From a virus, in the IMG/VR virus record IMGVR_UViG_3300036980_001087, positions 1-64,000 of that record: a DNA stretch of 64,000 bases; one strand, given 5' to 3'. The notes under the pieces were generated by a model. That model searched no databases. It had not been told where the DNA came from and worked only from the letters and a program-made list of their open reading frames with translations. The position numbers and the translations under genes were made by a program. This document shows, piece after piece, positions 1 through 64,000 of the stretch (within the stretch, counting starts at the first letter, position 1; each line of letters begins with the position of its first letter).

Positions 1-2
1 AT

Positions 3-467
3 TTCTTTAAAACTTGGGCATCTTCTACTGGAAAATATCATCCTGCCTGTACTTGTGTAGATGGTGGACTTGTAAGGCATGTCCGTAGAGCAACATATAT
101 TGCCAATCGTTTATGTGAAGGTTGGGGTTTATTTGATTTAAGTAGAGATATAGTTTTGGCTGCTATTATTATCCACGATATAGCCAAAGTGCCTTCCGGA
201 GGTAATTACGCTGAATACGAAAATCATCCTATACATGCTCAAAAATATTTTGCAGTGATGGAAGTTAGTGATTCTTTTCCTGTGGAGAAGGCTTTTCCTG
301 TGCAAACTGGAATTACAAATGCTGTAATTCACCACATGGGGAGGTGGACTCCAAAGAGTGTAGCCAAGCCTATTGAATCCTATACATTAACAGAATTAGC
401 AGTTTATACTGCTGACTATATGGCAACCACTAAAGACCTCGTTACTCCGGAGGATGCACTTGAATAA
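3..467 (+). CDS. HD-domain phosphohydrolase, 5' end outside the window
   Basis: The reading frame is already open at the left edge, so the N-terminus is missing. The visible part has a His in a KYHPA-type segment, then GGLVRHVRRA and, about 30 residues later, IIHDIAK, which is the HD signature. These are the metal-binding positions of the HD superfamily. HD proteins hydrolyse phosphoesters of nucleotides or nucleic acids. The KYHxA...GGLxxH arrangement resembles YhaM-like or phage HD hydrolases, but the substrate cannot be read here. The gene overlaps the start of the methyltransferase that follows. I am sure of the HD motif and unsure of the specific role. Confidence 0.7.
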   Translation, partial: FFKTWASSTGKYHPACTCVDGGLVRHVRRATYIANRLCEGWGLFDLSRDIVLAAIIIHDIAKVPSGGNYAEYENHPIHAQKYFAVMEVSDSFPVEKAFPVQTGITNAVIHHMGRWTPKSVAKPIESYTLTELAVYTADYMATTKDLVTPEDALE

Positions 468-1137
468 ACAGGAGTTAGAGAAAAGAATCCGAGCGTTAGA
501 TCCATGGTTTGAGTATATTCAATTTCCTTTTGGGTTGGAATCAAGGCCCTGTCAAGATATTAAGCATGAAGTTTATAATCATCCTTTATCTTTAGCTACT
601 AGAGTGGAAAAATTATTACCATCTAATAGTGTAAAAGATAAAATGATTTTAGATATGGGGTGTAATGGGGGTTACTTCACATATCTTTATGCAAAGAATG
701 GTGCAATCGTAGACGCAATGGATTTAAATCCTAGATATGTGGAGCAAACCAAATTAATAAGAGATGTATTTGGAGGAGAATTTACAAGACCGGTAACTGT
801 TTCACAAGCAAATATAGAGTCTTTAGAAATAGCCTCAGAAACTTATGATGTAAGTTTGGGCTTGGGGCTTTTATATCATGTGACTAATCCTGTTCTTGCA
901 CTATATAATTTTTATAAAGTAACTAAGACCGGAGGACTTTGTATTTTAGAGTCCAATTGCTCAACAAAAATACCAGAGGGCACAGTGGAGTTTATGGGTA
1001 ATATTAAACCTTATAGTGCTATTTGGCGCTTCTCTCCCCAATCATTAAGGGATATGCTGGAGCATGTTGGATTTACTATAGAAGAAAGCATCACTTTTGC
1101 AGATGATTCTCGTATACTACTAATGGCCATTAAATGA
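460..1137 (+). CDS. SAM-dependent methyltransferase, CmoB/DUF1698-like
   Basis: This is a class I methyltransferase. Motif I (ILDMGCNGGYFTYLYA, about residues 63-78) binds SAM, and LGLGLLYHVTNP follows near residue 130, a pattern seen in the CmoB/DUF1698 family that alkylates tRNA wobble uridine. The N-terminal segment (ALDPWFEYIQFPFG) also fits that family. A phage copy could modify tRNA, DNA or a small molecule; the substrate is not shown. Start choice: the ATG at 454 directly abuts GGAGG (449-453), which is too close to use, whereas the in-frame TTG at 460 lies six bases from it and gives MNKQELEK. I therefore prefer TTG. The gene overlaps the HD gene upstream and the next gene downstream (ATGA). 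Confidence 0.75.
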   Translation: MNKQELEKRIRALDPWFEYIQFPFGLESRPCQDIKHEVYNHPLSLATRVEKLLPSNSVKDKMILDMGCNGGYFTYLYAKNGAIVDAMDLNPRYVEQTKLIRDVFGGEFTRPVTVSQANIESLEIASETYDVSLGLGLLYHVTNPVLALYNFYKVTKTGGLCILESNCSTKIPEGTVEFMGNIKPYSAIWRFSPQSLRDMLEHVGFTIEESITFADDSRILLMAIK

Positions 1138-1397
1138 AAAAAAGAATTAATAAGTTTAAATTAGGCCAAGTTTGGATACGGACCTTTGGGGATAAAGTGG
1201 TCTATAAAGTTATAAGTTGCCAGGCAGGAGAGGTAGCTTATGCTGAATTTAATCAGAAGAAGTGTAAAAATTGTACTATTCGTGGAATGTTATATGTTAA
1301 GGACGCAGCTACTAGAGGTTATTGCTGTAGATTAAATATCAATAATCCTGATATTAAAAAATTAACAAAATTAGAAGCGCTATTGGAGAACTTTTAA
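1134..1397 (+). CDS. hypothetical small basic protein with four cysteines
   Basis: An 87-residue protein that I do not recognise. It is basic and has a central KKCKNCTIRG segment plus a later YCCR pair, which could bind a metal ion. It is joined to the methyltransferase by an ATGA overlap, and its stop overlaps the start of the GIY-YIG gene, so it is translated as part of the same transcript. No membrane segment or enzymatic motif is visible. Confidence 0.6.
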   Translation: MKKRINKFKLGQVWIRTFGDKVVYKVISCQAGEVAYAEFNQKKCKNCTIRGMLYVKDAATRGYCCRLNINNPDIKKLTKLEALLENF

Positions 1398-1939
1398 TGT
1401 ATTATGGTTATATTTATAAAACAGTAAACAAAATTAATAATAAATTGTATATTGGAAAATTAAAAGGTTACTTTAATATAAGTTATAAAGGAAGCGGAAT
1501 AATTTTAAAACGAGCAATTAAAAAGTATGGGGCTATTAACTTTACTGTTAGGCCAATTGCCTATGCTAAAAATAAGCAGGAATTAAATAAATTAGAGTGT
1601 AAATATATCAAGGACTATAGGTTAAAATTTGGTTTACAGAAAATGTATAATATTGCGGATGGAGGACAGGGTGGGGCCTTATTTACTGGACACCACCACT
1701 CAAGGGATACCAAAAGCCGCCTTAGGTTTGCACGTCTAGGTAAAAAGCACACAAAAGAAACAATTATGAAACTTAGTAGGTCTCGTCCACATTCTAAATC
1801 TTGCTTATGTCCATTTTGTAAAAATAAATGTGGACTTGGGGTAGGAACATTCGGATTTAAAGGAAGAGTACACTCATTAAAGACTAAACGTGCTATGTCG
1901 AAAGCTAGAACTTTATATTACATAGAGAGGAATAGATAA
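1397..1939 (+). CDS. GIY-YIG homing endonuclease with NUMOD3-like repeats
   Basis: The N-terminus carries the GIY-YIG catalytic module (YGYIYKTVNKINNKLYIG, residues 3-20), with a conserved Glu-containing helix near residue 75 (LNKLECKYIKDY). The C-terminal half has NUMOD3-type DNA-binding segments (GKKHTKETIMKLSRS and a repeat near the end) around a CLCPFCKNKC zinc knuckle. Family knowledge: such free-standing enzymes cut intron-less or intergenic sites and spread their own gene. It is wedged exactly between two genes: its start overlaps the upstream stop (TAATG), and its stop overlaps the polymerase start, so it rides on the replication transcript. Confidence 0.85.
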   Translation: MYYGYIYKTVNKINNKLYIGKLKGYFNISYKGSGIILKRAIKKYGAINFTVRPIAYAKNKQELNKLECKYIKDYRLKFGLQKMYNIADGGQGGALFTGHHHSRDTKSRLRFARLGKKHTKETIMKLSRSRPHSKSCLCPFCKNKCGLGVGTFGFKGRVHSLKTKRAMSKARTLYYIERNR

Positions 1940-4269
1940 TGCTATTACATTGTGAGGACTGCGCATTAAAGAAAATAGGTTGTGTTGGGGGAGAGGGGAA
2001 AGTACCCACAGAAATAATGGTGGTGTGTGATAAGCCGAGCCTTGAAGATATTAATAATGGTAGGGCCTTTAGTGGAAAACTTAATGAACAAATTGAGTCT
2101 TTCTTGACTTTAGCCAATATACCAACTAGTATAGTTTATAAAACTAATATTGTTAAGGGCTATGTTAAGCCTAAATTAAATGTAAGCATTGTTTCTATAC
2201 GTAAGTGTTTCCCTTATCTTGAGAAAGAAATAGCTACTGTGGCTCCAAAAGTTATAATGTTAATGGGAGCCACTGCATATAAAGGTTTTAAAGGTAGAGC
2301 AGATGTGGGCACCTGTTACTATGATGAGCAGTATAAGGCCTGGATCCTTTATAGTTTACATCCAATGAAGCCGCTATATTCAGGCCAAGAGTCTGATTAT
2401 ACTACACTAATGAATCATTTTAAAAAAGCAAAAGAATTAATTTCTACTGTTGCTTCTTCCGGATTAGCAAGACCCCCAGTAACCATTATTAAAACAACTG
2501 AAGAGCTCATAAATTTAATTCCTACTCTCTCACAATATGAAGAGTATGGGCTTGACTGCGAAACTATGGGCTTAAATATCCCAAAAGATAAAACACTTAC
2601 ACTTGGCTTAGCCAATGATAAAATTACAGTAGGCATTATTTTAAATAAGGATATGCTACCAATAATTAATGTCCTCTTCACCACTGCCTCTATTATTGGG
2701 CATAATCTTAAATTTGACCTTCAGGCCCTTAGAGGTTATGGGCTCATTGCAACCAAGATTTCTGGGGACACTATGTTGGAGCACTATGTTTTAGATCCTT
2801 TAGCTCCTAGCCATGAATTAGTTAGTTTATGTCTCAAAGAATTGCAGACCTCATTTGATAAAAATCTAGATTACGCCACCTTATTTAATAATGGAATAAC
2901 CCAAGAAATCCTAGAGACATTAGCTGAGCGTGGTGCATTAGATGCTTATTTATCCTATAAATTACATCAGAAATATATGCCCAGAATAAAGGCTGATCCC
3001 GCAGCTATTGACTTTTTTGAAAAAACAGTAATGCCTATTTGTTCATTGCTTGCTGAAATTGAATTTAATGGAGTGATGATTAATCAGGAGGAGCTATTTG
3101 CAACCGAGACTACGATTAATTATCAATTAAAGAGCAAAGAGGCGGAGCTTCTAACTGATCCTATTATTAAAGAGTTTGAGCATAAAGAGGGCATAGAGGC
3201 TATAAATTTTGGTTCACCTAAACAAATGAGCAATCTTATTTATAAATATCTTAAGTTTCCTGTGGATAAAGAAAAAGGAAAAACTACCAAGAAAGAGGTA
3301 ATTGAAAAATTAAATGAACAAGTTAAGCACCCCTTAATTACTAAGCTTTTAGAGTACAGAAATATGGCTAAACTAAGGGATACTTATATAGATGGAATTA
3401 AAGATGGGCTATCAAGATCAGATGATGGTAGATTGCATGTAGACTTTAGTCAGATTAATGTAATTACTGGAAGGCTTTCTTGTTCTAAGCCCAATCTGCA
3501 GACTATACCTAAGGCCGTAGAGAACGCCTCTATTATCCGTAAAATGTTTGGAGCAAGGCCAGGGTATTCTTTAGTTGAAATGGACTTTAAGCAACTTGAG
3601 GTACGTATATGGGCACACCTTTCTAAAGATGCCGCACTTCTTAATATGTTACAGGAAGATGGGGACATACATAGAAAGATTGCGTCTAAAGTAAAGGGCA
3701 TTCCGGAAGATCAAATTACAGATGAGCAACGTTATCAGGCCAAAGAAATTGTATTCGGGCTTATCTATGGCATGGGGGTTAAGGCGTTGGCAGAACGTAC
3801 AGGAATAACAATAGAAGAGGCCACGTTTATTAAGAATGAATTTTTTACCACTTTTCCTGAAGCTACCATTTGGATTAAACAAGTTCAGGATTTTGGACTT
3901 AAATATCAATATGTTTTAACCCCATTTAATAGACGTATTCCGATAATTTATAATCCTAATGACAAAGAGGCCATCTCTTCTGCACAAAGACATGCAGTAA
4001 ATTATCCAATCCAAAGTACTGGAGGAGAATTAACAAATGTTACTGGAGTATATTTATTAGACATAATTAATAAGGCTGGAATCGATGCTAAGATAATTCT
4101 TAATGTACATGACTCTTTAATCTGGGAAATTAAAGATGAGGAAATTTCAAAATTTAAACCTGTGGCACTTGAGGCCATTAAAAAGACCAGTGATAGAATA
4201 AACTTTAGGGCCTTTTTACGGGCTAGCTTTAAAGTGGGTAAGAATTTAGGGGAACAAAAAGATCTTTAA
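1939..4269 (+). CDS. polA: DNA polymerase I (family A) with N-terminal uracil-DNA-glycosylase-like domain
   Basis: This is the replicative polymerase, 776 residues. Residues 1-170 resemble a family 4/5 uracil-DNA glycosylase: C5xxC8 and C90 look like Fe-S ligands, followed by CDKPSLED, KTNIVKGY and SLHP near residue 141. Next comes a DEDD 3'-5' exonuclease (D206, E208 in GLDCETMG; GHNLKFD near 254), then the polymerase: TGRLSCSKPNLQTIP (510-524), motif A with D549 (EMDFKQLEVR), motif B with K602, F606, Y610 and G611, and motif C H724-D725. All polymerase catalytic residues are present. Phe at 606 is the E. coli Pol I-like state. Whether the glycosylase-like domain still binds or excises uracil is not clear, because its first motif is altered. 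Confidence 0.95.
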   Translation: MLLHCEDCALKKIGCVGGEGKVPTEIMVVCDKPSLEDINNGRAFSGKLNEQIESFLTLANIPTSIVYKTNIVKGYVKPKLNVSIVSIRKCFPYLEKEIATVAPKVIMLMGATAYKGFKGRADVGTCYYDEQYKAWILYSLHPMKPLYSGQESDYTTLMNHFKKAKELISTVASSGLARPPVTIIKTTEELINLIPTLSQYEEYGLDCETMGLNIPKDKTLTLGLANDKITVGIILNKDMLPIINVLFTTASIIGHNLKFDLQALRGYGLIATKISGDTMLEHYVLDPLAPSHELVSLCLKELQTSFDKNLDYATLFNNGITQEILETLAERGALDAYLSYKLHQKYMPRIKADPAAIDFFEKTVMPICSLLAEIEFNGVMINQEELFATETTINYQLKSKEAELLTDPIIKEFEHKEGIEAINFGSPKQMSNLIYKYLKFPVDKEKGKTTKKEVIEKLNEQVKHPLITKLLEYRNMAKLRDTYIDGIKDGLSRSDDGRLHVDFSQINVITGRLSCSKPNLQTIPKAVENASIIRKMFGARPGYSLVEMDFKQLEVRIWAHLSKDAALLNMLQEDGDIHRKIASKVKGIPEDQITDEQRYQAKEIVFGLIYGMGVKALAERTGITIEEATFIKNEFFTTFPEATIWIKQVQDFGLKYQYVLTPFNRRIPIIYNPNDKEAISSAQRHAVNYPIQSTGGELTNVTGVYLLDIINKAGIDAKIILNVHDSLIWEIKDEEISKFKPVALEAIKKTSDRINFRAFLRASFKVGKNLGEQKDL

Positions 4270-4276
4270 ATGGCTA

Positions 4277-4296
4277 TTTGGTATATAATATATAAT
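4277..4296 (+). promoter_or_regulatory. repeated promoter-like motif 1 (TTTGGTATATAATATATA)
   Basis: A short gap after the polymerase gene contains TTTGGTATATAATATATA, 14 bases before the next start codon. The same 18 bases recur before the gene at 14011, and a 13-base core recurs before the gene at 12704. TGG followed by TATATA fits an extended -10 element; I see no consistent -35 box. It is probably an internal phage promoter. Confidence 0.6.
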
Positions 4297-4309
4297 AGAA
4301 GGAGCCACA

Positions 4310-4717
4310 ATGGGTAAAGAAGTTGGAACAAGAGAATATTTTGGGGCAGTTTTAAAGAAAGTCTCAGATCGAGAGGGAAAGAATGGGCCCTATTTAATGT
4401 GGGAATTTACTGATGATAATGGTGACAGGAGAGTGGGATTCACTGATAGTGAAATTATAGTAGGTAATAGGACCTGGACATGGCTTTATATGTTGGGTAT
4501 ATCTTTACATGTGGGAGATATTTTAGAGTTACAGGACCTTCAGGACTTAGAGTGCTTTATCTTTCTAGACGACAAAGGTACTGTAAGAATGGTAGCTGGA
4601 ACTCTTGAGCCAAAGCAGGTAGAAGACCAACCACAAACTACATCAATAGAAGCGCCTAAGCCAATTGAGCAACCGAAGAAGCCCGGCCAATCAGAGGCAG
4701 GAGAATTATTCAGTTAA
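4310..4717 (+). CDS. hypothetical protein, possible ssDNA-binding/replication accessory protein
   Basis: A 135-residue protein. The first 100 residues look like a compact beta-rich domain (GAVLKKVSDREGKNGPYLMW, then VGDILELQDL). The tail is long, proline- and glutamine-rich and ends in an acidic-hydrophobic tip (GELFS). A globular beta domain plus a disordered tail with an acidic tip is the layout of phage single-stranded DNA-binding proteins, and it lies between polymerase and nuclease genes, so I infer such a role weakly. It is the first gene after the TATATAATATA motif and has a GAAGGAG ribosome binding site. Confidence 0.6.
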   Translation: MGKEVGTREYFGAVLKKVSDREGKNGPYLMWEFTDDNGDRRVGFTDSEIIVGNRTWTWLYMLGISLHVGDILELQDLQDLECFIFLDDKGTVRMVAGTLEPKQVEDQPQTTSIEAPKPIEQPKKPGQSEAGELFS

Positions 4718-5049
4718 TGACTAGCCATGAGTTTGGCAAAAGATTACAGGACTATGTTGCTTCCTTGTTTAAGTCAATTTATCCTCAGGCCAGGTCAACA
4801 AAGGGCAGTGGTAATAGAGGGGAGCACGGGGATGTGCAACAGCCGTGGTTTATTATAGAATGTAAAGCTAAATCAACAGACAGCATAACAGTAAATAGAG
4901 ACGTATGGAAGAAACTAGACGCGGATATTCCAGTAGGAAGTAATAGACTTCCACTTTATATTATTGAGAATAAACATGGAGAAAGATTTGCAGTACTAAA
5001 GATAGAGGATTTTATGGCTATCTTTAAAAAGAGTATCAAGGAGGATTAA
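4717..5049 (+). CDS. PD-(D/E)xK nuclease, resolvase-like
   Basis: A 110-residue protein with the PD-(D/E)xK active-site pattern: D39 in EHGDV, then E48 and K50 in FIIECKAK. An early Glu (E5) lies in a helix, as in archaeal-type Holliday-junction resolvases and related small nucleases. STKGSGNRGEHGD is the basic, glycine-rich loop often found just before the catalytic Asp. It probably cleaves branched or damaged DNA during recombination. It overlaps both neighbours by TAATG-type junctions and lies just upstream of RecA. A RuvC-like enzyme is also encoded nearby, so the division of labour is unknown. Confidence 0.7.
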   Translation: MTSHEFGKRLQDYVASLFKSIYPQARSTKGSGNRGEHGDVQQPWFIIECKAKSTDSITVNRDVWKKLDADIPVGSNRLPLYIIENKHGERFAVLKIEDFMAIFKKSIKED

Positions 5050-5216
5050 TGTATATTTTATTTTTTCAAGTAGAGAGTATGAAGGATACTCGGACTTATG
5101 TTGCTAGACTTTGTGAAACGATTGGAGAGGCCCTAGAGCAAAGGGAAGAAATTATTAATCATGGATGGCATGATGAAACAGTGATCCATACAGATATTAA
5201 AGAAGGTAATGTTTAA
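5049..5216 (+). CDS. hypothetical 55-residue protein
   Basis: An open frame that starts on the TAATG overlap with the nuclease gene and ends on a TAATG overlap with the next one, which is the packing style of this region. It begins MYILFFQVESMKDTRTYVAR and is acidic towards the end. No known motif. The position in a chain of coupled genes is the main support. Confidence 0.5.
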   Translation: MYILFFQVESMKDTRTYVARLCETIGEALEQREEIINHGWHDETVIHTDIKEGNV

Positions 5217-5356
5217 TGAAAAAGAAGCAGAATATCCATATCTCACGAAATACTACTTGCATAGTTTGTAATAGAAGGTCTAAATTTATACTGTGTGCGC
5301 GTTGTGAAAAGAAATACTTAAGGAGGAAGCAATGTCTGAAGATAAAAAAACAATGA
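5216..5356 (+). CDS. hypothetical 46-residue zinc-ribbon-like protein
   Basis: A small basic protein with two CxxC knuckles, CIVC and CARC, about 12 residues apart, typical of a zinc ribbon. It starts at a TAATG overlap and its 3' end overlaps the first codons of recA, so the recA ribosome binding site (AAGGAGG) lies inside it. It is likely translated and may couple to recA. The function is unknown. Confidence 0.5.
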   Translation: MKKKQNIHISRNTTCIVCNRRSKFILCARCEKKYLRRKQCLKIKKQ

Positions 5357-6324
5357 ATGAGGTTTTAAAAGAACTTAATAAGAAGTTTGGCCGAACAGCC
5401 GTTAACTATGCAGATAAACTTTCATCTAGAGAACGTATCCCCTTTAAGCAGAAGGCTTTAAATGATTTAACTGGAGGTGGAGTACCGAGGGGACAATTCA
5501 CAACTATATGGGGTGGTTCAAGTTGTGGAAAATCCTCTACTATTCTAGATCTTATTACTGAAGCCCAGAAAAGAGGGCTTGTTTGTGTTTATTGTGACCT
5601 GGAGCACTCCTATGATCCAATATGGGCTGCCAAACATGGTGTGGATACATCAAAATTGATCTACGGTGACTTCAGCAGTGCCGAAGAACCTATGGACGCC
5701 CTAATTACCTTCTGTAAAGCACAGGTGGCCGATTTGATCATTGTAGACTCAATTCAAGGCCTTTCTCCTAAGGGGGAGCAGGAAGAAAAGGGCGGTAAAG
5801 AAAAGTCAGTAGAACAAGATACAATGGCCTTATTGGCTAGAAAGCTTTCTCAGTTCTTTAGAATGGCTGCTGGGGTAGTTAGCCAGGCAAATACCGCGGT
5901 TGTATTAGTAGGTCAGACACGATTGGATCTGGGTGGATTTATTAAACTCGAAACTCTTTCTGGCGGACATGCTTTACTCCACTGGTCAAGTATCATTCTT
6001 CATTTACGTAGGGGACAGAAGGCCGATGCCCCAACGGCCGATAAAGAGGATCCCGAAACAGGTAAGAAAGAAAAAGTTATAGTTGGCTTTAACTGTGTGA
6101 TTAAACTAAACAAATGTAAAGTATCCGGGGCAGTAGAGGGAAACGAAATGAGCCTGCCCTTTTACTTTCAATATGGTTTAACTGATGGAGAAACCCCAGC
6201 AGAAGTAACTGTTGAAGAAAAGCCGGTTTCTGCAGAAGAAATAATGGCAGATGTCAATGCAACAGATCCGTGTCCTGAAGTTAAAGAGAAAAAGAAACGT
6301 GGTAGAAAAGCTAAGGGAGCATAA
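5332..6324 (+). CDS. recA: RecA-family recombinase
   Basis: A 330-residue RecA-like protein: Walker A GGSSCGKSS at 61-69, Walker B LIIVDS near 135-140, and an L2-type loop around GGFIKLETLSGGHAL. It would form filaments on single-stranded DNA and drive strand exchange, which is consistent with SbcCD and two resolvase-type nucleases close by. The C-terminus is a charged Lys/Glu-rich tail ending in KKKRGRKAKGA. The Walker A differs from bacterial GPESSGKT but fits phage UvsX/RecA variants. It has a strong AAGGAGG ribosome binding site. Confidence 0.92.
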   Translation: MSEDKKTMNEVLKELNKKFGRTAVNYADKLSSRERIPFKQKALNDLTGGGVPRGQFTTIWGGSSCGKSSTILDLITEAQKRGLVCVYCDLEHSYDPIWAAKHGVDTSKLIYGDFSSAEEPMDALITFCKAQVADLIIVDSIQGLSPKGEQEEKGGKEKSVEQDTMALLARKLSQFFRMAAGVVSQANTAVVLVGQTRLDLGGFIKLETLSGGHALLHWSSIILHLRRGQKADAPTADKEDPETGKKEKVIVGFNCVIKLNKCKVSGAVEGNEMSLPFYFQYGLTDGETPAEVTVEEKPVSAEEIMADVNATDPCPEVKEKKKRGRKAKGA

Positions 6325-6325
6325 G

Positions 6326-6760
6326 ATGGATAATAAAGATGTAATTAAAGCAATGTGTGATGCAAAATTAGAAAGCCTTAAGCCTTACTTTGTTGAATTA
6401 GATAAGATAGCAAAGCAATTTTATACTGATGCTGATATTCTCTCCTTCCCACAATATGGGCCTATTGAGAATAAGCTAGTGGGAATGTACACCTTCATTA
6501 ATTCAGTATATAAAGAGATGGACGCTATAACTGATACATATAGCGCGCAAAGATTTAATCAATTGAAAGTAAAAGCAGAGATTGATAGTGTTAAATTTGT
6601 TGCTGATGTAGCAAAGCATGATGCTGCAGAATATACCTCAGATTTAAGATTAACGACCGCAATCTTAGAGGGAAGGGTTAATGATATTGAGCAACTTTTA
6701 ACAACTTGTCGTCGACATCTCTATGTCGATCGTAAAGAGCACTCCTATGAAAAAAGATGA
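6326..6760 (+). CDS. hypothetical helical protein
   Basis: 144 residues starting at the ATG at 6326, just after recA. The frame is open further upstream, but GGGAG precedes this ATG and the extension would lie inside recA. The protein is predicted to be mostly helical, with an acidic N-terminal half and a C-terminal stretch (TAILEGRVNDIEQLLTT) that could form a coiled coil. I do not recognise it. Its location suggests a recombination accessory role. Confidence 0.6.
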   Translation: MDNKDVIKAMCDAKLESLKPYFVELDKIAKQFYTDADILSFPQYGPIENKLVGMYTFINSVYKEMDAITDTYSAQRFNQLKVKAEIDSVKFVADVAKHDAAEYTSDLRLTTAILEGRVNDIEQLLTTCRRHLYVDRKEHSYEKR

Positions 6761-7208
6761 ACTTAGGGAATTTGAAAATATAATTATATTAATTGAGCAA
6801 TTGGATAGAACTATAACCGTCTATCAAATACAGAAAGGCCAAGCCCCTGTAGCTTATACTTATCTATATGAGCTTTGTATTTTAAGATTACTGGAATTGT
6901 TTAAAGCTAATCCGGAGTTTATTCAAGGAGTAGGAGAGGTTACAGAGAAGGCAGTAATAATGCTACTTAAGTTAATTAAAGAGCAGTCTCCTCAAGATAC
7001 TAAAATAATGAATGAGTTGCGGAAGATTAAAGAACTGGCTAATGGTACAGATATAAAAATTCCAGATACTGTAAATGAGTTTTTAAAGCAATTCCCAAAG
7101 AATAAATGTACAGTAAATCCTAAAACACAGGATCCTATGGATAAACTTATAGACGATTATTTAAAGAAAAAGAAACAAAAAAGGAAAAAGGATAATGGTA
7201 AAACTTAA
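6747..7208 (+). CDS. hypothetical helical protein with Lys-rich tail
   Basis: About 153 residues from the ATG at 6747 (AAAGAG upstream). The alternative in-frame ATG at 6723 has no ribosome binding site. It is almost entirely helical (FENIIILIEQLDRTITVYQI) and ends in a very basic KKKKQKRKKDN tail that may touch nucleic acid. It overlaps both neighbours. No family recognised. Confidence 0.6.
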   Translation: MKKDELREFENIIILIEQLDRTITVYQIQKGQAPVAYTYLYELCILRLLELFKANPEFIQGVGEVTEKAVIMLLKLIKEQSPQDTKIMNELRKIKELANGTDIKIPDTVNEFLKQFPKNKCTVNPKTQDPMDKLIDDYLKKKKQKRKKDNGKT

Positions 7209-7848
7209 CTCCAATATAAATGGGGAAGCTCTACAACCACTATTTTCTTCCTATTTAGAAGAAAGCCTGAGGCACGATAAATGTTTACATTGTAAAAGGC
7301 CTATTCTTCCTGGAACTGAAGTTCCACGAGAACGTCTTTATCCTTATGAACTACATAGCGCCTGTATTAATTCCTTTTTACAATATTGGTCTGTTGAATT
7401 ATTAGGGGACTTTAAGCCAGTAGATGATAAATTTAATACAATGGGGTCTAGTTTAATATTAAGTATAGATGAGGGTTTAAATGAGGACATCCAGCATATT
7501 ATTCTTAAACGATTAGCACAAAGTATTATTGATGCGGTGCCTAGTGGGGCAGTAATTAGGGATTCTTATATATCCATAGAGCCACTTAATCAGTGCACCT
7601 TACAGAGAGTTATACGGGCATCTGTAAAAGTTTTTCCAATATGCATGTTTTGCCACGGGGATCGTAAATTAATTGGACCAGAAAAGTATAATTTTATGGA
7701 TGAAAATACTCAAATTTTTCCTGTAACAGACACAATAAAAATTGAAGAACTTGTAAGCACGGAAGATAAAGCCTATGTATTTCATAATTCATGTTTAAAT
7801 AATGCACTTAATAGATTTAAATGCTACCATGGAGGACGGTATGAATAA
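7195..7848 (+). CDS. protein with two LIM-like zinc knuckles
   Basis: 217 residues. The N-terminal part has CLHC, then about 22 residues, then LHSAC. The C-terminal part repeats the plan with CMFC and FHNSC. This CxxC-x(about 22-40)-HxxxC arrangement is a treble-clef/LIM-like zinc site occurring twice, at the two ends of a 110-residue mixed alpha/beta middle (ILSIDEGLNEDIQHIILKRL). Duplicate zinc knuckles are common in nucleic-acid- or protein-binding adaptors. The function is unknown. It overlaps the ClpP-like gene. Confidence 0.6.
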   Translation: MVKLNSNINGEALQPLFSSYLEESLRHDKCLHCKRPILPGTEVPRERLYPYELHSACINSFLQYWSVELLGDFKPVDDKFNTMGSSLILSIDEGLNEDIQHIILKRLAQSIIDAVPSGAVIRDSYISIEPLNQCTLQRVIRASVKVFPICMFCHGDRKLIGPEKYNFMDENTQIFPVTDTIKIEELVSTEDKAYVFHNSCLNNALNRFKCYHGGRYE

Positions 7849-8488
7849 GAAGGAGATAGAGTTTGAACAGGGCCCCGATTTAAGAGTAAGACTTAATCCT
7901 AAAGCCTTGTCTTGGGACTTATTTTTATTCGGAGAAGTTGAGCCTCGTAGAGTAGCAGAATTAATACAGCACATGTTAGTATTGGATGCTACTGATGAAA
8001 AGCGCCCTATAAATCTTCTTCTTTGTTCTCCCGGAGGGCATTGTTCTGCTGGGTATGCTTTAATTGATGTAATTACAAGCATGCGCCACGTGGTAAGAAC
8101 CATTGCCTTAGGAGAGGTTTGTTCCATGGGATCTCTTATCTTTATCTCAGGTACTCCTGGTCAGCGCTATATGGGAAGCAGAACTTTGTGTTTATTCCAC
8201 CCTATTAGTGACTCTGTAGCGGATTATGGTAGTTTTATTAAAGATAGAGTAAAAAGTTTAGAGCAGTCTGAGCGCTTTTCACAAGATCTTTTACAGTCAA
8301 GAACAGGACTTACTAATACAATGATTGATAAAGCAAACCATGGGGAACTATGGTTGGATGCTGGTGAATGTTTAAAGTATAAAGTAGCAGACACTATTAT
8401 TACTGATAATGAAGTCATTGCTCAGATGTATGGTGCAATGGTAAAAGAAAGAGCAAAAGTTGCTCCTAAGAAGAAGAAAGTAAAATGA
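7841..8488 (+). CDS. clpP: ClpP-like serine protease
   Basis: 215 residues from the ATG at 7841, five bases after GGAGG; an earlier in-frame ATG lacks a site. The ClpP fold is clear: LLLCSPGGHCSAGYAL (residues 59-74) is the oxyanion segment, S95 lies in GEVCSMGSLIF, H120 in LCLFHP, and D163 follows in MIDKANHG, so the catalytic triad is complete. The tail is lysine-rich. ClpP family members form barrel-shaped proteases. In many phages the relatives sit beside the portal and mature capsids, but here the gene lies among recombination genes and the capsid has its own prohead protease, so host or phage regulatory proteolysis is an alternative. Confidence 0.88.
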   Translation: MNKKEIEFEQGPDLRVRLNPKALSWDLFLFGEVEPRRVAELIQHMLVLDATDEKRPINLLLCSPGGHCSAGYALIDVITSMRHVVRTIALGEVCSMGSLIFISGTPGQRYMGSRTLCLFHPISDSVADYGSFIKDRVKSLEQSERFSQDLLQSRTGLTNTMIDKANHGELWLDAGECLKYKVADTIITDNEVIAQMYGAMVKERAKVAPKKKKVK

Positions 8489-8631
8489 GAATTAAATTAA
8501 TTGCACCTATAGGAAAATTTAAAGCTAGATTAAAGCGCGTCGACAAGTTTTTACTTGAGCTCCATTGCACTATGGAGGGCCACATATTTAATAAGAGGAA
8601 GTGCATAAGATGTGGAAAGAGGATTAAATGA
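8485..8631 (+). CDS. hypothetical 48-residue basic zinc-knuckle protein
   Basis: It starts on an ATGA overlap with the ClpP-like gene and ends on an ATGA overlap with the SbcD-like gene. Very basic, with LHC and a C-terminal CIRCG knuckle preceded by His, likely a small zinc-binding nucleic-acid-associated protein. Support comes from the perfect start/stop coupling and composition. Confidence 0.5.
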   Translation: MRIKLIAPIGKFKARLKRVDKFLLELHCTMEGHIFNKRKCIRCGKRIK

Positions 8632-9545
8632 TAAAGGTGCTTTGTACTGGAGATTTTCATATTAACGAAGCCTTTGATTTAGAGCAAATTAAGCGGCTTT
8701 TAGATGTGGTTATTGAAGAGGCCAATAAGCGAGATGAGCTTTGGATCTTAGGAGATATTTTTCATAAGAATCGTATTAGTCCCCTAGAGATAATGCTATT
8801 CATTACCTTTCTTAAACAAGTCAAGGTGCCTATTACTATTATAGCTGGCAACCATGATATGGCTGCTGAAAATTCTTTAATTGACTGGCTACCGCAAGTT
8901 CTTCCGATTACCGTATCTAAGGGCTCTTTACGGATTATTAGAGATGGAGTAGAGATACTATTGGGACATTATAACGTAGAGGAGTCTATTCTTGGAGCAT
9001 ATGATGTGCGCTTAAATACTGGAATATCTGCTAACCAACTAGATGTAGACTTAGCTTTATTGGGACATATACATAAAGCGCAGCATATTCAAGGGACTAA
9101 AACCCAGGTGGTACATCCAGGTTCATTATTTTATATTGATTTTAATGAGCGCAATGATACTAAAGCTTTAGTAGAGGTGGAGTTTGACCAAGGTAAATAT
9201 AAAATTGACCATATTGAACTTAACCCCGATCCGATAGTACAATTAGATATTACTCCAGACAGCGACTCTAATATTTTAAAAGACTATCCAACTAATTGTA
9301 GAGTAAAATTAATAGTACATTACTCAGATCCTAGTCTTAATAAGAAAGAAGTATATAAGCGCTTTGCTAAATTTTTCTTTAAAGATTTAAAAGTAGTATT
9401 TAATTATGAAAATCCTAATCTTTTGGGAGTAGATTTAAAGGAAGCACATAAAGAAGAGGCTGGATTGGCTAGATTAGATAAGTACCTTTCAGAACACACC
9501 ACTCCGGATATTAAGAGTTTAATTTTAACACTATTAAAGGAGTAA
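8628..9545 (+). CDS. sbcD: SbcD/Mre11-type exonuclease subunit
   Basis: 305 residues with the calcineurin-like phosphoesterase motifs in order: GDFH (D9, H11), LGDIFHKN (D43, H46), GNHD (75-77), a later GHY and LGHIHKAQH. These bind two metal ions, normally Mn2+, in Mre11/SbcD nucleases. With the ATPase encoded two genes downstream it would form the phage SbcCD (T4 gp46/47-type) complex that resects DNA ends for recombination. The C-terminal 100 residues would be the capping domain. A RuvC-like gene separates the two subunits. Confidence 0.9.
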   Translation: MIKVLCTGDFHINEAFDLEQIKRLLDVVIEEANKRDELWILGDIFHKNRISPLEIMLFITFLKQVKVPITIIAGNHDMAAENSLIDWLPQVLPITVSKGSLRIIRDGVEILLGHYNVEESILGAYDVRLNTGISANQLDVDLALLGHIHKAQHIQGTKTQVVHPGSLFYIDFNERNDTKALVEVEFDQGKYKIDHIELNPDPIVQLDITPDSDSNILKDYPTNCRVKLIVHYSDPSLNKKEVYKRFAKFFFKDLKVVFNYENPNLLGVDLKEAHKEEAGLARLDKYLSEHTTPDIKSLILTLLKE

Positions 9546-9546
9546 T

Positions 9547-10110
9547 ATGTCAAGACTTTTAGCCCTAGATCAATCATCCAGCCACACCGGATACTGTTTA
9601 ATAGTAGATGGGAAGATAACAGAAGTGGGATGTATAAATGTTAGAGCCTCTTTGGATTTATTTGAGCGTACAGTGGAAATGAGTAAAGATATTAGAGAAC
9701 TTTTAAATAAGTTTAAGCCCGACTATCTATGTTTAGAAGAAATATACGGTCTTCCCGGTCGCTATACGGCCCTTAAAGCCCTTGCTATAGTGCGCGGTGC
9801 TCTTATTTTAGTGTGGTATGAATACAAACATGAAGCGCCTATTGTTATGAATTGTTCTTCGGCTAGATGTAAAATAGGCATAAAGGGCAATGCTAAGAAG
9901 CCTGAGGTTATGGCTGCCGTGAATGCTAAGTTTAATCTTAAGATTGAGAATGAGCATGAGGCCGATGCAGTGGTATTGGGGGTAGTAGGCAATGATATGC
10001 TCCCAGCTAAAGAGCCTGAAATAGAAGTAACTGCTACTACAGTTAAAGTTAGAAGTAAGGGGACTAAAGTGGGAAAACTTAGTAAAGGTGGAAAGAAGGG
10101 GAAGAAGTAA
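9547..10110 (+). CDS. RuvC-like Holliday junction resolvase
   Basis: 187 residues with the RNase H-like fold of RuvC: D8 in LLALDQSSSHTG, E64 in LCLEE, and the closing H137xxD140 pair in EHEADAVVLG. These are the four metal ligands of RuvC. The last 40 residues form a Thr/Lys-rich tail ending in GKLSKGGKKGKK, probably for DNA binding. It is expected to resolve recombination and replication junctions before packaging. It lies between sbcD and sbcC and overlaps sbcC. Confidence 0.85.
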   Translation: MSRLLALDQSSSHTGYCLIVDGKITEVGCINVRASLDLFERTVEMSKDIRELLNKFKPDYLCLEEIYGLPGRYTALKALAIVRGALILVWYEYKHEAPIVMNCSSARCKIGIKGNAKKPEVMAAVNAKFNLKIENEHEADAVVLGVVGNDMLPAKEPEIEVTATTVKVRSKGTKVGKLSKGGKKGKK

Positions 10111-11618
10111 TGAAATTTAAATCGTTACATCTTGAGGGGTTCCAGTCCTATGATAAGGCGGATATCCTTTTTACCGACTTCAAGATCACCTTTATTACCG
10201 GACTAAACCAAGATACTGGAAGTAGTAATGGTGCTGGAAAAAGTGGAATAAAAGAGGCCTTATTCTATTTATTATTTGGAAGATCTAAGGTTAAAGGTCC
10301 AGATTTGATTAGACGTGGACAAAAAGTACTTAAGGTCTCTGGACAAATTGAGCACAATTCCTATGTACTTGATATTACCAGAACACGAAAAGCCCAAACT
10401 GCTACTTTAGAACTAGTAATTAATGGAGTACCAAGTATAGGGACAGCCTCCGAGTTACAAACTAAAATTGAACAGTTACTTGGTATTGATATTGATTCCT
10501 TTACTACCTATTCCGTAATTGATAAGGTGAGGCAAACAGACTTAACTCAATTATCTTCTACGGATTTACGAATGGTACTCCAAGACTTATTAGGGTTAAA
10601 TAAGTTACAGGATGTTTTATCTTCCTTAAATGCACATAAAAATGATCTTGAGAAGTACCTCTTACGGGCACATACTAGATTCTACCCTTCAGAGAAAAGG
10701 CTCAATGCATTAAAAGATTACCAAACATTATTACAGGAAAAACGAGATGGGTTTGGTACAAAAGTACTTGATGCTTCTAGTCAAAAGAATGCATTACAGC
10801 ATGATATTGAAGCATTAGAATTAAAAAATAGAGAGTTGACATGTGATAAAAATAATTTATTAAAAGTTGCAGAATGCCCAACATGTGGTGCACCTATTTC
10901 CATAGATAAGCGTATGGCAAAATTAAATATTGTTGAGGCAGAGATTGCAGGTAATCAGGGCACTATAGAAAAATTGAAAGGGGACATTACTCCTCTTACA
11001 TCAAAAATTACAGAGTATTTAAATATAAATACTAATCTTGGAGTACGGATTACGAGGTGTATAACTAGAATTGCCCAACTAACAGAAAGCATGAAAGAGC
11101 AACAAGATATTAATGTAGTTAAAGTAGAGCAAGAAACTTATGTTACGGCCCTAATTGTGCTTCAAAATTATATTACGTCTGTATTAGCAGATGTGGCTTT
11201 GAAGATTGAGGACCAGATGAACCTAGAACTTTCTAGATTTAGTGATCTATTTTGTAAGATTAATCTTTCTAAGACCAAACTTGATGGGCAAATAATACCA
11301 AACTGCTCTATTACTTTATATCGGGATCAATATGAATATACTTTTGATATGCTTTCTTCGGGTGAGCAGGCCTTAGTTTCTCTGATATTTAAACTTGTGA
11401 TAAGTAACCTTCGTGGTAATGTATCTATGTTGTTTGTAGATGAGGGCCTAGACGCATTAGATGAGGTGAATAGGGAACGCATTTTATCCCTATTAGAGAT
11501 TAGCCCCTATACTCAGATATTTATCATTAGCCATAGAGAAGATTCAAATCATATTAAAGCAGGGCAGAAGATACTATTAAGAAAGACTGATGGAATTACA
11601 CAAGTAATAAGCATATAA
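10110..11618 (+). CDS. sbcC: SbcC/Rad50-type ATPase subunit
   Basis: 502 residues. Walker A GSSNGAGKS is at 37-45, followed by helical arms. A zinc hook CPTC lies near residues 255-258, the ABC signature LSSGEQALVSL near 417, and Walker B LFVDEGLDALD near 443-453. It is much shorter than bacterial SbcC, with short coiled-coil arms as in T4 gp46. It drives the SbcD-like nuclease encoded upstream. TAATGA-type junctions on both sides keep the pair in one translation unit. Confidence 0.92.
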   Translation: MKFKSLHLEGFQSYDKADILFTDFKITFITGLNQDTGSSNGAGKSGIKEALFYLLFGRSKVKGPDLIRRGQKVLKVSGQIEHNSYVLDITRTRKAQTATLELVINGVPSIGTASELQTKIEQLLGIDIDSFTTYSVIDKVRQTDLTQLSSTDLRMVLQDLLGLNKLQDVLSSLNAHKNDLEKYLLRAHTRFYPSEKRLNALKDYQTLLQEKRDGFGTKVLDASSQKNALQHDIEALELKNRELTCDKNNLLKVAECPTCGAPISIDKRMAKLNIVEAEIAGNQGTIEKLKGDITPLTSKITEYLNINTNLGVRITRCITRIAQLTESMKEQQDINVVKVEQETYVTALIVLQNYITSVLADVALKIEDQMNLELSRFSDLFCKINLSKTKLDGQIIPNCSITLYRDQYEYTFDMLSSGEQALVSLIFKLVISNLRGNVSMLFVDEGLDALDEVNRERILSLLEISPYTQIFIISHREDSNHIKAGQKILLRKTDGITQVISI

Positions 11619-12295
11619 TGAATAAAAATAAAGTAATCCCTAATTATCGGAAACTAGTCTATAAATTAAGATGGAGCCCGGAGCTTGAAGTTGAATTTCC
11701 AGCTAAAACGGATATTGATAAATTACATAGTCGGTATGATAAATTTTTAGGAGATTGGAAAGTTACAACTGATGGTAGCTTAGACAATGGGCTTGAATTT
11801 AAACCAAAAGACTCCCATAAACTTTATTTTAAAGACGAAACATTTGAGGAGATAAGGGAAATCTTACATTTAATTAAGGGGCATAAAGGTAAAGTCACTA
11901 AAACCTGTGGCCTACATATACATGTAGATATGTCCTCATTAAATGATGCCCAGGTGGCAATGATCGTGAGGGAGTTTATACATAAGCAAACATTTATAAT
12001 TAAAAAATTTAAAGTAAGAAAAGAACGACTTGAAGATATGTGTAAATTATTGCCACGTAATGGCTTATCTAAAATAACGCCTAAAACTATAAATTTAATT
12101 AGAACTACTGACTCTTGGTCATTGCCTTCCTATCCGTCCTTCCAGGATAAGCACCATGCTTTAAATATTCTAAATCTTCGGAATTATGGCACACTAGAAT
12201 TTAGATTATTTGAGCCCACTACGGATGTTAGAGAAATTAAAAAAATAATAAAATGGCTATTTGAGTTTCTAATAGACAGTTTGGAGCGGGAATAA
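11618..12295 (+). CDS. putative amidoligase (COOH-NH2 ligase family)
   Basis: 225 residues resembling the putative amidoligase family related to glutamine synthetase/glutamate-cysteine ligase folds. Recognisable landmarks are an N-terminal PELEVEFP strand, DGSLDNGLEF, CGLHIHVDMS and NLRNYGTLEFRLFEPT. These acidic and His residues would bind ATP-Mg and a carboxylate substrate. Members probably make an amide or peptide-like bond on a protein or small molecule; the phage substrate is unknown. It is fused by overlap to sbcC and followed by an HNH gene that begins on its stop codon. Confidence 0.75.
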   Translation: MNKNKVIPNYRKLVYKLRWSPELEVEFPAKTDIDKLHSRYDKFLGDWKVTTDGSLDNGLEFKPKDSHKLYFKDETFEEIREILHLIKGHKGKVTKTCGLHIHVDMSSLNDAQVAMIVREFIHKQTFIIKKFKVRKERLEDMCKLLPRNGLSKITPKTINLIRTTDSWSLPSYPSFQDKHHALNILNLRNYGTLEFRLFEPTTDVREIKKIIKWLFEFLIDSLERE

Positions 12296-12672
12296 TGAAA
12301 AAGAGTAAATGTTTAAATCGTAATAAGCCTATTTATTTCTATAGTATACGATGTAGTTCTTGTGAAATGAAAAGAAGAATTACATTAGGGATTATTAATC
12401 AAAAAGGCGCAAATAATTCTATGTTTGGTAAACATTTTTCTAAAGAAACAAAACTTAAAATGTCTTTAAAAAAGAAGGGAATAAAAACTGGCAATAACAT
12501 GTGTAAGCATCATTTAGATTTGAATACAAAAAATAATAAAGAAGACAATATACTTATTTTAACTAATTCTAAACATCAATTATTTCATAGGTTGGCCTAC
12601 CATTATTTATTAAAAACCTTCGGAATTAAAGAAATACAAAAATACAAAAAGTGGTTTATTAAAAGAACTTGA
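12295..12672 (+). CDS. HNH homing endonuclease with NUMOD3-like segment
   Basis: 125 residues. An N-terminal CxxC knuckle (RCSSCEMKRR) and a NUMOD3-like GKHFSKETKLKMS lead into a compact HNH-type core, CKHHLDLNTKNN...ILILTNSKHQLFH, with the expected spacing of His, Asn and His residues. The protein is shorter than usual for the family and may be a reduced or degenerate copy. The start codon overlaps the amidoligase stop. It is a mobile gene, free-standing rather than in an intron. Confidence 0.7.
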   Translation: MKKSKCLNRNKPIYFYSIRCSSCEMKRRITLGIINQKGANNSMFGKHFSKETKLKMSLKKKGIKTGNNMCKHHLDLNTKNNKEDNILILTNSKHQLFHRLAYHYLLKTFGIKEIQKYKKWFIKRT

Positions 12673-12681
12673 ACGAGAATA

Positions 12682-12694
12682 GGTATATAATATA
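12682..12694 (+). promoter_or_regulatory. repeated promoter-like motif 2 (GGTATATAATATA)
   Basis: A 13-base match to the core of the motif at 4277 and 13981, placed just after the HNH stop codon and 9 bases before the next start codon, with GGTGGGGG in between. No clear -35 box. It probably gives the genes after the HNH insertion their own promoter. Confidence 0.5.
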
Positions 12695-12703
12695 AGGTGG
12701 GGG

Positions 12704-12910
12704 ATGCTTTACGAGCCTCATAGTGAGTTTATTTATTGTGATAAATGTAAGAAGTGGTATAACATAAGGACTGGTACTTATTTACCAGAGGGCTCTGAGA
12801 ATGAGGGCCCCATCAATTGTTTAGCAGAAGATCACGTTGTAGGCTATACCTGGGAAATACCAGAAATATATCTTCCAGGATATAAGCCACAGAAACACCA
12901 AGCGGAGTAG
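12704..12910 (+). CDS. hypothetical 68-residue zinc-binding protein
   Basis: It begins right behind the GGTATATAATATA motif with a GGTGGGGG site. It carries CDKCKKWYN and a later Cys (INCLAEDHV) plus His, suggesting a small zinc ribbon. Rich in Pro, Glu and Tyr. No function assigned. Confidence 0.55.
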   Translation: MLYEPHSEFIYCDKCKKWYNIRTGTYLPEGSENEGPINCLAEDHVVGYTWEIPEIYLPGYKPQKHQAE

Positions 12911-12919
12911 GAGGAAGGC

Positions 12920-13075
12920 ATGCTAGCTAAATTAATACTTCAATATGCGGCTACATTATGTTTTGTAGGGCTTACCATTGTGGGAATAGTGGAAAAGGAC
13001 TGGAATTATGGAGTTGGCGTAAATCTAGGCCTAGTATTGTTATACATATTCCTTTACTTTTCTCCAATAAAATGA
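12920..13075 (+). CDS. small membrane protein (51 residues, two TM segments)
   Basis: It starts at the ATG at 12920 behind GGAGG. Two hydrophobic stretches (about 5-24 and 33-48) are separated by the short hydrophilic EKDWNYG turn, so it should be a hairpin inner-membrane protein. It ends with an ATGA overlap into a second small membrane protein, suggesting the two act together. Confidence 0.55.
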   Translation: MLAKLILQYAATLCFVGLTIVGIVEKDWNYGVGVNLGLVLLYIFLYFSPIK

Positions 13076-13338
13076 TTTTTATACTAGAGCTGGGATTAGC
13101 GGTAGTGGGGATGTTTGGAATATTAGTAATGATGTTATTATTAAATATCTTTGGCTTTATTGGCTTTGTTATGCTAATAGATCCTAAAGATGATGGGGAT
13201 AAAACTTATAATATGCTAAACGCGGTCTCTAAACAAAAAACAACAATAATGATCTTGTTGTTTTTTCCTATTGGTTTTTTGCTACTAATACGTCAACGGA
13301 GAATAGAAGCATGGAACAATTATTTAAACACCTTATAA
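13072..13338 (+). CDS. small membrane protein (88 residues, two TM segments)
   Basis: The start is the ATG overlapping the previous stop. Hydrophobic segments lie at about 3-36 and 63-77, with a charged loop (DPKDDGDKTYNML) between them and a basic C-terminus (RQRRIEAWNNY). The function is unknown; a role in membrane takeover or superinfection exclusion would be guesswork. The preceding gene is the likely partner. Confidence 0.55.
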   Translation: MIFILELGLAVVGMFGILVMMLLLNIFGFIGFVMLIDPKDDGDKTYNMLNAVSKQKTTIMILLFFPIGFLLLIRQRRIEAWNNYLNTL

Positions 13339-13754
13339 ATTTAGAGGCCCTTAGGGCTGTAGATGACGTGCGTTATGGCTGGATCCGTAAATATAGGCAC
13401 ATTAGGAATATGTTTATGGAAGTAAAATGGTTTATTCAAAGAGGAAAAAGAGGATACGCTGATTGTGATATTTGGGGATTTGACACTTATTTGGCTAGAG
13501 TTATTAGTGAAGGATGTAAGCAATTAAAGGATAGTGCACATAGTGCTCCTACTAGACTTAGTGGGCATTTGGCTGCCACCCAAAGTGATATTGCTATAAA
13601 GAGATGGAGTAGGATATTAGAGAAAATTAGTAGAGGCTTTATTCTATTGAATATGTGGGAAGATAATGGTAGAATGCCTACTGATGCAGAAAAAAGAGAA
13701 ATTGCAAAAGGCTGGTTTTTATTTAAGAAGTATTTTAGTGATCTATGGGATTAA
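13311..13754 (+). CDS. hypothetical helical protein
   Basis: 147 residues, rich in Arg, Trp and aromatic residues (RYGWIRKYRHIRNMF, DIWGFDTYLARVI). It is all-helical and has no membrane segment. A GGAG site lies inside the preceding gene's end. The sequence looks like a widespread phage protein of unknown function, but I cannot name the family. Confidence 0.6.
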   Translation: MEQLFKHLINLEALRAVDDVRYGWIRKYRHIRNMFMEVKWFIQRGKRGYADCDIWGFDTYLARVISEGCKQLKDSAHSAPTRLSGHLAATQSDIAIKRWSRILEKISRGFILLNMWEDNGRMPTDAEKREIAKGWFLFKKYFSDLWD

Positions 13755-13766
13755 CAACGAGGGCAT

Positions 13767-13979
13767 ATGACTACACGAGACAAAAGAATAGCAGAGAATA
13801 GAAAAACTTTAAAAGAGATAGGTAAAATTTGGGATAAGATTCCTGAACTTAGATTTGGACAATTACTTTATAATTGCATGCGGGAATCTGAGGTCTATTA
13901 TATCTCTAATGATAAGCTATTAAAGAGGTTACAAACAATATACACTTTACTGGCAAAGAAACCGCTTAAGAAGAAGTAA
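13767..13979 (+). CDS. hypothetical 70-residue helical protein
   Basis: Begins MTTRDKRIAENRKTLKEIGK behind GAGGG. It is basic, all-helical and ends in PLKKK. No motif recognised. It is the last gene before the second full copy of the TTTGGTATATAATATATA motif. Confidence 0.55.
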   Translation: MTTRDKRIAENRKTLKEIGKIWDKIPELRFGQLLYNCMRESEVYYISNDKLLKRLQTIYTLLAKKPLKKK

Positions 13980-13980
13980 G

Positions 13981-13998
13981 TTTGGTATATAATATATA
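13981..13998 (+). promoter_or_regulatory. repeated promoter-like motif 3 (TTTGGTATATAATATATA)
   Basis: Identical over 18 bases to the motif at 4277-4294 and directly followed by GGAGG and an ATG at 14011. It fills a 31-base gap between two genes, so it is not coding. It probably drives the phosphoesterase-deoC-sigma gene block. Confidence 0.6.
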
Positions 13999-14010
13999 GT
14001 GGAGGATGAA

Positions 14011-14349
14011 ATGAAATGTGAATTAGTTAAAGCAAATACAGGATATAATGGCCTTTCAATCTCAGAAGAGGCCTGTAAATTAGCAGTTGAGAAGTTTACT
14101 GCCCCAGTTCCTATTTATTTTGCTGGAACTAAATTAGTGATGGGCCATATAACTTCAGTAGAATATAACGCTGAAACAAAATCTATTTTTGGAGAAGTTG
14201 ATTTAGAGGTAGTAGTAATGGCTGGTGTTGAAGGTACCCAGTCATTAGATTGCCCTGATGGTAAATTAATCGTAGCAGGAGAAATTAAACAAGGAGTCTT
14301 AGCACCTAAGTCTATAATGCCAGGAGGAAAAGATGGAATGGCCAAATAA
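14011..14349 (+). CDS. hypothetical beta-rich protein
   Basis: 112 residues from the ATG at 14011, five bases after GGAGG; a GTG 12 bases upstream would place the GGAGG inside the gene. It has alternating strands (APVPIYFAGTKLVMGHITSV, then SIFGEVDLEVVVM). The layout is loosely like the barrel of phage XkdF/prohead-protease relatives, but no catalytic residues are evident and I do not claim that role. The last 17 bases overlap the phosphoesterase gene. Confidence 0.55.
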   Translation: MKCELVKANTGYNGLSISEEACKLAVEKFTAPVPIYFAGTKLVMGHITSVEYNAETKSIFGEVDLEVVVMAGVEGTQSLDCPDGKLIVAGEIKQGVLAPKSIMPGGKDGMAK

Positions 14350-15493
14350 AGAAACTGATATCCTTAAAAAATTACTTGAAGATGGAAAGACCTTAGCTGA
14401 ATGTGCCGAGATCATGGGACGTTCCTATAATAGTATTGAACACAAGGCGCGTGTATTGAAATTTACCCGGCCTAAGGAAGACACCAAGGAAACTAAGCCT
14501 TTGGACTTTTCTGATGGTAAGTTAAAACCAGCACAGAAGCAAGAGCTTTTAGAGACATTCTCTCCTGTAATTATAGATACCCTTAAAACAAATATCTTTA
14601 CTAAAAGGCCATATATTCAATTAAAACATGGCCTATATGAAGAAGAGGCAGTATTGGTTTTATCGGATATGCATACAGGAATGATTAATGAGATCTATGA
14701 TCCTAATAGTCAAAGTAAAGTTATAACCTATAATGAAGAAATTAGGCAGAAAGAATTAACGTATTTACGGGACTCTATGTTTGAAATCCAGACTATTCTC
14801 TCTAAATCCTATAATTTACGTAAGCTGCATATCCTAATATTAGGAGACATGATCACTAATGATCGTATATTTGATGGACAAAAATTTGAAATTGATCGTC
14901 CTTATGGCAAACAGGTGTGGGATACGGTAAGAGACCTTACCTATTTTGTAAATCAAATGACTACTCGCTTTCCTAAGGTGCATGTAATTGGCATTGTTGG
15001 AAACCACGGTAGATCAAATGAAAAGTATTCCGAAGAGCCGGTAGAGAATAACTTTGAGTGGACGCTATACAGGATAATGCAAGAGGCCCTAAAGAAGAAC
15101 CCTAATGTAGAAATGGAAGTACCAGATACTCGCTTCTATTCTACCCAGATATTTGGACATCGTTATTATATGCACCATGGAGATAATCTAAGGGGCTTTT
15201 CTAAAACGGCAGTTGAACGGGGAGCAAGAGATTTATTGACCACCTTAATCCCCGATCTTCCTAGTGGTTTTGATGTTTATTTAATGGGACATTTACATTC
15301 TGCGGAGAAGATGGACTTGAATGAGCGATCTACAATGATAGTTAATGGGAGCTTTATCCCTAGAGATCAATATGGGTATAAGATGTTTAGAAGGTACTCT
15401 AAGCCCCAGCAGTGGTTCTTTGGTGTTGGAAAAAGTCGGCCAATAACCTGGTCTTATGCTTTAGACCTTAAAGGAACCGAAAGGACAAAATAA
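14333..15493 (+). CDS. calcineurin-like phosphoesterase with N-terminal HTH
   Basis: 386 residues. Residues 1-45 form a GcrA/Myb-like helix-turn-helix (LAECAEIMGRSYNSIEHKAR) that may bind DNA. The rest is a metallophosphoesterase: LSDMHTG, LGDMITNDRIFDG, VGNHGRSN, MHHGDN and MGHLHSAE carry the usual Asp, His and Asn metal ligands. It is distinct from the SbcD-like gene. A DNA-targeted phosphatase or nuclease is likely; the substrate is unknown. The start has AGGAGGAAAAG upstream, and the stop overlaps deoC. Confidence 0.8.
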   Translation: MEWPNKETDILKKLLEDGKTLAECAEIMGRSYNSIEHKARVLKFTRPKEDTKETKPLDFSDGKLKPAQKQELLETFSPVIIDTLKTNIFTKRPYIQLKHGLYEEEAVLVLSDMHTGMINEIYDPNSQSKVITYNEEIRQKELTYLRDSMFEIQTILSKSYNLRKLHILILGDMITNDRIFDGQKFEIDRPYGKQVWDTVRDLTYFVNQMTTRFPKVHVIGIVGNHGRSNEKYSEEPVENNFEWTLYRIMQEALKKNPNVEMEVPDTRFYSTQIFGHRYYMHHGDNLRGFSKTAVERGARDLLTTLIPDLPSGFDVYLMGHLHSAEKMDLNERSTMIVNGSFIPRDQYGYKMFRRYSKPQQWFFGVGKSRPITWSYALDLKGTERTK

Positions 15494-16188
15494 TGAATAA
15501 GCAAGAAATAGCACAGGTAATAGATCATACTAACCTTAAGCCTGATTTAAATCGTAAAGGAATTATAACTTTACTTGAAGAGGCTAAGAAGTATAATTTT
15601 AAAGCCGTTTGTGTTACACCTGCTTGGGTATATCTTGCTAAACAAAGACTTGCTGGGACAGGAATTGAAGTATCTACAGTTCCAAATTGGGCTTCCGGGG
15701 GTGGACTCGAGAGAATAAAAGGGGAATATGTTTTTGAAGAGGCGGATGCCATAGATTATATTTGGGATATTTATCAGTTTGGAGTGCTTAAAGCATATGA
15801 TAAAACAGCTAAAGAATTAGAGCAAATAAGACTAAAGACTCGTGGAGAATTAAAAATAATTATTGAGTCCACTGTTATACGTAGTATTGCCGAACATAAA
15901 AAAGAAAATTATGAGGATATAATGAAAGAAGCCTGTAACTTGGTGCAGAATTCGGGGGCCAATTGGATAAAAACAGATAGTGGCTTATTTCTTAGAGATC
16001 CTAAATTTAAGATCCAAAATTTATATGAGGATGTTAAGTTAATGAAGCAAAATTGTACTCTTCCAATTAAAGCTGCGGGAGGAATAGGCACAAAAGAAGA
16101 AGTAGTAACTTTAGTAGCATTAGGCGCATCACGTATTGGAACATCAAGAGGAGTGATGATAGTAGAAAGCATTAAGGAGACGGCATGA
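15493..16188 (+). CDS. deoC: deoxyribose-phosphate aldolase
   Basis: 231 residues of the DeoC family. DHTNLKPD at 11-18 matches the family start, D88 lies in the ADAID segment, K160 in NWIKTDSG is the Schiff-base lysine, and K193 in PIKAAGGIGT is the second active-site lysine. It splits 2-deoxyribose-5-phosphate into acetaldehyde and glyceraldehyde-3-phosphate, feeding carbon from degraded host DNA into central metabolism. It is surrounded by other nucleotide and sugar genes (a deoxyribosyltransferase-like enzyme and a SemiSWEET-like protein), so salvage of deoxynucleosides is a coherent theme. Confidence 0.9.
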   Translation: MNKQEIAQVIDHTNLKPDLNRKGIITLLEEAKKYNFKAVCVTPAWVYLAKQRLAGTGIEVSTVPNWASGGGLERIKGEYVFEEADAIDYIWDIYQFGVLKAYDKTAKELEQIRLKTRGELKIIIESTVIRSIAEHKKENYEDIMKEACNLVQNSGANWIKTDSGLFLRDPKFKIQNLYEDVKLMKQNCTLPIKAAGGIGTKEEVVTLVALGASRIGTSRGVMIVESIKETA

Positions 16189-16556
16189 TAAATCAAGTAT
16201 TAAGGGACATCTTTGGATTTGCATTAGTACTTACGGGCATACTTGATGCTTGGAAATATGCACTCCAGGCCTCAAAGATCCGTAAAGAGAAAACCGCGGG
16301 AGTATTATCTAGGCAGTTTATTAATTATGCTATCTTAAATGATATAGTTAAATTAGCATATGGCTTTATTATTTGGGATGCGTTTATTATTTCTACCTCA
16401 ATATTAGCACTTATTTGCATGTTATATTTATTTTGGACAGTTTATATTTATTATGATTATGAAACTTATCCTAGGAGATGCTATATTAAGCGGCCTAGAT
16501 TATTTACATATATAGTTAATTCAGTATTACCGAACGCTAAAAGGAAACATCTTTAA
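16185..16556 (+). CDS. SemiSWEET/PQ-loop-like membrane protein
   Basis: 123 residues with three hydrophobic helices (about 7-23, 46-65, 68-92) and a basic C-terminal tail. Between helices 1 and 2 is ALQASKIRKEKTAGVLSRQF, which resembles the PQ...K..KS..GxS...F linker of MtN3/SemiSWEET transporters, although the Pro-Gln pair itself is absent. SemiSWEETs are three-helix sugar transporters that work as dimers. It overlaps deoC (ATGA), which suggests a shared task such as moving sugar or intermediates. The family call is moderate. Confidence 0.5.
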   Translation: MINQVLRDIFGFALVLTGILDAWKYALQASKIRKEKTAGVLSRQFINYAILNDIVKLAYGFIIWDAFIISTSILALICMLYLFWTVYIYYDYETYPRRCYIKRPRLFTYIVNSVLPNAKRKHL

Positions 16557-16566
16557 AGGAGCACCT

Positions 16567-17226
16567 ATGACTGATGATAAAGTACAGAAACAGGCCGTTG
16601 AAGAAGTACTTAAAGTGGTTGGAACACCCATTATTACTCCAGAAGCACTTCCTATTCAATTAAATAAGGAATTTAAATATGTTACTTATTTAATTGGAGC
16701 AATGCAGATAACTGCAGAGAAGGATGGGGGTGGAGAAAAGAGAGAAAATTTAGATAAAGAACTTCGTTTAAGAAATATATTTCCCATTAATCCAGTAAAA
16801 TTAGAGGCATCAAAGACGGGAATGTCTTCTGAGGAAATTACTTCAAAGATGAAGGGCTGGGTAGCCTCAGGTTGTTGGGATAAATTTGGGGAACAAGCAA
16901 TAAATATATGGAAGGGACGTGATTATGTTGAAACTACCGGAAACCTTAAACATATACCGGGGGACATTACTTATGTTACGATGTCTACCTGGATTACTTT
17001 TAGGCTTAATTCTGGTGATCAGCCTTGTGGTAGCTATATGGAATGCGGGGTTGCTATGGAACATAACATTCCAATCTATTTAATTACAGATATACCTAAA
17101 AAAGAATTAAAGCAGAGCCTCCTGCAGGCTATTTTGGTTACTCAGGGCGAAGTATTTAGAACTGAGAATGAATATCTAACGTTCATTGATAAAAAATATG
17201 ATTTAAAAAGGAAGAATGAGGCTTAA
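16567..17226 (+). CDS. nucleoside 2-deoxyribosyltransferase-like protein
   Basis: 219 residues. The pattern fits the nucleoside 2-deoxyribosyltransferase superfamily: a first strand ending YLIGAM, NPVKLE after the second strand, and CGSYMECGVAMEHNIPIYLI near the end, where E159 matches the catalytic Glu of GTxxExGxA. Relatives swap bases on deoxyribose or cleave nucleotides to a free base. The insert between NPVK and the glutamate is longer than usual. Next to deoC, release of deoxyribose phosphate from nucleotides is plausible; production of an unusual base is an alternative. Confidence 0.65.
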   Translation: MTDDKVQKQAVEEVLKVVGTPIITPEALPIQLNKEFKYVTYLIGAMQITAEKDGGGEKRENLDKELRLRNIFPINPVKLEASKTGMSSEEITSKMKGWVASGCWDKFGEQAINIWKGRDYVETTGNLKHIPGDITYVTMSTWITFRLNSGDQPCGSYMECGVAMEHNIPIYLITDIPKKELKQSLLQAILVTQGEVFRTENEYLTFIDKKYDLKRKNEA

Positions 17227-17431
17227 TATCTTCTTTAAATGTAAGACCTGTACTGGAACTGGGTGGGCTGCACCAAGCATACCATGTCAAGTTTGTAAAG
17301 GTTCCGGTCAGGTACTCCATATGTTCCAAGATGTTATTAAAGTAGTAGAATTTCCAGATGGAAATGAATGTGAGGATGCTGTATTAGTTGTAAAAGAGGA
17401 GCCCCATGCACCCGACACTAATAGCAATTAG
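17216..17431 (+). CDS. small DnaJ-type zinc-finger protein
   Basis: 71 residues with two CxxCxGxG-like repeats, CKTCTGTGW and CQVCKGSGQV, as in the DnaJ cysteine-rich domain and related small phage and host zinc proteins. The rest is an acidic tail. It overlaps the preceding gene by 11 bases. It probably binds one zinc and may act as an adaptor; no J-domain is present. Confidence 0.6.
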   Translation: MRLNIFFKCKTCTGTGWAAPSIPCQVCKGSGQVLHMFQDVIKVVEFPDGNECEDAVLVVKEEPHAPDTNSN

Positions 17432-17732
17432 TTTATTTTTAGTAGGAATTCTTGAGAATTTTTTAATTTCGATTAATACTGATTTTCGTATTCAAAAAAG
17501 TAGGTGGGGGTGCTTTACTACTTCTTTTGTTATAGCTGTAACTTGGTGTTATATTGTTGGTACTGTTACTGAGAACCTCACAGTACTTTGGTTAATAGTA
17601 ATTTATTCAATAGGTTATGGAGTGGGTGACGTATTAGGTCTTCATTTTAATAAATATTTAGAGAATATAGTTAAGAAGTACAATCTAAAATTACGTAAAT
17701 TTCGTAGACATAAGTTAACAAGGAAGAAATAA
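17406..17732 (+). CDS. membrane protein, DUF5698-like
   Basis: 108 residues with an N-terminal hydrophobic helix (LIAISLFLVGILENFLI), two more hydrophobic stretches in the middle and a strongly basic cytoplasmic tail (RKFRRHKLTRKK). The order of segments resembles DUF5698/DUF2179-N membrane domains, but the match is weak. It has AGAGGAG before the start and a TAATG junction with the next gene. Confidence 0.5.
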   Translation: MHPTLIAISLFLVGILENFLISINTDFRIQKSRWGCFTTSFVIAVTWCYIVGTVTENLTVLWLIVIYSIGYGVGDVLGLHFNKYLENIVKKYNLKLRKFRRHKLTRKK

Positions 17733-17884
17733 TGATAGACCATCCTTTAGTTGGTGGGGGAGATCCCGAATATTCTAAGAATTATGACCGTATATTTCGG
17801 AAGCCCCTAAAAGTTAAACTTATAGACAAATTAAATAGCTGGATTATTAAAATTTTCTTAAATGGTCGGAGGAAAGATGTATAG
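17732..17884 (+). CDS. hypothetical 50-residue basic protein
   Basis: It starts on the stop of the membrane protein gene and runs into the next gene, whose GGAGG lies inside it. Glycine-rich start (HPLVGGGDPEY) and a basic amphipathic C-terminal helix. Support is positional. Confidence 0.45.
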   Translation: MIDHPLVGGGDPEYSKNYDRIFRKPLKVKLIDKLNSWIIKIFLNGRRKDV

Positions 17885-18209
17885 ATATAATACCTTACGA
17901 GTTGAAGCAGAGATTCCTCTTGAGCCTGGGTCTATTTTTATTCAGGCCGAAATAGTAATGGTAGACTCAAATAGGACTACTTTAAACTGTGAGACTATTA
18001 AATTAATGTTACTAAGGTACCCTAAATTAAAATCAAACACGCTTGAAAATTATGCTAGGCTATTAAGTTTGAAGGTAGCCCGCTATGCTTTTAAAGAGTA
18101 CCCCTATACGTTAACGGTAAAAGTCAAAGCCACTTATAGTGAAGATGGGACAAGTAGTGAAATGGAACTTAGCCAAGAAGATTTAGTAGTTGAACAACTA
18201 GAAAAATAG
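17877..18209 (+). CDS. hypothetical beta-rich protein
   Basis: 110 residues from the ATG at 17877, chosen because GGAGG (17868-17872) precedes it; an in-frame ATG at 17862 lies before that site. Strands such as SIFIQAEIVMVDSN and YTLTVKVKATYSE frame a helix (LENYARLLSLKVARYAF). No family recognised. Confidence 0.55.
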   Translation: MYRYNTLRVEAEIPLEPGSIFIQAEIVMVDSNRTTLNCETIKLMLLRYPKLKSNTLENYARLLSLKVARYAFKEYPYTLTVKVKATYSEDGTSSEMELSQEDLVVEQLEK

Positions 18210-18217
18210 GAGGATGT

Positions 18218-18439
18218 ATGGAATTAATGGGGATAGCCCGTAATTTAACTACAGCACGGCAATTGATATTTATTGGTTTTAATTTAGGTGTGGGCCTTAC
18301 AGTAGGTTATCTTGTAGTAGCATTTGTTGGCGGGCTTTTAACTTACTTTACTACTCCTAAGGTGAATGCCTCTGATGTGGATGCTTTATTTCAGGAAATG
18401 TTAAAAAAGAAAGAAGAAAAAGAAAATAAGGGAGAATAA
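18218..18439 (+). CDS. small single-TM membrane protein
   Basis: 73 residues behind AGGAGG. One long hydrophobic helix (about 20-47, FNLGVGLTVGYLVVAFVGGL) followed by a Lys/Glu-rich tail (LKKKEEKENKGE). It would be anchored in the inner membrane with a charged tail in the cytoplasm. It abuts the next gene by a single-base spacing. Confidence 0.55.
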   Translation: MELMGIARNLTTARQLIFIGFNLGVGLTVGYLVVAFVGGLLTYFTTPKVNASDVDALFQEMLKKKEEKENKGE

Positions 18440-18904
18440 ATGGAAAAAGATAATACCTTAAAAAATACTAATCCTAAAGATGCAATTGGTTGTAACAAAG
18501 TACCATTGCACCTATTTCCAGAAACAGCTACTATCCTTGGTTCTTTGGGCTTATTGGATGGTATGCTTAAGTATGGCCGAGCAAATTGGCGGAGAGCCGG
18601 AATTAGGGCATCAATATATTATGATGCTTGCCGTAGGCATATGAATGCTTGGTTTGAGGGGGAAGACACCGATCCAGACTCAGGCTTACCACATTTAGCT
18701 CACGCTATAGCATGTATAGCTATCATTATTGATGCTAAAGCTGCAGGTAAATTAAATGATGATAGACAAATACCAGGAGGATATCGTAAACTCCTAAATG
18801 AAATGACCAAAGAAGTAGCTAGACTTAAAGAGCTACATAAAGAAAAAGATCCCAAGCATTATACTATAGCAGACAAAGAAGGGGAAAATGACACGAAGAG
18901 TTAA
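18440..18904 (+). CDS. dATP/dGTP diphosphohydrolase-like protein (DUF5664)
   Basis: 154 residues showing the family pattern NPKDAIGCNKVPL near the start, then LKYGRANWRRAG, YYDACRRHMNAW, GEDTDPDSGLPHLAHA. Family knowledge: this domain is the N-terminal part of phage dATP/dGTP diphosphohydrolases and is also found alone. It may trim purine dNTP pools during infection or support a modified nucleotide pathway. No PurZ-type gene is seen in the window. It lies directly before the sigma-like genes. Confidence 0.7.
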   Translation: MEKDNTLKNTNPKDAIGCNKVPLHLFPETATILGSLGLLDGMLKYGRANWRRAGIRASIYYDACRRHMNAWFEGEDTDPDSGLPHLAHAIACIAIIIDAKAAGKLNDDRQIPGGYRKLLNEMTKEVARLKELHKEKDPKHYTIADKEGENDTKS

Positions 18905-19304
18905 GTCCCATAAAGTATACTTAAATGTAAAAGAAGTCCCGGCTAAGATTAATGAGATCATAGGCTACCTCTCTATGGACTTTGGAAGAAATAAATTACT
19001 TGAGCGGGATGATATTGCTCAAGATTTATATGTAGTCTATTTTGATATGTTAAGAAAGCGACCAGAACTTATTAATGAGCGGCCCGGATATTTCTTTATT
19101 AAATTTAAGTGGTACCTTCTTACAAAGTGGAGAAAGCGAGTAAAGGATATTAATAAAGAGTGGCAATATAAATTACAGCGATTTCGTGATGAAGGTATTC
19201 CAGACGACTTCCAGGAACATGCACCTTACGATCCTAAATTAAAGGGGGATGCCCCTAAGAAGAAGAAACGATTAACTAAAAAAAGAAAAGTATATGGATT
19301 TTAA
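18888..19304 (+). CDS. sigma-70 region 2-like protein (split sigma factor, part 1)
   Basis: 138 residues. The middle matches sigma region 2 of the ECF type: LERDDIAQDLYVVYFDML is the helix that binds the RNA polymerase clamp, and PGYFFIKFKWYLLTKWRKR is the -10 recognition/melting helix with its aromatic and basic residues. There is no region 4 after it; the C-terminus is a basic, disordered tail (KKKKRLTKKRKVYGF). The next gene encodes a region 4-like helix-turn-helix. Together they could form a two-subunit sigma factor, as SPO1 gp33/gp34 or bacterial SigO/RsoA do. The sigma call is from pattern only. Confidence 0.65.
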   Translation: MTRRVKSHKVYLNVKEVPAKINEIIGYLSMDFGRNKLLERDDIAQDLYVVYFDMLRKRPELINERPGYFFIKFKWYLLTKWRKRVKDINKEWQYKLQRFRDEGIPDDFQEHAPYDPKLKGDAPKKKKRLTKKRKVYGF

Positions 19305-19357
19305 CATTATGTGGGAGATGTATTTAGCTAATTTATCTGAACAATGGGAGTTTTCAT

Positions 19358-19633
19358 ATGCATAATGAGGAGATAGGAAATCGGGCAGCTTATACTTCTA
19401 TGTTAGAGCAGGTAAGGGATGAGTTAGGAGAGGGACTCTATGAAATTGCAGAAATGCTTAGCCATGGATTAACTAAACGTAAAGTAGCAAAGCTTTTAAA
19501 TGTCCCTTATCCTGAACTTAAGAAGAAAGTATTGCTCTTAAAGAAATTTATTGCACAGGAATATTATACTGGAGGAAAAGATGGTGGAAAAAAAGGCCGT
19601 AAGACCTTAAAAAAGAAAAATGTACGATTATAA
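19358..19633 (+). CDS. sigma region 4-like HTH protein (split sigma factor, part 2)
   Basis: 91 residues. YEIAEMLSHGLTKRKVAKLL followed by NVPYPELKKKVLLLKKFI has the shape of a sigma region 4 helix-turn-helix (short helix, turn, recognition helix, then a long helix). The tail is very basic (GGKKGRKTLKKKNVRL). It directly follows the region 2-like gene, so the pair may jointly recognise phage late promoters. A simple DNA-binding transcription factor is the alternative. An HNH gene starts inside its last codons. Confidence 0.55.
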   Translation: MHNEEIGNRAAYTSMLEQVRDELGEGLYEIAEMLSHGLTKRKVAKLLNVPYPELKKKVLLLKKFIAQEYYTGGKDGGKKGRKTLKKKNVRL

Positions 19634-20162
19634 AGGCTATAGAAAGAAGCATCAGTTAGCACGTAATGCCTATAGTAAAAACTATAGAGAGGAGCATTTG
19701 GCTTATTTTACTAATTATAGAAAGGCATATAAAATTAAATTAAATAAGTATTATAAAAAATATGCTAAATTACACAAAGAAGAAATCTGTAAAAGGAAGG
19801 TGCTCTATAGACAAAGAAATAAACTACAATTAGCAATTTATAAAAAACAATATATGTCTAAATTTGAACATAAACTCAAAAATAGAATTTATTCTACTAA
19901 TAGAAGAGCACAAATTAAAGGCCTAACCACGATACTTATTTCTCAAGTTTATGCAGCAAATAAAAAGAAGTTTGGAGTACTTACTTGTTACCTTTGTTTA
20001 AAGCCAATACCTAAAGAAAAAGACACCCTTGAACACAAAATTCCCCTTAGTAGGGGTGGCACTAATAACAAAAGAAATTTAGCAGTAGCTTGTAATACTT
20101 GTAATTGTAAAAAGGGAACTAAAACAAATATAGAATATTTAAAATTAAGGAGTTTAAAATGA
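19620..20162 (+). CDS. HNH homing endonuclease
   Basis: 180 residues. A long, very basic, Tyr/Lys-rich helical N-terminus with repeated YxKxYxxxH-like units is followed by a classic HNH domain: CYLC, then LEHKIPLSRGGTNNKRNL, then CNTCNCKKG. Catalytic His is in LEHK, and the two CxxC pairs hold structural zinc. The N-terminal part resembles those of the two HNH proteins encoded at 42.8 and 44.7 kb. Its last codons carry the AAGGAG site for TerS, and it overlaps both neighbours, so insertion kept them translatable. Confidence 0.85.
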   Translation: MYDYKGYRKKHQLARNAYSKNYREEHLAYFTNYRKAYKIKLNKYYKKYAKLHKEEICKRKVLYRQRNKLQLAIYKKQYMSKFEHKLKNRIYSTNRRAQIKGLTTILISQVYAANKKKFGVLTCYLCLKPIPKEKDTLEHKIPLSRGGTNNKRNLAVACNTCNCKKGTKTNIEYLKLRSLK

Positions 20163-20746
20163 CAAAAGCAGTTGGACGCCCCCGTAAAGCAGATCTAAGT
20201 AGGAGGCTCTCAGAAGCACAGGACTATCTTCTTAAGGGGTTTAAAGACCATGAGATAGTTGAGGCTATGGCTAAAGAGTTTCCTGGCTATACTAATAATA
20301 TGTTAGCGGCGGATAAAGAGGCAATTACAGCCAATTACATTAAGGCTGTAACTGAAAATAAGTATCTTCTGGCTAAACAAGCAGAGCATATTATGAAGCA
20401 TCTTGATCAGCTAGACATGATCAAAAAGAAACTCTGGGAGATTGAAGGTAAGGCCGGACAAGATACAAGAGGGCAACTTGAGGCATTAAAGACCCTGCTT
20501 ACTGAATTAGAGCATGAGTCAAAGATCTTAAAGTTAATAGATACTTCCCATAAGATCATTAAGAACTACATTCATATTGATAAGATCAACGTCCTTATGG
20601 AAAAGCTTACTGGAGTTATTAGGGAGTTTGTTCCAGAAGATAAACAGGCCTATGCTTTTCAAAGGATTAAAGAAATGGGCAATGTATTAGATACTGAATG
20701 TACAGAAGTAGTTGATGAAATTGAAAAACAAGAAAACCAAAACTAA
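20159..20746 (+). CDS. small terminase subunit (probable)
   Basis: 195 residues placed directly before TerL. The N-terminal 55 residues look like a DNA-binding HTH (GRPRKADLSRR...FKDHEIVEAMAKEFPGYT), followed by a long helical oligomerisation region (YLLAKQAEHIMKHLDQLDMI...) and an acidic tail. This is the build of small terminases, which form rings that recognise the packaging site. The call rests on position and architecture more than on sequence identity. Confidence 0.65.
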   Translation: MTKAVGRPRKADLSRRLSEAQDYLLKGFKDHEIVEAMAKEFPGYTNNMLAADKEAITANYIKAVTENKYLLAKQAEHIMKHLDQLDMIKKKLWEIEGKAGQDTRGQLEALKTLLTELEHESKILKLIDTSHKIIKNYIHIDKINVLMEKLTGVIREFVPEDKQAYAFQRIKEMGNVLDTECTEVVDEIEKQENQN

Positions 20747-20754
20747 GGATTATT

Positions 20755-22488
20755 ATGGGAATAGGTAGCACTTGGGAAAATTTCTTTGATAGGCAATCTA
20801 AAAATAATGTCTCTACGGCTAAATTTATATATAAGCCGGTAGCTCCAGAGATATTCTTTAGAGATTGGATGGGGCAACCATTATTCCCAGAGCAATTAAA
20901 TCCTATCAATGCAATGTTTACTCCAGATCTTGAGGACTTAAGCCCAGCAACCAATGAGCTTTTATTAATGTGGGGAGAAGGCTCTGGAAAAGACTTCCTG
21001 TGTGAACGTATTCTAATCTATGTTGCCTATTGGCTTTTATGTCTTAAGAGCCCCCAAAAATATTTAGGTAGAGCAGAAGGTACTCCAATCGACCTAGTTA
21101 ATACTTCTGTTAATGAAGAGCATGCGTCAAATGTATTTTTTGAGCAATTCTGCCAGGCTATTAAGCTGGTTATAAATCCAGATACTGGAAAGAACTGGTT
21201 TGAAGAACAGGGAATGGACATTAGAACTGGGCAGGATATCTTAACAACTAAAGTAAAATTTCCTAAGAACATCTCTGCCTATTCTTGTAACTCCGTTAAA
21301 TATACGGCAGAAGGAAAGAACGTTTTAATAGGAATCCTCGACGAAATAGCTGAATTTAAATATGATAAAGCTAAGTCTCTTTATACTAACTTAAAAGCTA
21401 CTGCGACCTCACGTTTTCCTGGTAAACACAAGATTATTCTTATCTCCTATTTAAGAGACGAGTTTGATTTTATGAATAGCCATTGGAATGAAGTCGAGGC
21501 CATGCCTACAAGTTTAAGAGATAAAGTCTATATGTCAAAGAAATGTACTTGGGAAGTTAATCAGACAGTCACTAAACTAGATTACGCAGATGCATATGAG
21601 AAGGATCCCGAAGATTCCGCAAGACGTTATGAGAACATTATGCCCAGTAAGAAGGGGGCTAAATTTATCAAAGACGGAATGCGCATTACAAATGCTGTGT
21701 ATGATTTCGAGGGCTCCCCTATCATCTCAGAAACACCTTATATTAGTACAAATTTAAAGGATGAGGTCTTTCAAGTATGGTTTAAACCTTATTGTATTAA
21801 AGAAATATATAGATTAGAGCAGGAGTTTGCCTTAACTCCAACAGCAGATTTACGATTAAAGATAGATGGCTTAAAAGAGATGCATAGTAATGGGGGGTAT
21901 TATATCCACATTGACTTGTCAAAGGGCGCCTATGACTATGCTGGGCTATGCTTGTTACATACTTATCAAAAAACTGAGTCCCAAATAGGGTATCATGTAG
22001 ATTTAATAGTCCAATTACAGCCTGATGGGAATGAAATCAATTTTGAACAGATTAGAGAGTTTATTTTTAAATTACAGGCCCAAGGTTTCCCGATTGCTAA
22101 GGTATCTTTAGACGGCTGGAACAGTGTTGATTTTATGCAACTTTTAGATAAACGCGGAATCACTGTAGAATTGGTTTCTGTTGATCGAACTATGCAACCC
22201 TACAACACACTTAAAGATGTCCTCTACCAAGAAGTGCTGGAATATTACTATAACCCTATACTACTTAGAGAGTTAAATGAATTACAATTAATCAATGGTA
22301 AGGTGGACCATCCTAAAGAAAGTCCTGAAAGATTGAAAGAAGAAGGTAAGCGGCTTGGATCTAAGGACCTCGCTGATGCTTTAGCTGGTGCTACTTTCTG
22401 TGCTGTTTCAGCAGGCGGCAGCGGTAATGGTTGTGTGGTAGAATTGGGCTCAAATGAGCCAGATGATTTATTAGACAAGTTCTTCTAA
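20755..22488 (+). CDS. terL: terminase large subunit
   Basis: 577 residues. The ATPase domain has a Walker A variant GEGSGKD at 74-80 and Walker B GILDEIAEF with D195/E196. The RNase H-like nuclease domain begins near 380 with YIHIDLSKGAYDYAGL, D386 being the first metal ligand, and a later SLDGWNSVDF segment and an Asp in SKDLADALAG complete the site. It pumps DNA into proheads and cuts the concatemer. It is followed by a 61-base gap containing the GTTTTCAAT motif and then the portal gene. Confidence 0.92.
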   Translation: MGIGSTWENFFDRQSKNNVSTAKFIYKPVAPEIFFRDWMGQPLFPEQLNPINAMFTPDLEDLSPATNELLLMWGEGSGKDFLCERILIYVAYWLLCLKSPQKYLGRAEGTPIDLVNTSVNEEHASNVFFEQFCQAIKLVINPDTGKNWFEEQGMDIRTGQDILTTKVKFPKNISAYSCNSVKYTAEGKNVLIGILDEIAEFKYDKAKSLYTNLKATATSRFPGKHKIILISYLRDEFDFMNSHWNEVEAMPTSLRDKVYMSKKCTWEVNQTVTKLDYADAYEKDPEDSARRYENIMPSKKGAKFIKDGMRITNAVYDFEGSPIISETPYISTNLKDEVFQVWFKPYCIKEIYRLEQEFALTPTADLRLKIDGLKEMHSNGGYYIHIDLSKGAYDYAGLCLLHTYQKTESQIGYHVDLIVQLQPDGNEINFEQIREFIFKLQAQGFPIAKVSLDGWNSVDFMQLLDKRGITVELVSVDRTMQPYNTLKDVLYQEVLEYYYNPILLRELNELQLINGKVDHPKESPERLKEEGKRLGSKDLADALAGATFCAVSAGGSGNGCVVELGSNEPDDLLDKFF

Positions 22489-22503
22489 AATAAGCATTTA
22501 AGG

Positions 22504-22520
22504 TTAGTTTTCAATTATAA
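22504..22520 (+). promoter_or_regulatory. GTTTTCAAT motif before portal (late-type control site)
   Basis: TTAGTTTTCAATTATAA lies in the gap between terL and portal, 34 bases upstream of the portal ATG. The core matches six sites on the opposite strand ahead of other virion genes, and TAGTTTTCAATTATA is shared in full with the site at 57.5 kb. A promoter for structural genes is the favoured reading. Confidence 0.6.
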
Positions 22521-22549
22521 GAATAAACTATCTATTTGGAGGTGTAATT

Positions 22550-23875
22550 ATGTGGTATAATGTATTTGGATTATTCCAAAAAAAGACAGAAGCTCCGCTT
22601 AATCCCGTTGAGGCCCCAGCTGTATCTTCCGGTGCTGAATTTGTAGATCCTGAAGAAAGAAATTTATCTGCTGATCAATTATCTTCCCTCTATATAAGCA
22701 ATTCTTGGGTAAGAAAATATGTAGATATTCTTGCTAATGGGTGTGCAAAATACAAATTGCAGGCAGTTCCTGCTCCTGGAGTTAATGCTGGTGCTGCAAA
22801 GGCCCATTGCCAAGAGGTTAATACCCTCTTAGCGTATGCTAATGATGTGGAGACCTTTAGTGATGTACGAGTTAAATACCTTAAAGACCTTTTGCTTTTT
22901 GGTAATGGTGCACTTGAAGTACAACCCAAAAATGGTACCTCTATTAAATTCCTCTATGCTGCTCCGGGGTATCTTTTAAGGGCTAAATTTGATCTTAATG
23001 GTAACTTAGCCAAATCAAATTGTTATGCTTTTGTTGATCCTCAAACTGGTGAAGAGGGCACGATTACCTATGGCAAGGAAGATATTGTTCATTTTAAATT
23101 AGACCAGTTAAGTGATCGTTTCTATGGCTCCTCCCCTATAGCCTCAGCATATAAAGAGTTTAATGCTGATTCTAAGGCTATTAAAGAAATGGAAAGAGGG
23201 GATTTTGGTATTAGCGCTCAGATTATAGCCTTTCCTAAACAAACTAAAAGTTTTATTTCTACCGTTATGTCTAGTATCCAAGCAGTTATTACTGGCAAGG
23301 GTGGAAATAAAGTAGTCAGCGTTAATACAGAAGACATTAAAAGGATTGCCTTATCGGATAAAACCTATAAAGATGAATTTGAATTCCAGAAATGGTTAGT
23401 CCAGAGACACAATGTCTTTGGTATTCCTCCCTTTAAACTTGGGTTTGTGGAGTCCACTGGATCTATGTCCGCTAGGGAACAGAGGGAGGAATTTCAGTCA
23501 TTGATTTCTACGTTAGTTACCTATGAATGTGAGAAGTTAACCCTAATCCTCTGCCGTACTCGCTTAAAATATGAAGATGTAATTATTACTGCTCCGGAAC
23601 TTGTTACCCGTCTTGATTATGAAAAGGCGCGTGTTCTTGATAGGCTGGTAATGTCTGGGATCATTACTCCCAATGAGGCTAGAGAGAAATACCTTGGTCT
23701 TGATAGGGCTAATGATAAATATGCGGATCAGTTATATGTTAAATCAATGATGGAAGCAAATGAAGTAGATCCTGAAACGGTGGATTTAAATAAAAAGAAA
23801 GCTCAACTTATAGAGAAATTTCTTGGTGATGCAAAAAAAGCGGAAACCGAAGAAGAACAATCCGAGGGGGCCTAA
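22550..23875 (+). CDS. portal protein
   Basis: 441 residues of the HK97-type portal family. Early helices (LSSLYISNSWVRKYVDILAN), DLLLFGNGALEV, and the wing/stem region with HFKLDQLSDRFYGSSPIASA and FGIPPFKLGFVESTGSMSARE are typical landmarks. It forms the dodecameric ring through which DNA enters and leaves the head. Odd feature: it is on the plus strand with the terminase, whereas the capsid and tail genes are on the other strand more than 20 kb away. It has GGAGG upstream and an acidic C-terminal tail. Confidence 0.85.
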   Translation: MWYNVFGLFQKKTEAPLNPVEAPAVSSGAEFVDPEERNLSADQLSSLYISNSWVRKYVDILANGCAKYKLQAVPAPGVNAGAAKAHCQEVNTLLAYANDVETFSDVRVKYLKDLLLFGNGALEVQPKNGTSIKFLYAAPGYLLRAKFDLNGNLAKSNCYAFVDPQTGEEGTITYGKEDIVHFKLDQLSDRFYGSSPIASAYKEFNADSKAIKEMERGDFGISAQIIAFPKQTKSFISTVMSSIQAVITGKGGNKVVSVNTEDIKRIALSDKTYKDEFEFQKWLVQRHNVFGIPPFKLGFVESTGSMSAREQREEFQSLISTLVTYECEKLTLILCRTRLKYEDVIITAPELVTRLDYEKARVLDRLVMSGIITPNEAREKYLGLDRANDKYADQLYVKSMMEANEVDPETVDLNKKKAQLIEKFLGDAKKAETEEEQSEGA

Positions 23876-24175
23876 ATGGAATTATATGCTAATACTGAAT
23901 TAACTGAGCAGATCACGGGCCTTGAAATTGAGCTTGGAATAGTGCCTGCAGGAGAATCAAAGACCTATATTTTTTACCTCTACAATGACCAAGACTGTGA
24001 ATTAACTAATATTCAGGTTAAGGTTAGGCATCCCGAAGTTACCATCATAAGAGCACCACAGACGCTCGAAGCTAAGGGCTCTGGAGCTATAGAGGTAAAG
24101 TGGGAAGCTTCAGTAACCGTCAAACAAGGACTTCATACCCCAATCGAAATATTTGCAGATGAACTCTGGAGATAA
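23876..24175 (+). CDS. hypothetical Ig-like beta-sandwich virion protein
   Basis: 99 residues directly after portal. Alternating strands (GIVPAGESKTYIFYLYNDQD, then LTNIQVKVRHPEVTI and SGAIEVKWEASVTV) look like an Ig or NEAr-transglutaminase-type fold used in capsid decoration or fibre proteins. No signal peptide. It probably belongs to the virion; the exact place is unknown. Confidence 0.6.
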   Translation: MELYANTELTEQITGLEIELGIVPAGESKTYIFYLYNDQDCELTNIQVKVRHPEVTIIRAPQTLEAKGSGAIEVKWEASVTVKQGLHTPIEIFADELWR

Positions 24176-24177
24176 AA

Positions 24178-24963
24178 ATGATCCTACGTCAAACAGAATA
24201 TAATAACTGGAGAGGGGCATGGGATTCTGAAAGAGCCTATATAGTTTATGATATCATTGAATATAATGGCTCTTCCTATGTTTGCATTAAACAACATACC
24301 AATCAAGCTCCTCCAAATTTTACTTATTGGGATTTATTAGCTGAAGGACAAATAGGTCCGCAAGGTCCTCAAGGGGATATTGGTACACAAGGAGATCAGG
24401 GTTTTCAGGGGCAAAAGGGTGACCAAGGTTTCCAGGGAGATGTTGGAAGTACTGGACCTCAAGGTCTTCAAGGTAATACGGGAGCGCAAGGCCCACAAGG
24501 TTTAACGGGCTCTACTGGACCACAAGGCAATCAAGGATTTCAAGGTAACCAAGGGCCGCAGGGAGATCAAGGCTTTCAGGGGATCCCTGGGCCAATGACA
24601 CAAGTAGGTTCCAATAGTAGTGATGGAGTAACAAATACTACTTCTGGAACTTATACCCAAAAATTAAGTTTATCCTTTACTCCTACAGTTACTGGAACTT
24701 ATCTCTTATCTTGGTCAGCAGAAGTAACAAATTCTACAAAAAATAATACTACATATGTACAAGTACAACAGAACGATACTACTACATTAGCAGGAGAAAT
24801 TGCTGGATATATTCTTACTGCGGAAGCCTATATTCCTTTCTCAGGTATTGCAATTTTATCATTAACCGCAAGTACGGTCTATAATTTTGATATGGATCTT
24901 CGGAGAGATGCAGCTACAGGTAGAATTCGTAATGCACGTTTATCTTTAGTGAGGTTGACATAA
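24178..24963 (+). CDS. collagen-like fibre with carbohydrate-binding N-terminus
   Basis: 261 residues. Residues 1-55 form a CBM5/12-like module (WRGAWDSERAYIVYDIIEYN, YVCIKQHTN, YWDLL). Residues 60-140 are Gly-x-y triplets rich in Gln (GPQGDQGFQG types) that should form a collagen triple helix. The last 115 residues are a beta-rich, C1q/TNF-like head ending in RNARLSLVRLT. It would be a trimeric spike on head or tail for sticking to surface sugars. A paralogue with two such CBM modules is encoded on the opposite strand at 54.9 kb. Confidence 0.85.
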   Translation: MILRQTEYNNWRGAWDSERAYIVYDIIEYNGSSYVCIKQHTNQAPPNFTYWDLLAEGQIGPQGPQGDIGTQGDQGFQGQKGDQGFQGDVGSTGPQGLQGNTGAQGPQGLTGSTGPQGNQGFQGNQGPQGDQGFQGIPGPMTQVGSNSSDGVTNTTSGTYTQKLSLSFTPTVTGTYLLSWSAEVTNSTKNNTTYVQVQQNDTTTLAGEIAGYILTAEAYIPFSGIAILSLTASTVYNFDMDLRRDAATGRIRNARLSLVRLT

Positions 24964-25169
24964 TGATATACCATTATAATATACAAAATCAAATAAGTCT
25001 TGATTATATTCACGAACAAGTTGCTTTATCCCTCATGGAAGATAAAAATATTGATTATTGTAGATGGGATGAAGATGAGGGGGATTTAGAAATATATTGG
25101 ACTACAGAACTTAGTGATGCAGATTATTCTATTCTAACCCAAATTGTTAATACGGCCCCTATTATATGA
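24963..25169 (+). CDS. hypothetical 68-residue acidic protein
   Basis: Starts on the fibre gene's stop (TAATG). Very acidic (YCRWDEDEGDLEIYW), with no Lys-rich region. It may be a fibre accessory or assembly chaperone; this is guessed from position only. Confidence 0.5.
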   Translation: MIYHYNIQNQISLDYIHEQVALSLMEDKNIDYCRWDEDEGDLEIYWTTELSDADYSILTQIVNTAPII

Positions 25170-25753
25170 AAAATATAATTAAAGACACTAATACAATTTT
25201 TGATCTGGTTCTTCTCGGAACTGATGGTAAAAAAGTAGAAGGCCTGGATATTCTATATGAAATTAGAAGGGCCGATGATAATTCTTTAACTGATACCGGA
25301 ATAATGGGGGAAGAATCAGGCAGGTATTTTGTAATAATTAACCTATCCGTTAAGGCACAATATGTTATTTTTTATACCACTCCTGCCGGATATGAAGACG
25401 GCATGGAGGAGTTTATAGTAATTGATGAGCAGGCAAAAGAGGCCTCTGTGCAGTCTGTTTCTACTAAAATTGATTCCGTTGCGGGCACCCTTACTACAAT
25501 AATTAATTCCTTGACCACCCACAGAGGACTTACAGAAGATAAATTAGCCAGGATATTAGGCCTGGTGCAAGAGAACTATAGGATTATAGATCCGACCTAT
25601 GATTCAAACGGGGATCTAGTGAGTAGCATAATTAGGCTTTATAATTCTAAAGCTGACTGCAATAGCAATATAAATCCGTTTGCTACTTATTCAGTTGTAG
25701 CCACATATGATGTTGATCACCACCTCACAAGTTATAAAGTCACGAAAGAGTAA
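25166..25753 (+). CDS. hypothetical virion-associated protein
   Basis: 195 residues. The first 85 residues have a beta-sandwich pattern (FDLVLLGTDGKKVEGLDILY...GRYFVIINLSVKAQYVI) like fibre N-terminal domains. A coiled-coil segment follows (QSVSTKIDSVAGTLTTIINS), then a beta-rich end (RIIDPTYDSNGDLVSSIIRL) common in phage structural proteins. It is probably a spike or head-fibre part, with overlap to the previous gene (ATGA). Confidence 0.55.
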   Translation: MKNIIKDTNTIFDLVLLGTDGKKVEGLDILYEIRRADDNSLTDTGIMGEESGRYFVIINLSVKAQYVIFYTTPAGYEDGMEEFIVIDEQAKEASVQSVSTKIDSVAGTLTTIINSLTTHRGLTEDKLARILGLVQENYRIIDPTYDSNGDLVSSIIRLYNSKADCNSNINPFATYSVVATYDVDHHLTSYKVTKE

Positions 25754-25756
25754 TAG

Positions 25757-26506
25757 ATGAATCTTAAAACACTAGCGTCTAAGGGGTTATTAAACCTCAA
25801 AGATTACGTTGGTCAAATTAGTAAGGGCCTTCTTGAAAAGGTAGGCCTTTATCGTAAACGTAAGACCATTAAAGCGGACGCTATAATTGTCAGTGGCTCG
25901 CAGTTACCTACCGGTGGTGGAAAGCGTAAGAAGTCTACCAAAACCCCATATTACCCTGGAAGGATAGTCCCAAAGGTTAAAAAGCTCAAACTCACCGGAA
26001 CTAAGAAATTCCCCTTCTATTTCAAGGCCTTTGTGCGTGGCAAATTGATGATCCAGGTCAAGGTGAGCACCAAGGTAAGGGCAAAGAAGCGCGTCCCTAC
26101 GGGCCTCCTAGCGCAAATAACGGGCATTAAACTGTTTAAGAAGATGGTTAAGGTGCTTTTACGTGGAATCTTATTGACAAAAGTAATGACATCTTTACGT
26201 ATTTTATATACTAAGTTGTTCTCTCTCAAACAGTTATGGTTTGTCAAGGGCACGAAATCATTCACCTACCAAGTACGCCAGGTACTTAGAGGTACCAAGT
26301 TATTTCCCCACTTTAACAAGTATATCATAGTAGGGGCTAGAACTATCAAAACTATTGCAAGGATCACCATAAAAGGTAGGGTAATTAAGGCTATTAAATT
26401 AGGATTGAATCTGAGGGGTAGGAAGGATTTTGCGAAATTTTTGTATGCTTTAGGCTTACTTGATGTAGATAAGAAACGCCAGCCCAAACGTCCAACCAAG
26501 AATTAA
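25757..26506 (+). CDS. very basic repeat protein, unknown
   Basis: 249 residues, extremely rich in Lys and Arg with few acidic residues. From about residue 85 it contains four loose repeats of about 40 residues built on G(T/I)K-x-F...(V/L)RG: GTKKFPFYFKAFVRG, GIKLFKKMVKVLLRG, GTKSFTYQVRQVLRG and a final IKGRV unit. Such a charge suggests DNA or lipopolysaccharide binding, or a protein packaged in the head. I recognise no family. Its 3' end overlaps the last leftward gene by 51 bases. Confidence 0.6.
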   Translation: MNLKTLASKGLLNLKDYVGQISKGLLEKVGLYRKRKTIKADAIIVSGSQLPTGGGKRKKSTKTPYYPGRIVPKVKKLKLTGTKKFPFYFKAFVRGKLMIQVKVSTKVRAKKRVPTGLLAQITGIKLFKKMVKVLLRGILLTKVMTSLRILYTKLFSLKQLWFVKGTKSFTYQVRQVLRGTKLFPHFNKYIIVGARTIKTIARITIKGRVIKAIKLGLNLRGRKDFAKFLYALGLLDVDKKRQPKRPTKN

Positions 26507-26935
26507 TTCTGTAGCAACATCCTGAATATTAAATTGTACTACAAACCAGTTGACCAAACCTAAAAGTAGTGTAAACATAACATAGGTATACCAGTCTCTA
26601 GTTTGAATAGCTATAGGCAGAAAAGCAATAAGCCCATACATTATTCCACATAATGCACGGGCCTGTATATCTGTTAGGCCTAAGGTTTTCATAAAGATCG
26701 AATTTGGCCCATAGCCTAATCTAATTATTAAAGCAAAAAGTAATGAGAGTAGTCCGATTAACAAATTTTTAGATAACCATCCAAACCATAATCCACATAA
26801 AATCGGTATTATTGTATCTCTCCAACCAGTCCAGGGCACCGGATTAGGAAAAGCCCCTTCAGTGCCCCAACCACCTAAACGCCATAAGGGCCCTGAAACT
26901 AACCATAAGAAGCTTCCAATTATATATTGTAACAT
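26456..26935 (-). CDS. multi-spanning membrane protein at end of late operon
   Basis: 159 residues with about five hydrophobic segments (IIPILCGLWFGWLS, LLIGLLSLLFALIIRLG, LCGIMYGLIAFLPIAI, YVMFTLLLGLVNWFVV, LILGWTFGLAFLIYI). As the final gene of the structural operon it could belong to lysis or to membrane remodelling, but it is larger and more hydrophobic than usual holins and I do not assign one. It overlaps its upstream neighbour and also the 3' end of the opposing basic protein gene. Confidence 0.55.
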   Translation of the reverse strand: MLQYIIGSFLWLVSGPLWRLGGWGTEGAFPNPVPWTGWRDTIIPILCGLWFGWLSKNLLIGLLSLLFALIIRLGYGPNSIFMKTLGLTDIQARALCGIMYGLIAFLPIAIQTRDWYTYVMFTLLLGLVNWFVVQFNIQDVATELILGWTFGLAFLIYIK

Positions 26936-27186
26936 TATTCTTTATTTACTTGTCCTTCTCGGTCTACCAAAATATCTAACTTACCTTCAATATTAGCTAG
27001 CCGTTCCCTTACTTCAATTTGATTTGCACTTTGCTCTTTAACTTCTTTAGCTAAGCGTCTAACTTCTTTATGCAGATGGCGGACGTCATTGAATTTAATT
27101 ATCACAAAAAAAGCAGCCTGAATTAAAAATAAAACTATCGTACTAACTGCGGGCCAAAGACGTAATCCTAGGTCTAAATCTATCAT
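26935..27186 (-). CDS. single-TM protein with coiled coil (holin/spanin-like candidate)
   Basis: 83 residues behind GGGAGG. One membrane helix (VSTIVLFLIQAAFFVIIKF, about 13-31) is followed by a charged heptad-like coiled coil (DVRHLHKEVRRLAKEVKEQS...VRERLANIEGKLDILV). This shape is shared by some phage holins of the haemolysin XhlA type and by i-spanins. It lies next to a multi-TM protein at the end of the late operon, where lysis genes often sit. No endolysin is recognisable in the window. Confidence 0.55.
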   Translation of the reverse strand: MIDLDLGLRLWPAVSTIVLFLIQAAFFVIIKFNDVRHLHKEVRRLAKEVKEQSANQIEVRERLANIEGKLDILVDREGQVNKE

Positions 27187-27197
27187 GGTTGCCTCCC

Positions 27198-27974
27198 TTA
27201 ATATGCGGAACGTAAAAATTCCAAAGTGAAGTTGGAATATTTTCCGCTTGATCCGCTAGAAGATCCCCTAACAAAACAAACATTTGTAAGCGTATAAGAG
27301 GTGCCACCATACGTTACTGTTAGTGTATCTGCCGTTGTTGATAAAGTAGTATATAGATTAACTAAATATTGCTCTATTTCAATTCTAGAGTCTTTTTTAA
27401 TATATCCATTTACTGTAATACTTAATTTACCACCACCAACATAACCAGTGGACATCATTTTAATTCCTAAAGCGGTTGGTAACATATACTCAATCACATT
27501 TCCATCATAAGCAACATTAACTGAAGCATGATCCCCAATATAAATACTACCAAATTTAACTGTTTCTACCTCAGCAGTAGATCCAGGAGCATCGTCTATT
27601 TTTCCAGACTTAGAAAATGTAAAGGTTGAAACAACAAATTCTCCCTGCGCAGACTTAATAGAATATGAGGTAACCCTACAATTAGCTAAAGTTACGGCTA
27701 TACCGGTTGTTCCATCTGGCCCACCCAAGGTAAGGATGATGTCAAAATAAGCACCGACATCAAGTCCGGTATCAAAAGTAGGCTCTAAAAACTCACAAGT
27801 TACGGTAAGATCCTCTGTCTCAGTGTCTTCTGAGATAACCTGCCCCTCAGGGCCATACTCCTTATGGGTATTAATTCTATAATCTAAAGCAATATTTCGG
27901 GCAAATTCTATCGTTTTAATAGTAGCCCCACCTTGCTTTAGAACTAAATTCCCTACAGAAAAGCTGTAAACCAT
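27198..27974 (-). CDS. tail-tube-like two-domain protein
   Basis: 258 residues. The first half ends in LANCRVTSYSIKSAQGEFVV followed by STFTFSKSG, closely echoing the end of the tail tube candidate at 39.7 kb (LNRCKATNYEITSTQDGFIT then YRLELRKS). A second, similar beta domain fills residues 135-258 (LTVTYGGTSYTLTNVCFV...NFTLEFLRSAY). So it looks like a tandem pair of tube-fold domains, perhaps a distal tail or baseplate ring, or a second tube subunit. A GTTTTCAAT motif and GGAGG precede it, suggesting separate expression. Confidence 0.6.
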   Translation of the reverse strand: MVYSFSVGNLVLKQGGATIKTIEFARNIALDYRINTHKEYGPEGQVISEDTETEDLTVTCEFLEPTFDTGLDVGAYFDIILTLGGPDGTTGIAVTLANCRVTSYSIKSAQGEFVVSTFTFSKSGKIDDAPGSTAEVETVKFGSIYIGDHASVNVAYDGNVIEYMLPTALGIKMMSTGYVGGGKLSITVNGYIKKDSRIEIEQYLVNLYTTLSTTADTLTVTYGGTSYTLTNVCFVRGSSSGSSGKYSNFTLEFLRSAY

Positions 27975-27990
27975 TGGTATTCCTCCTACT

Positions 27991-27999
27991 ATTGAAAAC
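27991..27999 (-). promoter_or_regulatory. GTTTTCAAT motif before tail-tube-like gene
   Basis: Read on the minus strand, GGTAGTTTTCAATAGTAGGAGG contains the repeated core and runs straight into the ribosome binding site; the start codon is 16 bases beyond the core. It sits in a 63-base gap. Confidence 0.55.
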
Positions 28000-28037
28000 T
28001 ACCTAATAAGTACAATATATTTTAATTTAAATTCTTC

Positions 28038-29738
28038 CTACTCTATAGGCTTAATAAAAGTATCATTAAAAGCTACATTAATTGAAGAATGACTACTCCA
28101 TGCCCAAGTAGGAAACGTGTAAGGATGGGCATAATCCATATTAGTCATGGTATGTGAAAAAATTACTCCTGTAATTATTGCATTAATGGCTGTTGGAAAT
28201 TGTACTTTATAATCTTCATATAAATTTCTTTTAAATTCTCCGCTATGCGTAGCTATTGGATTAATTATAAATGTATTATCTGGATAGGGTAATAGTGGAT
28301 AAGATCCGTTATAATAACGATACCCTGGAGTGCCCCAATAATAATTAAGGCTCTGAAATAAACTATTTCCACCAGGATAAATAACTGTTAGTCTAATAGA
28401 GATACAAAAACCAGGACTGGAAACAAATGGGCCCAGTCCTGAAACTCCTTCTATAATGGTTGTGGTAAAAGTGGAGCCTATATTTAATGTTGGCATTATT
28501 AAACTCATTGGATCAGTTATACGTATACTCATTGGCTTAAGTTTCTTTAAAATTTCTTCTATACTAACTGGCTCGGAATCCTCAATATAGGTGTATGCTA
28601 TGCGCATTATTACTACTCTACCTGGTGTTCCAGTAAGATCTGCCCTATTAAATTTTAATTTTCCTACCCCGGGATTAGTATTAAGGATATCAGTAGAAAA
28701 TCTATATTTATCCCAAGTTCCTTCCAGTTTTCCTTCACGATAAAATGTAACAACTACTTCTGCTAGATCAGGGAAGGTTGTTACTGTGCCTGAAGTATAA
28801 TTTCCGGTTAGATTGGCCCAACTACCACTAAAGCTTGAGGAAGTAATGTGATATTCCACATATTGACCAGGGGAGCCCTTTAGCGCAACTCTAAAATGTC
28901 CCTGTCCAAGTGGTAATGAAAAAGCATTAGTTGTAGTATCAAATGCACCATATTCATTAGGGGTTAGATTGGGTATTACTTCCTGTTCAGCAGTTAATGC
29001 TAATGTTCCGCCAATATTTATGGTTTGCTTTTGGGTAACTGTTGGAAATAAAAAATATGGCATTGCTATACTAAAAGCTGAAGTCCACTCCCAAGAATGA
29101 TCACCATCAACAAGTCCCCTTACATAAGCAATATTTGGAGTTATATCCCCCCAACCTGGAATAAAATTAATTCGTTCACGATTTAATGTAACTGCTGGTA
29201 TAGTAGGATCCCACGTTTCCTTCCAGAATCCAAGAGATATGCCTCGTCTTAGTTCTTCCACATGTATTGCCTTAATTGAGCAGCGCTCCGGAATATATGG
29301 AACTTTTTCTATCCTATCCACGTCTGTCCAATCTACTTGTGCTGTTGTATATTCTTCCTCTCCATATTTATCGCGCTTAAAGTAGTCAGCAATTGTAAGT
29401 CCGGACTCTTCTAAGCATTGCTCAACTACCAGGCGTAAAGAAACAATATCTGCTTTTGATATAGACTTTTGTTTAGTAGCTAAAAACATAGTAAGTTTAG
29501 GTGGAAATGCAATTGACAATGAAGTACAAATTCCACTCCAATAAACTATTAATTGATCAATATGTATTTTTTTAATATTTGTTTTTCCAAAATAACTATC
29601 TCCAGCCAAACCATGTTGTGTTAGAATTGGATCATTTAACCAAATGGGGTCTTCCTGCCAAGATTCTAAATCCTCTGGGTGGGTTCCCAATGGTTTTAAT
29701 TTACTTTTACAAATATTGCAAATAGGAGCTGTAGGCAT
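28038..29738 (-). CDS. tail/baseplate-associated structural protein
   Basis: 566 residues. It opens with a CNICKSKL zinc knuckle. A central module contains HFRVALKGSPGQYVEYHI and then YRFSTDILNTNPGVGKLKFN, the same kind of module as in the collagen-like fibre at 54.9 kb (YTFSTD...PGAGKLKF). The C-terminal third is beta-rich. It is placed between a large baseplate-like protein and the tube-like protein, so a distal tail, fibre or baseplate role is likely. No enzymatic motif seen. Confidence 0.6.
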   Translation of the reverse strand: MPTAPICNICKSKLKPLGTHPEDLESWQEDPIWLNDPILTQHGLAGDSYFGKTNIKKIHIDQLIVYWSGICTSLSIAFPPKLTMFLATKQKSISKADIVSLRLVVEQCLEESGLTIADYFKRDKYGEEEYTTAQVDWTDVDRIEKVPYIPERCSIKAIHVEELRRGISLGFWKETWDPTIPAVTLNRERINFIPGWGDITPNIAYVRGLVDGDHSWEWTSAFSIAMPYFLFPTVTQKQTINIGGTLALTAEQEVIPNLTPNEYGAFDTTTNAFSLPLGQGHFRVALKGSPGQYVEYHITSSSFSGSWANLTGNYTSGTVTTFPDLAEVVVTFYREGKLEGTWDKYRFSTDILNTNPGVGKLKFNRADLTGTPGRVVIMRIAYTYIEDSEPVSIEEILKKLKPMSIRITDPMSLIMPTLNIGSTFTTTIIEGVSGLGPFVSSPGFCISIRLTVIYPGGNSLFQSLNYYWGTPGYRYYNGSYPLLPYPDNTFIINPIATHSGEFKRNLYEDYKVQFPTAINAIITGVIFSHTMTNMDYAHPYTFPTWAWSSHSSINVAFNDTFIKPIE

Positions 29739-29739
29739 A

Positions 29740-32700
29740 TTATGCGTAAGTACTTAAGCTTGAATCTGGTTTAACACTCGTCTCTGCCACTTGTACGGAC
29801 TTTCCAAATAAGCTTTTAATTTTATCTACATCATATGCTAAAGTACTAACTGTAGGCTTAAGTACTTCATTTTCCCTTTTACGTTCTTTATCTTTAATAA
29901 GTATGTGCAATGTGGAGGCATATTCAGATTGAGGAATTGATAATTCTAATGATGTTCTAAAGCCATCATTAAAAGAATGGCGTATTCTAACTACATCTAA
30001 GCCATTAACTGTTGTTCGTAAATCAAGAGTTTCGTCTCCTAAAATCTGTAAGGAGCCCTCTCTCAGTGGTAAATCAGATTTATGAAACTCTGTATTTGCT
30101 GCATCCTCTAAGGTTTCCATTACCTCATCTAAGTTATCTCCGGGCAATCCATATTCCTCATCTTCTTCATTAAAAATAGGGGTTATTCCCTGCACGATAT
30201 ATCGTTTTGGAGCGCCTGAACCAACTGTATAAGAATAACGTTTTCCCTTATATGTATATAATACTCGCATTGAAGCTATATATTGATCTGGGTCCTCTTC
30301 ATAGGCTACATCTAAATGTTCAGTTGTTAAATCTGCAGTAGTAGCATCAAATATTTCCCGTTCTAAAGTTCCACGTAATATCTGTGCTTCATACCTAACA
30401 GGTACAGAGTTAATTACAATATATGCAGTTTTTCCAGTTTCATCATGCGAATAGTCCACGGACGCACTGACATCTTGCCATTCTAGTGGATATGTTTCAT
30501 AAGAAACAATTGCTGGCTTTGAGGAGAAAGAGCCATCTCTCCAGGGATGAGCCACAGAGACCTCTTCTTCTGTAACTGGATCTATCCTGTTATATCTTTT
30601 TTCTAGAAGATCCATAGGAGTAAACTCCACATTTCCCGTAGTAATCCATTCTGTAAATCCATAATCTGTACCATACTCACTTAAAGCAGGCACCTCTTCC
30701 ATAATTTGTAATAGTTTGGTTATCTTTGGGGCACTATTAGTAAGGGCCTGCACCTTAACATTAGAAATTTCAGATTGAAATCCTCCCAAATTTAATGAAA
30801 AATAAAAGCCCTTTATATCGTCTTTAGTTTTAAATGGCGCTGGTATAGTACCAAAGGAAGTATTCTTAGGAGAAGGTACCTCTTCATGCAAAGGAAAAGA
30901 ATATAGGGCTCTATTTGGAGCAGTGGTTTTAAATAGATTTAAATCTCCTTTATTTGAATCTAAAATCCGCAATGAGTTTATTTCAGTATATTGAGAAAAA
31001 TCACTTACTGCAGTAACACTACGTATCTGATTGGTTTTATCATTAATTAAATTTTCCTCTAGAATATTTTGGCCAATCGTGTATGTTCGTCTACATATTG
31101 GATGCCCATATCGATATTCCCATAATCCTCCGGTAATAGGTGAGGAATATAGTACAGCCCCATGATAAGCAGCAATTGCAGCTCTTGCCTCTAATTCTGT
31201 ATTTCCAACTAAAGAGTCTTCATCAAACTTTGAAATATATTTTTTCTTTTCTGGGGGCCAGGGTTGTTCTCTACAAAAAGTAGAATAATAATAGGAAAAT
31301 CCAATAACTGTAAAATTTACTTGTAATGCTCCTCCACTCCACACGTCTTCACGTTTAAATAAATATCCACCAAATACATATCTTCCATTAATTTTAATAT
31401 AAACTGACTGTCCAGTAGCGAGCAAGGCCTCTTCTGTTGGCCGTATATTTTTATGAAAAGAGGCCGTACAAAAAGAAGGGCCATATACTATTTCAATCGA
31501 GTCCAATATATATCCTGTATAAACTATTCCACCTATTCTTATTTCATATGTAGGATTTGTTCTATATTGAATATCAAAAGTTGGTGTGCCTGATGCAGTG
31601 GCTCCCGCGCTCTCTAGGCCCTCACCATTAACTCCAACTACTTTAAAATTATAAGTAAGGCCAGTAACTAGTTCTCCAATTGTAGTTTGATAATCATATA
31701 TTAAGGTAGCGTTTTGTTTAATCCAGCTTCCTCCAACATCTTTATATACATTATATCCTACATTATCGGAACTTCCAGTCCAAGTTAAAAATATGGCATC
31801 CCCTAATTTTGGATCTGTGGCTATTAAAGCTGTGGGATTTACTGGAGTAGGATAAGCTGCTTGTAATTGCGCATTAAAAGTTTTACTACTCTCTACCCTA
31901 GCTTGAATTTGCCCATAGAAATATTTTACGGCTTTAATAGTGGCATCTGCAATACGTGTTTTTAGTATTCTATAGACTACTTTTGAATCTGATAAAATTT
32001 GATTATCCTCTATATGCTTAATACTAGAGTCTGCTAAAATTGTGCTTTGCTCCCTAGTAACTATCTTGGCATCTCCTATAATTTCCTGCTGAAGAGTTCC
32101 TTTTATATTAGCATTAGAATTAATAGTAGTAGTTTCTATTTGTTTAATTGTTGAATTAGAATTTATTATAGCCTGTTGTTTTTTACTAATTTTAGCATCA
32201 GATAAAATTGTTTGTTGGACAGTTCCTTTTATATTAGTATCTGAATTTATAGTAATTATTTTTATAGCCTTAACAACTGCATTAGAAAGTACAGTTTTTA
32301 GTTCTCTAGCTACAATTATTTTAGCATCTGCTTGTGTAGTGTGCTGGATGGTCCCTTTTATGTTTGAATTTGAATTTATAGTTGTTTGTGTAGTAACTGG
32401 TAAAGTTACCTCATCTAAATATAGTTGATTATCCACTAATTTTTGAAAAGTAAATTGTACTTTTCCAGAAGGTGGATTATTAATTACGGTAGGATATATC
32501 TCAGATGCCGAAGTACTATAAGGTTGTACTAGACTGCCCCATACTCCTCCCCGATATAATCTATATCTTAGATCATTAGGGTAATAAAATACTAAAATTA
32601 TATTAGTTCCAGAAGTAATGCCTAAAGTTACATGTAAATCTCCGCCATTGCCTGTGCCATCTAAATTTCCACTATCCCAAGATCCGGTATAATGATAGAC

Positions 32701-33414
32701 TTTTATTCCACCAGTGGTTCGTACTGCCCCCCAAATATCACTATCTCCAACTTTAAGAGTAGAAAAAAAGTCATTAGTGATTCCAGAAGCAGCTATATCA
32801 GTAGCAGAACTCCAACTGGAAGAATAAATTTTATACGTTAATTTTCCACCAGAAACATAAAGTGCCCAAATATCTGTACCTACTGGCATTAATGCTATAC
32901 CATAACAATTTGATGCAGTAGGATCATTTGCTGTCCAAGTTCCACTACCATCTTCATTTGGATTAGTTAATATTTTAAAATCATAATTTTGTTTAATATA
33001 ACCAACCCAAATATCCCCATTTGATCTTTGAGTTACTGCAACCTGATCAACAAGTTGACCAGTACCATATATATTTGAAGCTACTAAATAGGTTGTACCT
33101 TTTGTCCAACCACTACCATTCCAAGTAAATTTTACATAGTATACATTCCAATAAGAACTAAAAGAAGTAAATACTAAAAATATATTACCGTCCGCGTCCA
33201 TATGGCCCGCTGGATATCGTGCATTTGCTGCTGTAATGGCGGTCCAAGATCCAAAAGATGTTCCTCCATTTGAAGACACACTATAATATAAATAGGTGCC
33301 CGCATAGGGAGAAAATTGAATTAAATAATCCCCATATCTAAATACCTGCCTACTTTCTCCTGAAAGACCGGAGGCAAGAGCAGAAGTAATATAACCTATA
33401 GCATGTGCGGCCAT
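29740..33414 (-). CDS. large tail/baseplate protein with propeller, repeats and FN3
   Basis: 1224 residues in clear segments. About 1-340: repeated WSSATD/GGTSFGSW-type strands, like a sialidase-type beta-propeller. About 345-510: short repeats of about 20 residues around NSNSNIKGT...SDAKI. About 525-620: a fibronectin type III domain (PTALIATDPKLGDAIFLTW...GLTYNFKVVGVNGEG). From 630: a tail-protein part starting YEIRIGGIVYTGYILDSIEI, like siphophage gp37/tail-endopeptidase-type proteins. It probably sits at the tail tip and binds sugars. Its start overlaps the upstream gene's stop by one base. Confidence 0.7.
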   Translation of the reverse strand: MAAHAIGYITSALASGLSGESRQVFRYGDYLIQFSPYAGTYLYYSVSSNGGTSFGSWTAITAANARYPAGHMDADGNIFLVFTSFSSYWNVYYVKFTWNGSGWTKGTTYLVASNIYGTGQLVDQVAVTQRSNGDIWVGYIKQNYDFKILTNPNEDGSGTWTANDPTASNCYGIALMPVGTDIWALYVSGGKLTYKIYSSSWSSATDIAASGITNDFFSTLKVGDSDIWGAVRTTGGIKVYHYTGSWDSGNLDGTGNGGDLHVTLGITSGTNIILVFYYPNDLRYRLYRGGVWGSLVQPYSTSASEIYPTVINNPPSGKVQFTFQKLVDNQLYLDEVTLPVTTQTTINSNSNIKGTIQHTTQADAKIIVARELKTVLSNAVVKAIKIITINSDTNIKGTVQQTILSDAKISKKQQAIINSNSTIKQIETTTINSNANIKGTLQQEIIGDAKIVTREQSTILADSSIKHIEDNQILSDSKVVYRILKTRIADATIKAVKYFYGQIQARVESSKTFNAQLQAAYPTPVNPTALIATDPKLGDAIFLTWTGSSDNVGYNVYKDVGGSWIKQNATLIYDYQTTIGELVTGLTYNFKVVGVNGEGLESAGATASGTPTFDIQYRTNPTYEIRIGGIVYTGYILDSIEIVYGPSFCTASFHKNIRPTEEALLATGQSVYIKINGRYVFGGYLFKREDVWSGGALQVNFTVIGFSYYYSTFCREQPWPPEKKKYISKFDEDSLVGNTELEARAAIAAYHGAVLYSSPITGGLWEYRYGHPICRRTYTIGQNILEENLINDKTNQIRSVTAVSDFSQYTEINSLRILDSNKGDLNLFKTTAPNRALYSFPLHEEVPSPKNTSFGTIPAPFKTKDDIKGFYFSLNLGGFQSEISNVKVQALTNSAPKITKLLQIMEEVPALSEYGTDYGFTEWITTGNVEFTPMDLLEKRYNRIDPVTEEEVSVAHPWRDGSFSSKPAIVSYETYPLEWQDVSASVDYSHDETGKTAYIVINSVPVRYEAQILRGTLEREIFDATTADLTTEHLDVAYEEDPDQYIASMRVLYTYKGKRYSYTVGSGAPKRYIVQGITPIFNEEDEEYGLPGDNLDEVMETLEDAANTEFHKSDLPLREGSLQILGDETLDLRTTVNGLDVVRIRHSFNDGFRTSLELSIPQSEYASTLHILIKDKERKRENEVLKPTVSTLAYDVDKIKSLFGKSVQVAETSVKPDSSLSTYA

Positions 33415-33839
33415 TAATTATCCCCTATAGTAATATTTCCATCTTGATCTACTTGAAGTAATACTTTATGATTAATACCAGATTTATCATTATACTGATA
33501 TCCGATAAAATATACGATGTTATGCCCAGATTCTAGTAACTCCTGGGTAAGCTTTACTGTATGCCTTCTAAAAAATACCAATCTAATATTACTTTTCTCT
33601 TCCTGTAATTCTTTGCCTACATCCTGCTGTTGTGTATTAATAAATAAAAGACCCCTGGTAAGATCAACTGTAATCTTCAGGGGTTTAATGCTGTGTACTA
33701 TATAAAAAGAAACTAGATTGCTAGAATTTTCAAGAACTTCCTTAAAAGGATGCTCTTTTCCATCTGCATCATATTGAGAAATCTCAGATCCATCTTTAAA
33801 TGTTGCTGTCCAATGAAACTTTAGTTCTAGGTTTAGCAT
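33414..33839 (-). CDS. hypothetical tail-region protein
   Basis: 141 residues from the ATG at 33839, preceded by GGGGAGG; an upstream in-frame ATG would put that site inside the gene. It starts with LKFHWTATFKDGSEISQYDA, a pattern I associate with a common phage structural or tail accessory protein, followed by VDLTRGLLFIN. The exact role is unknown. Confidence 0.6.
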   Translation of the reverse strand: MLNLELKFHWTATFKDGSEISQYDADGKEHPFKEVLENSSNLVSFYIVHSIKPLKITVDLTRGLLFINTQQQDVGKELQEEKSNIRLVFFRRHTVKLTQELLESGHNIVYFIGYQYNDKSGINHKVLLQVDQDGNITIGDN

Positions 33840-33894
33840 TGAATTACCTCCCCATTCATTAGCCATCATATTGGCTATTATTTACACCCTCTAC

Positions 33895-34374
33895 TTAAAC
33901 TTCGTCGTACTGGAACGTAAATTCCTTCTGGTTTACTGCTCCTGCCGGAGTGCTTACGGTAGTTTGTAGTTGTAAGCAAATATAACGAGAGTAACCTGCT
34001 GCCGTAATTGTAGTTGTTCCAGCTGCAGAAAGAATTGCTAATGCCGTACCTTCAGTAGTAGGAATAGTCGTAACTGCACGAGTTGAAGTAGTTTTAACTG
34101 GTTGAACATAAGATGTAACCTGATCCGCCTTAATGTCCTCTCCAGTAACATACGCACCAGCTGACTTCCAGAACTTCATATTAGAAATTTCAGTAAAAGT
34201 ACCACTAAACTTAGCCTTAATATCTTTCTCATAACTATTATTTCCAGCTACGATAGGATAAGATGCGGGCGTAAGATTAGCGGCATCAGTATCACCAAAA
34301 TTCATATTAGAAATTCCATCAGTTACTGTTTCCCCCGAGCCGTTAGCTTCACTCCATTGATAAGTGGCTGCCAT
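33895..34374 (-). CDS. hypothetical beta-rich virion protein
   Basis: 159 residues rich in Thr, Ala and Ser with alternating strands (MAATYQWSEANGSGE..., TTSTRAVTTIPTTEGTALAI). No membrane or enzymatic feature. Composition and neighbours suggest a tail-tip or decoration component. It is preceded on its strand by GGAGGTGA and a compact junction with the zinc-ribbon gene. Confidence 0.6.
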   Translation of the reverse strand: MAATYQWSEANGSGETVTDGISNMNFGDTDAANLTPASYPIVAGNNSYEKDIKAKFSGTFTEISNMKFWKSAGAYVTGEDIKADQVTSYVQPVKTTSTRAVTTIPTTEGTALAILSAAGTTTITAAGYSRYICLQLQTTVSTPAGAVNQKEFTFQYDEV

Positions 34375-34376
34375 GT

Positions 34377-34793
34377 TTATTCACCTCCTTCTATAAGTTT
34401 ATCTTGTTCATTATTTGTGCTTTGGTTTTTTTCTAGGTTTACATTTTCCGTACATTTTTTAACTCCTTTTCCTTCCTGATCTATATTTCGTCCACAAGAT
34501 GGGCACTTAATGTAGCCCATCCCTTCTTCCATATAATTGCTATATTTAAAATAGGCCAGGCAATGATCACACTGCACCATCTCTTCATCTTTTGGGGGAG
34601 GTATTCCCTTTATGAAATGAAGAAACTTATAATTAGCTCGAGTAATTTCAAAATCTTTCTTTTTATGTTCATCCCAAATACCATAACATTCACCTACAGC
34701 TGCTTTTGGATCCTTTCCCTCTTCATGTACTAATTGACGTACACATCTACTTATGAACGGATTCTTTTTTTCATTTGCTCTAGGTTTAGGCAT
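34377..34793 (-). CDS. zinc-ribbon protein with phage CxxxW-type N-terminus
   Basis: 138 residues. The N-terminal FISRCVRQLVHEEGKDPKAA...CYGIWDEH unit is of a kind found at the ends of phage capsid and tail genes. Next comes a zinc ribbon CDHCLAYFKYSNY...KCPSCGRN, and then a Gln/Asn/Glu-rich tail. Function unknown; it is possibly an assembly factor since it lies inside the tail cluster. Confidence 0.6.
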   Translation of the reverse strand: MPKPRANEKKNPFISRCVRQLVHEEGKDPKAAVGECYGIWDEHKKKDFEITRANYKFLHFIKGIPPPKDEEMVQCDHCLAYFKYSNYMEEGMGYIKCPSCGRNIDQEGKGVKKCTENVNLEKNQSTNNEQDKLIEGGE

Positions 34794-34794
34794 T

Positions 34795-35721
34795 TTAATA
34801 TTCGTATGTTAATTTTAATTTAATTTTTAAAGAAACTCCACCAACAGTATCCGCATCATCTGGAATAGTCGCTCTAAGTTGTAAATATTTAGCATTATTA
34901 TTCGGTATTGGATTAGAAAAAGATACTGGTTCCCCTCCACCAATAGGGGTATAGTCCACAATTGCCTCATCTTTTATAGTATACTCATATTCTACATAAG
35001 GTAAAGCGGACACCAATGCGGTTCCTAAACCAATTAAGCCCGTATCAGCATTATATGTTCCACCTGTAAAATAGTTTGTTCCAGTTTTACTGGGATTATC
35101 CCAAACTCCAGTAATACCAGTAATTCTGGGGCAATGAGCTACTGTAATTATTGTATTACTATTTTTAGTGGCCAGCTCTAAATCAATATGTTTGGTGGAA
35201 GAAATAATTCCACTAGATGCAATGCTGATCCATTGTTCAGCATAAATAGTTTTACCATATTCGTCTAAATCTGGATTTATTTCTACAGTTATAACATCTA
35301 AATTACTTGGAGCTTTTCCATGTACATTATCCCCAAAATCTATTTCTCCAGTAGTCATATTGCAAGTATAAACTTGTGCAGATTGTGCATAACTACTTAA
35401 AGAGCCTACTTGAGCCCATTTAGTGCCATTAACCAATATCTCTATGGTACTTAAGGGCATTAGACTAAGTTCATAATGTTGATTAACGGATCCATCACTA
35501 ATATATTCTATTGTAACTGACATAGTTACTAATTCAATAGATAAATTTCTAACATCGTCTGCTCCTAATATATTTCCCTTATCATTGTACAATAAAATAT
35601 CATATGGAAGATCAACTACATGTCCTCCATAACAAATTCCAAAATCAATTGGAGTGGTTATAGTCCCAACTTCAACTGTAGGAGCATCATCCTTAAACAT
35701 TTGTAAATTTGGAGTAGCCAT
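34795..35721 (-). CDS. tail-tip structural protein (probable)
   Basis: 308 residues, beta-rich throughout (TPIDFGICYGGHVVDLPYDI, MSVTIEYISDGSVNQHYEL, ending LKIKLKLTYEY). It directly follows the tape measure in transcription order, where distal tail or fibre-attachment proteins usually lie. No sequence family recognised, so the call is by position and fold impression. Confidence 0.55.
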   Translation of the reverse strand: MATPNLQMFKDDAPTVEVGTITTPIDFGICYGGHVVDLPYDILLYNDKGNILGADDVRNLSIELVTMSVTIEYISDGSVNQHYELSLMPLSTIEILVNGTKWAQVGSLSSYAQSAQVYTCNMTTGEIDFGDNVHGKAPSNLDVITVEINPDLDEYGKTIYAEQWISIASSGIISSTKHIDLELATKNSNTIITVAHCPRITGITGVWDNPSKTGTNYFTGGTYNADTGLIGLGTALVSALPYVEYEYTIKDEAIVDYTPIGGGEPVSFSNPIPNNNAKYLQLRATIPDDADTVGGVSLKIKLKLTYEY

Positions 35722-35730
35722 AATTTTATC

Positions 35731-38700
35731 CTATTGAGTTTTACCTGCCATTTTTAATCTAGCACGTTCTTCATTTAATGTATCAATCGATTCATATATC
35801 CTCATTCTTGCCTCTTGTAATCCATCTGCAGAAGTACTAAAGCCTGCCTCTAGATCATTTAATAGTGCATTCTGTGCAGCAATCATTCTATCCAATTGTA
35901 ATAAAGTAGGCGTACTTGAGATCAATTGTGCATTTCGTCCTAGAGCAGGGGCATATGCTGCCATTTCTGCTACTCCTGGATTTAAAGCTGGACCTTTTGG
36001 AGGATTTAATCCAACTAACCATTTGGAAGTTATATCCGTTTCTTTATTTCCTCCACCTCTTGCCATTAATTCACCTAGTTTTGTTGCCCATGGAATTATT
36101 GATAATAATCCTGCTCCTACGGCCTTTCCTAAAGCAAATCCTAATGTTGCCATTGAAGTTAACAGCTCTTTATTTGAAAATACGCTCTGTAATACTCCCA
36201 ATAATAAATTTCCAAATGCTGAAATTAATTGATCAAATGGCTTTGATTTAGCTATAGCAGTAAATACAGTTAAGAACGTAGAAGTTAATGCTTCTGCAAT
36301 AGGAACAAGTAATGGTAAAATTATCTCCGCTAATTTTGAAAAACCAGAAGCTAAATTATCACTAATTTTTGTTCCAAGATTGTGCTTTTCTTGCTGAGCC
36401 CCACCATTCAAAATTAAGTCCATATATTTTAAATAATCAGTCATTGCTGGACCAACATAAGTATCTACTACACTCTTTAAAAGTTGGCCTGCTTTGTACA
36501 ATCCTCCGAATAAGCCACCGGCGGTTTTCTTTCCACCTTCATCTAAATTTAAAAATGCTTTATATTCTACGGCTAAGCCCTTTAGTGTATCCCTAATTAT
36601 AGTAAAAAATGAAGTTTGTGCATCACCAGTAAGTAACATTCCCGCTATTCTAAATATAGCATCCCCAGCAGACATCGCTTGTTTATAAATGGTACCTAAA
36701 TCTTTTGCTTCCTCTTTAAAGACTGAATCTAACTCCTTAGATAGATCTAGAGGTTCCTGCAGGGCCTTAAACATTTCTCTTATGGACGCTACAGTTGCTC
36801 CACCAAGATACTGCCCTAATTGTCTAGCAAATGCTGGATTATCCTGTAACTGTGAGCCTATGGTTCGTATAAAGTCATTAGCCGATTTAGGGGAAACTCC
36901 CTCTGCCATTGCACTATTTAATGCGGCAGATAGTTCTTCCCCTGCTGTATCAGATATTTCTTGTAACTTCTTTAATCTCGCTTGTTTACTACCAAAAGAT
37001 CCGGTACCTGATCCTATTTTTTCTTGTAATTTAGATATTTTTTCTATTCTTTTAGATATAGAATCATAAGTAGTATTCCAAGCAGTGGCTGCTTTTCCTG
37101 CTCCTCCACCAAATAGATTCCCTGCTTGTCCCATAGAGGCCAATACTGCTAGCCCCTTTTCATCAGGATTCATTAATTTTTCAATTGCTTGTCCAAATTG
37201 TACTAATTGTCTTGGCTGCTTTAATCCAACTTGGGCTAATTTTCCTGCTGATTCTAACACCCCTTTAAATTTTTCTTCTGCTGTTCCTGCTCCAGAAGCA
37301 AATGCGGGCATTAACCATTCGGCAATCATTCTTAATTCTTGAGAAGTAGCATTGGTATTTAACATAACCTTGGTCATATGGTTAGCTAAATTTGCTGCAT
37401 TTTTATTGATATCTACTTTAAAAAACTGTGCTATCTCTAAGAAGGAATCATCTATTGAGGATACCTCTTCCCCAGTAATAATTGAATACTGTGTAATGGC
37501 TTTCATATAATCCGTTACTCCAGCAGTAGTACCGGCTATACGAATAAATCTTTGTTCTATTTTACCCATTACTTCCCACATTTCAGTGGACTGTCCTATA
37601 TTTTCAACCATCGGGAGAGTGGCATTCTTTCGTGCTGTGCCTGCCTCCATTCCTCTAGCTACAAGAGGATAAATATTTAAAGATAATGTCCTTAATGTAT
37701 CTTTTGCATTTTTTATTCCACCAGTAAGCCCCTTTATAAACATTCCAGCCATAGATGACGTAATTTTAAAAGCTACTCCTGCGGCTGCACCCAATGTACC
37801 AAGTACTAGTGCTCCACCTATCATGGCTAATGCTGCTACTGGATGGGCCATACCTAATTTTAAAGCAGAAGTAAGGGCACTTGTAAATAATTCTCCAGCT
37901 GCAGTTCCTGGAGATTTAAACCACATAACTGCATTAGAGAATACGTCCTTCATTGCTTTAACTGTGGCTTCGGCTTTATCTTTTGCTTTTTTACTTATTT
38001 CCTCTGGCTTTTCTTCTGGAGGAGTAGGCTCTTCTGGCTGTCCAGATGGAGTAATTGGAGGAGCAGGCGGAGGTGGAGGCGTAATGGCCCCTCCCCTAGC
38101 AACAAGATTAGCTGCAGCAAATTGATCAATTGGGGAGTGAGTAATTGATTGCATCTTTTGTATTAAAGACAACGCTCCAGCATTCGATCCCGTTGAGGAA
38201 GAAGTTGCAGCCTTTACGGTCTTTGTAATTCCCAAAGCTTCAGCTACAGCCAGGTCTGCCACAGCTTGACGCATTAAAATTAATGAATTTGTTACTGTAG
38301 GGGCTGCTGCTGCCGTTTTACCCGGAACTGGCTTTTCAAGCTCTTTAGTCATTCCTACTAAAGCATGTTCTGGCGCAGCTCTTTCTTTCATAAATCTTTG
38401 TAAATTAGCTATTTCATGGCTACGTTTAGAACGTAAACCAGAGGTCATTTGTGTATCTTTTGAAAGGGCAACTAAATAATCATTAGAGGCGGCTGCAAAT
38501 TTAGTTAAATCTGTTTCTGTAGAGGTTCCCTTCTTAACCTTATTAAATACAGAACGCATTGCCTTAACTGCAGATTGTTCTGCAGTAGAGGGCTTAGTAG
38601 CATTTCCTTCTAAGTCTAATTTAAGGGAAGAAAATATATGTCTTATTTCCCGCTCTAAAAGTTGCTGATTAGTCTTTAATTGATCATCACTCTTGGAGCC

Positions 38701-39021
38701 TTTTACTCCTTTGGGTCCTACTAAATCAGCAAATTTAGATTGAACTTTAGAGGGTTCAGGGAGGTTTGCCATTTTAGATGGATCAAATGCGTGCATGGAT
38801 CCAAAATTAGCAAGGCTTTGCGCCTGCCTGGCACTAACTGCCTCTGTCATAATCTTAGTTTTTAATTCTGTTTTTTCTAGGGTAGAGGCCTGTCGTCCTA
38901 AAAATGCTTCAAGCTCCTTCAATTGTGTCTTAAAGGAGCTCTTATCTACTTTACCGGCCTGTAATGTAACATTTACAGGCTGAATAATTTCAATTGGGTT
39001 TGATTTTATTTGATCTGCCAC
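35731..39021 (-). CDS. tape measure protein
   Basis: 1096 residues, by far the longest helical protein here. It is Ala/Lys-rich with coiled-coil stretches and hydrophobic patches (HPVAALAMIGGALVLGTLGA near the middle, and further ones in the last third). It comes right after two small chaperone-like genes, which is the diagnostic siphophage order. It sets tail length, about 0.15 nm per residue, giving roughly 160 nm. A Pro-rich hinge (PPPPPAPPITPSGQPEEP) lies around residue 310. No peptidase or lysozyme domain is visible. Confidence 0.85.
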   Translation of the reverse strand: MADQIKSNPIEIIQPVNVTLQAGKVDKSSFKTQLKELEAFLGRQASTLEKTELKTKIMTEAVSARQAQSLANFGSMHAFDPSKMANLPEPSKVQSKFADLVGPKGVKGSKSDDQLKTNQQLLEREIRHIFSSLKLDLEGNATKPSTAEQSAVKAMRSVFNKVKKGTSTETDLTKFAAASNDYLVALSKDTQMTSGLRSKRSHEIANLQRFMKERAAPEHALVGMTKELEKPVPGKTAAAAPTVTNSLILMRQAVADLAVAEALGITKTVKAATSSSTGSNAGALSLIQKMQSITHSPIDQFAAANLVARGGAITPPPPPAPPITPSGQPEEPTPPEEKPEEISKKAKDKAEATVKAMKDVFSNAVMWFKSPGTAAGELFTSALTSALKLGMAHPVAALAMIGGALVLGTLGAAAGVAFKITSSMAGMFIKGLTGGIKNAKDTLRTLSLNIYPLVARGMEAGTARKNATLPMVENIGQSTEMWEVMGKIEQRFIRIAGTTAGVTDYMKAITQYSIITGEEVSSIDDSFLEIAQFFKVDINKNAANLANHMTKVMLNTNATSQELRMIAEWLMPAFASGAGTAEEKFKGVLESAGKLAQVGLKQPRQLVQFGQAIEKLMNPDEKGLAVLASMGQAGNLFGGGAGKAATAWNTTYDSISKRIEKISKLQEKIGSGTGSFGSKQARLKKLQEISDTAGEELSAALNSAMAEGVSPKSANDFIRTIGSQLQDNPAFARQLGQYLGGATVASIREMFKALQEPLDLSKELDSVFKEEAKDLGTIYKQAMSAGDAIFRIAGMLLTGDAQTSFFTIIRDTLKGLAVEYKAFLNLDEGGKKTAGGLFGGLYKAGQLLKSVVDTYVGPAMTDYLKYMDLILNGGAQQEKHNLGTKISDNLASGFSKLAEIILPLLVPIAEALTSTFLTVFTAIAKSKPFDQLISAFGNLLLGVLQSVFSNKELLTSMATLGFALGKAVGAGLLSIIPWATKLGELMARGGGNKETDITSKWLVGLNPPKGPALNPGVAEMAAYAPALGRNAQLISSTPTLLQLDRMIAAQNALLNDLEAGFSTSADGLQEARMRIYESIDTLNEERARLKMAGKTQ

Positions 39022-39308
39022 TATAAATTAACCTTTTGTCCATTCTTAAGTTTATCAAGTTGTTCTTTAGTTGCTCCAAATTTCTTAGCCAACTTGACTA
39101 AATCTGTTACCGTGGTTTGTTTATTAGTGGGTGGGGGAAGTTCCTCTGCTTTAACTCCTTTTCTAATCATAATACAACGAATTAGGCCTGAGATTTCAGG
39201 CAGAGTTAAGTTCTGAATTGTTTCTATTGTCCAACCATATTCAGAAGCAAGTAAATCTATAACAGCAAAGGTATCTTCTAATTGTTTATAATCCACTAAT
39301 TTTTGCAT
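39021..39308 (-). CDS. tail assembly chaperone 2 (probable)
   Basis: 95 residues between the first chaperone candidate and the tape measure. Helical (YKQLEDTFAVIDLLASEYGW), with a Lys-rich end overlapping the tape measure start by one base. In many siphophages this second product is made by a -1 frameshift from the first gene. Here it has its own ATG 12 bases after the first gene's end and I see no convincing slippery heptamer. Confidence 0.6.
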   Translation of the reverse strand: MQKLVDYKQLEDTFAVIDLLASEYGWTIETIQNLTLPEISGLIRCIMIRKGVKAEELPPPTNKQTTVTDLVKLAKKFGATKEQLDKLKNGQKVNL

Positions 39309-39319
39309 AGCAGGACCTA

Positions 39320-39643
39320 TTATTTGCCCGCTATTAAATTACTAAACGGGTCGTAGAAAGCAATATCAGAAATCTTCTTTAAGACTTCCCCATTCATAAA
39401 CTCTTCCACGATCTCCCTGGTAATTTCCGGATTATTCTTGCTAACAATAAAAAAAGCCACATCTATTTGCATATTGATGTAGCTAGAGGCTAAATCTTCG
39501 GGCTTACCCTCTTTATACTGCCCAAGCATCTTTAAGTATTCGTTCTTCTCCTTAAAAGTAAAAGGACGAACCTTAATTTTAGTTCCGTTTAAAAGTTCGA
39601 TCTCCTGAAAACCAAATTCAGTTACCCTAGCTTTATCTTCCAT
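39320..39643 (-). CDS. tail assembly chaperone 1 (probable)
   Basis: 107 residues: a beta hairpin (FGFQEIELLNGTKIKVRPFT) followed by helices (EKNEYLKMLGQYKEGKPEDL...DVAFFIVSKNNPEITREIVE). This matches the gpG-type chaperones that coat the tape measure during assembly. The order tube, chaperone, chaperone, tape measure supports it strongly. Confidence 0.7.
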   Translation of the reverse strand: MEDKARVTEFGFQEIELLNGTKIKVRPFTFKEKNEYLKMLGQYKEGKPEDLASSYINMQIDVAFFIVSKNNPEITREIVEEFMNGEVLKKISDIAFYDPFSNLIAGK

Positions 39644-39733
39644 TTTATATACTCCTCTACATTGTTAACTTGTTAATTAAGTTCACAAGTTTTTCCCTGG
39701 TTTCCAATTTACGCCTCTACATGTGCGACTAAC

Positions 39734-40105
39734 TTAGGTCGCGTATGACTTACGTAATTCCAGTCTGTAAGTTATAAAGCCATCCTGAGTTGATGTGATC
39801 TCATAGTTGGTAGCTTTACAACGATTCAAAGTCAAGCCGGAAATACCACGGGCCACATCAAAATCAGAAGCCTGCAGCTCAATGTCAACATAGCCATTAG
39901 AAAGAATATCCTCGATATCCTCTACTGACCACTCAACATAATCCACGGAAATCGTGGTGGCTCTATTTCCTAACTCAACCTCTAACGGATCCGGAAACCC
40001 ACCAGCATACATGTCCACAGGGCCACCATCGAAACGTACAGAAATACCGGTACATTTTCCGATGACTTCGGAACCAATGCTGATCTTACCAACGCTAAAC
40101 TTCAT
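39734..40105 (-). CDS. major tail tube protein (probable)
   Basis: 123 residues, nearly all beta: GKISIGSEVIGKCTGISVRF, DMYAGGFPDPLEVELGNRAT, then WSVEDIEDILSNGYVDIEL and the final LNRCKATNYEITSTQDGFIT. This resembles the short tail-tube folds of siphophages. Its base composition is visibly less AT-rich than its neighbours, as is the capsid gene's, which fits very high expression. A GTTTTCAAT motif and GGAGG precede it. The position before the chaperones and tape measure is where the tube gene belongs. Confidence 0.7.
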   Translation of the reverse strand: MKFSVGKISIGSEVIGKCTGISVRFDGGPVDMYAGGFPDPLEVELGNRATTISVDYVEWSVEDIEDILSNGYVDIELQASDFDVARGISGLTLNRCKATNYEITSTQDGFITYRLELRKSYAT

Positions 40106-40144
40106 AGTTTCCTCCTCTTATGCTATGATTGTATTCCCTCACAT

Positions 40145-40153
40145 ATTGAAAAC
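40145..40153 (-). promoter_or_regulatory. GTTTTCAAT motif before tail tube gene
   Basis: On the minus strand, AGGCGTTTTCAATATGTGAGG lies in a 107-base gap, with the core 39 bases before the tail tube start codon. It shares GTTTTCAAT and a following GAGG-like stretch with the other sites. Confidence 0.55.
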
Positions 40154-40212
40154 GCCTAGAAAGGACAAATCTAATGATTTTTATTGAATATAAGTATTTA
40201 CCCGAAAATGGG

Positions 40213-40632
40213 TTAAGTGGTCCGGCAGGCGTAAAACTCAAAGTCAATAAGGCCTACGTGGCATTGTGCAGAATCGTCAAAATCCATAGTAAAACTAGTT
40301 TTCCTAAGTCTATATACTACAGAGGTTAAGGTGTCATTTAGCTGGGATCCCTTTAAATCTAGTAAATTTATAATCCTTTTAGCTATATCTGTTGCTTTTT
40401 TTACCGGTGAGTCTATTCCAGCCTTCACATAAATCTCAATAGTTATAATGCCATTTTCATAGCCAGTTTCATCCGTTGCTCCCATAACTGTACCAACTGC
40501 AACAAGATACGATTCTACATCTCCACGAGTAAATCCTGCCTGAATAGGGGCACTATTAGCAGAAGAGGCGCCTAACAATGTGCGTAAAGTACTATCATTC
40601 TTTAACTCATCAATTATTGTCTCGGTTATCAT
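40213..40632 (-). CDS. tail completion/terminator protein (probable)
   Basis: 139 residues: helical start (ITETIIDELKNDSTLRTLLG), then strands IITIEIYVKAG and a closing CHVGLIDFEFYACR. This mixed alpha/beta plan and the slot just before the tail tube gene fit gpU-like tail terminator proteins that cap the tube and bind the head connector. Confidence 0.6.
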   Translation of the reverse strand: MITETIIDELKNDSTLRTLLGASSANSAPIQAGFTRGDVESYLVAVGTVMGATDETGYENGIITIEIYVKAGIDSPVKKATDIAKRIINLLDLKGSQLNDTLTSVVYRLRKTSFTMDFDDSAQCHVGLIDFEFYACRTT

Positions 40633-40644
40633 CTTTTCCTCTCC

Positions 40645-41307
40645 TTAGGCCCCAAATGAAAAATTAGGGGGATTTTCTCTTTTTTTTGTAGTCTGTACGT
40701 TTGTATCTCGGGCATCTCTATCTGTTAAATTAAGATTACCTAATCCTAACTCTATTATAGTAGGTAAGTTACGTAAAATATACTGTGCGCCAAATTTCAT
40801 ATAGTGCACTGGCTTTATTCCCTTAACCCTTACTACTCCTCCCTTACCCCCGCGCCCTGCAATAAACACTTCTTTAAGCGTCTTTGTGCTATATTTTCTT
40901 CTTCCTCTAGCATATTTAGGAGGAGACTGTAGCTTTCTATATCCTACAAAATGAATAGTTTTGCCTGCTTTAATTGTATGCTCTTTGGTTCCAGATTCAA
41001 TATAGGGAGCATAAGGCACAGTATTTGCGGCCGGATAACCGGCATACATTCTAATTATAATATTTTTTGGAGTACTATGTACATGCACTATCTTAATTGA
41101 ATTACGTAGCTTACCGCTCTTTTGTGGAACCTTTGGTTTAACTACGGTCTCTTGTACATTTAGTACAAATCTATCAACAATTTCTTCTATTCGTTTATCA
41201 ATTTTTCCAATTATATTAGACCCAACATATTTAGAAACTCTACCTGAAATATGTTTATCTAATTGTGAATAAATAGCGGACGAGTCGATCTTTATTCTTC
41301 CAGCCAT
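40645..41307 (-). CDS. head-tail connector, HK97 gp10-like (probable)
   Basis: 220 residues. The pattern SGKLRNSIKIVHVHS, then PYAPYIESGTKEHTIKAGKT and a basic middle region is that of HK97 gp10-like neck proteins, in which a strand-turn-helix precedes a conserved VPYAxxxExGT motif. The C-terminus is extended and basic. It sits between head-closure and tail-terminator candidates as expected. Confidence 0.65.
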   Translation of the reverse strand: MAGRIKIDSSAIYSQLDKHISGRVSKYVGSNIIGKIDKRIEEIVDRFVLNVQETVVKPKVPQKSGKLRNSIKIVHVHSTPKNIIIRMYAGYPAANTVPYAPYIESGTKEHTIKAGKTIHFVGYRKLQSPPKYARGRRKYSTKTLKEVFIAGRGGKGGVVRVKGIKPVHYMKFGAQYILRNLPTIIELGLGNLNLTDRDARDTNVQTTKKRENPPNFSFGA

Positions 41308-41642
41308 TATTGCCTCACAATATAGAGCTTTATATGGTGGCCTTGCCCACCTTCATCTTCTACTCCAACTACTAAATAATAAATTGAGTCAATTAAAATT
41401 CTATCATTGGCCTGAACATCTACTGGATTTAAATAAAGTACATTTTCAACCCAATAAGAAATTCCACCAACTGAAATTTCATACTTCTCATCATTTGGCT
41501 GCATACATACTGGAACTGTTGCGATAGTTATAGAGTGCACAGTATCCTCTTTTTCACCAAATGTATTTGGAGTGGTTGATTGAGCTGGCCGTAAAATAAT
41601 TGCTGTTTTATTAAGTAAAGAATCAAATATTGAATCTGCCAT
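41307..41642 (-). CDS. head closure protein (probable)
   Basis: 111 residues, a small beta-barrel plan (TAIILRPAQSTT, TIATVPVCMQPNDEKYEIS, ANDRILIDSIYYLVVGVEDE). This matches Hc1/SPP1 gp16-type stopper proteins. It overlaps the connector gene by one base. Function inferred from gene order and fold impression. Confidence 0.6.
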   Translation of the reverse strand: MADSIFDSLLNKTAIILRPAQSTTPNTFGEKEDTVHSITIATVPVCMQPNDEKYEISVGGISYWVENVLYLNPVDVQANDRILIDSIYYLVVGVEDEGGQGHHIKLYIVRQ

Positions 41643-41650
41643 ATTTACTC

Positions 41651-42241
41651 CTAAGAGGTTGATCCGGGCTCAAATGTTCCCTGCTTAATTAATACTACTA
41701 ATTGATCAATGGATTGGCTAAAAGACATTTCTCCGCCCGACGCTGAAGAGTCAACGTGGTATTTAACCATAAAATCCCCAATCTTTTTAGTATCAATCAC
41801 GCTGGTGTCTATTGTCCCCGGTTTAAATTTATTTAAAGTATCTATAGCTAGTAATGCTATAAAAAATTTTACTAAAGCTGGAAGAGTACTAGAGGTCCAA
41901 CCTATGGTGTAGGATACTTTTACTTCAGTATCTTCTGCAATAGGTGCAGTTAATACTATAAGCTTACGGTCGGCCAAAAATTTATATTCTCCAGTAACTA
42001 CTTCTGTATATTCTCCAGCGTCATAGCGCTGTTCTATTTTAGAAATTACAGCAAGTGGTTCATCTAATTCTAATAATTTAGCCTGGGACCACATGTAATA
42101 GGTCCTTATTTTATTCTCTAACTTTAGAAACCCTAAAAGCTCATGGGCTCTGGCCTCAGCTATTTCCATAATAGAGTTTGGAAATAATTCAGCATCCAGT
42201 CCAGTTAACTCCTCCATGTAAGATGCTTGCACTAATGACAT
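41651..42241 (-). CDS. head-tail adaptor (gp6/gp15-like, probable)
   Basis: 196 residues: N-terminal helices (EELTGLDAELFPNSIMEIAE, AHELLGFLKL), a middle beta part with IAEDTEVKVSYTIGW, and helices again (LPALVKFFIALLAIDTLNKF). This is the layout of gp6-type adaptor proteins that bind the portal ring. Its place just before the head closure gene supports the call. Confidence 0.6.
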   Translation of the reverse strand: MSLVQASYMEELTGLDAELFPNSIMEIAEARAHELLGFLKLENKIRTYYMWSQAKLLELDEPLAVISKIEQRYDAGEYTEVVTGEYKFLADRKLIVLTAPIAEDTEVKVSYTIGWTSSTLPALVKFFIALLAIDTLNKFKPGTIDTSVIDTKKIGDFMVKYHVDSSASGGEMSFSQSIDQLVVLIKQGTFEPGSTS

Positions 42242-42243
42242 AA

Positions 42244-42762
42244 TTACCTCCTAATTTTCTTTTTTTCAGTATTACTAAACAACCAGAAGTCCACAAATAA
42301 TGGCTTTAGGTTTTTAGTTGTAATTAAATGCCTAATAAAGGCGTTAAAATTTACATGGTTTGATTTAAGCAAGTCCTGCTTAGAAATTACAAAAATTCCA
42401 CAGTCCGCTATACGTTCATTATCAAAAATAAGATCCCCATTAGGCTCTACCCTCCAAGTTTTAGAGCCGCGTAACCTTTTAAGAAATACTGCATTTCCCG
42501 GTTGTTTACTTGCCAATGCCTCTATCTCCTTAATATTCCCAGGTAAAACTCTACATCCAAAAGACACTATAATCTGCTGTTCCTCAATGTGGTTACAGAT
42601 TTCCCTCAATTTATCCATGGTCTTCTCTATGGTGCAGACAGGATATTGAGATTCCATTCTAGTAAATACAAAATATTTTCTATCTAGTAATGATAGCAAT
42701 GCTTTACCAAGAAAATCTACTTCTTGGTCCTGAGTATTAACAAAAACTATGACTACGGACAT
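42244..42762 (-). CDS. hypothetical alpha/beta protein in the capsid-connector gap
   Basis: 172 residues starting MSVVIVFVNTQDQEVDFLGK. Alternating strands and helices suggest a Rossmann-like or GT-A-like fold: MDKLREICNHIEEQQIIVSF and DCGIFVISKQDLLKSNHVNF are faintly like sugar nucleotidyltransferases. It lies downstream of a glycosyltransferase, separated only by an HNH gene, so a link to sugar transfer is possible but unproven. A GTTTTCAAT motif and GGAGG precede the start. Confidence 0.5.
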   Translation of the reverse strand: MSVVIVFVNTQDQEVDFLGKALLSLLDRKYFVFTRMESQYPVCTIEKTMDKLREICNHIEEQQIIVSFGCRVLPGNIKEIEALASKQPGNAVFLKRLRGSKTWRVEPNGDLIFDNERIADCGIFVISKQDLLKSNHVNFNAFIRHLITTKNLKPLFVDFWLFSNTEKKKIRR

Positions 42763-42774
42763 TTGGTCCTCCTA

Positions 42775-43293
42775 TTATTGAAAACTAACTTTGCTTCCCT
42801 TTCTTAAATTATCTCCGGCCCACAAAGGTTGTAAGTTTGTATAATGAAAACATTTACGTTGTTCTGCTGGTTTGCTCAAATCAAAAGAAGCACAGGGCCT
42901 TATATGGTCTACATGCCACTTCCCATAATTCCTCCAGGACATGCCTGGTTTAAATTTAGATATAAGATGTTGTTTAAGTTGCTCTATGGAACAACCTAAT
43001 AATTCTATAGTAGGGGCATCTTTTAAGGACATAGCTATATAGTTACTTACTCTTCTTCTTAAATTTTTAGTTAATTTAAAATTAATATCTGTTTTATACT
43101 TAATTCGTTGATATGCCACTGCCTTTGCATTTATTCTGTCTTTATTCTTTAAATACCACTTATGACTAAAATTTTTAAACTTGGGTAATAAGTTCTTTTT
43201 ATGTTTTATATACCAACTATGTTGTAATTTTTTAATTTTTAATCTATGTGTAGCTCTATAATTCCTAAGATATAAACTACGTGTTTTATCCAT
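42775..43293 (-). CDS. HNH homing endonuclease
   Basis: 172 residues. The N-terminal 100 residues are basic and helical with repeated WYxKxK units. The C-terminal HNH core reads SWRNYGKWHVDHIRPCASFD...FHYTNLQPLWAGDN, with catalytic His in VDH and a closing Asn-Leu-Gln-Pro-Leu segment. It is a close paralogue of the protein at 44.7 kb. Between them lies only the glycosyltransferase gene. The gene is flanked by two GTTTTCAAT motifs and its start overlaps the glycosyltransferase end. Confidence 0.85.
   Translation of the reverse strand: MDKTRSLYLRNYRATHRLKIKKLQHSWYIKHKKNLLPKFKNFSHKWYLKNKDRINAKAVAYQRIKYKTDINFKLTKNLRRRVSNYIAMSLKDAPTIELLGCSIEQLKQHLISKFKPGMSWRNYGKWHVDHIRPCASFDLSKPAEQRKCFHYTNLQPLWAGDNLRKGSKVSFQ
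42777..42785 (-). promoter_or_regulatory. GTTTTCAAT motif at the 3' end of an HNH gene
   Basis: On the minus strand, TTAGTTTTCAATAATAGGAGG overlaps the last codons and stop of the HNH gene and lies 14 bases before the next start codon. With the copy at 43308 it brackets the HNH gene. Confidence 0.5.
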
Positions 43294-44731
43294 TTTTTTT
43301 ACGTTTTATTGAAAACGCCTTGATTTCCTTAATAAGTAGATCTGGTGTAAGTACTTTGGTACATGGAGGAGGGTTCCCTTTACGTACTATTGCAGCGCAT
43401 TCCTTCCATGCCGCTACATCTTTAACCATCTGTCTATCATAACAGGGCTTACATTTAAGTGGAGGATATAGGCTTCTAACTAAATTCTTGTGATGGGATA
43501 CTCTAATGTCCGGATTAATGGTCGTAAACATAACTACACATGGCTTTTTAAATGCTAAGCCAATCCAGTAAATTCCCGTGTCCATTGATGCTATTTCATC
43601 ACAGTTATAAACTACTGAGGCCCATTGCCTTATGTTTAATTTGCCCGTTAGGTTCTTAACATTTGGCCGCTCTAATAATTTTAATGGGGCCTGATCCATA
43701 ACTATAACGTTATACCTTCCTAATCTATTTAATTTATTTAATAATTCATCCCAGTATTCTCGTGGGTAGGACCGATTTTCACTCCCATTAGACATTAAAC
43801 CTAATGCTAAATTTATTTTACTTGGGTCAATATATTGCCTACCAAATTCTATTTCCTCTTCTGTTAATTGCATAACAGGAGTAAAATCTTCAATCTTTTT
43901 AACATCTACTCTAAGTAAATCACATATAGAGTCGATTCTACAATTTAAATTACGGGTAATTCTGTAATCTTCTAGATTAGTGGCTAAAGTAAAATACCAT
44001 AAGTAGTCTTTTATTTTTGGTAAGGCATTTAATTTTTCATGTTGCATTGAACATAATTCATGGGACGTTGAATATATTTTATTAATATAAGGATTATTTT
44101 TAAGTAGCTCTGCTCCTGCTTTTCTAACTATATAATCTATCTTCCACCCATTTTCAGCTAGATATTTTAATGGGATTGTAGTCATTAGAATGTCCCCTAA
44201 TCCGCGATCTGCGCAATAAGATACTGTATCAAATAATAAAGTTTTCTGTGCTACTTCTGTAGACTCAACATGTAAAATTGGCTGTAATTCAGATAATATA
44301 GCGTCTACATTGGCTAAGGAATCAAATACAGGATCCACCCTCTTACAATTAAAATCATTTAATTTAGTAAATTTATTTGTAATTTCTAAAGTACTTTTGC
44401 CCGAATTAAAAGCTAAACAAAATTTGTGATAGTCTAAAAAAGCTGTAGGATTAAACCAGGCCCACTCAGAAACAACATACACAATTGATGGGTGTATAAG
44501 TATATTGCTAGGAAGTTCATCACAGAAATAAACTACTCCGAAATTACGAGCTATAAGCTCTTGAATAAAAGATCTAGGAAACTTATCCCCTGCAATAATA
44601 GAACCAAAACCAAGAGCTAGTAAGGTTCCTTCTGGTTCAAATATAGTAGAAGAATTAGATGAGGCCAGTTGATTAGGTTGAATCTTGGAGGCGTAATGGA
44701 TGGTATACTTCTCTGATATTAGCTTTAGCAT
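43286..44731 (-). CDS. glycosyltransferase family 9-like protein
   Basis: 481 residues. The central and C-terminal parts match heptosyltransferase-type GT9 enzymes: RGLGDILMTTIPLKYLAENG (Gly-Asp at the N-domain), SNGSENRSYPREYWDELL, and DTGIYWIGLAFKKPCVVMFT, where the conserved Asp and Gly bind the nucleotide sugar. It lies between two HNH genes inside the capsid-tail operon. It may glycosylate the capsid, tail or cell-surface polymers. The N-terminal 160 residues (ALGFGSIIAGDKFPRSFIQE) are not recognised. Confidence 0.75.
   Translation of the reverse strand: MLKLISEKYTIHYASKIQPNQLASSNSSTIFEPEGTLLALGFGSIIAGDKFPRSFIQELIARNFGVVYFCDELPSNILIHPSIVYVVSEWAWFNPTAFLDYHKFCLAFNSGKSTLEITNKFTKLNDFNCKRVDPVFDSLANVDAILSELQPILHVESTEVAQKTLLFDTVSYCADRGLGDILMTTIPLKYLAENGWKIDYIVRKAGAELLKNNPYINKIYSTSHELCSMQHEKLNALPKIKDYLWYFTLATNLEDYRITRNLNCRIDSICDLLRVDVKKIEDFTPVMQLTEEEIEFGRQYIDPSKINLALGLMSNGSENRSYPREYWDELLNKLNRLGRYNVIVMDQAPLKLLERPNVKNLTGKLNIRQWASVVYNCDEIASMDTGIYWIGLAFKKPCVVMFTTINPDIRVSHHKNLVRSLYPPLKCKPCYDRQMVKDVAAWKECAAIVRKGNPPPCTKVLTPDLLIKEIKAFSIKRKKNG
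43308..43316 (-). promoter_or_regulatory. GTTTTCAAT motif before an HNH gene
   Basis: On the minus strand, AGGCGTTTTCAATAAAACG lies within the last codons of the glycosyltransferase gene, 14 bases before the HNH start. AGGCGTTTTCAAT is identical to the site before the tail tube gene. Because it is also coding here, chance is possible for this copy. Confidence 0.4.
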
Positions 44732-44739
44732 CTTTACCC

Positions 44740-45273
44740 TTATACTTTAAAAAATTTATTTTTCTTTAAATTATCTTTTGCCCATAAAGGTTGTAAATTA
44801 GTATAATGGAAACACTGTTTTTGTTTATCCGGCTTACTAAGATCAAAAGAAGCACAGGGCCTAATATGATCTATGTGCCACTTACCATAATTGCTCCAGG
44901 ACATACCAGGTTTGAATTGTTTCTCTAAATGCTGTTTAAGTTGTGAAATAGTACATCCTATTAAATTTAAAGTTACTGTAGTTTTAACGTTTCTTTTTAG
45001 TGCCCACCATATTCTACTTGATAAATAATGACGTAATTTAAAATTTAAATCTCGTTCCCTTCTTAATTTACGTTTTAGATTTATTTCTTTTTTATGTATT
45101 TTATAATAAAATTTATCGGTTTTCTTGATTTGTTCCTGGTGGGTATTACGATATAACTTGTGGTGGGATTTAATTTTCTCTTTGTTTACCTGATAATATA
45201 CGGCATGCTCGAGTTTATGTTTTTGTTTATGTAATGTATTATATTGTTTATTATAGCTTGTTCTATTAAACAT
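44740..45273 (-). CDS. HNH homing endonuclease
   Basis: 177 residues, a paralogue of the protein encoded at 42.8 kb: basic, Tyr/Lys-rich helical N-terminus, then SWSNYGKWHIDHIRPCASFD...FHYTNLQPLWAKDN with catalytic His in IDH. It is transcribed just after the capsid gene and its hairpin terminator, behind a GAGG site. Two near-identical HNH genes bracketing one cargo gene suggest a mobile cassette. Confidence 0.85.
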   Translation of the reverse strand: MFNRTSYNKQYNTLHKQKHKLEHAVYYQVNKEKIKSHHKLYRNTHQEQIKKTDKFYYKIHKKEINLKRKLRRERDLNFKLRHYLSSRIWWALKRNVKTTVTLNLIGCTISQLKQHLEKQFKPGMSWSNYGKWHIDHIRPCASFDLSKPDKQKQCFHYTNLQPLWAKDNLKKNKFFKV

Positions 45274-45292
45274 CCCAACCTCTACATTAAAA

Positions 45293-45330
45293 TTAGGGCC
45301 GGAAAGACTTGTTAGCCCAACCGGCCCTAA
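45293..45330 (-). terminator. hairpin terminator after the major capsid gene
   Basis: Ten-base perfect arms TTAGGGCCGG and CCGGCCCTAA flank an 18-base loop. Read leftward it is followed by TTTTAAT. It sits between the capsid stop and the HNH start, so it could stop most capsid transcripts while letting some read through to the connector and tail genes. Confidence 0.65.
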
Positions 45331-45375
45331 GTTACTTTCTTCTAATTCTCACACATTTTACAGGGTAACTAAAGT

Positions 45376-46341
45376 TTAGCTACCAGATTTTTTGATCAGC
45401 GTGAGGCCAACGGCCTTATCGCTAGCGTTCTGAAGTGACCATACGAAGTCAATAACTTCAGCCATGATCAACAGGGTGGAGAACTGCTCTTCGATCAATT
45501 TCCGACGGAAGATTATGCTCCCTCTCTGTCCCAGCATAGCACCATCAACGCGAGCCAAGATGGCAACTTCGCCAGAGTTCTTAGCTTCAAGAACGGAAGA
45601 TTCCACAATCTTTACACCATGAATCAGGGGTAAAGAACCGCTGCGAGTAACACCTTTTTCAGCCACATTGTACGTTCCAACCTGGGCGATCTTGTCAGAT
45701 CTGCGCAGTTTGTTAGCAAATGTGTTTGATGCAAAAAGAACCAACATGCCTCTATCCTGTCCGTAAACGCCCTGGCCCTTGATGGCGTCAGAGATTTTGT
45801 CTACGAGATCATCAGAATCGCCGTAAGTTACGGGAGTCTGGGCACATTTTCCGGAATCGTTGGCGATGGTGTAGATGCCATCAAACATATCAACGTAGGA
45901 TCCGGTTCCAGCTTCAACACCGATCATCATGGCTCTCTCTTCGGCTCTTGCGAGGGTCAGAGTAAGGGATCTGCGAATGTAATTCGCGAGATCAACACCA
46001 GCGGTATCGAGGTCAGAGTCTAACAACTTGGTGAACGCGACTAACAACTGAGGTTCAAGAACGACTGATTTGGTCGCAAAACCAGTTTCACTGTTTCCGG
46101 TACGAATATCAACGCCGTAGGCAACTTTATACGCATTCACATCATCACCAAACAGAATGCGAGGAACGCTCAATGAGCGACCAGCAACATTCAGGGTCTG
46201 GCAATAAGAACGCATAATATTAGCCTCTACCAACTCTTCGATGATCTTGCTGGATACTTCCTTAGGCAGAAAATCATTAGCCGCAGAAACATTATCCGGA
46301 ATAGCACCGAGGTCTGCACCTTTTAAAATATTGAATTCCAT
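45376..46341 (-). CDS. major capsid protein, HK97 fold
   Basis: 321 residues. The order ANDFLPKEVSSKIIEELVEA, then LLVAFTKLLDSDLDTAGVDL, a long helix SLTLTLARAEERAMMIG, and the C-terminal GSIIFRRKLIEEQFSTLLIM is that of HK97-type major capsid proteins. It follows a protease/scaffold gene. The coding sequence is markedly less AT-rich than its surroundings, consistent with the most abundant virion protein. A GGAGG site precedes it and a strong hairpin follows. Confidence 0.85.
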   Translation of the reverse strand: MEFNILKGADLGAIPDNVSAANDFLPKEVSSKIIEELVEANIMRSYCQTLNVAGRSLSVPRILFGDDVNAYKVAYGVDIRTGNSETGFATKSVVLEPQLLVAFTKLLDSDLDTAGVDLANYIRRSLTLTLARAEERAMMIGVEAGTGSYVDMFDGIYTIANDSGKCAQTPVTYGDSDDLVDKISDAIKGQGVYGQDRGMLVLFASNTFANKLRRSDKIAQVGTYNVAEKGVTRSGSLPLIHGVKIVESSVLEAKNSGEVAILARVDGAMLGQRGSIIFRRKLIEEQFSTLLIMAEVIDFVWSLQNASDKAVGLTLIKKSGS

Positions 46342-46366
46342 TTGTATCCTCCTGTTTTTGGTTTTA

Positions 46367-47698
46367 TTATTTTCCCTGCAAAACTTTCAAAAAGCCCTGC
46401 TCGGGTGTTACTACTTCTTTAACTTCTTTCACCGGCACCACAGCATCTTTATTGACTAAGGGGGTGCTTTTCGAGGGATCAACAACTACCTCTTTTACCT
46501 TAGCCTGCAAGGCGCCTAGATCCTTCGTTATCTGATTCAGTTGTTCCGTGATAGGAGCTTGATTCGCCTTTTCGATCTTCAAACCGTCTACTTCGGCAGT
46601 GAGGGATTTAATCATAGCCTCTTTCTCTTCCAACTGTTTCTGATAATCGGCTCTAATAGCCTTTAATTCTTCTTCTGTATAAGTTCTAACTGCTACTACC
46701 TGTTCAGTTTCGGTAACTTTCAGCGCGTCATTTATTAAGGTTTCTTTGGTAGATTCTACCTTAGATTCCTGGGTAATGACAGCTTTGCCTTCTGTGACTT
46801 CCCTTGTGGTAACTATTTCAGCAGTCTCTTTGACTGTTTCAACTACCACATTGGCAGGCGCTGGATCAGCAGGAGCTTCCTGCTTCACGACAGGTTCAAC
46901 CGCAGGGTCAATTTTTACTTCCTCGGCCTTGACTTCTTCAGATTTAACTTCTTCAACTACTGGGGCAGTAACTATTTCTTCCACCTTTACTTCTTCTACT
47001 GCAGTCTTTTCCACAACTACCTCCTCTGCTATAAGTTCTTTAGTTTCAGTAACTTCTACATCTTTTTTAGTAGTCACTGGTTTGGGTAATTTATCATCCT
47101 TTACTTCATCTGGAATTGCGCCTAAATTCTCAATCTGCTTTTCTTTAAATGTATCCTCTTGTCCAACAACATCTTGCAATGCTTTAGTTAAAGACTTATG
47201 TGCAAACTCAGCCCTACAATTGGCAGGCAATCCTACCACAGACACTTCAAAAAGTTCCATCGAAGAGATCACATTTACGGGAGTTGCGGGCTTGGTCTTT
47301 AAATAGGGGAACCGGTGAATCGCCTCTGTAGGAGAAACCCTTTCCCCAGCGGTAAGCCTGCCCCCAATAGAGAACTTGCTAATTATTCCTTCTTCAATCT
47401 TTTTACGTAACTCCTCTTCCCACTGAGAGATATAGATTTTAACCCATAGTCCCTGATTATCTACTTTAGCATCATCTAAGCGGCCGATTGCGCGGTTATA
47501 ATCATGATTAAAGAAGACAGTATTTCCAAATTCTAATAGGCCAATAGCTGCCTCTTTGAGGGCATCAAGGACTATAATATCACCCTGGCGATCTAAGTCT
47601 TTAGTCGCCGCATATCCCTCGATGTAAAACCCCTTGCCTTCATGGCCGGATTTTACGATATCTAAACTAAAATAAAAATCGTTTTTTAAAAGTGTCAT
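46367..47698 (-). CDS. prohead protease fused to scaffold
   Basis: 443 residues from the ATG at 47698, behind GAGAGGG; an ORF extension upstream would include the GTTTTCAAT motif. Residues 1-165 are an HK97-type (U35/S78) protease: FYIEGYAATKDLDRQGDII, H65 in FFNHDY, S110 in SKFSIGG and an acidic ELFEVSVVGLPAN. The rest is a Lys/Glu/Val-rich low-complexity region and then a coiled coil (YQKQLEEKEAMIKSLTAEVD), as in fused internal scaffolds that are digested during head maturation. Confidence 0.88.
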   Translation of the reverse strand: MTLLKNDFYFSLDIVKSGHEGKGFYIEGYAATKDLDRQGDIIVLDALKEAAIGLLEFGNTVFFNHDYNRAIGRLDDAKVDNQGLWVKIYISQWEEELRKKIEEGIISKFSIGGRLTAGERVSPTEAIHRFPYLKTKPATPVNVISSMELFEVSVVGLPANCRAEFAHKSLTKALQDVVGQEDTFKEKQIENLGAIPDEVKDDKLPKPVTTKKDVEVTETKELIAEEVVVEKTAVEEVKVEEIVTAPVVEEVKSEEVKAEEVKIDPAVEPVVKQEAPADPAPANVVVETVKETAEIVTTREVTEGKAVITQESKVESTKETLINDALKVTETEQVVAVRTYTEEELKAIRADYQKQLEEKEAMIKSLTAEVDGLKIEKANQAPITEQLNQITKDLGALQAKVKEVVVDPSKSTPLVNKDAVVPVKEVKEVVTPEQGFLKVLQGK

Positions 47699-47718
47699 AG
47701 TTTGTTCCCTCTCTACTA

Positions 47719-47727
47719 ATTGAAAAC
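47719..47727 (-). promoter_or_regulatory. GTTTTCAAT motif before protease/capsid genes
   Basis: On the minus strand, AGGTGTTTTCAATTAGTAGAG lies 20 bases before the protease start, with GAGAGGG following. It precedes the protease-scaffold-capsid block, the part of the operon that should be most strongly expressed. Confidence 0.55.
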
Positions 47728-47767
47728 ACCTCAAATCATGAAAGTTACAACTTTTTATTCTAATTCT

Positions 47768-48001
47768 TTAGTTTAATGCACTTCTAGCAGCCTGTCTTGC
47801 GGTGATTTCAGTCAGCTCATCAGAAGAAAATAAAGTCTGTTCTGGGTTATCAGTAACCCACTGCTGAAGTAATTTTTCAAGTAATTTTAATAATTTATAA
47901 TCTGTAGCTCCTAATAGTTGATAATTTGAATCACATACATGTTCCGGATCATCACTATTAAATGTTTTACCACATTTAGTACATATGCCTTTATCTGCCA
48001 T
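47768..48001 (-). CDS. small zinc-knuckle protein
   Basis: 77 residues from the ATG at 48001 (AGGAG upstream; a GTG six bases earlier is less likely). Starts ADKGICTKCGKTFNSDDPEH with a third Cys in VCDSNY, a C2HC-like zinc knuckle, then a helical part (YKLLKLLEKLLQQWV). It lies between the fibre genes and the protease. Role unknown. Confidence 0.6.
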   Translation of the reverse strand: MADKGICTKCGKTFNSDDPEHVCDSNYQLLGATDYKLLKLLEKLLQQWVTDNPEQTLFSSDELTEITARQAARSALN

Positions 48002-48010
48002 GATCACTCC

Positions 48011-50425
48011 TTATAGTTTCTTTTTCAATATCCATAACTCAACGTGAGTACCCGCTCCAAAGCCACCAGTTACTGAGGATCTTATGGGAATGATAGTTAT
48101 ATTGTCACTAGCATTATTCCAACTATGCCCACATAAACTAACTCCGGTAACTGTAGTGGTACCTATTCCAGCACAGCTTTCAACTAATGCTACCCTAATA
48201 TTCCCACTTTTTACATACATTAAACATTTAGAATACCCAAGTTGTCCAGAATTTGTAAAAGCAGAGTCCCCTAAATATATTTTGTCTTCTATTGTAGAGC
48301 GATTAGCGGATGCTGTTGTATTAATTCCATATAGTGATTGCCTTCCATAATTGGCTCCTATATCAGTATTAAAAATAAAATAATCTTGCATAGAGGCTTG
48401 TGCAGATACAGTCCTTACAATTAATTCATAAAGCGTATCTATATTTCCATTAAGATCGGTTAACACTATCTGTGTTCTTGCTCCCCCATAATCAGAAAAT
48501 ATTGGAGGGGTAAAATTTGAGGTCCATTTAGCTAGGCCCTTGGATATTCGATATTCATTAATATATCCCGTAATACCAGTTCCATTAGAGGCCACATATA
48601 GCGCCGCACCAATGTCTCCAAAAGTATTTGAACTTATTACCGTAGTAACAGTAACGTCCGTTAATTCGATCCCATTTAAATATGCTTTTAATGAAGTGCC
48701 ATTCCTAACTATTGCTATATGGTGCCAAGTATTAGTCGTTATTCCCGTATTATTCCAAGTATAGTCAGCCCTGGCAGTACTTGAATCTACCGCATAAAAT
48801 CTTAATTCCCCATTTAAATTAAACCAACTACAAATACGATTATTAGAATCGGCGTATTGATAATAAAAATATGAACCGTTCTGCAGGGAAGTAAACCTAA
48901 TCCAAGTATCTATGGTAAAATCCCCGCTTCCAAAATTCCAATCTGCAGAATCTGAAAGAGAAAGATATTGTCCACTCCCAGAAAAAGATATGGCACTTCC
49001 ACACTCAGGAAATTTATATTGTGTAGTAGATAATGTAGTTCCTGAATTTGTAATTGTCTTTCCAGTAGCATCTGCAATAGCATCCCCATGTATCATTAAC
49101 TTAGTGTATGCATCAAGTGTTGGAATGTCTATTTCTTTTGTTAATTGCATAATTCCTGCATTAATATTAGTTTTAATATTTAATTTTCCAGTCTTTACTC
49201 CTACAGTAGCAGCTTCTCCGGAGAGAGTACGTTTAAAAAGTAGTAAATGAGTACCTACTCCAATTGCTCCTGGTTGACTAGTAGCTAAAACTAAAGAGGT
49301 AATATTATCTACTACGTTATTCCAACTACGACCAATAAGAACCACTCCAGTTACTGTAGTAGTAGATATATCATATGCAAATTTTTCAATTGATGTTCTA
49401 ACTAGTCCAGATTTTGCTTGTAATATAATATCTGACATACTTATTCTATTTAATGCTGCTGCTCCACCACCTAAATAAAATTCAGCCGCAGTAGACCTTA
49501 CTGCTGCTGCAGCCGTGCTTATTCCAGATATATTTTGTCCCCCATAATTAGCAGCGGTAGAGTCGTTATTTGGGCGTAAATAACAACCACATGCTCCATC
49601 ATATTTATTAACTAATCTACTTACTAATCTATACTCTTCGTCCACATCTCCGTTAAGTCCAGAGAATGTATAGGAATTTGTTATATAGGCCTCAGTAGGC
49701 GGAGTAAAGTTTGAGGTCCACCTTGCTATTCCTTTACTTACTCTAAATTCATCAATCCAACCATTAAAATAAGACTCCCAATAACCAAAACGTCCAATTT
49801 GAAATAATTGAGCAAAGTTATCTAATGTACAACTATATGAACCTGCGTCTAAAGTTAATGCTTTACTAACCCCGTCTATAAACATATACCATGTATTTCC
49901 ACTTCTTACTAAAGCAATATGATACCAAGTATTAACTACAGGAGTAAATGAACAATGGCATGTAATCCTAAAGGTTCCAAGATTATTAGCCATAAATATT
50001 AATGTATGTGAGGAATTATCATATCTTAGTCCATTGTAATAATTAGTACCAAAATCCGCCTGGGACCAAATAGTTTCGATTCCTGCCAAAGATGCAAACC
50101 TAATCCAACAATCTGTTGTAAAACTACCAGAACCGAAATCCCATGAAGCACTATCAGGTAAAGTTACGTAGTCCGAATCCCCATCTAATAATAATGATGC
50201 ACTTCCAAATTTCTTTTGGGCAGTATCTAATTGAGCAGTACCATTAAAAGTAAATGCTCCGGCTATATGGTCTGTATAAGCAGTAGCACCATCTGCTCCA
50301 TCAAAGTGGGAGCATGTTTTATCATAGGAATCCACTGCATATTCAACTAATTTTTCTTCTACTAGTTGCCACCCATCAAAGTGTAAATTTCCTAAAGAGG
50401 ATTGGTTTAATTTTCCAATATCCAT
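48011..50425 (-). CDS. tail fibre with two LamG/ConA-like lectin domains
   Basis: 804 residues in a repeated plan. LamG-like domain 1 (about 35-245: SASLLLDGDSDYVTLPDSAS ... GWIDEFRVSKGIARW), then a module of about 140 residues (LNGDVDEEYRLVSRLV ... SWNNVVDNITSLVLA). LamG-like domain 2 (about 440-640: WNFGSGDFTIDTWIRF ... GYINEYRISKGLAKW), then a second copy of the module (LNGNIDTLYELIVRTV ... SWNNASDNITIIPI). A third copy ends the next protein. The lectin domains probably bind cell-surface glycans. It overlaps its upstream neighbour by one base. Confidence 0.75.
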   Translation of the reverse strand: MDIGKLNQSSLGNLHFDGWQLVEEKLVEYAVDSYDKTCSHFDGADGATAYTDHIAGAFTFNGTAQLDTAQKKFGSASLLLDGDSDYVTLPDSASWDFGSGSFTTDCWIRFASLAGIETIWSQADFGTNYYNGLRYDNSSHTLIFMANNLGTFRITCHCSFTPVVNTWYHIALVRSGNTWYMFIDGVSKALTLDAGSYSCTLDNFAQLFQIGRFGYWESYFNGWIDEFRVSKGIARWTSNFTPPTEAYITNSYTFSGLNGDVDEEYRLVSRLVNKYDGACGCYLRPNNDSTAANYGGQNISGISTAAAAVRSTAAEFYLGGGAAALNRISMSDIILQAKSGLVRTSIEKFAYDISTTTVTGVVLIGRSWNNVVDNITSLVLATSQPGAIGVGTHLLLFKRTLSGEAATVGVKTGKLNIKTNINAGIMQLTKEIDIPTLDAYTKLMIHGDAIADATGKTITNSGTTLSTTQYKFPECGSAISFSGSGQYLSLSDSADWNFGSGDFTIDTWIRFTSLQNGSYFYYQYADSNNRICSWFNLNGELRFYAVDSSTARADYTWNNTGITTNTWHHIAIVRNGTSLKAYLNGIELTDVTVTTVISSNTFGDIGAALYVASNGTGITGYINEYRISKGLAKWTSNFTPPIFSDYGGARTQIVLTDLNGNIDTLYELIVRTVSAQASMQDYFIFNTDIGANYGRQSLYGINTTASANRSTIEDKIYLGDSAFTNSGQLGYSKCLMYVKSGNIRVALVESCAGIGTTTVTGVSLCGHSWNNASDNITIIPIRSSVTGGFGAGTHVELWILKKKL

Positions 50426-52050
50426 TATGTTATCCTCCGGTATAAATCTATCTGTGAACCAATTCCAATACCATTTGTTTGATCAGCTAAAATTACTAAA
50501 GAAGTAATATTATCGGCAGTATTATTCCAAGCTTGCCCCTCTATTTTAAGCACAGAAACAGTAGTTCCGGATGTTCTATATTGCGCCTTTTGTATAACTG
50601 TACGAATATATCCAGCTTTAGCATATAAATTTAATTCTGAAAAAGATATATCCCCTAATGCTGCAGCTGCCGTTATAACAATACAATTATTTCCAGTTGT
50701 AGATCTACCTGCTCCAATAGTAGTATTGGCCCCATATAAAATCTGTTGCCCATATGTATCTGTAGAAATATTATTTATTAATAATTTATAATTTGGGCCT
50801 CCATTATATCCATTAACTATTTTAACTCTAAGCATATATTCAACATCAGTGTCCCCGTTTAAACAATAATTAAAAATATTCTCTGAAGTGGTTTGCGGAA
50901 TAGTTGTACCTTCAATGCAGATTGCTCCGTCAATATAACCAGAAGTATCACCACTTATTACGCCAAGAAAACAATACACTTGTGTAGCAGAACTGTCAAC
51001 CGTGCGTGTAACTGTAATCCATTCCCAGGTGGACCCACCTGTATGCCAAGTGGATTCCGAAGTACCTACTCCATCTTCAATATATAATCTTACTCTCGTT
51101 GCTACTGTTGCATAAACCCAAGCGCCGAAAGTCACTGTTCTGCCCCTCCAATAGCTTATTCCCTTCTCCGCGTGAAATATATTATTTAGTTGTACGTTTG
51201 TTCCTGATCTTGTAAGTTTAGCAGAATAAGTGCCTATATTAACTATGGTGCTTTCTTTTGCAATAATTGCACCAGCACCAGAAGTCGTCCAACCATCGGG
51301 GTCCGAAGAAGCGCCAGCTGACCAAGTCTCAAAATCAGAATTAGCTAAAAGATTACCATTAAGTCCTGAAATTATGATTGATGTGGCTGGAAGTGGAGTT
51401 ATTGCAAACTGAACATTTTGAATAAAGCCATATATGGGATAAGTTCCTGCTTGATGACAATGATTAATTCCATAAAAATATCTATATTTTGTGGTGCTTA
51501 ATCCAGATAAAGTTAATGTTGTTGCTACTTTATTTGTACGTTCTACATTAGTATAAAAATTACATATAGCCGTGTCTGCACCGGCTGCACGTATTACTCT
51601 TGCATAATAAGTTGTATCTGCAGAAAAAGCATAAGCCGTAGCATCATAGGTAGCAAAATTTCCTCTTAATGCAACTGCTCTAATTCCTCCAGCTTCTTTA
51701 TTAAGTCCAAATTGAATAGCTACTGAACTACCAGATACATCATCTATAATATTGCTAAAGGCAATTCCAGAAAATCCTGCAGTAGAACAAGCAGTATCTA
51801 TGCGCATTTCAAAATCTACATATATTCTATCAAAATAATCCGTGCCAAAATCTTTATATACGTAATCGTCTACGTTAGAAACATATCCAGACAAAGTAAT
51901 TTTATTAGTCTCTACTGTTAATTTATTTTGAGTATTGACTACAGTATATTCAGAAAAATTTTCTATTGGATTTAAGGTAAAGGGAATTGAATAGATTTTC
52001 TGCCAGACATTATTTAAAGAGCCTAAAGCTCTAAGGTTTCCTATTTTCAT
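50425..52050 (-). CDS. tail fibre with carbohydrate-binding-like domain
   Basis: 541 residues. About 230-385 resembles a CBM4/9-type sandwich (NLLANSDFETWSAGASSDPD, WTTSGAGAIIAKESTIVNIG, VYATVATRVRLYIEDGVGTS). The last 150 residues are the same module found twice in the next protein (LNGDTDVEYMLRVKIV ... AWNNTADNITSLVILA ... GIGIGSQIDLYRR). The N-terminal 210 residues are beta-rich and not recognised. It is a probable host-binding fibre. Confidence 0.7.
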   Translation of the reverse strand: MKIGNLRALGSLNNVWQKIYSIPFTLNPIENFSEYTVVNTQNKLTVETNKITLSGYVSNVDDYVYKDFGTDYFDRIYVDFEMRIDTACSTAGFSGIAFSNIIDDVSGSSVAIQFGLNKEAGGIRAVALRGNFATYDATAYAFSADTTYYARVIRAAGADTAICNFYTNVERTNKVATTLTLSGLSTTKYRYFYGINHCHQAGTYPIYGFIQNVQFAITPLPATSIIISGLNGNLLANSDFETWSAGASSDPDGWTTSGAGAIIAKESTIVNIGTYSAKLTRSGTNVQLNNIFHAEKGISYWRGRTVTFGAWVYATVATRVRLYIEDGVGTSESTWHTGGSTWEWITVTRTVDSSATQVYCFLGVISGDTSGYIDGAICIEGTTIPQTTSENIFNYCLNGDTDVEYMLRVKIVNGYNGGPNYKLLINNISTDTYGQQILYGANTTIGAGRSTTGNNCIVITAAAALGDISFSELNLYAKAGYIRTVIQKAQYRTSGTTVSVLKIEGQAWNNTADNITSLVILADQTNGIGIGSQIDLYRRIT

Positions 52051-52053
52051 AGT

Positions 52054-52512
52054 TTACACCTGATAAATATAGCCCCAGGTTCCAGTTAAAGTACCATAAG
52101 AGGTAAGGTCTATTTCCACTGAATTAGTTGCTCCAGTTACTTCATCCGGAATGATCTGCTTATTATCATTATTAAAAATTGCAATAATAATGCAATATGG
52201 AGCGGAAAGACCTTTACTGTGGGTAATAGTAAGTTTACCTGCACTTAAAGATGCATTGGTGAAGGTTCCTCTAGTGGCTGCTGCTCCTACCTGCTCTTCA
52301 GTTCCGGAACTATCTAATTTATAAAGTTTACTATCAGATTTAAAATAAAGTTTATTAGTTCCCGAAGATGGATTGGCTGGTGTTGAAATTTGGGTGCAGA
52401 TCATTGCACCTAATACATTAATAGTTTTAAAGAATGCAGAAAGCCAGTTCTTTGCACTGGTTCCTATATTTCCTTCACCATCTGCGCGAGGTACAATATT
52501 TCTAGTGGCCAT
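52054..52512 (-). CDS. short tail fibre/spike protein
   Basis: 152 residues. The start VPRADGEGNIGTSAKNWLSA FF is split by familiar fibre language: IGTSAKNW then a strand-rich link SGTNKLYFKSDSKLYKLDSS. The C-terminal half (LSAGKLTITHSKGLSAPYCI...GTWGYIYQV) is a compact beta head. Fits a fibre or spike component in the fibre cluster. Confidence 0.65.
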   Translation of the reverse strand: MATRNIVPRADGEGNIGTSAKNWLSAFFKTINVLGAMICTQISTPANPSSGTNKLYFKSDSKLYKLDSSGTEEQVGAAATRGTFTNASLSAGKLTITHSKGLSAPYCIIIAIFNNDNKQIIPDEVTGATNSVEIDLTSYGTLTGTWGYIYQV

Positions 52513-52549
52513 CTTTACGCTCCTTGAATTGCATGCATAACAGAGCTAG

Positions 52550-53101
52550 TTATGCTTTTGGTTGAATATCATCATTACCATCTAACTCATATACATCATC
52601 TATAATTCCATCAGTCTGTGGCTCAATATCCCCATTTATATCAATCTCAAACAATCCAGACTGCCCTAAATCTGTCCAGGTCTCACTATCCCCACCATTA
52701 CTAATTTTCCATTTTAATTCATTTGCATCATACTTAATTGTTGGACAATAAGTCTGATTAGTTCTAGCTATAAAAGACTTATCATTTAATAAACTATCCC
52801 CTAAATAAAAATTATTATCCGATGATTTTGAAATCTCGGTCCATACAGCGCCAGTATAAATGTAAAGTTTATCTGTGTCCTCAACCCAACAAATTAGTCC
52901 CTCTACTCTGGCCTTATATTCCCAGGTACTGTCGGTATATGTTGCTATATCTAATTTATGAGACTCCCAAACTCCAGTAGCATTACTAGGAATTAGGTAC
53001 CTGTCTCCCTTATTAGGGCTAGTAGGTACGTCAGTAGACGCACTTTTAACAGGCTGTTGCCAGGAGAACTGTTCTAGAGTTGGGACTTTATATCCTGCCA
53101 T
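52550..53101 (-). CDS. fibre protein with DUF2793-like domain
   Basis: 183 residues. Residues 1-90 (LEQFSWQQPVKSAS..., GDRYLIPSNATGVWESHK, KLYIYTGAVWTEI) resemble DUF2793, found in phage and prophage fibres. The same domain opens the collagen-like fibre at 54.9 kb, so the two are related by duplication. The rest is acidic, and the end repeats a short DINGDIEPQ/DGNDDIQPK element. A small GCATAAC hairpin overlaps its stop. Confidence 0.65.
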   Translation of the reverse strand: MAGYKVPTLEQFSWQQPVKSASTDVPTSPNKGDRYLIPSNATGVWESHKLDIATYTDSTWEYKARVEGLICWVEDTDKLYIYTGAVWTEISKSSDNNFYLGDSLLNDKSFIARTNQTYCPTIKYDANELKWKISNGGDSETWTDLGQSGLFEIDINGDIEPQTDGIIDDVYELDGNDDIQPKA

Positions 53102-53125
53102 TTTATTCTATTCAATTAGTCAAAG

Positions 53126-54853
53126 TTATTTCCATGCCTCAGGAATAGAAGCAGCATTACTAAATCTTGCCGCAACTTGCCATCCAGAGAAGCAGTCCGT
53201 TTTTATAGGAGTTGCTGTTCCAAAATCATAATTCCATAGATCTGGGGCTTCTCCTTGTATTCCGGTCCAATCAGCATTATCATGGAAACAATTTGTAAAA
53301 ATAACTTCTTGGTTTAAAAATCTTGTATCCTCATCTCCCTCATCACAAAAAATACGAGCATTAACTTGTAATTTCTTACCATATGAAAGGGCCTGTTCAA
53401 AATTAGTAGCAAGCGTATTATATTTAAATAATCCCTCAGGTAGTGTAGCTAAATCATAACATTGTATAAACGCATATCCAAAACTTAAAGCTTTAGTATT
53501 ATATCTAAATAAATCAGTAGGCAGAGAGGTAATCCCTGAATTACCAAAAGCACTATCAAAATACTCTACTTCTGTATTATATTTAAAAATATCCGCAGGA
53601 ATAGTGGTTAAGTCTGGACAAACACAGAATACTCCCCAAAAATCATTTACAATAATATTATATTTAAATAAATTAGCAGGAATAGAGGTTATTTTAGTAC
53701 AACTAAAAGAACCACCAAAAGTAGTAACTTTTGTATTGTATTTAAAAATATTCTCGTTTATTGATACTATCCCTGTATTATAAAATACATTACTTAAATC
53801 CCACACTTCTGTATTATACTTAAACAATTCCTCAGGAATTGATGTTATATTTTCACAATTAAAAAATAAACCAGCAAAATCTTCTGCTAAAACTAACGTA
53901 TCCAATAGGTGTTCTGGTATTTCTGTTAATCCAGTACAATCAGAAAATGCATTATAAAATATTCTTGCATTTATATTATACTTAAATATATTTACTGGAA
54001 TTGAAGTTAAAGATGTGCATTCAGAAAATATAGTATTAAAATCTTCAGCTAATGTATTATATTTAAAAAGGTCTTCAGGTATTGATGTTAATCCAGTACA
54101 TCCACTAAATACTCCAACAAAATTTATTGCATCTATATTATACTTAAAAAGATCCTCAGGTATTGATTTTAATCTACTACATCTACTAAATGTTTCTGTA
54201 AAATCAGCTCCCGTATAATATTTAAAAAGTCGCTTAGGTATATACTCTAAAGATTTACAATTATAAAACATTTTAGTATAATTTGTTAAAGCAGAAAGAT
54301 TGGCCATAGTGCTATCTAAAGTAATAAGATTAGTACAATCTCCAAAATTCAATTTAGTTAAGCCTACAGTACCTACCACATCCCCAACTCTTGTAATCAT
54401 CTTTTTAGAAAGATCATGTCCTACATAAACGAAATAGGTTTCCCAGTTAGCTCCTGTAGTGGGTTCATTTTCAGGTCTATGTTCCTCTTCCAAAATACAT
54501 TCGTAAATATCTCCGTTGTCCAGAGTTATCCTATCTCCAACTAAATAATTTGAACTAAACCCAACTGGAGAATCCCAATGTATTAAATCTGGAGCTTGGT
54601 TGAAGTCTAATATTGTACATTGCCCAATAATAACTATAATTTTAGGTGTTGCATTTAAATAAGTATGGCTTATATCTTCATCATCATAAGAAGTAATTGT
54701 TGCTATGGCTGATCCGTCCCCCCAATTTACAGTAAAATCATAAGTACCATCTTCATGTAATGGGAGAGTAAATTTATAATCATCTACTGGAGTAATATAT
54801 AATTTTATTCTATTTGTACTTGGGTCTATTTTAGTTGGTAATGGACTAGACAT
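53126..54853 (-). CDS. BspA-like leucine-rich-repeat fibre with CBM insert
   Basis: 575 residues. N-terminal PKD-like sandwich (YDFTVNWGDGSAIATITSYD, about 35-60). A CBM5/12-like insert follows (YLVGDRITLDNGDIYECILE ... GANWETYFV, about 105-145). Residues 190-510 are about a dozen 24-25-residue repeats of the form IPEDLFKYNT...F...FS.CTGLTS, a BspA/DUF285 leucine-rich-repeat solenoid, a type usual in surface proteins of host-associated bacteria and protists. It probably presents a long curved surface for receptor binding. It is not a common phage fibre plan. Confidence 0.8.
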   Translation of the reverse strand: MSSPLPTKIDPSTNRIKLYITPVDDYKFTLPLHEDGTYDFTVNWGDGSAIATITSYDDEDISHTYLNATPKIIVIIGQCTILDFNQAPDLIHWDSPVGFSSNYLVGDRITLDNGDIYECILEEEHRPENEPTTGANWETYFVYVGHDLSKKMITRVGDVVGTVGLTKLNFGDCTNLITLDSTMANLSALTNYTKMFYNCKSLEYIPKRLFKYYTGADFTETFSRCSRLKSIPEDLFKYNIDAINFVGVFSGCTGLTSIPEDLFKYNTLAEDFNTIFSECTSLTSIPVNIFKYNINARIFYNAFSDCTGLTEIPEHLLDTLVLAEDFAGLFFNCENITSIPEELFKYNTEVWDLSNVFYNTGIVSINENIFKYNTKVTTFGGSFSCTKITSIPANLFKYNIIVNDFWGVFCVCPDLTTIPADIFKYNTEVEYFDSAFGNSGITSLPTDLFRYNTKALSFGYAFIQCYDLATLPEGLFKYNTLATNFEQALSYGKKLQVNARIFCDEGDEDTRFLNQEVIFTNCFHDNADWTGIQGEAPDLWNYDFGTATPIKTDCFSGWQVAARFSNAASIPEAWK

Positions 54854-54871
54854 ACTACTCCTTATTTAATA

Positions 54872-54900
54872 GGGAGGATCCCAAAAAATGGGATCCTCCC
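54872..54900 (-). terminator. perfect 11-bp hairpin between fibre genes
   Basis: GGGAGGATCCC and GGGATCCTCCC flank a 7-base A-rich loop, the strongest hairpin seen in the window. No long T-run follows in either direction, so it may be a weak terminator, a pause site or an RNA-stability element between the collagen fibre and LRR fibre genes. Confidence 0.55.
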
Positions 54901-54916
54901 CGATTATTTCTTTAAA

Positions 54917-56683
54917 TTATCCGTCTATAAGCAAGCACTTATAATCGGCATCATACACTGCACCGGGACCGGTCTCACCTTGAAAACCCTGGTTACCCTG
55001 GTCGCCCTGGTCTCCCTTTACTCCTTGGAAGCCTTGAGTTCCCTGGTCTCCTTGGTCACCTTGTGCTCCAGTGTCGCCCTGAGGCCCTTGAGCTCCAGTT
55101 GCACCTTGTGCGCCTTGATCTCCCTGAGGACCAACATCTCCAACGTCTCCTGTTCTTGCAAAAGTAATTAAAATATCAGCAAGATTTGAAAAGGCAGTTA
55201 AAGATCCAGAAACATATGCACATGCAACAGTATCATACCCAGACTTATCAGTAATTCCTCCAATAGTAAAGAGTGCAAACTGAGAAGCATCAGTTTTAAG
55301 GGAGATCTTAAAATGTCCCTTAATTGTGCTGGTGGATCCTGCTATTGTGTGCAAGAATGTTTCTATATTGGTGCTATTATCATCAACATCATCAATATGC
55401 ATTGACGTTGCCAATGATAAGTCATCATTATCAAACTTTAATTTTCCGGCTCCAGGATCAGTGTCATCATTATCCGTACTAAAGGTATAATCAAAAGTTT
55501 CTCCTCCAAAAGATCCTTGAGCGCCTTGCGCACCTTGATCTCCTTGGTCACCTTTGGCTCCCTGAAATCCTTGGGTGCCCTGATTTCCTTGAAAACCTTG
55601 GTTTCCCTGATCCCCTTGGTCACCTTGATCACCTTTGGCTCCTTCATCCCCTTGGTCGCCTTGAGGCCCTTGGGCTCCTGTTTCTCCCTGGTCGCCTTGA
55701 TTACCTTGATTTCCCTTTTCCACAAATAGTTCCCAAAATAAGGGATCAACTGTAGGTTCCTCGTCAGTTGTGGCTTGAATACAAACGTATCCACTGCCAT
55801 TATATTCAACACAATCATTAATACTATATACTCCCGAAACCCATGTGCCTTTCCATACAAATCCTTCAGCATCTGCTCCTGTGGCGCCTGTTACTCCTTG
55901 AAATCCTTGAGGACCCTGAGCTCCGGTTTCACCTTGGTCTCCCTGGAAACCTTGGTCACCCTGTGCACCCGCGTCACCTTGAAAGCCTTGATTGCCCTGG
56001 TCACCCTGGTAACCCATTTCACCCTGGGGCCCATCATTTCCTTGAAATCCCTGATCTCCAGTTTCACCATCAGCTCCCTTAACAGCCATTACTTCCCAAT
56101 AAGCTGTATCAACCGTGGGTTCTTCATCTGTAGTAGCTTGAATACAAATAAAACTACTACTAAAATACTCTACAACATCATTAACAGCGTAAACTCCTGC
56201 AACCCAAGGACCTTTCCAGGTAAATCCAAGTCCCTGATATCCCTGGTCTCCTTGGAAGCCTTTAGCTCCCTGGACTCCCTGATTACCTTGATCTCCTTGG
56301 GGTCCTTGATCTCCTTGAAAACCTTGATCCCCCTGGTCCCCTTGAGTTCCTTGAGGTCCATCTTCACCTTGAGGGCCTTGGTCACCTTGTGGCCCTACTA
56401 CGTCTCTAGCTTCCCAAACACCCCCTATAACATACAAAAATTCTTGAGTTGCCATATTCCATACTTGCCATCCATCTTCTGGAATATCATAGGTCCATGT
56501 TACAGGGCCAACTCCTGTACAAGTTGCAATCCAATTATCCTTATCTGCCCATATTCCCGTCGCTCCAACACCAATTATATGACGATCTCCCTTATCGGGG
56601 GTGGAGTCAGGAGTTACAAGTACATCAAGGACTGGAGGTTGCCATGAAAATGTCTCTAAAACTGGTATTCTATACTGTGCCAT
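54917..56683 (-). CDS. long collagen-like fibre with two CBM5/12-like modules
   Basis: 588 residues. The N-terminus (SWQPPVLDVLVTPDSTPDKG, then GDRHIIGVG) is DUF2793-like. Then come three blocks of Gly-x-y triplets rich in Gln and Asp (GDQGFQGDQG types), separated by two near-identical CBM5/12-like modules (WKGPWVAGVYAVNDVVEY and WKGTWVSGVYSINDCVEYNG). A beta module follows (YTFSTDNDDTDPGAGKLKF), and a final collagen block. It would form a long flexible trimeric fibre that binds surface sugars. A shorter plus-strand relative lies at 24.2 kb. Confidence 0.85.
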   Translation of the reverse strand: MAQYRIPVLETFSWQPPVLDVLVTPDSTPDKGDRHIIGVGATGIWADKDNWIATCTGVGPVTWTYDIPEDGWQVWNMATQEFLYVIGGVWEARDVVGPQGDQGPQGEDGPQGTQGDQGDQGFQGDQGPQGDQGNQGVQGAKGFQGDQGYQGLGFTWKGPWVAGVYAVNDVVEYFSSSFICIQATTDEEPTVDTAYWEVMAVKGADGETGDQGFQGNDGPQGEMGYQGDQGNQGFQGDAGAQGDQGFQGDQGETGAQGPQGFQGVTGATGADAEGFVWKGTWVSGVYSINDCVEYNGSGYVCIQATTDEEPTVDPLFWELFVEKGNQGNQGDQGETGAQGPQGDQGDEGAKGDQGDQGDQGNQGFQGNQGTQGFQGAKGDQGDQGAQGAQGSFGGETFDYTFSTDNDDTDPGAGKLKFDNDDLSLATSMHIDDVDDNSTNIETFLHTIAGSTSTIKGHFKISLKTDASQFALFTIGGITDKSGYDTVACAYVSGSLTAFSNLADILITFARTGDVGDVGPQGDQGAQGATGAQGPQGDTGAQGDQGDQGTQGFQGVKGDQGDQGNQGFQGETGPGAVYDADYKCLLIDG

Positions 56684-56752
56684 TTTGTTTCTCCTTTATT
56701 ATATTACTTCTAAAACAAAGCTCAGAACCCTCTGAGTAATCTACACATATAC

Positions 56753-56998
56753 TTATGGTTCAGTTACAACATATGCTTTAAACGGGGCTACATACTCCAT
56801 AACCCTCGGAATTGCTAGTGGATCAGCATGCACATGGCTATTTGGATCTACTGGGCCCGCTGCTCCTTGCGGACCTTGTGGTCCAGTTGCCCCAGATGTA
56901 GTTATTCCTACCCTAATAATTTCAACCTCATTCATTGTAATATGAATAGGTTGGGCTTCTGTTATTGTTACAAATATTTGATCAGTACTATCTGGCAT
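56753..56998 (-). CDS. short collagen-like protein
   Basis: 81 residues: a beta-type first half (IFVTITEAQPIHITMNEVEI), a single short triplet block GATGPQGPQGAAGP, and a short tail with VHADPLAIPRVMEYV. It is small, perhaps a fibre anchor or a trimmed relic of the collagen-like genes beside it. Confidence 0.6.
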   Translation of the reverse strand: MPDSTDQIFVTITEAQPIHITMNEVEIIRVGITTSGATGPQGPQGAAGPVDPNSHVHADPLAIPRVMEYVAPFKAYVVTEP

Positions 56999-57002
56999 AT
57001 AA

Positions 57003-57353
57003 TTAAGAAGTACGTTTTGTAGCGTCTGCGTTAAAAGTAATTACTCCTGCAACTATGGTCTCTACTACTGTCCCATGTTTAATCTGGATATCATAATAAT
57101 AATCACCCAGTAAATTAGTATCTGCTGGAAGTAAATTTATGGTTGTCTTTCCATGGGTAGGATCTGTGTGCACAGTAATGGTTTTTACTATTTGAGCATG
57201 TGTATCGTCGGCAGCCTCTAAGTTATCTGTAACTGTGAAGAATACAGTCCATCCAGTTATATCTTTAGCCACTCCAGAGCCATCTGTAAACTCTAATAAA
57301 TAAGACTTACTATCTCCCCTGGTAATTTCTAAATTTTCACTTTGAACAGACAT
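57003..57353 (-). CDS. BppU N-terminal-like fibre/baseplate protein
   Basis: 116 residues fitting the N-terminal domain of lactococcal-phage BppU-type proteins: NLEITRGDSKSYLLEF, then ITGWTVFFTVTDNLEA, then INLLPADTNLLGDYYYDIQI, then VVETIVAGVITFN. This domain normally plugs fibres onto the baseplate. It is the first gene of the leftward operon, behind a long leader carrying a GTTTTCAAT motif. Confidence 0.75.
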   Translation of the reverse strand: MSVQSENLEITRGDSKSYLLEFTDGSGVAKDITGWTVFFTVTDNLEAADDTHAQIVKTITVHTDPTHGKTTINLLPADTNLLGDYYYDIQIKHGTVVETIVAGVITFNADATKRTS

Positions 57354-57514
57354 AACTCCACCTCTATGTTTAAAATTTTAGCTCGCTACCTATCTTACTT
57401 ATTTCAGCCCTAACTAGGGTCAATGAAAAGGATCAAGTCCCGTTGCAGAAGGCCCTGTCATGAACAGGATTTTCGGCAGCAAGCTGAATCTAATAATTCT
57501 CTTTTTCCTCTATA

Positions 57515-57523
57515 ATTGAAAAC
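57515..57523 (-). promoter_or_regulatory. GTTTTCAAT motif before the whole structural operon
   Basis: On the minus strand, GAGTAGTTTTCAATTATAGAG lies 161 bases upstream of the first leftward gene. TAGTTTTCAATTATA is shared exactly with the site before portal on the other strand, so the two halves of the virion gene set carry the same element. Confidence 0.6.
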
Positions 57524-57591
57524 TACTCTATATATAATAATTGGGTAATAAAACCTCTTTATTTTAAAGGGGTTGCGCCTAACTTTATTAT

Positions 57592-57619
57592 CTGTAAAAA
57601 CAGGCCCCCTCCGGGGTCC
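57592..57619 (-). terminator. possible leftward terminator hairpin
   Basis: Read leftward, GGACCCC-GGA-GGGGGCC forms a GC-rich hairpin with one mismatch, followed by TGTTTTTAC. It could stop stray leftward transcripts before the late promoter. A regulatory hairpin is an alternative. Confidence 0.4.
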
Positions 57620-57623
57620 CCTC

Positions 57624-57667
57624 ATTAAGCAATCTTAAGCCCCCTTTCTACAACCGGGTTGCTTAAT
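57624..57667. repeat. 9-base inverted repeat
   Basis: ATTAAGCAA and TTGCTTAAT are perfect arms separated by 26 bases in the divergent control region. The spacing suits two protein-binding half-sites or a long-loop hairpin. Purpose unknown. Confidence 0.5.
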
Positions 57668-58066
57668 TTGCTTATTAGGGACTCTTTATTCAAGGCATAT
57701 ACCCCCTTTCAAGCTTAGATACTATAACCACCTATATTAATTGCGCTCAAATACTATTCATGTCTAACATTTAAGCACAAACTAATTCTACAAATAGATA
57801 AAATTATCTATATACAGAATCCTACTTACGGGAGGGTACCCTTAAATAAGTCCCTAAGGGATCCTAAAATAGGCCCAGTTAAGGCTAGGGAGCTTATTGC
57901 AGCCCCTAATTAGAGATACTAGTGCCAGGGTAAGGTTTGAAAATTCATTAGTAGGTAAGTTCAAGATGGATGATACTATGTAAATTTAAAATATAATTCC
58001 ATTTGTAAAGATACTAACCTATTGATATATAACAACTTACAACAACAAAATATTTTACTTATTTAT

Positions 58067-58094
58067 TTGACAAAACAATTTTTTGTGCTATACT
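58067..58094 (+). promoter_or_regulatory. sigma-70 promoter for rightward early genes
   Basis: TTGACA at 58067-58072, a 16-base spacer and TATACT at 58089-58094 with TGC just before it (extended -10). This is the best host-type promoter in the window. It faces the run of small genes that begins at 58193, so those genes are probably transcribed by unmodified host RNA polymerase early in infection. Confidence 0.8.
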
Positions 58095-58192
58095 TTCTAT
58101 GTTGCCAAAACAACAAAAAAACAAAAAAACAGGCAACCAGCAAGGCTATATTATAACCCAACCCAAAGCAACAAAACAGAAAGGATATTACT

Positions 58193-58486
58193 ATGAAAAC
58201 GCTCATAGAGCAAAAATACAAGTATATATACCAAGACGATAGAGCAACCCGCAGGACACACCAGTTTGAATACTGGGAAGCCGTAGAAGAAGAGAAAATT
58301 GAGATAGAAAACTTCGTGAAGAAGTTAGATAACAATATAGAAGACAAGTGGTTACAAGACTACCTCAAGAATTACTACCAAGTGCCAGCACTTGACGGAC
58401 AGACTAATGTAGACTATATGATAGCGAGATGTGAGAGATTATACACTTGGGAAGAGATGGAACACTCTTGGAAGAGCAAGAAGTAA
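58193..58486 (+). CDS. hypothetical early protein, first gene after the early promoter
   Basis: 97 residues, highly charged and helical (FEYWEAVEEEKIEIENFVKK). AAAGGA precedes the start, about 90 bases after the predicted transcription start. First-position early proteins often act on the host, but nothing in this sequence identifies a target. Confidence 0.65.
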   Translation: MKTLIEQKYKYIYQDDRATRRTHQFEYWEAVEEEKIEIENFVKKLDNNIEDKWLQDYLKNYYQVPALDGQTNVDYMIARCERLYTWEEMEHSWKSKK

Positions 58487-58512
58487 AGCAACCAATGAGG
58501 AGGGCAGTAGTT

Positions 58513-58713
58513 ATGAAGAAAGAGAAAGACAGACCAGCAAGCAAGTTTGAAGAAGAATACGCAAAGTTTACAGGATGTAAGAGGGAAGAACCAAGACAGC
58601 ACAAGCAGTACATACATCTAAGGTATACACTCGGATGGATCACCATAAGTATATACAGATTAGGGCAGAGGTTTAGCGTAAGACTTGAGATAGCAAGAGG
58701 ATGGAATAACTAA
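58513..58713 (+). CDS. hypothetical early protein
   Basis: 66 residues from the ATG at 58513 with GAGGAGGG upstream; an in-frame ATG at 58495 would overlap that site. Basic, with a Lys-rich start (MKKEKDRPASKFEEEYAKF) and a beta-like end (GWITISIYRLGQRFSVRLEI). No family known. Confidence 0.55.
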   Translation: MKKEKDRPASKFEEEYAKFTGCKREEPRQHKQYIHLRYTLGWITISIYRLGQRFSVRLEIARGWNN

Positions 58714-58723
58714 GGAGGACAAG

Positions 58724-58807
58724 ATGAATAAGACAATGGTATGGAGATGGAAGTTAGCGACTATCGAAGCGGGAGTGGACCATCTAATAGACTGGAGGAC
58801 AGAATGA
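58724..58807 (+). CDS. mini-protein, 27 residues
   Basis: A tiny frame behind TAAGGAGG that ends in an ATGA overlap with the next gene. Its contents (VWRWKLATIEAGVDHLIDW) form an amphipathic helix. It may be a real mini-protein or a leader for coupled translation. Confidence 0.4.
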   Translation: MNKTMVWRWKLATIEAGVDHLIDWRTE

Positions 58808-59016
58808 TTACCAAGATCATCGAGCCGAGAATGTTTGTAAGTAGCACTGGGGTAAAGAGTTTCGATATTGTCCAGCTTACCAAGTATGGCACACGCACAA
58901 TATCCAGAGCAACACTTGCTTCAGGCTTAGACTTCAACCAGGCAGTAACCTATGCGGAAGGCATAGCCAAGGAAGTAAGCACATACCAAGCGATGAAAGG
59001 AGACCACAATGTATAA
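58804..59016 (+). CDS. hypothetical early protein
   Basis: 70 residues from the ATG overlapping the mini-protein stop. Beta strands then a helix (MFVSSTGVKSFDIVQLTKYG, FNQAVTYAEGIAKEVSTYQ). An in-frame ATG at 58741 lies inside the mini-protein and has no site. Function unknown. Confidence 0.5.
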   Translation: MITKIIEPRMFVSSTGVKSFDIVQLTKYGTRTISRATLASGLDFNQAVTYAEGIAKEVSTYQAMKGDHNV

Positions 59017-59335
59017 GTTAAGCGCAATGGGTAGACTCAATTCACATTCACGCAAGGTCCAGATCTGTTCACCTAAGATGATGGCCCTTAAGTATAAGAT
59101 GACCAAGAGTGCCTGTGAAGTTCCACCTAAGTTCGACACCGACTGGATGCTCGAGTCTCTTAGGAGATTAAAGAAGAATGGTAACATACCGGAGCAATGG
59201 ATGGACCAGAATAGAAAGACACCGGCTGAAGTGCAGAGATCAGCGAGAGTGCTACACTTTCACGGATCATATGCTGGAGATGGTAACAAGATCAAGGGCT
59301 GGGACAAGCTGAATGGAATGGTAGTTCCAACATAG
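59009..59335 (+). CDS. hypothetical early basic protein
   Basis: 108 residues behind AAAGGAG. Basic, with LNSHSRKVQICSPKMMALKY near the start and a His/Gly-rich end (VLHFHGSYAGDGNKIKGW). No recognised fold; may bind nucleic acid. Confidence 0.6.
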   Translation: MYKLSAMGRLNSHSRKVQICSPKMMALKYKMTKSACEVPPKFDTDWMLESLRRLKKNGNIPEQWMDQNRKTPAEVQRSARVLHFHGSYAGDGNKIKGWDKLNGMVVPT

Positions 59336-59344
59336 GAGGAGAAG

Positions 59345-59413
59345 ATGTTAGAGCTTATAGGGTTAATTATACTATTACCCTTGGCAATATGGATTGCCAA
59401 TACACTACCATAA
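59345..59413 (+). CDS. membrane mini-protein, 22 residues
   Basis: GGAGGAG precedes an ATG followed by an almost wholly hydrophobic peptide (LIGLIILLPLAIWIANTLP). The clear ribosome site and tight spacing to the next small gene support it. It would be a single membrane helix. Confidence 0.4.
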   Translation: MLELIGLIILLPLAIWIANTLP

Positions 59414-59423
59414 GGAGGAGCCT

Positions 59424-59510
59424 ATGCATTGGTCCACAGGAGTAGTAATAGTATTTGTAACCTTGAAGGTATTGCTGATACTAGGGTTAGTAGCGGCACT
59501 ATTCTTCTAA
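59424..59510 (+). CDS. membrane mini-protein, 28 residues
   Basis: Behind GGAGGAG. A short hydrophilic start (MHWSTG) and one membrane helix (VVIVFVTLKVLLILGLVAAL). Probably paired with the preceding membrane mini-protein. Confidence 0.45.
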   Translation: MHWSTGVVIVFVTLKVLLILGLVAALFF

Positions 59511-59525
59511 TAAAAGGAGCCGGAG

Positions 59526-59702
59526 ATGGCACAGGTAAAAGTGCTGGTCAATGATGGTGCGAGTAAAAGGAAAGAAGTAGAAGCAGAGCTGCTACAAACT
59601 AGAGCCACTACACTCTTGGTAAGATTGCCTGACGGAAAGGTAATCACCAGAAAAAAGAAAAGAGATCTGCCTAACTCGGAGGTGTCTAATGGCAAAGCGT
59701 AA
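59526..59702 (+). CDS. hypothetical early basic protein
   Basis: 58 residues, behind AAAGGAG. A small beta part (AQVKVLVNDGASKRKEVEAE, TTLLVRLPDGKVITR) and a basic KKKR patch. The next gene's GGAGG site lies inside it and the two overlap. Confidence 0.5.
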   Translation: MAQVKVLVNDGASKRKEVEAELLQTRATTLLVRLPDGKVITRKKKRDLPNSEVSNGKA

Positions 59703-59907
59703 TAGAAACCACGACATCGTTGAAGAGCTTTACTTCTCACACGATAATCCGGATGCATATCGTGAGAAGATAGATCCTGAAGTAAGCTTACTCAATACCA
59801 TCATCAATGATGGAGAAGAAAGCGCAAGGGAAGTATTTGGGGACGACAAGGTAGATCGTGCCCTGGTAAGAAACCATCTTGCTCGGAGTTACAATCCGAA
59901 CATATAG
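59689..59907 (+). CDS. hypothetical early acidic protein
   Basis: 72 residues behind GGAGG. A basic start (MAKRNRNHD) then acidic helices (YREKIDPEVSLLNTIINDGE, ESAREVFGDDKVDRALVRNH). Function unknown. Confidence 0.55.
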   Translation: MAKRNRNHDIVEELYFSHDNPDAYREKIDPEVSLLNTIINDGEESAREVFGDDKVDRALVRNHLARSYNPNI

Positions 59908-59918
59908 AGGAGGCTAAG

Positions 59919-60101
59919 ATGGAAAAGAAAATTGAGATGATAAAAGCAAGGTTGAGATTAGCAGAGGATCACCTCTTTAACTACACTTCTCATATGTCAG
60001 AGTGTGATAGAACAGAACACCACATCTTTGAGGAGGCAATTGTAGGATTAAGAAAAGAGATAGCGGTCCTTAAATGGACGCTTAAGGTCCTGGGGGGCTA
60101 A
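59919..60101 (+). CDS. hypothetical early coiled-coil protein
   Basis: 60 residues behind AGAGGAGG. One long heptad-like helix (KIEMIKARLRLAEDHLF ... FEEAIVGLRKEIAVLKWTLK). It likely forms a dimer. It abuts the methyltransferase gene with no spacing. Confidence 0.55.
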   Translation: MEKKIEMIKARLRLAEDHLFNYTSHMSECDRTEHHIFEEAIVGLRKEIAVLKWTLKVLGG

Positions 60102-60650
60102 ATGACTTGGAAAGAGTTTTATAAGTCTAGAGTAACAAGTGTAGAATATGAAAATTACTTTATAGATAAATATTCTATATTCTTGGATACTCTAGACTGC
60201 CAAGTAGGAAAGTCTTTTCTGGAAGTGGGATGTGGCACAGGGCTAGTTACTAAGCTAATCTATCATCCAAAAAGAACATTCACTCTTATGGATAATGATA
60301 GAGCAATGTTAGGACTAGCAAAGAATAGGTTACAGCCATTGCCCATATCTTATATCTGTAAAGATATTAGAGCTCCATTACATCAGCATTATGATGTAAT
60401 ATATTCTCACGGAGTGCTAGAACATTTATCTTTAACAGAATGTAAGAGGATCATACGCAATCAACTATCAGTAAGTAATACGCTAGTGCATTATGTTCCT
60501 ACTGATGGCTATAACGAGCCTAGCTTTGGAGATGAAAATTTATTAGCCAAAGAGGTATGGGATGGTGCACTATACCCAACAAAGAGTATAGCCTTTAATG
60601 GGTTTAAAGACTTGCTCTTAATCTGGGAGAAAGGAAAAGATGGGACTTAA
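60102..60650 (+). CDS. SAM-dependent methyltransferase
   Basis: 182 residues, class I methyltransferase: motif I FLEVGCGTGLVTKLIY (about 39-54), an acidic strand end TLMDND, motif around CKDIRAPL, and motif IV-like DVIYSHGVLEHLSL. It is short, with no target-recognition domain and no NPPY motif, so a small-molecule, protein or RNA substrate is more likely than adenine in DNA. It lies among early genes. It is not closely similar to the methyltransferase at the left end. Confidence 0.75.
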   Translation: MTWKEFYKSRVTSVEYENYFIDKYSIFLDTLDCQVGKSFLEVGCGTGLVTKLIYHPKRTFTLMDNDRAMLGLAKNRLQPLPISYICKDIRAPLHQHYDVIYSHGVLEHLSLTECKRIIRNQLSVSNTLVHYVPTDGYNEPSFGDENLLAKEVWDGALYPTKSIAFNGFKDLLLIWEKGKDGT

Positions 60651-60870
60651 AGAGAATCAAGAGAAGCAAAAGACCAGGCACGATGTGATCTTGATATTTG
60701 GGAACAATACGGTCAATAGAGAGGGTGAAGTCTATGTGCCTGTAATTGGAGACGAAGTACAAACTCCTCTCTGTAGAGGTAAGATTATATGGAGAGAGAA
60801 AACTCCATCTGGCTGGAGAGTAGGAGTGAAATTGCCTGATAGTTTCGTTCCATCAGGAACGTTAGACTAG
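60640..60870 (+). CDS. hypothetical early small beta protein
   Basis: 76 residues overlapping the methyltransferase end. It reads as a small barrel (VYVPVIGDEVQTPLCRGKII, TPSGWRVGVKLPDSFVPSG). No assignment. Confidence 0.55.
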   Translation: MGLKENQEKQKTRHDVILIFGNNTVNREGEVYVPVIGDEVQTPLCRGKIIWREKTPSGWRVGVKLPDSFVPSGTLD

Positions 60871-60878
60871 GAGGGAAT

Positions 60879-61091
60879 ATGAGTTATGATGAAGATCGCT
60901 ATAGTGAACTTCCTCCTGAAGGTAAGGAGTTAGTGGATGCTCTTGTTGCGGATAGTCTTAAGCGCCTTATGAAACAAGCTGGTATAGAGGGCACAGAGGA
61001 CGTATTCCGGAGAGTATATAAAGAACAACCTATCATTCTAAATCGCTTTCAGGAGATTTATGATAGGCTAATAGGGAGGATAAAGAAATGA
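60879..61091 (+). CDS. hypothetical early helical protein
   Basis: 70 residues behind GGAGGG: acidic start (SYDEDRYSELPPEGKELVDA) then two helices (LVADSLKRLMKQAG, ILNRFQEIYDRLIGRIKK). It overlaps the next gene by ATGA. No family recognised. Confidence 0.55.
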   Translation: MSYDEDRYSELPPEGKELVDALVADSLKRLMKQAGIEGTEDVFRRVYKEQPIILNRFQEIYDRLIGRIKK

Positions 61092-61309
61092 TCTTTACAG
61101 GAGTAAGATATATTCTATTTAACGGAGATCACAAGAATATAGTTTCAGATTCTAAATCTGATTCTATGGAACGCAATACACTCTCTGGAATAGAAAAAGT
61201 TAGAAGGTTACATATTGCTGATGATCTTTTTTATACCAAAGGTAGGATAAAAGAGGTAATCATCAAAACAACTGATGGTAAAAAATTTATAATTCCATCA
61301 GGAATATAG
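61088..61309 (+). CDS. hypothetical early small protein
   Basis: 73 residues, overlapping the previous gene. Contains alternating short strands (GVRYILFNGDHKNIVSDSKS, KEVIIKTTDGKKFIIP). Unknown. Confidence 0.5.
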   Translation: MIFTGVRYILFNGDHKNIVSDSKSDSMERNTLSGIEKVRRLHIADDLFYTKGRIKEVIIKTTDGKKFIIPSGI

Positions 61310-61317
61310 GAGGAAAA

Positions 61318-61428
61318 ATGAGACACTTCATCAACTTCTTGAACTTCGTGTATCGTCACACAATCAGAAGTAGGGATTATAGAAGCATAGCAAGAGTAAT
61401 AGGTTTAGGTATAGAGATCTATTACTAG
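61318..61428 (+). CDS. basic mini-protein, 36 residues
   Basis: Behind AGGAGG. Arg-rich amphipathic sequence (FLNFVYRHTIRSRDYRSIAR). The ribosome binding site and exact fit between neighbours support translation; function unknown. Confidence 0.45.
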   Translation: MRHFINFLNFVYRHTIRSRDYRSIARVIGLGIEIYY

Positions 61429-61439
61429 AAAGGAAAGAA

Positions 61440-61697
61440 ATGGACCTAGAAATTAAATGTTCAGCCTATAAGTGCCATTGCACTATGGGAGTGCACGATG
61501 AGACCTATTGTGCAGATTGCTACAACGAACAAGGAAATCAGCTAGAGGAGTTTAAGAAAGACAACGAGACTAAAGAGGCTGATATAGATTCACTAAAATA
61601 TACAATAGAGGCTTTAGAATTAAAGATCAGCGATCTAAAGGAAGTAATAAAGAACTGCACAACTTGCTCAGCTATTCTAGTAGCTAAAAACCTATAG
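61440..61697 (+). CDS. zinc-knuckle coiled-coil protein
   Basis: 85 residues behind AAAGGAAAG. The N-terminal half holds a zinc site (CSAYKCHCTMGVHDETYCAD, with CxxCY), and the C-terminal half a coiled coil (DSLKYTIEALELKISDLKEV) ending in CTTCS. It may be a small adaptor or an anti-host factor. Confidence 0.55.
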   Translation: MDLEIKCSAYKCHCTMGVHDETYCADCYNEQGNQLEEFKKDNETKEADIDSLKYTIEALELKISDLKEVIKNCTTCSAILVAKNL

Positions 61698-61708
61698 AGA
61701 GGAGAAAA

Positions 61709-61939
61709 ATGCTAATCTATGTTAAATCCCCATATAAACAACATACCTTAATACTGGGGAAAATCCAGGAAATAACATATACCTTTGGTAAAGCTTATCC
61801 TTGGCGGATCAAAGTAGTTTGTCAAGAGAATAGTGGACTAGAAATTAATGTGGGGAGTATAATTACCTGCGTATCATTACGTGCCTTAAGCTTTATTAGA
61901 CTAAGAAAGGAGAAAACGTGGAACGTAAGGAGTTTATAA
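61709..61939 (+). CDS. hypothetical early small protein
   Basis: 76 residues behind GAGAGGAG. Beta-rich (LILGKIQEITYTFGKAYPW, INVGSIITCVSLRALSFIRL). Overlaps the GTG start of the next gene. Unknown. Confidence 0.5.
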   Translation: MLIYVKSPYKQHTLILGKIQEITYTFGKAYPWRIKVVCQENSGLEINVGSIITCVSLRALSFIRLRKEKTWNVRSL

Positions 61940-62280
61940 TTGAATTGCTAGCGCTACAAATGGAGGATGAGAAAATCGTTCTAGTAACAAAAGCGGGTTA
62001 TCCTGAATCAACTGAGGAAGAAATCAAGAATCAACTGGCAGTAGCTAAGTCAGAAATTAGAAAGGAGGAAAAAGACCAACCAGATAAGATCATTGATCCT
62101 ATTGAAAAATCTGATGTTCCTACTATACACCATATTTTGATCGGAGGGTTGAGAGAAAACAAAACCAACTCACAGCTCTTGGATGATCTGAAGAAACATC
62201 ATTCAACCGTAGACGAAAAGAAATTGAAACAACGAGTCTACGAATATCGCTATCACTATAATCACGGTAAGATCAAATAA
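61918..62280 (+). CDS. hypothetical early helical protein (GTG start)
   Basis: 120 residues starting at GTG 61918 with AAAGGAG five bases before. Two similar helical units, EFIIELLALQMEDEKIVLVT and a later HHILIGGLRENKTNSQLLDD, each followed by a Glu/Lys-rich helix, suggest an internal duplication of a small DNA- or protein-binding fold. No family recognised. Confidence 0.55.
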   Translation: MERKEFIIELLALQMEDEKIVLVTKAGYPESTEEEIKNQLAVAKSEIRKEEKDQPDKIIDPIEKSDVPTIHHILIGGLRENKTNSQLLDDLKKHHSTVDEKKLKQRVYEYRYHYNHGKIK

Positions 62281-62303
62281 TCCACCATAACATAGGAGGA
62301 CCT

Positions 62304-62624
62304 ATGATCCAACTCGACTGGAAAGTCTTTGCCTGGTTTGTCTTGGCATTGGCTATCCTAAAGGGTATCATTACGGGCTTAACCAATCTGTATACCTACA
62401 TTTACAAGGGAGGATATACGCTTGGTAGAAAGCAAATGGAAAGTGAAGATACAACCCAGTTACTCAAAGCAATTCAGGATGTTAAAACCGAGATGCCGGA
62501 GTCTGAACTTGCTTTAGTATTACTCTGGAGTAAACTGGTAGGAGCAGAAACAAAGAGCACTAAAGAAAAAGAAAAGGAACCAATTGGATTTGGACCAGCA
62601 AAAAAGGAGGAAAAGAATGCGTAG
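62304..62624 (+). CDS. membrane-anchored protein next to the MoxR-type ATPase
   Basis: 106 residues behind GGAGG. One N-terminal membrane helix (VFAWFVLALAILKGIITGL, about 7-25), then a cytoplasmic, charged region with a helix (ESEDTTQLLKAIQDVKTEMP) and a Lys/Glu-rich end. It overlaps the AAA+ gene by eight bases, so it may tether or partner the ATPase. Confidence 0.6.
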   Translation: MIQLDWKVFAWFVLALAILKGIITGLTNLYTYIYKGGYTLGRKQMESEDTTQLLKAIQDVKTEMPESELALVLLWSKLVGAETKSTKEKEKEPIGFGPAKKEEKNA

Positions 62625-63690
62625 TATTTCACACGATGAATTAAAGAGCGCGTTAAAGAAGTCTTACTTCAGTAGAGTAACAGCCTTTATATGGGGAGCT
62701 ACTGGAATAGGAAAGTCAGAAACCGTAAGACAGGCTTGCCGGGAATTAGCTAAGGACCTCAAGCTTCAATATGCTGAGGGCGGAGAGCCGGAAGAGGGAA
62801 AGTTCACCGTAATAGACCAGAGGTTATCCCAGATGGACCCGTCAGATCTTAGAGGTCTGCCATATGTAACTAAAGATGGTAAGACTGGATGGGCGTATCC
62901 AAGCTGGTTACCTACTAAGGGCAAGGGAATATTACTTCTAGATGAAGTCAATCTTGCGCCTCCTCTGGTTCAGTCTTCAGCATATCAGCTCGTATTAGAT
63001 GGAAAGCTTGGAGATTATACTCTACCAGAAGGATGGGGAATAATCGCAGCCGGTAATAGGGCTGAGGATAAAGCCTATACCTTCGAGCTTGCCGGTCCAT
63101 TATGTAATAGGTTCGTGCATATGGAACTGGCTTGTCCACCTATAGCGGACTGGACCACCTGGGCAATTGAGAACCAGGTAGATTCAAGAATAATCACCTT
63201 CTTGAATTATAAACCTCAGCATCTGTTCAAGTTCGATAGCAAATTGAAAGAGAAAGCATTTCCTACGCCTAGATCGTGGGCGAGATATTGCTCTCCTCTA
63301 ATCAAGGATGTTGTCGACAATACAGAGCTCTTAATCCTGATGGGATCAGCCATAGGAGAGGGCGTTGCTACGGAATGCGTAGCCTATCTGAAACTTACCA
63401 AGCAGATTGATCTTAAGGATATCTTAGAGCATCCTGAGAAAGCTGCCGATATCAAGGGGATTGATGTAAGATATTCCCTGGTAAGTGCCTTATCAGAACT
63501 CGTCAAGAAGGACACCAAGACCACGCTACCAAAAGTATGTAAGGTTGCGGAGCACTTCGAGGCTGAGTTTGCTATCTTACTTCTGAGATTCATCAAGGTC
63601 AATGTTCCGAAATTACTTGAGTTCATTCAGAAGGATAAGAGCGTTGCGGATGTCTACAAGAAATATATGAAGTATGTAATGGTTGAATAA
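62617..63690 (+). CDS. MoxR-type AAA+ ATPase
   Basis: 357 residues from the ATG at 62617, seven bases after AAAGGAGG; an upstream in-frame ATG lies within the previous gene. Walker A GATGIGKS at 27-34, a DLRGLPYV segment typical of MoxR, Walker B GILLLDE at 104-110 with VNLAPP following, and sensor residues in GWGIIAAGNRAEDKAYT. MoxR ATPases remodel proteins together with VWA-domain or metallopeptidase-like partners, and exactly such a gene follows. The substrate is unknown. Confidence 0.82.
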   Translation: MRSISHDELKSALKKSYFSRVTAFIWGATGIGKSETVRQACRELAKDLKLQYAEGGEPEEGKFTVIDQRLSQMDPSDLRGLPYVTKDGKTGWAYPSWLPTKGKGILLLDEVNLAPPLVQSSAYQLVLDGKLGDYTLPEGWGIIAAGNRAEDKAYTFELAGPLCNRFVHMELACPPIADWTTWAIENQVDSRIITFLNYKPQHLFKFDSKLKEKAFPTPRSWARYCSPLIKDVVDNTELLILMGSAIGEGVATECVAYLKLTKQIDLKDILEHPEKAADIKGIDVRYSLVSALSELVKKDTKTTLPKVCKVAEHFEAEFAILLLRFIKVNVPKLLEFIQKDKSVADVYKKYMKYVMVE

Positions 63691-63703
63691 CCTAAGGAGG
63701 TAT

Positions 63704-64000
63704 AATGAACCAAGAAGCTAAGGATAAGATAATCAAAGCGAGGGTTGCGCTTCAGAAGACACATCCTTTCTTCTCTTATCTTGCTCTTCATCTTCAGCCT
63801 ACCGAGGTAGAAGCCAAAGTGGTTCCTACCTTGGGGGTTGACAATCAAGGGAATCTTTATTATAATCCCGAGTTTGTCAATAAGATGACACAGGATGAAG
63901 TTAAGGGAGTGGTATGTCACGAGGTTATGCATATAGCCCTTGAGCATCTTAAAGGCTTAAAGGGCAAGGACGCTAAAGTTAGCAATGTTGCTCAGGATAT
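63704..64000 (+). CDS. VWA-like metallopeptidase domain protein, 3' end outside window
   Basis: The frame starts at ATG 63704 behind AAGGAGG and is still open at the right edge. The first 99 residues contain HEVMH (H72, E73, H76), a zinc-metallopeptidase HExxH motif followed by IALEHL. This fits the N-terminal putative metallopeptidase domain (DUF2201 type) that is normally followed by a VWA-like domain and paired with a MoxR ATPase. The VWA part would lie beyond the window, so that is inference. Confidence 0.75.

Follow-up and report, generated by a model that had tools for sequence, protein, structure and literature searches.

A candidate split sigma factor encoded by adjacent genes upstream of terminase in an uncultivated tailed phage

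The gene pair and its neighbourhood

The window analysed here opens a 96,942-base virus record (G000) and covers its first 64 kb; the record is a tailed phage as judged from its terminase and portal genes. Two adjacent genes in it, P1 and P2 (Table 1), were read in a preliminary description as sigma region 2 and sigma region 4 placed on separate proteins just before terminase. Both are present as ORFs, 53 nt apart, each with a plausible ribosome-binding site. Compared with the relative L005, whose terminase is 83% identical, the two genes differ mostly at third positions (pN 0.24 for both; pS 0.93 for P1 and 0.84 for P2). They are real genes evolving under protein-level constraint. The described position before terminase is also correct, with an HNH endonuclease gene and a small-terminase-like gene lying between P2 and the large subunit, and a portal gene (22550) following it. 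The diphosphohydrolase-type gene in front of the pair is likewise found there in L002, L010 and L011. The HNH gene is probably a mobile homing-type insertion.

Table 1. Genes and promoter-like motifs at the P1/P2 locus and elsewhere in the record
Feature	Position	Strand	Basis or remark
Middle-type motif GGTATATAATATATAATA	4280..4297	+	12 nt before gene 4310
Middle-type motif	12682..12699	+	3 mismatches, all outside the GGTATATAATATA core
Middle-type motif GGTATATAATATATAGTG	13984..14001	+	Directly before the gene run leading to P1/P2 and terminase
dATP/dGTP diphosphohydrolase-type gene	18440..18904	+	PF18909, E 2e-24; overlaps P1 start
P1, 138 aa, region-2-like	18888..19304	+	ERDDIAQDLY (sigma 2.2-like); aromatic/basic helix PGYFFIKFKWYLLTKWRKR (2.3-2.4-like)
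P2, 91 aa, helix-turn-helix (HTH), region-4-like	19358..19633	+	AF2 model and relatives
HNH endonuclease gene	19620..20162	+	Between P2 and small terminase; absent from L005
Small-terminase-like gene	20159..20746	+	N-terminal HTH, conserved C-terminal domain; four-relative alignment
Large terminase subunit	20755..22488	+	Followed by portal gene
Late-type motif TAGTTTTCAATTATA	22505..22519	+	30 nt before portal gene (22550); also before portal gene in L005 and L011
Late-type motif TAGTTTTCAATAGTA	27987..28001	-	12 nt before gene 27198-27974; matching site G002 60470-60484
Late-type motif TAGTTTTCAATAATA	42773..42787	-	Before gene 42244-42762
One-mismatch late-type motif GTTTTCAATTAG	47719..47728	-	At start of gene called as 46367-47734
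Late-type motif TAGTTTTCAATTATA	57511..57525	-	Heads minus-strand late block; similar site G002 86183-86197
S2, 123-aa ORF, gp55-like, region-2-only	93085-93456 (outside window)		Pfam region-2 search of whole record

Relatives of the locus were collected through a large-terminase scan (L002, L003, L004, L005) and through scans with P1-family alignments (L010, L011). A terminase alignment yielded 35 loci, in which every ORF was searched with a P1 profile. This gave 31 matches at E <= 5e-6, all 31 of them upstream of terminase genes; because some contigs are represented twice and others are almost identical, they amount to closer to 15 distinct cases. At the loci inspected, an HTH-type ORF directly follows P1 and is followed in turn by a small-terminase-like ORF, and P1 and P2 are adjacent in every inspected locus that has P1. 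The order P1-P2-terS-terL was found in four diverged lineages of uncultivated phages (IMG/VR contigs, ~15 distinct): the window with L005; L002, L010, L011 and L026; L034, L036, L042, L039 and L037; and L045-L047. A further case of the pair is G012 (L061). Single-sequence scans of viral contigs gave no matches, tblastn of P1 and of its relatives against INPHARED phages found none, and a scan of genome contigs with the P1 alignment found no relative.

In L002 (6850-6935), L010 (6248-6318) and L011 (6266-6348), the P2 frame opens before P1 has ended, shifted by +1 relative to it, giving 70-86 nt of dual coding as counted from the starts used here. A programmed frameshift fusing P1 and P2 was considered because of this overlap and was set aside, separate translation being simpler, since in L002 and L011 the internal starts have good ribosome-binding sites.

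Sigma likeness of P1, P2 and a distant gene, S2

Searched on their own, P1 and P2 match neither a Pfam family nor a PHROG sigma family, and the case for them therefore rests on their relatives. The sigma likeness initially described for the two window proteins, for which profile searches were proposed as a check, stays below threshold in Pfam and PHROG for the proteins themselves and shows only through their relatives.

The best Pfam result among P1 relatives comes from G012, where a P1-family profile match (11017-11274, E 5e-19) and a match to Sigma70_r2 (PF04542; 11083-11253) fall on the same stretch. The latter has an E-value of 5.3e-4 for that genome, or about 0.006 allowing for the 12 genomes searched, and its score of 15.6 bits is below the curated Pfam cut-off of 24, which P1 does not reach either. 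Independent evidence is modest in strength but agrees with this: the PHROG sigma-K family is matched by 3/14 members of the P1 family (best E 3.9e-4). Alignment of the P1 family with sigma region 2 by hhalign gave P 0.01-0.02 with the correct register at the DDIAQD / DLIQE motif, and column-permuted controls scored as well in 0/150, 0/150, 0/200 and 1/200 cases. In this register P1 carries the core-binding D-x-x-Q-(D/E) followed by an aromatic basic helix (ERDDIAQDLY ... FFIKFKWYLLTKWRKR). E. coli FecI has a DDIAQD identical to that of P1, and the motif is weakened in some P1 relatives, such as L034 (DLYND) and L011 (DLKQN). A 14-member P1 profile found no sigma among PDB sequences. On these sequence comparisons the region-2 homology of P1 is likely, and P1 is probably the region-2 half of the pair.

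Structure prediction, another check proposed in the preliminary description, gave different outcomes for the two proteins. The P1 AF2 model, built from four sequences, is poor (pLDDT 64, pTM 0.41); its helices (19-34, 40-57, 66-101) are, at this low confidence, compatible with a sigma-2 fold, and Foldseek searches with it against the PDB and BFVD returned no sigma and no usable match. The P2 AF2 model (pLDDT 70) has four helices, and the PDB structure that it matches best is region 4 of E. coli sigma-E bound to -35 DNA, with further sigma-4 domains also among the top matches. For sigma-E region 4 the match has a probability of 0.99 and a TM of 0.5-0.64, with weak E-values (0.17 and weaker). 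Sigma-4 domains form the majority of the top matches, and the model is assigned a sigma-4 fold.

P2 relatives match Pfam region 4 (PF04545/PF08281) with a best E-value of 0.016, short of the curated cut-off, and two of them match PHROG sigma family 1740 over region 4 (L026, E 7e-6; L047, E 3.9e-4). Three distant relatives, L057, L051 and L054, encode a clear-cut region-4-only protein upstream of terminase (E 1e-9 to 1e-8 with an E. coli region-4 profile), and a P1 profile search of these three detected no P1. The best PDB sequence match of the L057 protein is RpoS region 4 (E 3e-6), and the 56 PDB matches listed at E <= 0.01 all belong to sigma factors. HTH similarity to region 4 is counted as generic, since the HTH of the small terminase gives a region-4 score too, at a lower level (23 vs 27-32). 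The window P2 has a shorter HTH than its relatives. Taken with the predicted fold, these matches make region-4 homology of P2 highly likely, and P2 is probably the region-4 half. Region 4 is missing from P1, and region 2 from P2, as originally described.

When the whole record was searched with Pfam region 2, another ORF came out, S2 (also at L021:1429-1800 and L024:12686-13057), which matches Sigma70_r2 at 93157-93357 with E 0.0016-0.013. Relatives of S2 in G001-G005 (E 1.9e-50 to 6.7e-14) include one, in G004, that exceeds the Pfam Sigma70_r2 cut-off (E 1.7e-7). The best PDB match of the S2 profile is sigma-H (E 0.0035), and hhalign against region 2 gave P 1e-4. The region-2 match of S2 is thus stronger than that of P1, and S2 has no region 4. 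It was not detected in G006-G010, records that carry P1/P2 and may be fragments. S2 and P2 are ~74 kb apart in record coordinates; on a circular genome the distance would be about 22 kb. G000 encodes two region-2-like proteins (P1 and S2) and one region-4-like protein (P2). Because S2 is also region-2-only, P1 is not the sole candidate partner of P2, and either protein may provide its region 2. The proposed split of regions 2 and 4 between two genes is therefore borne out at the family level (by the conserved pair, the G012 match, the P2 fold, the region-4-only proteins and the late motif described below), but not with P1 as the only possible partner.

Promoter-like motifs and a model for late transcription

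Upstream sequences of the present record and of the L005 genome (G002) were sorted into three motif classes, with chance levels taken from third-order Markov simulations. The repeated promoter-like motifs that the pair was suggested to read are indeed there, in two classes that both lie far above simulation. Class (a) is made up of ordinary TTGACA-17-TATACT sites of the host type, most of which fall between 58 and 73 kb. Class (b), the middle-type GGTATATAATATA, has seven copies in G000 and five in G002, against 0.025 and 0 in simulation. These copies (4280, 12682 and 13984 in the window; 69479, 81587, 88866 and 91921 outside it) lack a -35 and mostly stand a few bases before plus-strand genes. 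Among the genomes scanned, the exact middle motif occurs only in G000, in G002, once in G001 and once in G003. It contains TGGTATATA, a fair extended -10, and could be read by host sigma-A unaided.

Class (c), the late-type TAGTTTTCAAT, has four exact copies in G000 and three in G002, against 0.075 in simulation. The copies sit before late genes, the first directly after terminase and before the portal gene. A gapped form, GTTTTCAAT-N(2-8)-GGAGG, is also present in G001, G004 and G005, and a reversed control pattern gave 0 matches. Searches for the gapped form in G003 and G006-G010 found it absent, though G006-G010 have the pair. Scans of the late motif with one or two mismatches are uninformative because their counts are close to simulation; significance attaches only to the exact core and to where it stands. 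We regard the middle-type and late-type motifs as candidate promoters.

Since the same pair stands at this place in many uncultivated phages, it probably helps to switch on late genes. That P1 and P2 together make up a split sigma, encoded by the phage for late transcription, stands, in our judgement, at an even chance, and whether they read the late motif could equally go either way. On this model, genes under host sigma-A would be expressed first, followed by a middle class including P1, P2 and terminase; the middle gene run starting at the GGTATATAATATA site at 13984 would produce P1 and P2. P1, as region 2, would use DDxxQ(D/E) to dock on the clamp helices of beta-prime in host RNA polymerase and would read and melt a -10-type element. 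P2, as region 4, would sit on the beta flap, perhaps touching upstream DNA. Together, P1 (sigma2) and P2 (sigma4) would bring the host enzyme to TAGTTTTCAATwwTA sites, beginning with the one before the portal gene. That the late motif first appears immediately after terminase fits P1/P2 being some of the last products made ahead of the switch. We infer from these sequences that the two proteins form a complex and bind polymerase, and also which promoters they serve and at what time.

The stronger region-2 match of S2 (by Pfam, PDB profile and hhalign) and its occurrence in G000-G005, the same set as the late motif except for G003, suggest another arrangement, in which S2 is the late sigma with P2 as its region-4/flap-binding partner and P1 is a diverged region-2 accessory or coactivator. 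We consider this rather unlikely: S2 is distant from P2, it is undetected in G006-G010, where P1 and P2 remain adjacent, and P1 and P2 are neighbours in every inspected P1 locus.

A refinement compatible with the split sigma model would assign S2 to the middle GGTATATAATATA and P1/P2 to the late TAGTTTTCAAT. It would account for two region-2-like genes in one genome and for two motif classes that are distinct from the sigma-A type, and in G000 and G002 the S2 gene has a middle-type site some 1 kb upstream. The TGGTATATA in the middle motif may be readable by host sigma-A alone, however, and S2 is found in all six genomes (G000-G005), whereas the exact middle motif is confined to four of them. 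We judge such a division of labour unlikely.

It is similarly doubtful that P1 and P2 are packaging-linked or general DNA-binding proteins co-inherited with terminase, their sigma likeness arising by convergence of small helical or HTH proteins. The strict terS/terL neighbourhood, the weak scores of P1 itself and the generic nature of HTH similarity would suit this reading, but a P1 relative matches Pfam region 2, strongly sigma-like region-4-only proteins occupy the same locus in distant relatives, and sigma-4 is the top structural match of P2. Quite improbable is a scheme of three sigma fragments (P1, S2 and P2) in which a swap of region 2 on a shared P2 would redirect host RNA polymerase from middle promoters to late ones; we know of no earlier description of a modular sigma swap of that kind.

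Comparison with known split sigma factors and other genes of the locus

If the split reading is right, P1/P2 would work like SigO-RsoA, which is one of the two analogues originally proposed and the one that holds. In B. subtilis, SigO provides sigma4 and RsoA sigma2 of one two-subunit factor (PMC10028694); a table in PMC10141391 gives their domains in the other order. The likeness, judged on domain content, lies in two small proteins, sigma2 and sigma4, that must cooperate. SigO-RsoA differs in being a cellular stress system, whereas P1/P2 is tied to phage terminase genes with the region-2 half first.

The other proposed analogue, SPO1 gp33/gp34, shares adjacent genes that both act in late transcription, gp34 being a sigma. 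It fits poorly, since gp34 carries region 2 (Pfam E 4e-5) together with a weakly matching region 4 (E 0.058). SPO1 gp33 forms its own family, PF25742, to which neither P1 nor P2 gave a match, and each of them holds at most one region.

In T4, gp55, for which a homology model covers region 2.1-2.4, attaches to the beta-prime coiled coil and gp33 to the beta flap; the two have been termed a split sigma for late genes (PMC2988020). T4 gp33 is without DNA sequence recognition, whereas P2 looks like a real region-4 HTH, and activation of the T4 late system depends on the gp45 clamp. Within G000 the closest counterpart of gp55 is S2 and not P1, gp55 and S2 both being region-2-only.

Because neither P1 nor P2 qualifies for Pfam membership, we describe the pair as a probable novel form of split sigma that falls outside the established families. 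Few split sigma factors occur in nature, the described cases that we found being SigO-RsoA in bacteria and gp55/gp33 of T4 in phages. If the split reading is true, a widespread terminase-linked pair with a candidate late promoter would offer a simple system for sigma domains acting in trans, and late-gene control would be explained in a group of uncultivated phages.

Several other genes were noticed by eye. The large terminase genes of L005 (8001-10217) and L010 (7316-10177) carry intein-like insertions, as does another L005 gene (3553-5142); the window's counterparts are without insertions. Upstream of the pair, 15493-16188 encodes a deoxyribose-phosphate aldolase-like protein and 16185-16556 a small membrane protein like PQ-loop/SemiSWEET transporters; both are also present in L005 and are unusual phage cargo. 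Soon after the portal gene, 24178-24963 encodes a collagen-like GPQGxQG repeat protein, likely a fibre or decoration protein.
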